From Chrysochromulina parva (Eukaryota; Haptophyta; Prymnesiales; Chrysochromulinaceae), in contig PJAB01000227.1 in NCBI GenBank assembly GCA_002887195.1, forward strand, positions 1 to 33,266: a stretch of DNA of 33,266 bases, read 5' to 3'. The notes beneath the pieces were generated by a model, which saw only the letters and a list, made by a program, of their open reading frames with translations, searched no databases and had not been told where the DNA came from. Positions 1 through 33,266 of the stretch are shown in pieces. The position numbers and the translations under genes were made by a program. Each line of letters begins with the position of its first letter. Position 1 is the stretch's first letter.

Positions 1-2
1 TG

Positions 3-3000
3 CACCTGCCGCCACACATCTTCGAGCTGCTCGCGCGCCACTGCGAGGACCATCACGCCGATCGCAACATGGCCACCCATCTCGTACAATTCTCACGCTC
101 GCAGGTGCGCGCCAGTGACGAAGCCGCGCACCGGCTCGCCGCGGCTTCGGCTGCTCGGCTGCCTCGGAGCTCGAGTGTGCTTCGCCTTGGCCTTGCAATT
201 GGGCTCGCCGGAGCCATGCGTCTGCTTTCTGAGCGCCCTCTCGTCGCCCCTGCCTGCAGGTTGGAGGAGGGCCGCCGTTACATCTGCTCGTCTCAGCCCA
301 TCCCCTGTTTCGTCACTCGGCCTTCATCATGGGCAACACGAACGAGCCGCCGCGTGGGCCCCCGTCGACCGAGCTGCTCGAGCTCAAGCTCAAGGTCGCC
401 GCGGACGACGATCCTCTCATGCAGCGCCACGGCCTCACGCAGAGCCCGGAGAGCCTCGCACAGTTTCGGCGCTTCGCCCATGAGCATCCCGAGGTCGAGG
501 ACCGCTCCGCCTTCTTCTGCACGCGCAAGCTCAACTTCGACCCGGCGGAGGAGATTACCGTCGTGTACGGCAACTCGTACAAGCGGACGTACTCGACCTG
601 GGGCCACGCCGGCGTGCCGCTCCGCTACGAAGTACCCGCGGACACCTACCCTGAAGGGGCGTGGACTCATTGGGCCGAGTGGCCACGCCGCTGCCCCGGC
701 TGGTTCAACGTGGATATGCAGCCAATCAATCGGCCGGCGTTCAAGCGGACGCAATTGCTCGCGCCGTATCCGAAGCGCACGCAGCCGATTGCGAGGCTCA
801 TCGACGATCTACCCGCCGTCGTCGCTTCGCGCCGTCTCGGGCTCGACGGCGACGACCAGGAGAGACGCCTCGCTCGATGCACATCGATCTATTGGGACCC
901 TCGGATGCCCCAGCTCGATGGAGCGCCTCGTGTGCCGCCGCTGAGCCGCGCCGGCGGCGCCGCCGCCGGCGCCGGCGAGGCGGAGGACGACGAGGACGTT
1001 GCATCGGACGCGGGCTTCACACCGGGCTTCACACCCCCCACAGCGGTACACTGGCTCGGATGTGGTTACGCGGGCTCCCTCTGTCCTAAGCGGGAGGACT
1101 TTGACCCTCTGGCACTCGGCATGTACGCGGGCCCACGGCTGCCGCCCTGGGCGCTGCTCGCGGCTCAGGTGGCGGCGGGCGCGCCCGGCGGCTCGCCCGG
1201 CAGCAAGGGCGGCGAGGGTGGCGGCGAGGAGGGCGACGGGCGCGCCGGCGGTGGCGCGCCGGCGGCGGCCGACCTGAGCGTCACAGGCATGTGCCGCTCG
1301 ACCGAGTTTGAGCTGCCGGCGGAGCTGCGCTCGCTCAACAAGGAGGAGCTCTACCGGCTTGCACTGGCAGAGGAGAGCCGCCCTCGTCGGTGCGAGGATC
1401 CCGATGATGACGAGGATGTGCCACTTACCGAGTTGGAGTGGAGCGCGCCGTGGCGGCACCCTCTAGGGACCATCGTGTGGGTGCGCATGCGCGGATTCTC
1501 GTGGTGGCCCGCGCTCGTGTGCCAGCCATACGTCAACGACCGCGACATTGCACGCCAGCGGCTCGCCGGCAACCTCTTCGTCAAGTTCTTCGGCTGGACC
1601 AAGGAGGACTTTTACTTCACCAACAGCCCTGACGAGGCACTGTCATGGGAGGACGGTCTGGCGTTGGGGCTGCTTGAGAAGCGCGTGGTGCGCAAGTCGC
1701 ACGATCGGATGCTGCAGACGGCCAAGCGCGAGGCGATCGCGGCGATCGCTGCGCGTGCGCCGCTCGGCAAGCCGCCGCTTCCGCCGCCGCCCTGGTGGCA
1801 GGTCCGATTTGCGGGCGATCTCGCGGGCTATCTCGCGACAGAGGCTGGCGAGGAGGAGGGCGGCGAGGTCGAGGGCGGCGAGGGCGAGGGCGGCGAGGGC
1901 GGAGGCGAGGGCGGCGGTGCGGGCGCGGTTGACGAAACCCGTCGCCTGGAGTCGCTGCGCTCGTCACGGCGCCTGGCGAGAGTGGACGCGTCTGCGGCGG
2001 AGGCGGCGGAGGCGGCGGAGGCGGCGGAGGGGATGGTGGCAGGAGACAGTGGGAGGGCGAGGCGGAGTGCCTCGAGGCAGCTGCCGGTGCGCTTCCGCCC
2101 GGATTCGACCCCCGAGGAGATGCAGCGACGCGCCAAGCTGCGCGCCGCCGAGCGAAAGGCGCGCGAGCGAGAGGAGAGCGACGACGATGACGACGACGAC
2201 GGCGACGAGGACGAGGACGACGAGGGCGAAAAAGAGGGCGGCAACGAGGGCGACAAGGAGGGCGACGAGCAGAAGGACGACGGCAAGGCGTCGGCGGAGG
2301 GGCGCGAGGCTCTGGCCGTGTACGAGGCCGCCCAGGCGGAGCACAAGGGGCGCTCGCCCGAGGCCAAGCGGGCTTGGGAGGCGGCCGAGCGAGCGGCGTG
2401 CGAGCAGATGGCACGCGAGACTAAGAAGCGCGGGCCGCTAGGTTCCGATACGGACGGCTGGCGTGAATGGCTGGACAGCGGACTCGCCTGGATCACCTCC
2501 ACCCTCCCACCCGATGACAGCCTGCCACCCGATGACGCCCTACCCACCCCGCCTGCCCTGCCTGCCCACCCGCCCGCCGCCGATGCTGCCTCCCCTCCCG
2601 GGCGCCGTCCCGGTCAAGTCAAGCGGCGCAAGGAAGGATCCTTCAAGGAAGAAGCAGAGGCGGCGGGCGTGCACGCCGCACCCTCCGCCACGCCCTCCGC
2701 CAAGCGCCGTCCTGAGCGTACGCTTCGCACCGCCGCGGACGACGGAAGCGCCCAGGACGGCGCCGATGCAGGCGCGACGGATGCGGACTCACCAGCGCCC
2801 AGGACGGCGCCCAAACGGCCAAACGGCCGTGCCGTCGGCGCCCAGGACAACGGCAAGGAGTACGCCCCCCATTGCAGCGACGGTAGCGCGAAGCAGAAGC
2901 TCGCTGGCGGATCTCCGTGCGCGAGCCACTTCCGGGCTGTGGGGAAGCAGACGGCGATGCGCCAAAGGGACGCGCCGTCCCGGGCGGTGGTGAAGAAGGA

Positions 3001-3004
3001 GTGA
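3..3004 (+). CDS. PWWP-domain chromatin-type protein, probably 5' partial, one intron
   Basis: The main exon is open from ATG 329 to the stop at 3002-3004 (891 aa from that ATG). A PWWP domain lies at about residues 378-455, with the signature GFSWWPALV and a following FFGWTKEDF segment. PWWP domains bind methylated histone tails and DNA in the nucleus. The N-terminal 200 residues look globular but I do not recognise them. The C-terminal half is low-complexity acidic/basic (Glu-Gly runs, an Asp/Glu tract near residues 610-650, Lys-rich tail), typical of nuclear proteins. The frame is open upstream of ATG 329 to a CAG acceptor at 258-259, and a protein-like exon at 3-104 ends in CAG|GTGCGC. 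Removing 105-259 (155 bp, phase 0) joins the two in frame, so the gene may start outside the window or at ATG 69. The domain is certain; the 5' end is not. Confidence 0.8.
105..259 (+). other. Inferred intron in PWWP gene
   Basis: The donor is CAG|GTGCGC and the acceptor is TGCCTGCAG|GTTGGA. Removal keeps phase 0 between a protein-like upstream segment (3-104) and the open frame leading to ATG 329. The downstream exon starts with GT, as in most introns here. If ATG 329 is the true start, this stretch is 5' UTR or promoter. Confidence 0.45.
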
Positions 3005-3576
3005 GAGGTGCGCGCAAAGGGGGGTAGTCGAGATCGAAATCTGTGGAGGCGAGATCGATGGAGATATGGAAAAGGTCGCTGGGCGGCGGCGGCAAGGACA
3101 GCGAGGGTGGCGACCGCAAGGGCTGCGAACGAGGGCGGTTGAGCAGGTACGATGTACTGACTGGATGGCGGCGCAGCGACAAGCTCCCCGCGGGGGGGGC
3201 ATCAAGGTTGAATCCGATCAACGGTTAAAGCCCTATCAAGCGGTTAAAGCCCAGCCGTTGACGCTCCTGGTACCCGCGCCGCGCCCTGGACGCGTGCCGG
3301 TCGCCATGGGGCCGGTCGCGCACCGAGCGGCGTGAAATCTGTACGAAAAGCGAAAAGATCTTTTTTTCATCAAACAGGGACACATGAGACGCGCAGCCGC
3401 GAGCGCCGCGCGTTGTAACTTGTATGACCTTCCTGAGGCCCGTGCCCCCTCCGTCGACAGAGCCGAGACCGGCACGGTACCGGTCGCGGTCCGGTACCGC
3501 GCGGTGACGGCCTGTGTGAGCCGAGCGCCACACGCGTACCGTCGCTACACTAATCGCACTAGCACGCGCCTCTAGT
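3005..3576. other. Intergenic region between convergent genes
   Basis: This 572-bp stretch separates the ends of the PWWP gene (plus) and the NIPA-like gene (minus). Short ORFs here have no recognisable features. It holds a direct repeat of CGGTTAAAGCCC around 3222-3253, a T-rich run near 3358-3367, and paired CGGTACCG palindromes at 3475-3482 and 3492-3499. It is probably 3' UTRs and termination regions. Confidence 0.6.
3475..3499. repeat. Paired CGGTACCG palindromes
   Basis: Two copies of the self-complementary octamer CGGTACCG lie nine bases apart, so they can pair with each other or fold individually. They sit just past the stop of the minus-strand NIPA-like gene, which would place them in its 3' UTR or terminator. 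The function is unknown. Confidence 0.45.
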
Positions 3577-4932
3577 TCACGCGTTCTTGGCTGAGGCTGC
3601 GCCCGCACCGAACGAAGCGCCCTCGGGCGCGCTGAGCAAAGCGGCCTCCTTGGCGCCGATCAAAGCGGCCTCCGTGGCGCCGAGCAGAGCGGCCTCCGAG
3701 GCGACAGCTCCGTGTGACTCGTCATCGGAACCCTCGCCGGCGGCTCCGCCCCCGCTGGCGCCCTTGGCGCGCGTGGCACGCGAGAGGCCCCACGCATTCA
3801 GCAGCATCCCGAGGATGATCACGCCGGCGGCGGACCAGAACATACTCTGGTCCAGGATGGACTCATTCACATATTCATCGAGCATCAGCCCCGAGGTGCC
3901 CAAGGTGAAGACGAGGAGCGCCGATTGGTAGGCCGGGACAGTGTAGGCGACGGGGGCGCCCGAGATCGCAAAGTTGAGGAACCCGATCTGCGCGAGGCCC
4001 GTTGAGGCCGCGCACAGCAGCTGCACGACGCACATGACCGTTGAGGGGTAGAGGCTGCTCCAGTGCTCCGTGTTGCTGTCGGCGCTGCTCATGACTCCGA
4101 GGACGGTGACGATGGCATGCGCGAGGGCCTTGAACTGGAGCTGGGTGACGGCGCCGAAGAGCGCGGCCGAGAGCGCGAGCACCAGCGCACCGACCCACGA
4201 GCGCAGCGCCTTGCGGGTCTCTGCGGGCTTGTAAAGGGAGACGGCGTAGAAGATGAGGAAGGAGGGCCCCGCGATCGCACACAGCACGTAGAGCAGCCGG
4301 TGGACCCTGAATATCTCCTGGAGCTGGGTGGGGTTGATGGTGCCGTCCGACTTGGGTCCGAAGACGGCGCAGACGGTCACGCCGATCACGATCAGCACCA
4401 CCGCAGAGGTGGTCGTGCGCGTGGGGGGCTCATTGACGCCGCAGCAGCCGAATGAGGCGAGCGCGAAGGAGACGACGATGGTGAGGCCGGCAAAGGGCGC
4501 GATGAGGCCGAGCGGCGTGACCGCGAAGACGATCGTGTCGAGCACCGCCGCCGTCATCACGAAGAGCACGAGCCCACCCCAGAACCAGCTGTTCTGGTAC
4601 CACGGCGTGCTCGTCATCGTGCCCGCCCGCTTGAAGCAGAGCATACCCACCGAAGAGGCGACGGTGCCGACGACCATCAGACCGATGCCGAGACCCCACA
4701 TCGGCGTGTCTGCCAGCTCGCCGGTCGAAATCTCCCTCCTCAACTCGTGCTTAAACTCGGTCAGCACATCGTCGACCGTGTACAAGAGGGTCACCAAGGA
4801 ATTTTGCGGCACGGGGGCGTCCGAGGAGGAGGAGGCCGTCGCGACGTTGGCGACGTGCGTGCCGTTCGCCAAAGGCTGCAGAGCATGTCCCAGCAACGCT
4901 TGTCGCGCGTGCTCTAGCAAAGTCTGCACCAT
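3577..4932 (-). CDS. NIPA-like magnesium transporter (DMT superfamily)
   Basis: Intronless frame of 451 aa from ATG 4932; the frame extends three codons further upstream but only to a TTG. The N-terminal ~75 residues are soluble, with a predicted NGT glycosylation site. About nine hydrophobic segments follow from the first at WGLGIGLMVVGTV. The order of segments, the paired TPLGLIAPFAGLTIV and GAPVAYTVPAYQ stretches, and the ending FWSAAGVIILGMLLNAWG match the NIPA/DUF803 family, which moves Mg2+ across plasma or endosomal membranes. Family members usually have ~330-400 aa; the excess is the N-terminal extension and a ~70-residue C-terminal tail. That tail carries imperfect repeats of the type EAALLGA/EAALIGA/EAALLSA. 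It is divergently placed from the NEK kinase. Family is fairly sure, substrate inferred. Confidence 0.8.
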   Translation of the reverse strand: MVQTLLEHARQALLGHALQPLANGTHVANVATASSSSDAPVPQNSLVTLLYTVDDVLTEFKHELRREISTGELADTPMWGLGIGLMVVGTVASSVGMLCFKRAGTMTSTPWYQNSWFWGGLVLFVMTAAVLDTIVFAVTPLGLIAPFAGLTIVVSFALASFGCCGVNEPPTRTTTSAVVLIVIGVTVCAVFGPKSDGTINPTQLQEIFRVHRLLYVLCAIAGPSFLIFYAVSLYKPAETRKALRSWVGALVLALSAALFGAVTQLQFKALAHAIVTVLGVMSSADSNTEHWSSLYPSTVMCVVQLLCAASTGLAQIGFLNFAISGAPVAYTVPAYQSALLVFTLGTSGLMLDEYVNESILDQSMFWSAAGVIILGMLLNAWGLSRATRAKGASGGGAAGEGSDDESHGAVASEAALLGATEAALIGAKEAALLSAPEGASFGAGAASAKNA

Positions 4933-5149
4933 GGATCCCAAGGACCAAATATGGTTCGCCCTCGAAGCCTCTCCGTGAATGTGAAAATTGCGAGGTCAAT
5001 CGAGCGCCATCGCCTTCCCCACTGCCCTTCCATTTCCATCGGGCAAGTTGGGCTGTAGTTCATTCACACCCGTACTCAAAAATGGCGGTCGATACAATTT
5101 GAGCCTTATTCGTCTTGGCGTCGCCGCCTGCGAGCCTAGCGCGGCGGGG
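4933..5149. promoter_or_regulatory. Divergent promoter region, NIPA-like / NEK kinase
   Basis: About 217 bp separate the two start codons of genes reading away from each other, so both promoters must lie here or overlap the coding ends. No TATA box is evident. The segment 5068-5110 is less GC-rich than the genes on either side. The NEK frame is open through most of it, starting only from a TTG at 4988, which I consider 5' UTR. Confidence 0.5.
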
Positions 5150-6183
5150 ATGGAGCGGTACGAGACGCTCAAGAAGCTCGGCTCGGGCTCGTACGGCACC
5201 GTGTACCTCGTGAGCGAGCGCCACCGGCCCGAGCGCACCTGGGTCATGAAGCGGTGCAATCTGCAGGGCATGGGGTCGCGCGAGCGGCAGAGCGCCTTCC
5301 AGGAGGTGCAGCTGCTGCGCGACCTGCGGCACCCGCATATTTGCTCGTACCAGGACTCGTTCGTGCACAAGCCGGCCAACCAGCTGTGCCTCGTGATGGA
5401 CTATTGCGACGGCGGCGACCTGCACCAGCGCGTGCAGGTGCATCGGAAGGACGGGAAACTCTTCAGCGAGCCGCGCGTGGTGTCGTGGCTGCTGCAGCTG
5501 ACGCTCGCGCTGGAGTACGTGCACGCCAAGCAGGTCATCCACCGCGACCTCAAGACGCAGAACGTCTTCCTGCTCGCCGACGGCGCCACGCTCAAGCTCG
5601 GCGACTTCGGCGTCTCGCGAGTGCTCGAATCGCCTACCGACCTGGCGCGCACGTGTGTGGGCACGCCGTTCTACATGTGCCCCGAGCTGATGCGTAAGCA
5701 GCGCTACTCGTACAAGGCCGACATGTGGGCCCTCGGCTGCGTCCTCTACGAGCTCACCACGCTGCGCCACGCATTCGATGCGAAGGATATGCAAGGGCTC
5801 GCGATGAAGATTGTGCGCGGGCGGTACCCGCCGATCCCGTCGACCTTCTCCAAGGACCTCGCGCTGACGACGGCGGCGCTGCTGCACACGAACGCGGCGG
5901 AGCGACCCTCCGCCGCCGCCCTCCTCCAGCGCCCCATCCTGCAGCTGGCTGTGCGACAGTCGGCGCCGGCGGCGGCGGCCGCGGCCGCCGCCGTCATCGC
6001 CGAGGGCAAGGAGGGCAAGGAGGGCGGCGCCGGCGCCAAGGGCGGTGACGGTGGCGCTGGTGCGGGCGGCGCCGGTGCAAAGGGCGGAGCTCCGGCCGCT
6101 GGCGGCGCCGCCGCAGCGGGAGCGGGAGCGGGCGCGGCAGCGGGAGCGGCAGCAAAGCGCCCACCGCAGCGCCCACCCGGCAA

Positions 6184-6216
<33 letters not shown>

Positions 6217-7351
6217 GCCGCCGCCGCCGCCGCCGCCGCCGCCTCGCGTCCAGCCGCCGCCTGCGCCCGTGTCCGTGGCTTTTGAAGAGGCGCGACAGGC
6301 CCGGCGGCGCTTGAAGCTTCACGCCGCGGGCGCAGACCCGGCAGCGGCCGCCGCCGCCGCCGCCGACCTCGCCGCACGGAATCGGCTGCGACAGCAACTG
6401 GCGGCGCCAGCGCCGCCGCCGCCGCCGCGCCCGAAGGACCCAACGCGCGCCAAGCTGCAGCGTCAGCTCGCCGAGCTCGAGGCACAGCGCGAGCGCCTCG
6501 AGGAAAGGCGAGCACGGTTGCGGCGAGGGGAGGCGCAGCAACGACTCGAACTCCGCGAGAAGGAGAAGGAGAGGGAGAAGGAGAAGGAGAAGGAGAGGGA
6601 TCGGGCCGCCGAGAAACTCGCCGAGAAACTCGCCGAGAAGATCGCCGAAAGGGAGCGACCCGACGAGCACCGGCGGCGCCAAGAAGCCAAGGACGCACGA
6701 GCGCGCGGGTTTGGGGCGGCCGCGGCGGCGATGGGGGCGGCGATGGGGGCGGCGATGGGGGCGGCGCCCGACGAGAGCGAGGCTAGCGCGCCCGAGGCGC
6801 TCACGCGCGCTGGTGGAGGCTTCCCGACCGCCGCCGCCGCTGCCGCTGCCGCCGCGCACGCGAGCGCCACGCAAGTGGAGGCCCTCAATGCCCAGTACGG
6901 CGCCCTCAATGCCCAGTACGGCGCCCTCAATGCCCAGTACGGCGCCCTCAATGCCGGACGGGTGGCCCCGCCGGCGGCGACGGCGGGCGCGGCGGCGGCA
7001 GCAGGCGGTGCGCCGTCGGCGGTGGACGTGAGACGACTGCACGAGGGGCGCAAGCCCGTGGTCCAGGTGGCGCCCACGCCGGTGCCCAAGGAGATCAGCG
7101 CTCAGCAGCGCGCAAGAGCAGCGGAGGCGGCGCGAGAGCAGGCGGCGAGGGAGGAGCAGATGCAGAAGCTGATGCAGGAGTTCCTCGGCGAAGCCAAGCC
7201 ACCCGGCCCCGCCGCGCATGGGGCGGCGGCGGCGGGGACGGCCGTGGGCTGTGCCGCCTCTGTGGAAGGGAGCGAATCCGAGGATGCTATGTGGAAGCGC
7301 CATCTTGAGCAGAAGAAGGCGCTCGAGGCAACGCCCATACCGGCAGGTGGG

Positions 7352-7384
<33 letters not shown>

Positions 7385-9217
7385 TCCGCCGCCACCGCCT
7401 CGACCGCCGCGCCACCCCAGCCACCCCTTGCCGGTCAGCCGCCCGCGCCCGCACCCGCAAAAGCGCCGGCGCCGCGTGGCAGCATCAGCAAGCTGCTCGG
7501 ATTTGGTCCCAAGGGAAGCTCGCCCTCGCCCACGACGGCGCCCTCGCCCACGACGGCGCCCTCGTCCGAGCCAGCCGCCGCCCAGTCCGCCGCCGTGACA
7601 GCCCCACGTCCGCCGCCCGCGCCCGCGCCCGCGCCCGCGCCGCCGCCGCCGCCGCCGCCACCGCCAGCGCCGATACGAGTCCCCCTCCCCCCTCCCGCGC
7701 CTCCCTCCGTCGTCTCACCCACCAAGTTTGACGCCCTGAGCGTCGCGGCGGCCGAGGCGGCGGCGGCGCAGCTGCTGGCGGAGGAGGCGGCCTACTACGA
7801 CGCCGTCGCGCTGCATGCGTCCCTCTCATCCGAGGAGTCGCTCGAGGAACGTCTCAAGTCGAAGAGCGCGGATGAGCTCCTCAGCCATACCCTCGCTGCC
7901 CTCCGTGATGAATCTCCGCCCATCACGCCCGCACGCGACAAGTCAGCGGAACCTCTCGCCGCCACCGCCGAAGGTGCCGAGGGCCTCGACGGCGCCGACG
8001 CGCTGCCGCCGCCGCCGCCGATGGGGATTGACGAATTCGCGCGCGAGCTCGCCGCCGTGCAACATGCCTCCAGCACAGCGCTCAGCACAGCGCTCAGCAC
8101 AGCGCTCCTTCCGCGGCCTTCTTTAGATGCCGAGGTTGAGCGGCAGCTCGAGGAGTGCGAGGAGACGCTTGGGGCGTGTGAGCTCAACATTCAGCTCCTC
8201 CGCGCCACCCTGGTCGCTACGAGCCACTCGAAGCGACGCCCCCCGCCCGCCGCCTCCGCCGGCACCGCCGGCAAAGCCGCTGCGGCGGTGGAGGGCTTCA
8301 TTGCTTGCGAGCCTGTCGTGTCGAGCGTCGTGCTGAGCACGCTGCGCGAGACTCTCCCTCCGTCAAGGTACGTTGATTGCCACTCTGATGACCTGCCTTG
8401 CATGCAAGTGCTCACCATGGCGCGCTTGACTCTCCCTCCGTCAAGGTACGTTGATTGCCACACTGATGACCTGCCTTGCATGCAAGTGCTCACCATGGCG
8501 CGCGTGACTCTCCCTCCGTCAAGGTATTTGAGCTCGGCCGGCAGCGGCGGCAGCGGCAGCGGCAGCATCGGGGGCCACGCTGAAGCCGCCGCCGCCGCCG
8601 ACGCCGACGCGCTGCTCGAGAGCGCGCTCGACACGGCGCTCTTCGAGTACCATTCGGGTACCCTCGACGACGCGCAGCTCTCCGCGCTCGACACGGCGCT
8701 CGGGGTGGCACTCGCGGCGCAGCGCGTAGTACCAGGTGGCACCCTTCGTGCCCTGACCGACGATGCCGCGTGGCTGCCGGCCGCGCCGCAGCTCGCCATC
8801 GTAGGGGACGTCAAAGGGTACGGTGAGGCGGCGGCAGGGTACGATGAGTTCGAGGAGTACGAGGGCGACGATGCGTACGAAGGCCCCGACTATGACTACT
8901 ACAACGGCGAGGGCGGCGACGGCCCCGACGCCCACGCCGACGCCCACGACGTCGCTGAGCCTCACGGGCTTGCCGGAGCCCAGAGGGCCGCCGCTCTGCG
9001 TGAAGCTTGCCGGCGGGAGTTGGGCGTCGCCACGTTTGAGCGTGTGTATGCGTACCTGCGACGGCGCGACGAAGAGGGCGTGGAGGCCGAGGGCGAGGAC
9101 GACGACGAGCGCTGTGACGAGCGCATGCGCTCCGATCTGCTCAGCATCCTGGGCGAGTCGAAGCTGCGCCTCTGGCCACTCGTCGACCAGCTCGTCTTCC
9201 TTGACGAGTGCGGCTGA
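5150..9217 (+). CDS. NEK-family serine/threonine kinase, NEK1/NEK5-like, long tail
   Basis: Translation probably starts at ATG 5150 (MERYETLKKLGSG), where NEK kinases normally begin; 1355 aa if unspliced. The kinase domain spans about 4-265: glycine loop GSGSYGTV (11-18), Lys34, HRDLKTQN (131-138), DFG (152-154), and CPE in place of APE (177-179). Gly/Ala/Pro low-complexity runs follow, then a charged coiled coil with KEKEREKEKEKE at ~480-510 and three heptads ALNAQYG. The last ~75 residues (RRELGVATFERVY through ILGESKLRLWPLVDQL) resemble the C-terminal domain of NEK1/NEK5. Such kinases act at cilia, basal bodies and in the DNA damage response. An in-frame segment, 8368-8523, made of two 78-bp units bounded by AAG|GT, may be an intron; splicing it would leave 1303 aa. 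Confidence 0.88.
6883..6960 (+). repeat. 21-bp coding tandem repeat (ALNAQYG)
   Basis: Three near-perfect copies of a 21-bp unit encode ALNAQYG, followed by a partial fourth. They lie in the low-complexity linker of the NEK kinase. The DNA copies are almost identical, indicating recent expansion. Confidence 0.9.
8350..8523 (+). repeat. 78-bp tandem repeat with splice-like boundaries inside NEK gene
   Basis: The unit recurs at exactly 78-bp spacing (8350, 8428 and a partial copy at 8506), with copies differing at only a few bases. Each junction reads TCAAG|GTACGT or, at the last, TCAAG|GTATTT. Splicing from GT 8368 to AG 8523 removes 156 bp, keeps the frame and restores PPSRYLSSAG. Left in, the repeat codes for two copies of a 26-residue Cys/Asp-containing segment unlike the surrounding Gly/Ser/Ala-rich protein. 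I favour an intron, but translation through it is possible since it has no stop. Confidence 0.7.
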
Positions 9218-9429
9218 GCGCCATGCTGACGAGCCCCCACACTGTGATCATAATCTAAGTATTCAACGAAAATTGCATGGGTTGATTCTATACAGTGTTG
9301 ACACGCACAGGTGAGGAGAACGGGTGGTTTGGGGGGCCGGCGGACCGGACGCAGACGCGGTCTCGCCGCTGGCACGCCGACTCTCAATGGCAGCGGCGGG
9401 CTCGCTCGCTGGCTGCCCGGTGCGCGCGT
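9218..9429. other. Short intergenic region between convergent genes
   Basis: This holds the 3' ends of the NEK kinase and the minus-strand coiled-coil gene. A more AT-rich patch at 9240-9300 is the only notable composition change. I see no further feature. Confidence 0.5.
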
Positions 9430-10047
9430 CTACAGCGCGGTTGTGAGGCCGTTGACCTTGTACGCCATCTCCTCGAGCCGGTCCTTGAGCTTCTTGCTCT
9501 CCTGCTGCGCGCGGTCCGCCTCGGCTCGCCAGGCGTCGCGCTCGCGCGTGTGCGCTAGCAAGGCCTTGTTGGCCTGCGAGCAGAGGTGGCTGACGGCGGC
9601 GTGCGCATTGGTCTCGAGCTTGAGCTCGGCCTCAATCGTCGTCAGGTCCTGCTGGCGTGCCGCACGCAGCGCCTTGACCTTGTTCAGCTCGCCCACCGCC
9701 TGCCGCAGCTCATGCCCGAGCACATGCGTGTCCTGCCTGATCTCTTCGCTCTTGTTGCTGAGCCAGGAGGTCTCGTTGTACAGGCGCTCCAGATTGCGCT
9801 GCAGCTGCTGCTTGCGTTGCTGCTGCCACGCGAGGTGCTGCTTGAACTCGGTGAGGATCTTGTTCAGCCTCGACCACTCGTCGGTGCGCTCCTTGAGGAC
9901 TGCGTTGTTCTTGGTGAGGGTCTGCGCGAGTTCGAGCACGGAACCGGCGAGCGTTCCATCGGACAGGATGGGCGCTGCATCCGGCACGCCGCGCAGCCGA
10001 TTCTCCGACTGCACGCGCAGCACCACCGTGTCGGTGTCATCGTCCAT
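9430..10047 (-). CDS. Coiled-coil protein, unrecognised
   Basis: 205 aa from ATG 10047 (MDDDTDTVV); the frame continues upstream only to a TTG. After ~35 residues nearly the whole chain is predicted helical coiled coil, rich in Gln, Lys, Glu and Leu heptads, with a conspicuous WQQQRKQQLQRN segment near residue 75. There is no signal peptide or membrane segment. Length and composition would fit a small ciliary, centriolar or trafficking-adaptor protein, but I cannot assign a family and position beside a NEK kinase is weak evidence. It is divergent from the gene at 10174. Confidence 0.75.
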   Translation of the reverse strand: MDDDTDTVVLRVQSENRLRGVPDAAPILSDGTLAGSVLELAQTLTKNNAVLKERTDEWSRLNKILTEFKQHLAWQQQRKQQLQRNLERLYNETSWLSNKSEEIRQDTHVLGHELRQAVGELNKVKALRAARQQDLTTIEAELKLETNAHAAVSHLCSQANKALLAHTRERDAWRAEADRAQQESKKLKDRLEEMAYKVNGLTTAL

Positions 10048-10173
10048 TTTGTTTGGCGCGAACGAGTCAAGAGCGGTCAAGGAAAGTCAACACGGCGCGA
10101 AACGAGAACGCGGTACACGTACATGCGCCCCTTCTCTTTCCATACCAAAGTGAATAATTCCACAATTATTAAA
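10048..10173. promoter_or_regulatory. Divergent promoter region between coiled-coil gene and unknown small gene
   Basis: Only 126 bp separate the two opposing start codons. The last 25 bp before ATG 10174 are strikingly AT-rich (ATAATTCCACAATTATTAAA) against a GC-rich background, which suggests a core promoter or UTR element for the plus-strand gene. Confidence 0.45.
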
Positions 10174-10755
10174 ATGAAACTCGTCCACCTCCTCGCCTTT
10201 TCGCCGACGCGCTTCGTACCTCCGACGATGCAGTACTCGGTCGACTCGACGCGCGGCCTCAATCTTCCGGCGCCGCAGCAAAAGGCCTTTGTCGAAGCCT
10301 TCAAGACGGCGGAGTTCTCGGTCGCAGCACTTTCTGGCACGACGTTTGATGAAAAGGTGGCCATTGATCCTGAGAAGTTTGACGCACTCCGTGCGGCCTA
10401 TCCGGATCTCGCGCCACTCACCGACGCGAAAATAACGGCTGTCATCAACTCCTACGTCGCAACCAAGGTGACGCCAGTTGAGGCGTTCTTCGGCACGCCA
10501 GTTGGGCCCGTCATCCTCCTCAACCTGATGCTGTGGGCATCGGGCTTGTCGGCGTGCGATCTGCCTTTTGTTGACGCCTCGAGCAAAGCGTGCCTAGAGC
10601 TCGCGAGCCGTCGTTCTGGCGACACCGCACCTGCCAATGTTGCCAGTGCGAAGGCGAGAGCCTCTGCTCTCGCTGCGACCGAGCTCCAGCGACTGGAGAG
10701 TGTCCGTCGCGACGAGGAAATGTTGACAACCACTTGGCCGTGGGGCTACTCATAG
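10174..10755 (+). CDS. Unknown protein, possibly organelle-targeted
   Basis: 193 aa from ATG 10174, placed just after an AT-rich leader. The frame extends further upstream, but that part is antisense to the coiled-coil gene. The N-terminus (MKLVHLLAFSPTRFVPP) is hydrophobic and basic without acidic residues, so it could be a targeting or signal peptide. A globular middle follows, with FDEKVAIDPEKFDALRAAYPD and a hydrophobic VGPVILLNLMLWASGL stretch. The C-terminus is Ala-rich and helical. I recognise no family. The start is fairly well supported; the function is open. Confidence 0.6.
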   Translation: MKLVHLLAFSPTRFVPPTMQYSVDSTRGLNLPAPQQKAFVEAFKTAEFSVAALSGTTFDEKVAIDPEKFDALRAAYPDLAPLTDAKITAVINSYVATKVTPVEAFFGTPVGPVILLNLMLWASGLSACDLPFVDASSKACLELASRRSGDTAPANVASAKARASALAATELQRLESVRRDEEMLTTTWPWGYS

Positions 10756-10888
10756 AGCCTTGGAATGAGTACTATGGTGATGAGCATGGAACAGAACTGT
10801 ACCGGTAGGGTTCGTCAGGGATAATTCTCCGATATCTCACCGGACCGACGAGTCACATCATACAAATTCCGTCATCGTGATCAAGGCT

Positions 10889-11737
10889 TCAATGCCGCCC
10901 GAGGGTGAGCCACTGAGGGCCCAGCACGCGAGCCAGGGCCGGCGGGATCGGGATCAGGTCCGACGGCACGTCCCTCATGTACTCAAGGTAGGCCGCCCCT
11001 TTGGTACGCAGCTGCCGGTCCTCGAGCAGCTTGATGGAGATGAGGAGGAAGAGGCTCGTGATCCCGGCTGGACCGATCCATGCTAGCCCACCCGGCCCGC
11101 CCGATCGCGCACTCAAGAACCACAGGCCCCACCACCACGACGCCTCCGCGAAGTAGTTTGGGTGCCGGCTCCACAGCCACACCCCTCGGTCGATGACTGG
11201 CGCCGTCGTGACCATCCGCCGTTCTCGTTGGAAGGCATCCATCTGTAAGTCGGCGGTCGCCTCGAGCGAGATCGCTCCTAGCGACACGCAGGCGGCGGCA
11301 GCGTCGAAGACGTCGAGCGCGTGCGTCTCGAGGAGCGCGTCGTAGAGCGACAGGCATCCGCCGAACATGAAGATGGACTGGCCGAGGAAAACGGAAAAGA
11401 AGCTCACCCACCAGAAGTGGCTTCCGAACTGCTGTCGCATGTCGGTGTAGCGCCAGTCCTCGTGCCCGATACCACCGCGCGAGACGAAATTGTACGTGAG
11501 TCGCCCGCCCCACAGCGCAACGAGCGCGCAAGTGAGCGCGCGCCTGGCAAACAGTCCGCCGTGCGGGTCCCTGGCGATGATCAGCGCGCACTGCAGCAGC
11601 GGCCATCCCGACCAGATGAAGTCGACCGGCCACGTCTTTCCCAGTCGCAGAGACACGAGCCAGAGCAGCACGCAGATCGAGAGCAGAGTCAATGCGTCGG
11701 CGGCCACGTCCTCCGTTGGGTCGGCGGACTCGGGCAT
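10889..11737 (-). CDS. DUF1295 / steroid reductase-like membrane protein
   Basis: 282 aa from ATG 11737 (MPESADPTED), with at least five hydrophobic segments. The C-terminal half carries the hallmark SRHPNYFAEASWWWGLW, then a long membrane stretch and a KLLEDRQLRTKGAAYLEYMR segment, matching the DUF1295 family related to 3-oxo-5-alpha-steroid 4-dehydrogenases and isoprenylcysteine methyltransferases. Members sit in internal membranes and are thought to reduce lipid or steroid double bonds with NAD(P)H; the substrate is unknown. Length is normal for the family and no intron is needed. It converges on the unknown gene at 10174. Confidence 0.85.
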   Translation of the reverse strand: MPESADPTEDVAADALTLLSICVLLWLVSLRLGKTWPVDFIWSGWPLLQCALIIARDPHGGLFARRALTCALVALWGGRLTYNFVSRGGIGHEDWRYTDMRQQFGSHFWWVSFFSVFLGQSIFMFGGCLSLYDALLETHALDVFDAAAACVSLGAISLEATADLQMDAFQRERRMVTTAPVIDRGVWLWSRHPNYFAEASWWWGLWFLSARSGGPGGLAWIGPAGITSLFLLISIKLLEDRQLRTKGAAYLEYMRDVPSDLIPIPPALARVLGPQWLTLGRH

Positions 11738-11892
11738 CGCATGCACACGTTCCCTCGATTGCGGTTCGAGGTAAAAAGTCAGCTACTCTGCTGTGAAATA
11801 TTGCGTTCATACTTGATTCGACTTGATTTGTCTTGCATGCATACGAGTTCGAAAGTAAGCTCGAAAACCAAGATGTCGCTAGGCACAAGAGG

Positions 11893-13338
11893 ATGGCGGC
11901 CTCCTGTCCCGTGAGGGTGCCGCCGGCGTGCCAGACTAATGCTAGCGCGTCCATCCCTTACGATCGTGAGCGCCACCTCGCATCATCGCAAAACGTCCGA
12001 GCCTTTGCGCACCCATGGATGTTCGTGCCAGCTGCTATCCGCCCTGACGATGGCTGGCTGCCGGTGATTCGCACGCTGCAGCACCCAGAAAGGTGCTCAC
12101 AGTACATGCTCATTGAAGACGACATGTCACGCGCGGGCCTTGGTTTCACCGGCCGGCTGCTCGCATCGGCGCTCCTGCTCGCCATTCGACATGGCCGCGT
12201 GCTCCTGGAAGTGCCTCAGGTCAACGAGACCTCGAGGACACCGTTTGGTCGCTGGTGCGATCAGCCGCCGTATACACTCCAGTGCGCCTTCGAGCCTTGG
12301 ACGAACTGCCCACTACCCCCAAGCGATCGTGACGTCGTGGTGTTTGAGACGGAGTGCAACTGCCTGAGGTCTGGACGGCCGTTTGAGCATGCCAGCAGCT
12401 GCACGAGGAATGTGGAAAAGAGCCATCATCACGCAAAGATGCGCGCCGCGGAGGAGTTCGGCCGGGTTTCGTCAGGCACACCGCGGCCACCGCAGGAGTT
12501 TCACGACCGCGGCCGCTGCCTGCTGCACCATAAGGCAGCGGTGATGCGAGTCAAGCTGAGCTCCATCTACCGAATGCGATTCCTGTATGAGAGCCCCGGG
12601 GATGCCGCGTTCAGCGTGCTTCGTGCCGCGCAACGCTACCTGTTCGAGCCTCGCCCATGGGTGCGTGCCCTCGCACGCTGTGTCCAACGGCAGTTTGGGC
12701 TCCGCTCGGGCGGCTTTGTGAGCGTTCACATCCGCGATTCGCCCGAGAAGAGGGCGGAGGCTGCCCGCGCGTTCAAGCGCATGCCCCCTGTAAGCGCATA
12801 CATCCGGCTCACTCAGCTCGTGCTCAACGCGACGGGGCTCCGCCAGGTGCTGTTGCAGACTGCGAGCCCTCGGGCTCTGGGCACATTTCTTGCGTGGGCG
12901 GCCACCGCCAATGTGAGCGTGAGCTATACAGACAACCCTCGCGAGGAAGGGGATTCATGGGGTGGCTGGAAGGCTGACGACCATTCCACACCGACCGCAG
13001 TGGCGGCCGTGAACCTGCACCTGGCCTCCAGGGCGGCCGTCCTCATCTCGCCTTCACCTTCCCTGAGCCTCTGGACGACTCTCCTGATGCACTTGATGGG
13101 CTATGACTCGAGTCCGAACGCAACAGGCGTCCCGCGAGTCGGAGGCGGCTTCACGCCCTGGCAGAGCGCCGACCTAGGGGAGGCCTTCTTCAACTGCTAC
13201 CCGCGCGCCAGCAACCTGATCGCGGTCGTGCGCGCTGCGGCTTTCGTCACCCCACTGGCCTCCCTCATAGAGGAGCGCATGTGGAATGAGAGCGCGAGAG
13301 GCGGCTGTACAGGTAGGGCGCGATCACGCATTGGCTAG
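11893..13338 (+). CDS. Fucosyltransferase-like glycosyltransferase (GT23-type resemblance)
   Basis: 481 aa from ATG 11893; an in-frame ATG at 11833 would add 20 residues. There is no obvious N-terminal anchor, so the start could be wrong or an upstream exon missing. The segment around GLGFTGRLLASALLLAIRHG followed by RVLLEV resembles the nucleotide-sugar domain entry of alpha-1,6-fucosyltransferases. FVSVHIRDSPEKR with a downstream SAYIRLTQ resembles their HVRRTDK site, though the second Arg of that pair is Asp-Ser here. A VLLQTASPRAL segment corresponds to the VFLASDD region. Many cysteines and NAT/NVS/NES sequons fit a Golgi-lumen protein. The fold assignment is by eye; exact activity is unknown. 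Confidence 0.6.
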   Translation: MAASCPVRVPPACQTNASASIPYDRERHLASSQNVRAFAHPWMFVPAAIRPDDGWLPVIRTLQHPERCSQYMLIEDDMSRAGLGFTGRLLASALLLAIRHGRVLLEVPQVNETSRTPFGRWCDQPPYTLQCAFEPWTNCPLPPSDRDVVVFETECNCLRSGRPFEHASSCTRNVEKSHHHAKMRAAEEFGRVSSGTPRPPQEFHDRGRCLLHHKAAVMRVKLSSIYRMRFLYESPGDAAFSVLRAAQRYLFEPRPWVRALARCVQRQFGLRSGGFVSVHIRDSPEKRAEAARAFKRMPPVSAYIRLTQLVLNATGLRQVLLQTASPRALGTFLAWAATANVSVSYTDNPREEGDSWGGWKADDHSTPTAVAAVNLHLASRAAVLISPSPSLSLWTTLLMHLMGYDSSPNATGVPRVGGGFTPWQSADLGEAFFNCYPRASNLIAVVRAAAFVTPLASLIEERMWNESARGGCTGRARSRIG

Positions 13339-13487
13339 AAGCGAAAGGGCTGTTGCCCGCAACCGCGGGGGGACGAAAAAAGAGGTTCTTATGAACTTTA
13401 TCCCGCCTCTATCCTTTTCCTTTTTTGGTCATACGAACTCCGATGTTCTGATCACATGCAAACTTGCTGAAGACGCGCGCGACGTTC

Positions 13488-15860
13488 ATGGCGGCCGTGC
13501 AGCTCGCGACGCACCTCGGTCCCGTGGACGCGCTAGACTTTGGCTGCGCCGGGGCGCCTCTCGTCCTGTGCATACAGGGCAAGAGCGCCAACCTAGACGT
13601 CATCACAGAGTGGGAGCCAGCTGCCCGTGAGTTGGCCGCAGTGGGTCTGCGCGTGCTGCTGCCTAACCTGCACTCGAATGCCGCCACGAAGCCCGGCTTC
13701 ATGGCAAGCGTGGACACGGAGAAGCTACTCCTGGGCATCTACGAGCATGCGGGTGCCACAAGCGCAGTCATCATGGGCAAGTCATGGGGCGGCGGTGAGG
13801 CCGTGGCATTTGCCGCCGCTCACCCGATGATGGTGCGCATGCTGGTGCTGGTTGCGCCGTCGCTCACGGACACTTCTTTGATCGCCAGGATCGCGCGGCT
13901 GCCGGCAGTGCTCTTTTGGGCGCGCGACGACCCTGTCAGGAGCTTCGGGCTCTCGCAGCTGTACGTGGACGGCATGGCGGATGTGGTCCTGCACGCCGTG
14001 CCTCATGGCGGCCACCAGGTGCTCGATGAGTACCTGCCCACCCTGTGCACCGCAGCGTCCGACGCGCTGTGGGCGCCACCAAAGCGGCTGCACCGCGCGA
14101 CACACGTCGGCCGATTCGTGCGCGTCGAGCCTCTCGAGGCAGAAAGGCATTGCGACGAGCTCTTTGCAGCCTTCCAAGACGATCCAAGCCACAGCCGTTG
14201 GGCGTACAGTTTCCAGAGCGGCTTCTCAAGTCGCGAGGAGCTGTGGGCGTACCTCGCGAGCCTCGAGGCCGGCACGGGCGCCTACTTCGGCGTGTAAGTC
14301 GACCTTGCGAGCGACGGGCCATTGATTGCCTCTGATTGCACCTCATCCTATCTGCGTGCCCCCGTCATCAGGTAAGTCGACCTCGCGAGCGACGGGCCAT
14401 TGATTGCCTCTGATTGCACCTCATGCTATCTGAGTGCCCCCGTCATCAGGTAAGTCGACCTCGCGAGCGACGGGCCATTGATTGCCTCTGATTGCACCTC
14501 ATGCTATCTGAGTGCCCCCGTCATCAGGTACGTCGACCTTGCGAGTGGCACCGCGGCGGGTCTTGGCGCGCTGATGAGCGTCGCTCCAGAGGGAGGCACC
14601 GCGGAGATTGCGGAGATCATGATCTCGCCGAGGATTGCAGGCGCCGCCGCGGGCACCGAGGCGATGATCCTCCAGATCCGCGAGGCATTCGCGTGCGGCT
14701 ACCGTCGTGTCGAATGGTCGTGCGATCCTCACAATGAGCCCGCCATGCGGGCTGCGCAGCGACTCGGCTTTACGTATGAAGTCACCTTCCGCCAACGGTT
14801 CGTCCTAAAGGGTCGCACGAGCGATCAGGCAGTGTTCTCCATCACGCGCCCGGAGTGGCCCGCCATCGAGCGCTGCTATTGTGCATGGCTCGATCCGAGC
14901 AACTTTGGCATCGTGGCCGGAGGCATCGGTGAAAGCTTTGGTAAAGGCGTGGGTGAAGGCGTGGGATTATCGAGCGCGCCCGTAACGGCGCCTGCCGAGG
15001 CCGCCACACTCTTCAACAGACAGAAGACCAGCCTGAGCGGCATGACGGCTCCGCTGCTGAGCGCGACGCCTCCGCGGACCAACTGGCAGGCCCCCGTGTG
15101 GCAAGTGCACGACTCTGCTGCCGTTAGCATGCCCATCGGCCTGCCTGCCGTCAGCATACCCATCGGGCCTCAACTGGCTTCCGACTGGAAGCCGCCGCCG
15201 TCGCCGGTCCGACTGACGCTACGCGGCGCCCGTGTGGCATGCGTGCCGCTTGCTTTGGAGCACGCGAGCGCACTCCACGCCGCCTATGCCGGCGCGGGCG
15301 ACGTGCACTGGACATTCCTCTCGTACGGTCCGTTCGACTCGCCGGCGGCGCTCGGCGCATGGCTCGGTCCACAGACGACGAGCGCCGACCCGCTCTTCTT
15401 CGCGCTCGAAGTGAACGGCGTCGCCCTCGGCCTCGCCGCCTTCCTCCGCATCGCCGCCGCGCATGGATGTCTTGAGATAGGCCATCTGAGCTTCGGGCCG
15501 CAACTGGCTCGCACGCCGCCCGCGACCGAGGCGCTCTTCCTCATGCTCCAGTGGAGCTTTAGCAACGGCTACCGGCGCGTTGAGTGGAAGTGCAACGCGC
15601 GCCACGTGCGCTCACGCGCAGCCGCCCTGCGCCTTGGCTTCGTCTTCGAAGGCGTGACGCGCCAAGCCACAGTCGTCCGACAGCGCAACCGTGACACGGC
15701 GTGGTTCTCGATCCTTGACGCCGAGTGGCCTCGAGTGGGCGCGGCGCTCTCGGCGTGGCTCTCGCCGGCCAACTTCGACAGCGAGGGGCGACAGCGCCGC
15801 CGTCTGGAGGAGATTCGGGCCGGCATGGAGCCAGATGGGGGCTCATTGCTGCGCACTTGA
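13488..15860 (+). CDS. Alpha/beta hydrolase-GNAT-GNAT fusion, one repeat-built intron
   Basis: Exons 13488-14293 and 14528-15860 give 712 aa from ATG 13488. Residues ~10-200 form an alpha/beta hydrolase with nucleophile motif GKSWGG (Ser99), candidate Asp147/148 in ARDDP and His176 in PHGGHQ. Residues ~205-400 and ~490-685 are two RimJ/RimL-like GNAT acetyltransferase domains; both contain GYRRVEW(S/K)C followed by an RLGF helix. The intron falls inside GNAT-1: without splicing the frame stops at TAA within the donor GTAAGT, leaving half a domain, while the next frame starts with the missing half. Splicing in phase 2 gives AYFGVYVDLASG, which aligns with the second domain's FFALEVNGVALG. GNATs transfer acetyl groups from acetyl-CoA; substrate unknown. 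A Pro/Ser-rich linker with two MPIG/IPIG repeats joins the GNAT units. Confidence 0.8.
14294..14527 (+). repeat. Intron made of three exact 78-bp tandem units
   Basis: Units begin at 14294, 14372 and 14450, each starting GTAAGTCGACC and ending CCCGTCATCAG. The downstream exon at 14528 starts with GTACGTCGACCTTGCGAG, a fourth copy of the unit's first 18 bases with one change. Any unit's donor can in principle pair with any unit's acceptor, and each unit is a multiple of three. Units 2 and 3 are almost identical and unit 1 differs by a few bases. Confidence 0.85.
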
Positions 15861-15984
15861 TTCTCGCGCACTTGATTCTCTCCGACACTTGTGCGGTTGT
15901 GGTCTGTGTTACATGTACAGCCTCGAGGGTACAGCCGAACGTACCGATGAAGAGCTCGTATAATAATCCACCGCGGGTGCGTGA

Positions 15985-16263
15985 TCAGTGCGCAAACTTC
16001 TGCTGCATCGGGAAATGAATCAGTTTGGCTGAAACGAACGGCCGAAGCCGAGTTCGGTGGATAGCAGAGGGCCGACGGGGGGGGCCGCCGATGCGCCGAA
16101 TGAGCTCAGATACTATGCTCTCGTCCTGCAAAATAAACGTCAAGGTCGAACCGTGCTCGCTTGCGCTGGTGAAGATTTCAGTGTGAGAGGAGAGCTTTGC
16201 GGCCGGGACGTGACCCGCCTGCAACGTTTTCGTCTCGAACGTAGGTTTCGTCGATTTCTCCAT
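15985..16263 (-). CDS. Possible small hypothetical protein
   Basis: 92 aa from ATG 16263 (MEKSTKPTFETK), or 112 aa from an in-frame ATG at 16323. Composition is balanced and protein-like around SEHGSTLTFILQDESIVSEL, with less GC bias than the spurious frames nearby. I recognise no family; it may be one exon of a larger gene. It would be divergent from the weak plus-strand frame at 16381. Confidence 0.35.
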   Translation of the reverse strand: MEKSTKPTFETKTLQAGHVPAAKLSSHTEIFTSASEHGSTLTFILQDESIVSELIRRIGGPPRRPSAIHRTRLRPFVSAKLIHFPMQQKFAH

Positions 16264-16380
16264 GACAAGAACGTCTCGAACGGAAGCGCGTGTGTTGCAG
16301 GACATCCAGAAATGCGAGCTCATGTGCTGGCCGACCGGAGCGAGACGTGCGCTTCACTAGCTAAGGTGTGCACCTCTCCA

Positions 16381-16854
16381 ATGGACGATACCGACGTGGC
16401 GACATCGTGCTCCGGCTCGACCCCGCCCATGTCGAGCGATGACGAACCGCATGCACTCCGGGCCCTGCTCAGCTCTTACGCAAGGCACTTGCGGTCTCTG
16501 CAAGTGCTCCAGGTGGCCGGTTGGCACGCCCTGGAGACGTGCCGCCTCAAGTGCGAGCAGCATGCCACCAAGTCCAGGCTAGGCCACAAAAAGGCGGCGC
16601 CGCCTACGTGCATCCCTTCACTCCCGCAACCACGGCGGCGGCCCCAACACCGTCGCACGTCTCCACAACGATTGAGACCCCACGCAGTCAATGAGCGTCT
16701 GGACAGCTGCGACCTCGACTCAGATGACGACGGGCTTGAGCCTCTTCCGATGTCTGAGAGCGGCGTGCGGCAGATTGTGTGCGGTAAGAAGAAAACGAAA
16801 ACGCTCCGCGCACGGGCACGCTGTGCGCGCCCTTCAATCAAAGTGACAGATTAG
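16381..16854 (+). CDS. Possible hypothetical protein, basic/acidic low-complexity
   Basis: 157 aa from ATG 16381 (MDDTDVATSC); an in-frame ATG at 16312 would add 23 residues. A helical middle (ALRALLSSYARHLRSLQVLQ) is followed by a Pro/Arg-rich stretch, an acidic DSDDDG patch and a Lys/Arg-rich tail, like a nuclear protein. No domain is recognised. The frame upstream of 16312 looks non-coding. Confidence 0.4.
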   Translation: MDDTDVATSCSGSTPPMSSDDEPHALRALLSSYARHLRSLQVLQVAGWHALETCRLKCEQHATKSRLGHKKAAPPTCIPSLPQPRRRPQHRRTSPQRLRPHAVNERLDSCDLDSDDDGLEPLPMSESGVRQIVCGKKKTKTLRARARCARPSIKVTD

Positions 16855-17015
16855 TATTTAGGATCTTGAGCTACCACCTTAATTGATTCTAGACTTATTC
16901 GCGCGGTCCCACAATGCGTACGGCGCCGGCGTCAGAGGCAGCGTCACAGCGTTCGCCGTCTTAGGCTCAGCGAGGCGGTGACGATCCATGTGACGATCGG
17001 ATATTTGTGCTGGTC

Positions 17016-17864
17016 TCAGATCCGCTCCAGCCTTTCGGGCCAGTTGACGCCATCCACAGTCGGCCCCGACCCTCGCAAGGGCACAAGCCACCAGATCGCC
17101 TTGTGGCCAAAGACCTGCTCCCAGTTCGCGCGGCGGCCGACGTCCCATCGGGAGGCGATCGGGTCGATTGTTGTGCCGTTGCGCAAGACGAGCCGCACGT
17201 GGTACACGAGGAAGACGAAGAGAACGACGCAGGTGGCCATGTCGAAGAGCGTAGTGTACACCTCGAGCGAGAGCTGCCTGAGCTGGCCAGCGCCGCTGTA
17301 CAGACTGTACAGGAACAGCGCCGGCGACACGAAAACCATAACCGAAGACATGAGCGACGGATGGCCGTCCTCGCCGCCGCCACGGCCACCGGCGGACGGT
17401 AAAAGGGGAGTGGCGCTCGACTTGACGAGATAGTCGTGGAGCGAGAGTGAGCCCCCCACAGCCGTCAGCAGCGAACCGTACAAGAGCAGCAGCACAAAGT
17501 ACTTGCGGTTGTGCAAGCCAATCGGCACGCCAAGCCAGCCACAGAAGTGGTCGAAGCCGAGGACAAGCTCGTCGTCCCAGAGGCGCGCCCGCGGAGGCAG
17601 CGAGACACCCGTGCGTTTGCACACCTCGGCCATAGGGTTGACGGAGTCGTACCACGCTTGCGGCGGCCCTTGTGCACGGCTGAACGTGACCTGCCACCAT
17701 GACAGCGCAAAGAGCGCCAGCAGGAGGTGCGAGGAAGCGAACACGCCCACGCTCCACGGCGGCGAGCGCCACACCGCGTGCTGCACGTAGTTGAACGCGA
17801 CGAAGACCCAGATGAGCAGGTGGCTAGCCACGGCGAGGGCGCGGCCGCGCCAGACCGACTTCAT
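17016..17864 (-). CDS. DHHC-like palmitoyltransferase family member lacking the zinc-binding Cys
   Basis: 282 aa from ATG 17864; the frame continues 13 codons upstream to a GTG. It has 4-6 transmembrane segments in the DHHC arrangement. The core reads FDHFCGWLGVPIGLHNRKYF (DHFC at residues 105-108), matching the DHHCPW...NCVG...N..YF block. The C-terminal side keeps TTID (normally TTxE) at ~231-234 and an ANWEQVFG segment like the family's Asn-containing motif. The six to seven Cys/His of the two zinc sites before DHHC are missing (PPRARLWDDELVLG instead of PPRSHHC..C..C). DHHC enzymes attach palmitate to cysteines through the DHHC cysteine, which is present. This may be a divergent enzyme or a non-catalytic relative. 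The frame is intact, so not an obvious pseudogene. Confidence 0.75.
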   Translation of the reverse strand: MKSVWRGRALAVASHLLIWVFVAFNYVQHAVWRSPPWSVGVFASSHLLLALFALSWWQVTFSRAQGPPQAWYDSVNPMAEVCKRTGVSLPPRARLWDDELVLGFDHFCGWLGVPIGLHNRKYFVLLLLYGSLLTAVGGSLSLHDYLVKSSATPLLPSAGGRGGGEDGHPSLMSSVMVFVSPALFLYSLYSGAGQLRQLSLEVYTTLFDMATCVVLFVFLVYHVRLVLRNGTTIDPIASRWDVGRRANWEQVFGHKAIWWLVPLRGSGPTVDGVNWPERLERI

Positions 17865-18016
17865 GAAATGTGTGTGAAAGGCCTTGTGAATGACCGATAC
17901 CACTCGAGCGAGGCAACTTCACAAGACCCCATGCAAAGCTCGGGGCTTTGAAACTTGTGGTTTCACATTCACTCCTTTGCACCGGGACCGCAAAGGTGCC
18001 TTTCCCTCTGTGACCG

Positions 18017-18643
18017 ATGCACGAGCAGCAGTTCCAGGCGACCGTCCCAATGGGCCTGAATCCGGGGGATCAGTTCCAGATAATGACCCCATCGGGCCCG
18101 GTTACTCTCTCAGTGCCGCCGGGCCACCCGCCGGGAAGCTCGTTCATGTTCAGCATGCCCGCGATGGCCCAACCGATGGCCCCGGTGGCCCAGCCGGTGG
18201 GCCCGGTCATGGGGCAGCCGGTCATGATGGGTGCGCCCTATGGGCAGCAGCCGTATGGGCAGCAGCCGTATGGGCAGCAGCCGTATGGGCAGCAGCCGTA
18301 TGGGCAGCAGCCGTATGGTGCGCCGCCACCCCAGATCATTATGCAGGCTCCCCCCGCTCCTATCGTGATCAATCAGCAACCGGGGTTCTCGGTGGCGGTT
18401 CCGCCCCCAGGCGCGCCGCCCGGCGGCGTCTATCAGGAGGAGACTTTCATCGGCTGCACCACCCTCATCATCTGCCTCCTCTTACTCTTTTTCTGCTGGC
18501 CAGCTACCTGCGTCCCATTCTGCTGCCCGTGCGACCAGCGTGTGGTTTACATCCACGGGGGAACTAAGTACGTGCGCTCGGGCGAGATCGTGCCGATGGG
18601 GGCCGAGTGCTGTGGCTATCCATGCGGAGGGCCCGCCCAGTAA
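18017..18643 (+). CDS. Pro-rich protein with YGQQP repeats and Cys-rich hydrophobic C-terminus
   Basis: 208 aa from ATG 18017. The N-terminus has two copies of a Pro/Gly-turn motif (VPMGLNPGDQFQI and VPPGHPPGSSFMF) that I associate with repeat proteins of marine algae. Five YGQQP repeats follow, then PPPGAPPGGVYQEETFIG. The end is a hydrophobic, Cys-rich membrane-associated segment with FCCPCDQRVV and a short C-tail with CCGYPCGG. This layout resembles small tail-anchored Cys-rich proteins of the LITAF/BRI3 kind, but the Cys spacing is not a clear match. From 18398 its 3' half is repeated nearly exactly at the end of the gene at 19380. Confidence 0.75.
   Translation: MHEQQFQATVPMGLNPGDQFQIMTPSGPVTLSVPPGHPPGSSFMFSMPAMAQPMAPVAQPVGPVMGQPVMMGAPYGQQPYGQQPYGQQPYGQQPYGQQPYGAPPPQIIMQAPPAPIVINQQPGFSVAVPPPGAPPGGVYQEETFIGCTTLIICLLLLFFCWPATCVPFCCPCDQRVVYIHGGTKYVRSGEIVPMGAECCGYPCGGPAQ
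18239..18318 (+). repeat. 15-bp coding tandem repeat (YGQQP)
   Basis: Five perfect copies of the unit TATGGGCAGCAGCCG encode YGQQP. A diverged sixth copy (TATGGTGCGCCGCCA) follows. Perfect identity at DNA level points to recent expansion or slippage. Confidence 0.95.
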
Positions 18644-19278
18644 GGCGCTCTGTGCGACGTGTGCGGATCGATCACGCGCATGCGAATGGGAGCCGCTGGG
18701 TTTCCTGGAGGAGGCATTGAGGCCGCGAGACGGCGACGAGACAGCATGTGAGAGCCTGCACCTTCAGTCAGTTCATCTCGCCGATGTGTCCAGAATTTGA
18801 GATCGGTTGAAGAGTGCAAGTGGGAAAACCTGACATCCTCTAGAGTCTAGTGTGTGCTGTCGCAACGCGGAACAAACCGCGAAACGGTCAGCTCAGATTA
18901 ACTGAGAAGTCGCATTATATATCGCACCGCCTTCGCCCAGACGGCTAATTGAGCTTGACCCTCCGGCCTCACCCTGCTGCTCGGTCGCGGGTCGGCTTTC
19001 TTGAGAAAAGCCCTACAAGGTGTAACCGTTAGCTCACTCAGTCGGAATCGAGCAATCGACCCGCACGCGAAACACATACTGTCGCTGCGGTCGCATCCCG
19101 GTGGCGATTCACCCATCGTTGGTGCTTCCTTGCGAAAAGGTCAGTTAATCGACAAACGGACACGCGAACGCCGACCGCTTTCCCTCTCACCACTTTCACA
19201 GCAAACTCGTTTTCAATGCTCGCGTGCGTGGAGGTCCCGTACCTCGAGACGGAGTGTGGCAGGCGCGTGTGTGTGGCC
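18398..19278 (+). repeat. Segmental duplication, copy 1
   Basis: The copy starts inside the Pro-rich gene at GTTCCGCCCCCAGGC and runs through its 3' end, 3' flank and the presumed upstream region of the next gene, ending after GTGTGTGTGGCC. It matches copy 2 (20052-20981) with scattered substitutions and small indels, including the non-coding part, so it is DNA duplication and not protein convergence. Confidence 0.9.
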
Positions 19279-19379
19279 TCCGTCCATTGCGATAGCGGCC
19301 CTCGTGCTTGGGGATCCGGAGAGCGTGCACGTTGTGTGTTTCACAGCAGCAGCACACGAAGGGTTCTTGGCGGTCTCTG
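18644..19379. other. Intergenic region within duplication copy 1
   Basis: 736 bp with no convincing gene. It holds the 3' flank of the Pro-rich gene and the presumed 5' region of the next. A short hairpin, GGCTTTCTTGAGAAAAGCC (19 nt, near 18991-19009), and a repeated GAAAAGGTCAGTT element near 19133 are preserved in copy 2. Confidence 0.6.
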
Positions 19380-20297
19380 ATGCGTTATGTGAGTGGGCAG
19401 AGAGTGCAGAGCTTCGTGCTGATCACGTTCTCCCTGCGCGGCTTCAATCCAACAAGAGCGCAGAATAGTCCGACTGTGGCCCCAAGCTCGATTTCTTTAT
19501 GCACAGACAACGTCGCAGAGTGCCCAAGCATTGCCAACGGCGTGTGTGATGACGGCGGCCGTGGCGCTGAAAATTCTAGCTGCCTTCTCGGAACAGATTG
19601 CTCCGACTGTGGCCCCAGGGGCTGCTCGTCGGAGAATACGGCTCAAACTTGCCCTACATTATCGGACGGCGAGTGCGATGATGGCGGCCCAGGCTCCGAG
19701 TACTGTGTCTGCAACATTGGCACAGATTGCATCGACTGCGGCTTGCGCGTCAGTACAGAACGACCAGATTGCGCAGCCTCAAGTACACGCAGCATGGGCG
19801 GTTCGATATGGCCTTTGATATTGCTCTTCCCGGCCTTCCTGATGCCGTGTGTGATCATCTGCTGGTGCATCGTTATGCGGAGACGAAGAATGATGCGCGT
19901 CCACGACGCAACGATGGCACAGGCGCGAGTCTCGGGGCTGCACATCATGCACTATCCAGCAACGTATCCAGCTAATCCAGGAGGAGGGGTAACTTATCCA
20001 GGAGGGGTGGATCACTCGATGATTGCGCAGGAGGGGTGGACCACAGTGATCGTTCCGCCCCCAGGCGCGCCGCCTGGCGGCGTCTATCAGGAGGAGACTT
20101 TCATCGGCTGCAACACCCTCATCATCTGCTTCCTCTTACTCTTTTTCTTCTGGCCAGCTACCTGCGTCCCATTCTGCTGCCCGTGCGACCAGCGTGTGGT
20201 TTACATCCACGGGGGAACTAAGTACGTGTGCTCGGGCGAGATCGTGCCGATGGGAGCCAAGTGCTGTGGCTATCCATGCGGAGGGCCCGCCCAGTAA
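19380..20297 (+). CDS. Chimeric Cys-rich repeat, TM and Cys-rich-tail protein
   Basis: 305 aa from ATG 19380; the longer frame starts only at a TTG. A weakly hydrophobic N-terminus (QSFVLITFSL) may be a signal peptide. Two Notch/LNR-like repeats follow at ~48-80 and ~91-123, each with CDDGG and GTDC.DCG and six cysteines, which suggests Ca2+-binding extracellular modules. A transmembrane segment at ~143-166 is followed by RRRR, giving an outside-N orientation. The last ~85 residues, from PPPGAPPGGVYQEETF on, are nearly identical to the end of the gene at 18017. The protein therefore looks like a fusion made by the segmental duplication. The LNR call is by Cys pattern only. Confidence 0.65.
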   Translation: MRYVSGQRVQSFVLITFSLRGFNPTRAQNSPTVAPSSISLCTDNVAECPSIANGVCDDGGRGAENSSCLLGTDCSDCGPRGCSSENTAQTCPTLSDGECDDGGPGSEYCVCNIGTDCIDCGLRVSTERPDCAASSTRSMGGSIWPLILLFPAFLMPCVIICWCIVMRRRRMMRVHDATMAQARVSGLHIMHYPATYPANPGGGVTYPGGVDHSMIAQEGWTTVIVPPPGAPPGGVYQEETFIGCNTLIICFLLLFFFWPATCVPFCCPCDQRVVYIHGGTKYVCSGEIVPMGAKCCGYPCGGPAQ

Positions 20298-20981
20298 GGC
20301 GCTCTGTGCGACGTGTGCGGATGACATGGCGGATGATCACGCGCATGCGAATGGGAGCCGCTGGGTTTCCTGGAGGAGGCATTGAGGCCGCGAGACGGCG
20401 ACGAGACAGCATGTGAGAGCCTGCACCTTCAGTCAGTTCGTCTCGCCGAACATTGTCGTAGAATTTGAGATCGGATGAAGAGTGCAAGTGGGAAACCTGA
20501 CATCCTCTAGTGTGTGCACTGTCGCACGCGAAAACGGTCACGCTCAGATAATCGTAAACCGACTAACCGAGAACGACGCGCATTTTTAATATGCGCGAAC
20601 GCGCGCACACCTAGACGGCTTTGAGCTTGACCCTCCGGCCTCACCCTGCTGCTCGGTCGCGGGTCGGCTTTCTTGAGAAAAGCCCTACAAGGTAACCGTT
20701 AGCTCGGTCAGTCGGAATCGAGCAAGGAGCAATCGACCCACGCGAAACACAGACTGTCGCTGCGGTCGCATCCCGGTGGCGATTCACACATCGTTGGTGC
20801 TTCCTTGCGAAAAGGTCAGTTGAATCGACAAACGGACACGCGCACACCGACCGCTTTCTCGAAAAGGTCAGCTCTGAAAACGACTCTCAACAGCACTTTC
20901 ACAGCAAACTCGTTTTCAATGCTCGCGTGCGTGGAGGACCCGTACCTCGAAACGGAGTGTGGCGGGCGCGTGTGTGTGGCC
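20052..20981 (+). repeat. Segmental duplication, copy 2
   Basis: The near-identical partner of 18398-19278, offset by ~1654 bp at its left edge. It covers the C-terminal coding part of the chimeric gene, its 3' flank and the region just upstream of the exostosin gene. A further ~25-bp tandem doubling (GGGCGCGTGTGTGTGGCC, twice) at ~20964-21008 marks the right edge. Confidence 0.9.
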
Positions 20982-21020
20982 GCGAAACGGGCGCGTGTGT
21001 GTGGCCGCGAATCTGGCTGA
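20298..21020. other. Intergenic region / presumed exostosin gene upstream region
   Basis: 723 bp, mostly duplication copy 2. No gene is visible. The GGCTTT...AAAAGCC hairpin and GAAAAGGTCAG elements seen in copy 1 recur here; GAAAAGGTCAG appears twice (near 20810 and 20861). These shared elements are the best candidates for common 5' regulatory sequence of the two downstream genes. Confidence 0.5.
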
Positions 21021-23719
21021 ATGTCCTCAGCAAGGAGCACATTGCTGTGCTTCGCTCTCGGCGCGATTGCGGCGGGGCTCTTGTTCTCCCGCACCGCGTC
21101 CCCCGCGCCGCCGCCGCACGTTGCTGTAGAGCCCGTGCGGCTCGCGCGCCACGCCCGGGCCCTACAGCAGTGCCCGGGCCCTACTTGCAAGATCGACCTC
21201 GAGGACAGGTTCTTGGCGGAGAAGCAACGGCGGCGGCGGCGGCGGCAGAGAAAAGCGCGTGCGCGCAACCGTGAAGAACCGACGACGAACACGAGCGCTA
21301 CCATCGTCGAGGGCGCCGCCAGTGCCGCCGCTGGCGCTGTGGCAACGAGTGCAGCTCGGGCCATTGACGTTGGCCCTCTCAAGCCGCTTTCACCGCTGCC
21401 GTCCGCATACGCGCTGCACCTCGCGTACATGGCGGCGCACCCGGCAAATCGTCCGGATGCCTCGGCGGACGTGCGTGACTCATGGGGCGTCGCCATTGTC
21501 GCCCACGGCAACAAGGTCGGGTACGCGAGCGGCATGTCCAAGCGCGACGCTGAGCTTCTGGCCATCATGCAGCAGTCAGGATGGGATGAGCGCGACTCGC
21601 CGGTGGTGGCGATGCCGCCGCGCGCCATGGGCGGCGCCACACGCATCATCCCAGTGCTCACCGGCAATGCGTGGCATTGGGGCCGCCAACAGTGCCCGCG
21701 CGAGTGCGTTGCAAACGAGGGCGTGTGCCTGCCCGATTTGGGTCGTTGCGACTGTCCACGCCACCGATGGGGTCCCCAATGCGAATTGCACGTGCAGCCT
21801 GCGCTCGCACGCCCGCAGACGCATCACGGCTGGTGCGTCTATAACGACTCGTCCGCCTTCTTTTGTGACAAGCCTGTGTGCGAGCACTCGAGGGGTGCGT
21901 GCCATCCGAGCCCTCTGTTTGCCTCGGATTGCCTCGTATGGCCTCGGATGACCTCTGATGGCCTCCTTGATCAGGTGAGCGCCATCCGACCCGAGGCGAT
22001 GGCAGCGGCGCGACCATTGATTGCGTCGGTTCGCCGCTGGACCAATGCCCCGACCGGTGCAATGGGCGGGGGTTGTGCCAGGGTGGCACGTGCCAGTGCA
22101 TCCCAGGCTACTTTGGTGCAGCGTGCGAGAGGCATCCCAGATGGTTTTGTGTCTCAGATTGCCTCAACCGCGGCCGGTGCGACTTTGGCTTTTGCCACTG
22201 TCGACCGCCCTATTACGGGGTCGACTGTTCGCTGGAGCCGTTCAGGGCGAGCACGGAGGCGTTGCATGCGCTGCCCGCTGGCCACCTGGGAATTGCCGCG
22301 CCACCCACCATCCCCTCAAGCCTCACGTCACGAGGCAGCGGCGGCGGCGGAGCCAGCGAGGAAGGCGGCGGCGGCATTGAAGGCGGCGCCGAATTCACAC
22401 GAGGGCATTCACAGGCGGGCATTGAAGGCGGCGCCGGCGCTGCTAGCATGGGCGCTGCCGCGGGCACATGCGTGCGCCCGTGCGTGTACGTGTATGAGCT
22501 GCCCGCCCGCATGAACGTCCTGGCTCTCAAGGCCGAGCCGACATGGGCTTTCTATTCACACGGGCCAGCCGACTATCGGGGCTTCAAAGCGGTGCACATC
22601 TCGCTGCTCCGCTCGGCGCACCGAACGACGGATCCCTCGCGTGCGGACTTTTTCTACGTGCCCGTGTGGGATTTCCATGGCTCGTGGGGCAATCCGGAGG
22701 TCTACTGGCGTGCGCACCAATATGTGCGCAGCGTGTGGCCGTACTTCAACAGGTCGGGCGGCGCGGATCACATCTGGTCGAACACGCGCGACGCGGCGGG
22801 GTGCTCGAACCCCTGGGGATCGATCTGGGACCAGACGCGCGCCTCGATCCTTCTGAGCAATTGGGGTGCCGTCACGGGGCTCGGAGGCGTGCCGACGGAG
22901 CGTTGCTTCGACGCCACGCGCGACCTCGTCATTCCAGGCGTGCTGCGCGACCACATTGTCGCCAAGTCGCCCTTCCTCGCCTTCCACCGACAATTCCCCA
23001 CCGACCCAGCCGCCGCCGCGCGCGCCGCCGCCGCCGACGCGAACCACAAGGCATGGCACGGGCGCACCAAGCTCCTCTTCTTCCACGGCGCCATCTGCTG
23101 GCAGACTTACGATCACATGAACGGTCTTGCCGAGCTCGGGCGCAAGTGCCGTCAGAAGCACGGCTTCCTCGACCACTACTCGTTCGGGGTGCGCTGGGAG
23201 GTCTACCGCCGATTCCACAAGGAGGAGGGCTTCCAGCTGCGTGCGACGGACCTCAAGCCGCCTCCGCCGTACGTCTCTCTCGACGCCGAGATGCTCCAGA
23301 CCATCTTCTGCCTGTGCCCGAGTGGCACCGGCTGGGGCATGCGCGTGTTCCACAGCGCAGCCCTCGGGTGCATTCCAGTGCTCATCCAGCGGGACGAGGC
23401 CTCGGCCTACCCTCCCGTGCTGCAGGCCTTTGAAGGGCTTCTACTCGACTGGGACGCCATCGCCGTGCGTCTCGAGCCTCGCGACCTGCCACAGCTGCCC
23501 ATGATCCTGCGCCGTCTGGCCGCCAACACGACAGCCCTGATGTCCAAGCGGCATGCCCTCGCCGCGGTGTGGACGCGCCTCTTGTGGCGCGAAGCACTTC
23601 CCCTTGAGGTGAGGCCCATCCTCGCGCACGCGCCGGACGCCTTCGATAGCCTGATGCAGTCGCTTGCATTACGCCTCAAGTACGGCCTCCGCGGCGCCGG
23701 CGACGCCTGGCACCCATGA
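21021..23719 (+). CDS. EGF-repeat exostosin (GT47) glycosyltransferase, one 80-bp intron
   Basis: Exons 21021-21894 and 21975-23719 give 872 aa. A signal anchor (LLCFALGAIAAGLLF) near the N-terminus indicates type II Golgi topology, followed by a basic stem. EGF-like modules lie at ~225-257, ~316-343 (CPDRCNGRGLC onward) and ~350-378. The exostosin domain runs from ~457 (CVYVYELP) to ~830, including the GT47 signature FCLCPSGTGWGMR...GCIPVLI. The first frame runs out of EGF pattern at 21895 and the second frame supplies the next EGF module. Splicing 21895-21974 (GTGCGT...TCAG, phase 1) joins them and keeps the Cys pattern. GT47 enzymes build glycans such as heparan-like chains or hemicelluloses; acceptor unknown. 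Possibly cell-surface scale or mucilage glycan synthesis (inference). Confidence 0.85.
21895..21974 (+). other. 80-bp intron with duplicated boundary in exostosin gene
   Basis: The donor side GTGCGTGCCATCCGA is repeated at the start of the downstream exon as GTGAGCGCCATCCGA. The inside is a run of ~10-bp GCCTCGGATT-like repeats. Without removal the frame leaves the EGF pattern and misses the exostosin domain. Confidence 0.8.
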
Positions 23720-25090
23720 CGTTCGGTAGTGGAGGCAAGACCTGAGCGTCGAGAACGGGGGACAGTCAGCGGCACCCTGGGTATGGACGGACCCGGGATG
23801 CAATGGCGGCGACGCGGGCGGTCGTGTGCTCGTGTCGCCGAGACTCACGCGTTCTGCCTCGTGTTTCTATGTGTGCGTGATGCGGTGCAGAGAGTGACGG
23901 AGTGACCCGTGTTCGGTCTTCGGTGTTGGCTCACGACTACCTGTAGCGCCCACGTGTCTCGTGTGGGTGTCTGTTGTGGGTGGAAATAACGGTGTCACGT
24001 GTGGCTAGATGAAGATGTGAAAGTGGTGCAGCTGGCCGCCCGGGGCGCAGGTCCGGCCGAGGTGCCGGAGGAGGCGCGCGCGCGGTCGTCGCACGTGACG
24101 AACCACGTGAGACGTGTCGGCTCGGCGACCTCGGTGGCGTCCGGTGGGGGCCGCGGCCGGAGGTGCGTTGTGGGGGTCACCGTCGACCGTGCACCGTGCA
24201 CCGACCAGTCGCGCGCACTCCACACCCACACCCGGGTCCCGGCAGCGGCAGCCGGCACCGGCACGGATACAGCGTTGCCGCGCTTTCACGTTTCAGCCTG
24301 ACAGCCTGAGCCTCACACGTCACAGCGCGTCGCGGCCCCGCGGGGTCGGGGAGCACCGCGCGCGACGAGGGTCGAGGGACCCGCGCCGACCCGAGAGGCC
24401 GGCGGTGGACGGGGATACGATCCGAAAAATTTCCGGACTCCCGGATTCGAAAAATTTCATCGGCTGTGCGGTTCCGCAGTGCGCCAGTGCGCGCAGTGCC
24501 AGTGGGAGTGGTAGAGTGGTTGTATATAACGCGTCTGAGACGCTTCGTAACCGGATCAATCAAATATATAATCGACGTGACGAATTCACGAATACTTCAA
24601 ACTTGTTTAACACGCATGTTCGGCATGGTATCACACACTGTGTTGTTGTTTACTCGAACATGAGAGACTGGAGACCGATAAGCTACACCAACCGGGCGCG
24701 GAGGATGCGGGGGACGATGAACCCATTCACACGCGATCAACGACGGCAGGGGGGCACGCACGCGGCGGCGACGAGGCCAAGAGCCCCGGGGCGCCAACGT
24801 GAATGCCTTGAATGGTACAGAGGCACACAGGCAAGGGGTGATGCCTCGGCTGCCGACGGGCGGGCAGAAGGTACATTACACAGGGGCACGTAGGGCCAGA
24901 GAAGCGTTCACAGATGGCTCCCATTCACACGCCGAAGGGCGGACGGTGTGTCGGAGCCGACGAGGGCGGAGGGAGGCAGAAGGAGGCGACGAGGGGGACG
25001 AATTGGGTATAGTGGGACGCAGTGGGAGGGGGGCGGCAGAGGGGCGCCACTTGTCTTCTCCTGTTGTCCCCACAGCCGGCGTTGCCCGCC
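23720..25090. other. 1.37-kb region without a convincing gene
   Basis: Open frames here are Arg/Ser-rich and overlap one another, so I treat them as chance. Visible structure: G/T-rich stretches at 23860-24000, a direct repeat CGAAAAATTTC at 24423-24433 and 24448-24458, TATATAA near 24522 followed by the palindrome GCGTCTGAGACGC at 24531-24543, and a less GC-rich block at 24520-24680. It may hold a promoter or a non-coding RNA gene, but I cannot show either. Confidence 0.45.
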
Positions 25091-26946
25091 TCAGACGACA
25101 GGTTCCACAGTGAGGAGCGTCTCGAGGAAGTCGGTGTAGTTGACCTCGCTCCCCAGGCCGTCCTCTATCAGCTCTTCGGCCGGGGGCGCGGCTGGCGCCG
25201 GTGGCGTGGGCGAGAAGCCGCCTACGGCCAGCTTCGTCGGCAGCGCCGGCACAGCCGGACTCTCGAGGCCGATGATCATCGTCGTTTGCGGCGAGGCCGA
25301 CTGCGAGGCCGGCACCGTCGGCCGCTCCGCTCGCGCTTTTGCGCTCTCGCTCTCCAGATCAAACGGCGACATGGCGCCGTCGACCCTCACAGCCGCCATG
25401 GCGGAGGCCAGGGGGGGCGAGAGGCACAGCGGATCGCCCGGTCGGTCGCGGTCCTCGTCGTCCGCCTCCTCCCGGTCCTCGTCGACTTCCCTCCTGTTCC
25501 CGTCCGTCGCACGCGCAAACAGCTCGTCCAAATCGTCCCAGTTGCCAGGCGCCGCCATCGGCGCGAGCGGCGACGCAGGGCCCATGCTTGGTGCGCCTCC
25601 GCCGAAGCCGGTGCCAAAGCCGCCGAAGCCGCCGCCAAAGCCGGCGCAAGCGCCATAGGCACCAACGCCGAAGCCGGCACCAACGCCGAAGCCGGCACCA
25701 ACGCCGGCGCCGCCGCCGCTCCCGAGAGCGCCAGCCATGACGCCAGCGGGGTAGCTCGCCAGCTGCCCGGCTGCCAAATGCGCCGCGAGCAGCTCGTGCG
25801 CTGCCGTCCATTGGGGGGGGAGGGCGGGCAGGGGGGGGAGGGCCGAGGGTAGCGGCGCACCTCCTTGAGCAGCGGCGGCGGCGGCGGCGGCGGCAAAGGT
25901 GGCGGCGGCGGCGGCGGCGGCGTGTGAATGCGGCGGCGGCGACGACGACGATAGATTGCTCGCGTGCACATGGCTCGCGTGTACATGACTCCCGTGCGCT
26001 TGCGCAAGCGCCTGCATCGCCACGCTGTGCGAGAAGAGCCAGGCGAGGGGCGGGGGCGGCGCACCCCCATGGACGATCGACGATGCGGCCGTCACCTGCG
26101 CCATCACCTGCGCCATTGTCACCGCGTTCGCCTCCGCCGACCCGCGCGCCGTCACCGACGACCCCTCAGGTAACGGCATCGCCGGCACGCCGCAAGGATA
26201 GAATCCCGTCGGGGGCTCGGCGGGCACCCGTAAGCTGAGCGCGGGGATGTCGACCATGGTGGGCATGGGCGTGGGCAGAAGCGCCGGGCTTGGCTCCTGG
26301 TTCTCCGCCTCCGCTTCATCCGCATCCACGAGCTCCATGGTGCAATAGGTCGAGGGCTTGGATTCGTACTGCCGATCGCGCGAGCCCGCGGCCTCGTCGG
26401 TGGACTTGAGCCAGGCCATGTGCGTCTTGCGCGCGTGCTTGCGCACGCCTGCGTTGAAGAGCCGGGGGGGAGGCAGGGGAGGACGGGCACGCACGCGGGA
26501 GTAGGTCAGGCAAGAGCCCTTGCACACGCCACCAGCACTGTTCTCCCAGGAGACGGGAATTTCCCGGGAGCGCCAGCGCGGCGGCCACAGCCACTCGCAA
26601 GAAGCGAGGCGCCCAGAGAAGCCCCGGCACTCAGCGAATCACCAGCACCTTGCCAGCAGGCGCGCGCGCCTCCCACGCCAGGGATGCCAGGGCCCCTCCT
26701 TGGGCAACACTCACCGTCTGTTGAGGCATAGCGCTTGTTGCAGCCAGGGAAGCCGCATCGATAACGGGTGACGGTGGTCCCTTTGGCCACGGGTCCCTTG
26801 GGCGACGTGCTCAGCCTGTTGGCCGGCGTCGGCGGAGGTGACGACCGCGGCGAGGCGCTCTTACTTGGCATTTGAGCCCCAAGAGCCCCGAAAAAGAGCT
26901 TCCACCGACCGCTTTGTGGCACCGCTTTGTGGACACCCGGAAACAT
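25091..26946 (-). CDS. Single C2H2 zinc-finger regulator, intron inside the finger
   Basis: Exon 1 ends at 26715 and begins at ATG 26946 or ATG 26871; exon 2 is 26448-25091. Length is 504 aa from ATG 26871 or 529 aa from ATG 26946. The finger RYRCGFPGCNKRYASTDG|VRKHARKTH has C39-x4-C44-x12-H57-x4-H62 (numbering from 26871) and is followed by MAWLK, like the single fingers with a GVRKH helix found in plant, algal and ZNF395-type factors. The two halves are on separate frames, joined in phase 1 by removing 26449-26714. The rest is low complexity: His/Ala/Gly runs, a GVGAGF repeat block, an acidic NRREVDEDREEADDEDRDR patch and a hydrophobic-acidic C-terminus, plausible as an activation domain. 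It is likely a nuclear DNA-binding protein; targets unknown. Confidence 0.72.
26449..26714 (-). other. Intron splitting the C2H2 finger
   Basis: On the minus strand the donor is ACG|GTGAGT and the acceptor is AACGCAG|GCGTGC. Length 266 bp, phase 1. Joining completes the finger with its two histidines, which is strong support. It is one of only two introns in the window whose downstream exon does not start with GT. Confidence 0.8.
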
Positions 26947-27414
26947 GGCGGGGACGTGACGAAACTGTACGCCACGAATTGGACGAAGTGAAAGATTTGA
27001 GAGATTTGTATGCACTTTGCGCGTGTTGAATTCACCGTGTGCAACCTCGCACCAAGTGCTCCCGGGGGCGGGCGGGTTCCCGCACTTTGTCAGCCATGAA
27101 TATTCAAAAATTTAATGTTTTAATCAAAAATAGATAATAGTGCGGCATTGATATGCAGGGTTGCAGGCGCACCGACGCCATACTGCATACACCGGCGTGT
27201 TAATGTATCACACCAGTTAACCTCTCGACACTCGAGAGTCGAAACTCTTGAGGTAGAGCGGACGCTCACCAACCTACTGCTACTCATAGATGGGGTGGGA
27301 AAAAACTACGTAAGAATGCAGGCAGCACCTCACCTGTGTGCGGTCGCAGGCGAGCAACCTCAAACATATCATTGCGGCTCTTGGCCCTGTCTCTGCTTAC
27401 CGGGTAGATACGGC
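26947..27414. other. Intergenic region with AT-rich patch
   Basis: 468 bp between two minus-strand genes. The segment 27095-27160 is very AT-rich (TATTCAAAAATTTAATGTTTT and after) against a GC-rich background. It may be the 5' region of the zinc-finger gene or the 3' region of the small gene's neighbour. No ORF here is convincing. Confidence 0.5.
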
Positions 27415-27741
27415 TCATCCCTTTTTCTTCTGGTTGTCATCCCGTCCGGCTTTGGCTTTGGAGGAAGCATTCCAGTCATACCCGCGCGGCTTGCTCAGGG
27501 GTTTGCCTGTCATCCAATCAATCTGAGGCTTTCCCAGGAGGCTTACGCCGTCCGGGGAACCTGTCACCGCCATCCGCATGAATTTCAAAAACCTATTATC
27601 GCCGTCGTTTCCGTCTTTGTCATCTTTGCCATCTTTGCTAGCACTCATCATGATGACTCTGGTTGGAGTCACCGCTGGTTGGAGAATGATTGCTGCTCCG
27701 GTGGAAGCAAATGAGGCCAGTAAAATTGTGACTGCCTTCAT
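27415..27741 (-). CDS. Small protein with N-terminal targeting peptide
   Basis: 108 aa from ATG 27741. The N-terminus MKAVTILLASFASTGAAIIL is a clear signal peptide or first part of a bipartite plastid-targeting sequence. A Ser/Thr/Arg region follows, then an Asp/Lys-rich stretch (KDGKDDKDGNDGDN) and a conserved-looking core with LGKPQIDWMTGKPLSKPRGY. I recognise no family; lumenal plastid or secreted location is an inference. It diverges from the HIR gene to its right. Confidence 0.65.
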   Translation of the reverse strand: MKAVTILLASFASTGAAIILQPAVTPTRVIMMSASKDGKDDKDGNDGDNRFLKFMRMAVTGSPDGVSLLGKPQIDWMTGKPLSKPRGYDWNASSKAKAGRDDNQKKKG

Positions 27742-28011
27742 ACGTAGAGAAGGAGGCGAACCTGTCGGCTTGAGTTTGTAGATTGAATGGCGAGGAGACG
27801 AGACGCGGCGTGACCACGCTTTTTTCGAGGGCTTTTCGATTTTTTTTGCGCTTTTGCGAGCACATTCTTGTACAGAACAACAGAAACACTGTCGAGAGGC
27901 AAGCTGAAACTAGGGGGTGGCTTCCTGTGAACATTGCCTGTGCTGCCAACAGTGCTCGCAAAATGGCTTCGTCGGAAAGACCTCTACTCCTCTGCTGCTT
28001 CCCCGTCAGGG
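27742..28011. promoter_or_regulatory. Divergent promoter region, small targeted protein / HIR-A
   Basis: 270 bp lie between opposing start codons. A T-rich run near 27839-27848 is the only marked feature. An ATG at 27963 opens a frame (MASSERPLLLCC) that could be an upstream ORF or an alternative N-terminus. Confidence 0.4.
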
Positions 28012-29211
28012 ATGGTGAGCGAGCGCTGCCCCCGTGCAGTCTTGCAAGCCGCTGTGCTCGTGCCTGGCGATGCAGCCAACATGGAAGCGCACTCAGGTGC
28101 AACATTCCGCGCGCCGCTCACCCTCGCCACCCCTCACCACTTGCTTCCCAGGTGTGCTACCCGGTTTGCACTGAGACGGGCAATGTGCGCATGGTGGAGC
28201 GATGCGGCGCATTTAAATACATCATGCAGCCTGGGCTAAGTTTTGTGATTTGCTGCGTCGACGAGGCCTCCAATCACGTATCGATGCGTCTGCAGCAGAT
28301 CAAAGTCACGTGCGAAACAAAGACGAAGGACAACGTCTTCACAAACATCGAGGTGCGCTTGGTGCTCGGTGCACGGCGGCCATGTGCGCCCCATCGATCC
28401 TCACGAGGTGGCAGTGGGCAGAGGCGCCACGCGAGCCAGTCGCAAGCGCGCCCCCCACGCACGCAAGCGGGCGTCTCCTTCTACTCTTCCCGAGGTCTTC
28501 TTTACCGCGCGCTGCCACCGATCGTCACTCGCCTTGCAGGTGTCCATCCAGTACCAGATCAAAAAGGAGGAGGCGGCGATGCACAGTGCCTACTACCGCC
28601 TCTCCGATCCCCACCGCCAGATCCAGGCGTACGTGTATGACGTCGTGCGCTCAACCGTGCCCAAACTCGACCTTGACAACGTCTTCCTCGAGAAGGATGA
28701 GATTGCGAAGCAGGTGGCCGAAAACCTCAAGGAGAACTTCGGCTCGTTTGGGTACGAGATCCTTGCCACACCCATCACCGCCATCGAGCCCGCGGTCGAG
28801 GTCAAGAACGCGATGAACCAGATCAATAAGGCCAGGCGCGTCAAAGAGGCTGCGGGCGATGAAGGGGAGGCCAAGAAGACGCGCGCCATTAAGGACGCCG
28901 AAGCGAGTGCGAGGTCGATCGAGATCCACGCCAAGGCGGACGCCGAGGCCCTGTACCTGGCTGGCGTGGGCCTTGCACGCCAGCGCCAGGCCATCATGAG
29001 CGGCCTGCGCGAGTCCGTCAATGCGTTTGGGCGCGAGATCGAGGGGATTGACCCAAAGCAAGTGCTCGACCTGATGATTGTCACGCAGTACTTCGACATG
29101 ATGCAGTCGATTGGCAAGGAATCCAGGTCGAACGCCCTCTTCCTCAACCATTCACCCTCGTCGCTTGCGGATCTGACTCAGTCCGTCAGCCGCGGCTTCA
29201 TGTCGCGATGA
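28012..29211 (+). CDS. HIR-type SPFH (band 7) protein A, two introns
   Basis: Exons 28012-28014 (only ATG), 28152-28352 and 28540-29211 give 291 aa, close to the ~285 aa of plant hypersensitive-induced reaction proteins. The sequence follows that family: a Cys-rich N-terminus for acylation (MVCYPVC), MRLQQIKVTCETKTKDNVF, VSIQYQI, QAYVYDVVRSTVPKLDLD, a long charged helix, ARQRQAIMSGLRESV, and VTQYFDMM. HIR proteins form oligomers on plasma-membrane microdomains. The start fits the paralogue at 29812, which begins MACCPLY at the same distance from CGAFK. Introns: 28015-28151 (ATG|GTGAGC...CAG|GTGTGC) and 28353-28539 (GAG|GTGCGC...CAG|GTGTCC). An alternative N-terminus from ATG 27963 without the first intron is possible. 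Confidence 0.85.
28015..28151 (+). other. Intron directly after the start codon of HIR-A
   Basis: 137 bp, donor ATG|GTGAGC and acceptor TTCCCAG|GTGTGC, phase 0. It makes a first coding exon of three bases and reproduces the N-terminus of the paralogue. Confidence 0.65.
28353..28539 (+). other. Second intron of HIR-A
   Basis: 187 bp, donor GAG|GTGCGC and acceptor TTGCAG|GTGTCC, phase 0. The joined protein reads NVFTNIEVSIQYQI, exactly the expected HIR sequence. The two halves lie in different frames. Confidence 0.9.
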
Positions 29212-29811
29212 TCAGCCGCGACTCGCGCGGCGCAGCGACGCTCTCAGACGCGCGAGTGGCGAGACGAGGCAGGTCCCGCAACTCCAAATTTTGATGTCGG
29301 CAGTTGGTGCGTAACCCGTGGCGACCAACGGACCAAGGGCCATTTTGGTGTGGCGTCGTGTCGGCTGTCGCTGAGCCTGAGGGTCCGGTGGCGCGGGACC
29401 TACGCGACCGGACGCCGGCGCCGAACACGCAAGCCGGCGGCGGAAACCTCTCAGCGTAGTAGCTACGACGATAAATAATCTAGCATGTTCCATGTACAGA
29501 AGACTTCAAGTGGGGCAGATGAAGAGGATGGAAAGACCTAGTACAAGATTCATCATGGATCACAAAACCACGGTCCGCCGCGCGCCCCCAAATCTAGCTA
29601 TAAGGGGGCGCGCGCCGCGCGCCCCGTCCGGCCCGCGCGGCGCCACCCGGCCGGCCGCGAGCGTCGCGCCGCGAGTCCAGCGAGCGTCGACTCAGTGCGG
29701 TCCCGACCCAGAGCAGTACATTCATGGGTACATTCTGATGTTCACGATTCGGTTCGCGGAGCAGCCACGATTCGCAGATGGGCGTCACGATTCCTCGGGG
29801 CGGCGGCTCAC
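29212..29811. other. Region between convergent HIR genes
   Basis: 600 bp holding both 3' flanks. No gene is visible. The main structure is a strong GC hairpin at 29580-29613, followed by further GC-rich self-complementary sequence to ~29645. Confidence 0.55.
29580..29613. terminator. GC-rich perfect inverted repeat between convergent genes
   Basis: The arms GCGCGCCCCC (29580-29589) and GGGGGCGCGC (29604-29613) are perfectly complementary around a 14-base AT-rich loop. Lying between two convergent genes, it could stop or separate the two transcripts, or act in RNA 3' ends. The terminator role is inferred; the inverted repeat is certain. Confidence 0.5.
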
Positions 29812-30994
29812 TCAGCGTCGGCCCATCGGCTGCGCAAATCCCGGCGCGGCCGGCAGGCCCGTCATGAAACCTTTTGAGACGGCTCCCGCGAGGTCCTCCA
29901 GTGCGCCGGGCGAGTGGTTCATGAAGACGGCGCTCGTCTTATCGTGGGCGCCCAGATCCTTCATCATGTCGAAGTACGACGTGACAACCATCAGGTCGAG
30001 CACCGTCTTCGGATCAATGCTCTTGATCTCATCATGGAACGCGGCGCACGACTCGCGCAGGCCCTCCATGACAGCCTGGCGCTGGCGGCTGATGCCCTGG
30101 CCGTGAAGGTACTTGGCTTCGGCCTCCGCATGAGCTGTGATCTCCGTGCGTTGGGCCTCGGCCTCGGCCTCCTTAATCGAGCGAATCTTGACGGCTTCGC
30201 CCTCGTCCTCTGCCGCGACGCGCAACCGCTTCTGTTTGTTGATCTCATTCATCGCGTTCTTGACCTCTCGGTTGGGGTCGATGTCCGTGATGGGCGTGCT
30301 GAGGATCTCGTAGCCGAAGTCCTTCATCGCCTCCCTGAGGTTCTCGAGGATATCGGCCGCCACCTCTTCTTTGGTTGTGAACACTGCGGCGCGGCGGCGA
30401 GCACGAGGCACGACTCGCTAAGCACGACGGGGGGTATTGAGGGGCGGGGGAGGGTCGGAGCGTTCCACCCACGCGGCGGCGTGGTTCGAAGGCGGCGGGG
30501 CAAGCGTGAGTGAGCGGGTGGGGTCGGTTCCATCTATGGTAAGTCGCCGCACCGTCGTCCAGGTTGATTTTGGGCACCGTCGACCTGATGACGTCGTACA
30601 CGTACGACTCGACCTGCTGCTTCGGGTTGGTCAGACGGTAGTACGAGGCTTTGATCGCATCGTCGTTGGCGATGACCTGGTACTGGATGGCGACGCGGAT
30701 GGTCAAGAACACCTGCGGGGGCAGAGTTGCGGCGGCGAAGCGGCGGTCAGCGTCCGCCGCGGCGGCAGCGCATTCACACGCCATCTCCTTGTCTGCGACG
30801 CGTACGTTATCCCTGGACTTCGTTTCGCAGGCGATTTCCATCTGCTGGAGGCGCATCGAAACGGTGGTCGCGATGTTGTCGACGAACGGGATCAAGCAGT
30901 TCAAGCCGGGGCGTGCGATTGTTTTGAATGCACCACAAGTCTCTATGATTTTCACACTGCTCGTTTGAACGGCGTATAAGGGGCAGCACGCCAT
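29812..30994 (-). CDS. HIR-type SPFH (band 7) protein B, two introns
   Basis: Exons 30994-30806, 30712-30553 and 30383-29812 give 306 aa. It has the same HIR layout as gene A: MACCPLYAVQ (acylation site), MRLQQMEIACETKSRDNVF, VAIQYQV, ESYVYDVIRSTVPKINLDD, a long charged helix, SRQRQAVMEGLRESC, VTSYFDMM, and an extra C-terminal tail LPAAPGFAQPMGRR. Introns: 30713-30805 (AAC|GTACGC...CCGCAG|GTGTTC) and 30384-30552 (ACG|GTGCGG...CCGCAG|TGTTCA). The first intron is a multiple of three and has no stop, so an unspliced product with 31 extra residues is possible. Presumed role is a membrane-microdomain scaffold, perhaps in hetero-oligomers with A. Confidence 0.85.
30384..30552 (-). other. Second intron of HIR-B
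   Basis: 169 bp, donor GACG|GTGCGG, acceptor GCCGCAG|TGTTCA, phase 1. Splicing gives LDDVFTTKEE, matching LDNVFLEKDE in gene A, which has no intron there. Confidence 0.88.
30713..30805 (-). other. First intron of HIR-B, in-frame and stop-free
   Basis: 93 bp, donor AAC|GTACGC, acceptor CCGCAG|GTGTTC, phase 0. Splicing restores RDNVFLTIRVAIQYQ. Retention would insert 31 Ala/Asp-rich residues into the SPFH core. Confidence 0.85.
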
Positions 30995-31317
30995 GGTGCG
31001 CTGCGTGGGGATTCGAGTGAGCACACAGAAGTAGAAGTGAGTGAGCACGCACTAGGGTCACCACGAAAGGCTAAGGCGTGCACCACCTTTTGTGAGATGT
31101 GACGCGGCGGCCGGCGGCCACCTTGAAAAGCAAGCGTTCACGGTCGTACGAAGGACGAAACAGAAGGCTACATGAAGGCTTGCGATTTGTAGCTCTGGCC
31201 TCAGGATCCATCACATCGGAAACTGTGAACTGATAAGAACCCCGGTGTTTTTGAACCAGTACCAGTATGATCGCGGCGCGCTGCGCTGCGCGCGCGGCGT
31301 GAGGAATTCAGAACCCC
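30995..31317. promoter_or_regulatory. Divergent promoter region, HIR-B / PDZ protein
   Basis: 323 bp between opposing start codons with no convincing ORF. GC-rich hexamer runs (GCGCGCTGCGCTGCGCGCGC) lie at 31275-31296 close to the PDZ gene start. Confidence 0.45.
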
Positions 31318-32763
31318 ATGCGTCCGGTCGCGCATAAGCTCACCATCCACCGCTCCTCTGGCGCCAAAGAGCCTCTCCGGCTGCGCTTCTTGGACGACGT
31401 TGAGTTCGACGAGGACGATCTTTGGGACTATGATCACCTGGTGACGTCCTCCGGCGACCCACGAGCCGTCGTTGCCGATGTCGACCCCAGCGGCCCCGCC
31501 TTTGCTGCGGGCCTGCGCCCGGACGACGCGGTGATGGCGGTCGACGGCCAAACCGACATTGACCGCGATGGGGTGCTCCGAATGCTGCGTGAGGCCTGTG
31601 CCGACGTCGTGCTCACCGTGCGCAGGCAGCCGGAGGACACGGAGGCGGAGGAGGAAGAGCTGCGCAACATTCATCAGAATCCTGTGCCCACCCAGGCCGC
31701 CACGTTGCGGCAGCGTGGCGGAGAAACATTGGGGCCTACAAAGCCAGAGCCAAAGGCCACAGCACCACCGGCGCCGGTTCGGGCGCCTTCTCCACCACGC
31801 CCGCGCTCCACGCCGTACAGCGACGCGCGAAGCCTCAGCCCAACATCGCTTTTGCCCTCGCCCGAAGGCCGCGCTCCCGGCTCAATGGCCGCGCCGCTCA
31901 CTCCTCGAAGCGCCAAGTCGTCGATGCAGCTTCACAAGGAGCTCGCTGAGGTCGGCGACACGATGCAAAAGATGACGCGCAAGGTCGGGCAGGCGCTCGC
32001 CATAGTGAAGGGCACGAGAGGAGAGGTGGAAGCAATCGTACTTTCGGTGCGCAAGAGCATCCAGCTCAATCCGAGCTTGAGCGAAGATATCCTGCCAGCA
32101 GCAGCGGAGGAACAAGGCGGGTCCTCGGATCAGCCGCTCGCCAAGTCGCTCGCCAAGTCGGCCGTCAATGCGCGACGTGCGGCCGACCGCGCGGCCGCGG
32201 CTAGTGCGGCAGAGAAGCGACTGCGTGTCGAGCTTGGGCGCTCGCCCGAGCGCGACGAGCTTGAGGCGCAGATCGAGGCCGAGTTGCACCGCCAGCGCAA
32301 GGAGCGCCGGAGGCGCGAGATGGTGAACAAACCGGTGGTGGAGGCGCTGCAAGAGCTCGAGGAGATAGCGATGCTCGGCTACCAGAACCTCGCGGGCCAT
32401 CAACAGCAGTTGGAGCATCAACAGAGGCTGCTCGAGGAGGTGTACGACGCGCTGGGCGGCCATTACCACGCGCGTTACGAGGTGGTCCACGCGACCAACC
32501 GCACGGCTGTCACGCGGCTGAAGGACGAGCCCACGCACGAGGTGCTGCGCATCGCCCTGGAGCGCGAAGACACCGCGCGCCAAAACTGCAACTGGGCGAT
32601 TAAAGCGGCTCGAGGTGAGCGCTCGGCCGTTATGATGCAGAAGGCCGAGGTGCAGCGCTCCGCTAGGCTGCGCGAGAAAATGATCGCGCAGTTCCGGCAC
32701 GACGACCTGCGTGGCACCACGTTCAAAGGATGGGGGCGGCAGGAGCTCACACGGATCAGCTGA
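31318..32763 (+). CDS. PDZ-domain protein with helical C-terminal half
   Basis: 481 aa from ATG 31318, no intron needed. A PDZ fold occupies about residues 5-104, with AVVADVDPSGPAFAAG and LRPDDAVMAVDG as the clearest part; the carboxylate-binding loop is not canonical. A Pro/Ser-rich linker (~120-200) follows. The remaining ~280 residues are helical and charged with coiled-coil character (RLRVELGRSPERDELEAQIE; QQQLEHQQRLLEEVYDALGG). It is likely a cytosolic scaffold that binds partner C-termini. I do not know an exact orthologue. Confidence 0.75.
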   Translation: MRPVAHKLTIHRSSGAKEPLRLRFLDDVEFDEDDLWDYDHLVTSSGDPRAVVADVDPSGPAFAAGLRPDDAVMAVDGQTDIDRDGVLRMLREACADVVLTVRRQPEDTEAEEEELRNIHQNPVPTQAATLRQRGGETLGPTKPEPKATAPPAPVRAPSPPRPRSTPYSDARSLSPTSLLPSPEGRAPGSMAAPLTPRSAKSSMQLHKELAEVGDTMQKMTRKVGQALAIVKGTRGEVEAIVLSVRKSIQLNPSLSEDILPAAAEEQGGSSDQPLAKSLAKSAVNARRAADRAAAASAAEKRLRVELGRSPERDELEAQIEAELHRQRKERRRREMVNKPVVEALQELEEIAMLGYQNLAGHQQQLEHQQRLLEEVYDALGGHYHARYEVVHATNRTAVTRLKDEPTHEVLRIALEREDTARQNCNWAIKAARGERSAVMMQKAEVQRSARLREKMIAQFRHDDLRGTTFKGWGRQELTRIS

Positions 32764-33266
32764 AGAGCAAAGTGTACGAGCCACGAGCCTCGTCAAAGGG
32801 ACGGTGGAGAGATTCAAGCCACGCCACGAGGTATGCGTCGGGCCCGTACCGGCCCGTACCCCCTACCCGCAACCCGGCGATACGTTGTCAATCTAATTGT
32901 ACTCGAGTTAGGGTCAAAAACGCACCGGTCAGCCAAACCCCGCGAGCCGCGACGAAGCGAAACCGCGGGCGCGGCTCCTGGACCCCGCCGGGCCTTCGAG
33001 AGAACTTTGTAACTTACCAAGCTACCTACACATTGGCAGGACCCCCTGAATTGCGGTGGGGGAATTTGAAGGTGATGTCGGCGTGGGAGTAGGGCGGCAT
33101 GCGACATGGGAACATGGAATAGAATGGTGACACGACGGGACCCGGACATGGAAACCTGCTTGTGCTCCTCGTTGCTTGTGTTCCCCGTTGCTTGTCGTGT
33201 GCTCAAAGCTCGTCATCGGTCCTTACTGACGGGGCTTGAACCTCTCCGGTCTCTTGTTGTCTGTTT
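32764..33266. other. Right-end region without a convincing gene
   Basis: 503 bp after the PDZ gene. A doubled CCCGTACCGG-like motif (GGCCCGTACC, twice) lies at ~32840-32860, and TTGCTTGTG/TTGCTTGTC repeats lie near 33172-33198. Minus-strand frames here are Arg/Pro-rich and look like chance. The neighbouring gene to the right, if any, starts beyond the window. Confidence 0.5.

Follow-up and report, generated by a model that had tools for sequence, protein, structure and literature searches.

Neither the movement of introners nor the growth of new introns is fully understood, and both questions are raised by a locus of Chrysochromulina parva at which the two halves of a protein-coding gene are separated by three head-to-tail copies of a 78-bp unit. 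The window analysed here is the whole stretch of 33,266 nucleotides (contig PJAB01000227.1, forward strand) that contains this locus; its GC content is 65%, and it belongs to a 45-Mb genome assembly in 2199 contigs. Such an array could descend from a duplicated piece of exon, from a coding repeat, from an error of assembly or from a mobile sequence. With a probability of about 0.8, we read it as the outcome of a single insertion of an introner-like element into a gene for a GNAT-domain protein, followed by amplification in tandem.

Structure of the array and of its host gene

Both exons of the host gene were delimited by translation, alignment with the homologue P0001 and Pfam. Exon 1 (positions 13488-14293, + strand) begins with the ATG that corresponds to the first codon of P0001 and encodes an alpha/beta hydrolase part and the start of a first GNAT domain; exon 2 (14528-15860, + strand) encodes the rest of that domain and a second GNAT domain and ends with the stop codon. 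Between them lie unit 1 (14294-14371), unit 2 (14372-14449) and unit 3 (14450-14527), all on the + strand, an array to which Tandem Repeats Finder assigned a period of 78, 3.2 copies, 97% matches and a score of 469. All three units start with GTAAGTCGACC and end with CCCGTCATCAG. The observation of an earlier note that they begin with GTAAGT and end with CATCAG thus holds for each of them, and every tandem copy of this intron-like array carries a ready-made putative donor and acceptor. Unit 1 is composed of an 18-bp head (14294-14311), which is a copy of the duplicated site and holds the putative donor GTAAGT, and a 60-bp body that ends in the putative acceptor CATCAG. The same note had counted three exact 78-bp units. 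The number and the length are right, but the units are not exact copies: units 2 and 3 are identical at 78/78 positions, in line with its view that the last duplication looks recent, whereas positions 13, 54 and 62 of the unit set unit 1 apart from the other two. Likewise, the second exon does open with an 18-base copy of the unit head (GTACGTCGACCTTGCGAG, 14528-14545, + strand), but this copy matches the head of unit 1 at 17/18 positions, the single mismatch being GTACGT in the exon against GTAAGT in the units. An Rfam scan of the window gave no match at the gathering score.

At the two junctions inside the putative intron, 14371/14372 and 14449/14450, CATCAG directly abuts GTAAGT, leaving an exon of zero length. 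Recursive splicing proceeds at ratchet points of this form, where an acceptor directly abuts a donor, and has been described for very long animal introns. The array shares this zero-length-exon junction, here within 234 bp and between putative sites.

Read on from exon 1, the coding frame meets a TAA as soon as unit 1 begins (GTG TAA). The unit length of 78 is divisible by 3, so this in-frame TAA stands at the head of each unit, and a retained unit gives an immediate stop. Joining 14293 to 14528 yields 720 open codons. In Pfam the joined product carries an alpha/beta-hydrolase domain and GNAT domains, and once the array is removed the Acetyltransf_3 match spans the junction (profile positions 4-138 of 138). 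These features bear on the proposal that the units are coding repeats translated into protein, for which their length and the single unit that is open in frame in P0001 could be cited. However, the TAA opens each unit of the window, the conserved GNAT residues read through only without the units, and the excised lengths of 28 related insertions from elsewhere in the genome (described below) are distributed as 10, 9 and 9 modulo 3. We regard this proposal as extremely improbable, and for the array in the window the in-frame TAA rules it out.

Homologues of the host protein

A protein search returned 10 homologues, five of which were aligned (P0001-P0005). There is no insert at the site in P0003, P0004 and P0005, from which the 60-bp body is absent at the protein level, and unit-derived residues are found in P0001 and P0002. 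The latter is 99% identical and starts within the last unit, and is hence uninformative on copy number. P0001, known as a predicted protein, is 94% identical in this alignment and 90% identical in the protein search, and is encoded on a contig of 2396 bases. It holds one unit's worth of additional residues (YVDLASDGPLIASDCTSSYLSAPVLR), with Tyr at the position of the stop in the window. As judged from the protein, P0001 has a single unit whose donor position reads GTAC or GTAT, and this unit could be spliced or translated alike. The existence of a predicted protein with a single unit indicates that the array grew after the insertion. P0001 has Ser at both variable codons, so that two changes look derived: that of unit 1 at position 62, and that which units 2 and 3 have in common at position 54. 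At unit position 13 the change is derived when judged against the exon copy. No relative with a long non-repeated intron at this site was seen, one relative being readable there, as protein.

A dispersed introner-like family

The 60-base body was compared with its exonic surroundings and with introns elsewhere. Against the next 60 exon bases the similarity was low (z 0.8), whereas two introns of another gene, at locus L007, gave z values of 8.3 and 9.2. The exact subtype GTGCCCYCGTCATCAGGT is confined to the three units of the window and those two introns of L007, both single-copy. Searching the genome with the array retrieved loci where CTGATTGCC-like modules form a body with a CATCAG end, placed between two copies of a flanking sequence specific to the locus. 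Exact occurrences in the genome numbered 1655 for CCTCATCAGGT (control 5) and 471 for the 21-mer TGATTGCCTCCCTCATCAGGT (control 0), and the last 23 bases of the window unit were found at 335 places with <=3 mismatches (control 0). By all three patterns, similar intron sequence recurs at many unrelated sites of the genome, as is characteristic of introners. On these comparisons the 18-bp head alone is exonic, and the 60-bp body belongs to a dispersed introner-like family.

The earlier note had explained the array by tandem duplication of an AGGT-containing stretch that can at once be an intron. This corresponds to the classic model of tandem genomic duplication (the Rogers model), in which the duplicated stretch is exonic. 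Tandem duplication is known as a source of introns from single cases, as described in the available parts of the reports (PMC4974935, PMC3629103, PMC2395259), and the units are direct repeats with an exonic head and with GT and AG in each copy. Nevertheless, 60 of the 78 bp are non-exonic and part of a dispersed family, and P0003, P0004 and P0005 are uninterrupted at the site. Nor was an AGGT duplicated, since the exon bases that precede the GT of the site read GCGT and not AG. The model is very improbable for this array. Exon duplication as the origin was rejected, the body being dispersed and lacking similarity to the exon.

To describe the family, 55 loci (322,798 bases, partly overlapping) were dissected with the pattern TC[AC]TCAG followed by GT, together with an upstream copy of the flank also starting with GT; the GT after the acceptor was therefore demanded by the search and not discovered. 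The search found 35 events, of which 30 have a left copy and 5 lack one. The same body also occurs in arrays under other heads (L006 1535, L009 1260), which lie outside these counts. The flanking duplication, measurable in 28 of the 30 events, was 14-31 bp long. At the 3' end, the last 20 body bases carry 33 bits (consensus CTGATTGCCTCCCTCATCAG, n = 27), a figure inflated by ascertainment, because the last seven bases were demanded and loci L009-L038 were fetched by the 21-mer. The first 20 body bases carry 2.1 bits, with about 1.6 expected from the sample size (n = 27). The same kind of 3' end was found in the window and in four measured events of a random sample.

Of 47 distinct acceptors, 39 have a branch-like CTRAY motif at -45 to -9 (against a mean of 4.6 in shuffles), and in 29 the A of the motif falls at -17. 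These counts share the ascertainment of the 3' end and include units of one array, which are not independent. In the random sample CTRAY was read there by eye at 4/4 measured ends. A separate motif count in that sample was set aside as a measure of enrichment, because CATCAG repeats within bodies inflate it and the reverse-complement control also scored (3/20 against 4/20). In the window units CTGCG or CTGAG stands at -17, where the branch-like site usually lies, and the nearest CTRAY is at -37.

Route of insertion

The fixed 3' end, the ragged 5' end and the long, variable site duplications hint at a retrotransposition-like route, which we put forward more weakly than the family itself, as a lead only. 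Together they form the signature of TPRT-type insertion, with the ascertainment of the 3' end to be borne in mind, and amount to a resemblance, not to proof; the genome contains five RVT_1 matches. We give just short of even odds to the alternative that the family inserted via a DNA transposon or as filler DNA at staggered breaks. In the available parts of PMC9860276, some introner families have short duplications and inverted ends, and in our events the best inverted match between the two ends slightly exceeded that of shuffles (mean 5.5/12 against 5.1, sd 0.2). Repair of staggered breaks would fit the variable 14-31 bp duplications too, and telomere-like inserts with long flanking repeats are present in this genome. 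This alternative is disfavoured by the duplications, which vary in length and, in the 28 of the 30 events that could be measured, exceed the 3-9 bp typical of DNA-transposon introners, and by the lack of a common 5' end as opposed to the conserved, if partly ascertained, 3' end. The inverted match reached 9/12 at most and gave no clear inverted repeat. The genome offers many young insertions, and their signatures are unlike those of DNA transposons, the type preferred as an explanation for many introners.

The telomere-like inserts are made of CCCTAA variants between direct repeats of 24-30 bp (L049 675-782 and L048 7940-8063). The repeat at L049 contains GAGGT and could be a potential source of both splice sites.

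Tandem copies across the genome

Tandem copying is not peculiar to the window. In 186 cases CCTCATCAGGT is followed by another after 45-75 bases (control 0), which corresponds to about one end in 9 of the 1655. Among the 30 dissected events there was one body in 22, two in 3, three in 3, four in 1 and five in 1, a share of arrays that is inflated because loci were fetched via matches to the array or its end; in a random 180 kb, 0/5 dissected events were arrays. The unit length, taken from 100 of the 186 pairs, had a median of 72.5, with 22 pairs in 66-68, 5 in 69-71, 16 in 72-74 and 19 in 75-77, classes that differ by roughly one module of 10-11 bp. Such a step of one 11-bp module is visible within a single array of five bodies (L016 1767-2113), whose units are 76, 76, 65, 65 and 65 bp long. 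In a two-unit array that had been scored as one body (L025 1281-1620), the first acceptor is CATCAA and the last CATCAG, from which the internal sites seem dispensable. In the window and in L002 it is the first unit that diverges most, a pattern that L003 does not follow.

The fragmented assembly and the identity of units 2 and 3 might suggest that the copy number in the window is an assembly error and that only one or two units are really present. Counting against such an error are the general tendency of assemblers to collapse repeats, the three sites that distinguish unit 1 and the 186 tandem pairs elsewhere; we see very little likelihood in it.

One array was met twice. The copies in contigs C42 (G000, 42390-42630) and C387 (L002 1475-1699) occupy the same duplicated site and differ in their module letters, and represent a duplicate gene or an allele.

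Reading frames and domains across the excised segments

A codon-score frame test was applied to 28 of the 30 events. The frame was kept across the excised segment in 16/28 events. Where both sides had clear frames (17 events), it was kept in 14, against one third expected (P = 4.7e-5). The three clear-frame events in which it was not kept (L025, L028 and one of those at L055) perhaps reflect misjudged event limits; L025, for instance, has two units. Among the 16 frame-keeping events, 13 would be open if spliced and none if unspliced. Joined proteins from seven of the 30 events were submitted to Pfam, and in six of them a domain extends across the junction: ubiquitin hydrolase (L022, two units), Neurobeachin WD40 (L003, four units), U-box (L034), chromodomain (L035), Fn3-like (L010) and GNAT (the window). 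For the seventh, L055, Pfam shows no domain at the junction. As read from the DNA, members of the family interrupt genes, and their predicted excision restores the protein.

A proposed stepwise history of the array

For the array in the window, the simplest order of events would be insertion, donor change, duplication, divergence and a recent second duplication of unit 2. In the first step, the 60-bp body would have been inserted before GTACGTCGACCTTGCGAG, duplicating those 18 bp. The body would supply the acceptor CATCAG together with a pyrimidine-rich stretch and modules that resemble branch sites, the left copy of the duplication would provide the donor and the right copy would remain exonic, so that splicing would restore the original protein. 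A shift of the donor from a GTACGT-like sequence to GTAAGT would have followed. In the third step, the unit, consisting of duplication and body, would have been copied by unequal exchange or replication slippage between direct repeats, from one unit to two and then from unit 2 to units 2 and 3.

Since each unit junction reads CAG/GT, one-step splicing and stepwise splicing in any order should yield the same mRNA: partial splicing would regenerate a donor, and every path would end in one product. Extra copies should for this reason be nearly invisible to selection. The arrays unite introner insertion and tandem duplication, usually rival models, in one readable stepwise history, and they provide a natural test of stepwise splicing at zero-length-exon junctions in short introns. 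A bolder extension, which we consider possible but doubtful, is an RNA-templated intron factory, in which genes would receive copies of intron ends, each made from a fixed 3' end and flanked by a site duplication of 14-31 bp, introns would multiply in place into head-to-tail arrays, CAG/GT junctions would serve as recursive-splicing ratchets in introns of a few hundred bases, and growth would be nearly cost-free.

Comparison with known systems

The available parts of the introner survey by Gozashti et al. 2022 (PMC9860276) give duplications of 3-9 bp for some earlier families and of 4 bp in Chrysochromulina, and describe an introner with one splice site of its own and the other from the duplicated target site. 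The family described here resembles those introners in its near-identical dispersed introns and in taking one splice site from the element and the other from the target duplication; it differs from them, as far as that account goes, in its duplications of 14-31 bp, in the lack of a common 5' end and in the frequency of tandem pairs. The word "tandem" is absent from the main text of the survey. For Amoebophrya introners, direct repeats of 3-5 nt are given in the parts available of PMC7789003. Direct repeats of 4-30 bp, with a mean of 11.4, were reported around introns of many kinds (PMC11782384, in part), and long flanking repeats as such are therefore not unheard of. No report of tandem introner arrays was found among the literature matches listed (the best 20 of 598 for one query), a search whose scope leaves most subscription journals outside.

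Introns of tandem repeats are described for two fission yeast genes, with units of 24 nt (PMC4974935, PMC3629103; available sections). The array is like them in having GT and AG in each tandem copy and unlike them in its unit, which is exonic in those introns and here appears to combine a mobile body with a site duplication, the intron predating the tandem copying. In the Cryptococcus gene CNN00420, according to the parts available of PMC2395259, strains vary in how many copies they carry of a unit with an entire intron inside it, a variation attributed to slippage or unequal exchange. That repeat includes exon ends, each copy adding an exon and an intron, whereas nothing exonic lies between the units here. 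The stwintrons of Hypoxylaceae are compound introns from proliferating intron sequences (PMC8469720, in part); in these, a second intron splits a splice element of the first, without flanking duplications in the account available, in contrast to the head-to-tail whole units and long duplications of our arrays.

A second array in the window and other observations

The window contains a second tandem array at 8344-8526, with 78-bp units in 2.3 copies and a different body, TTGCATGCAAGTGCTCACCATGGCG, whose core has 410 exact copies in the genome (control 0). Its donor GTACGT would fall in the body and its acceptor AG in a 24-bp flanking repeat. This array is open in frame within a 1409-aa kinase ORF, so that splicing is not implied, and a protein search with it found no relatives. 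The 21-mer of the main family had no match in viral_contigs. The 23-mer of the second family had one, at 4495-4517 of L057, a phage-like contig in IMG/VR; the match lies close to the end of this contig, which is 4554 bases long and possibly a chimeric assembly. Finally, at two further loci, L040 (1-9999, + strand) and L050 (1-9450, - strand), very large stop-free ORFs run over nearly the full 10-kb stretches.
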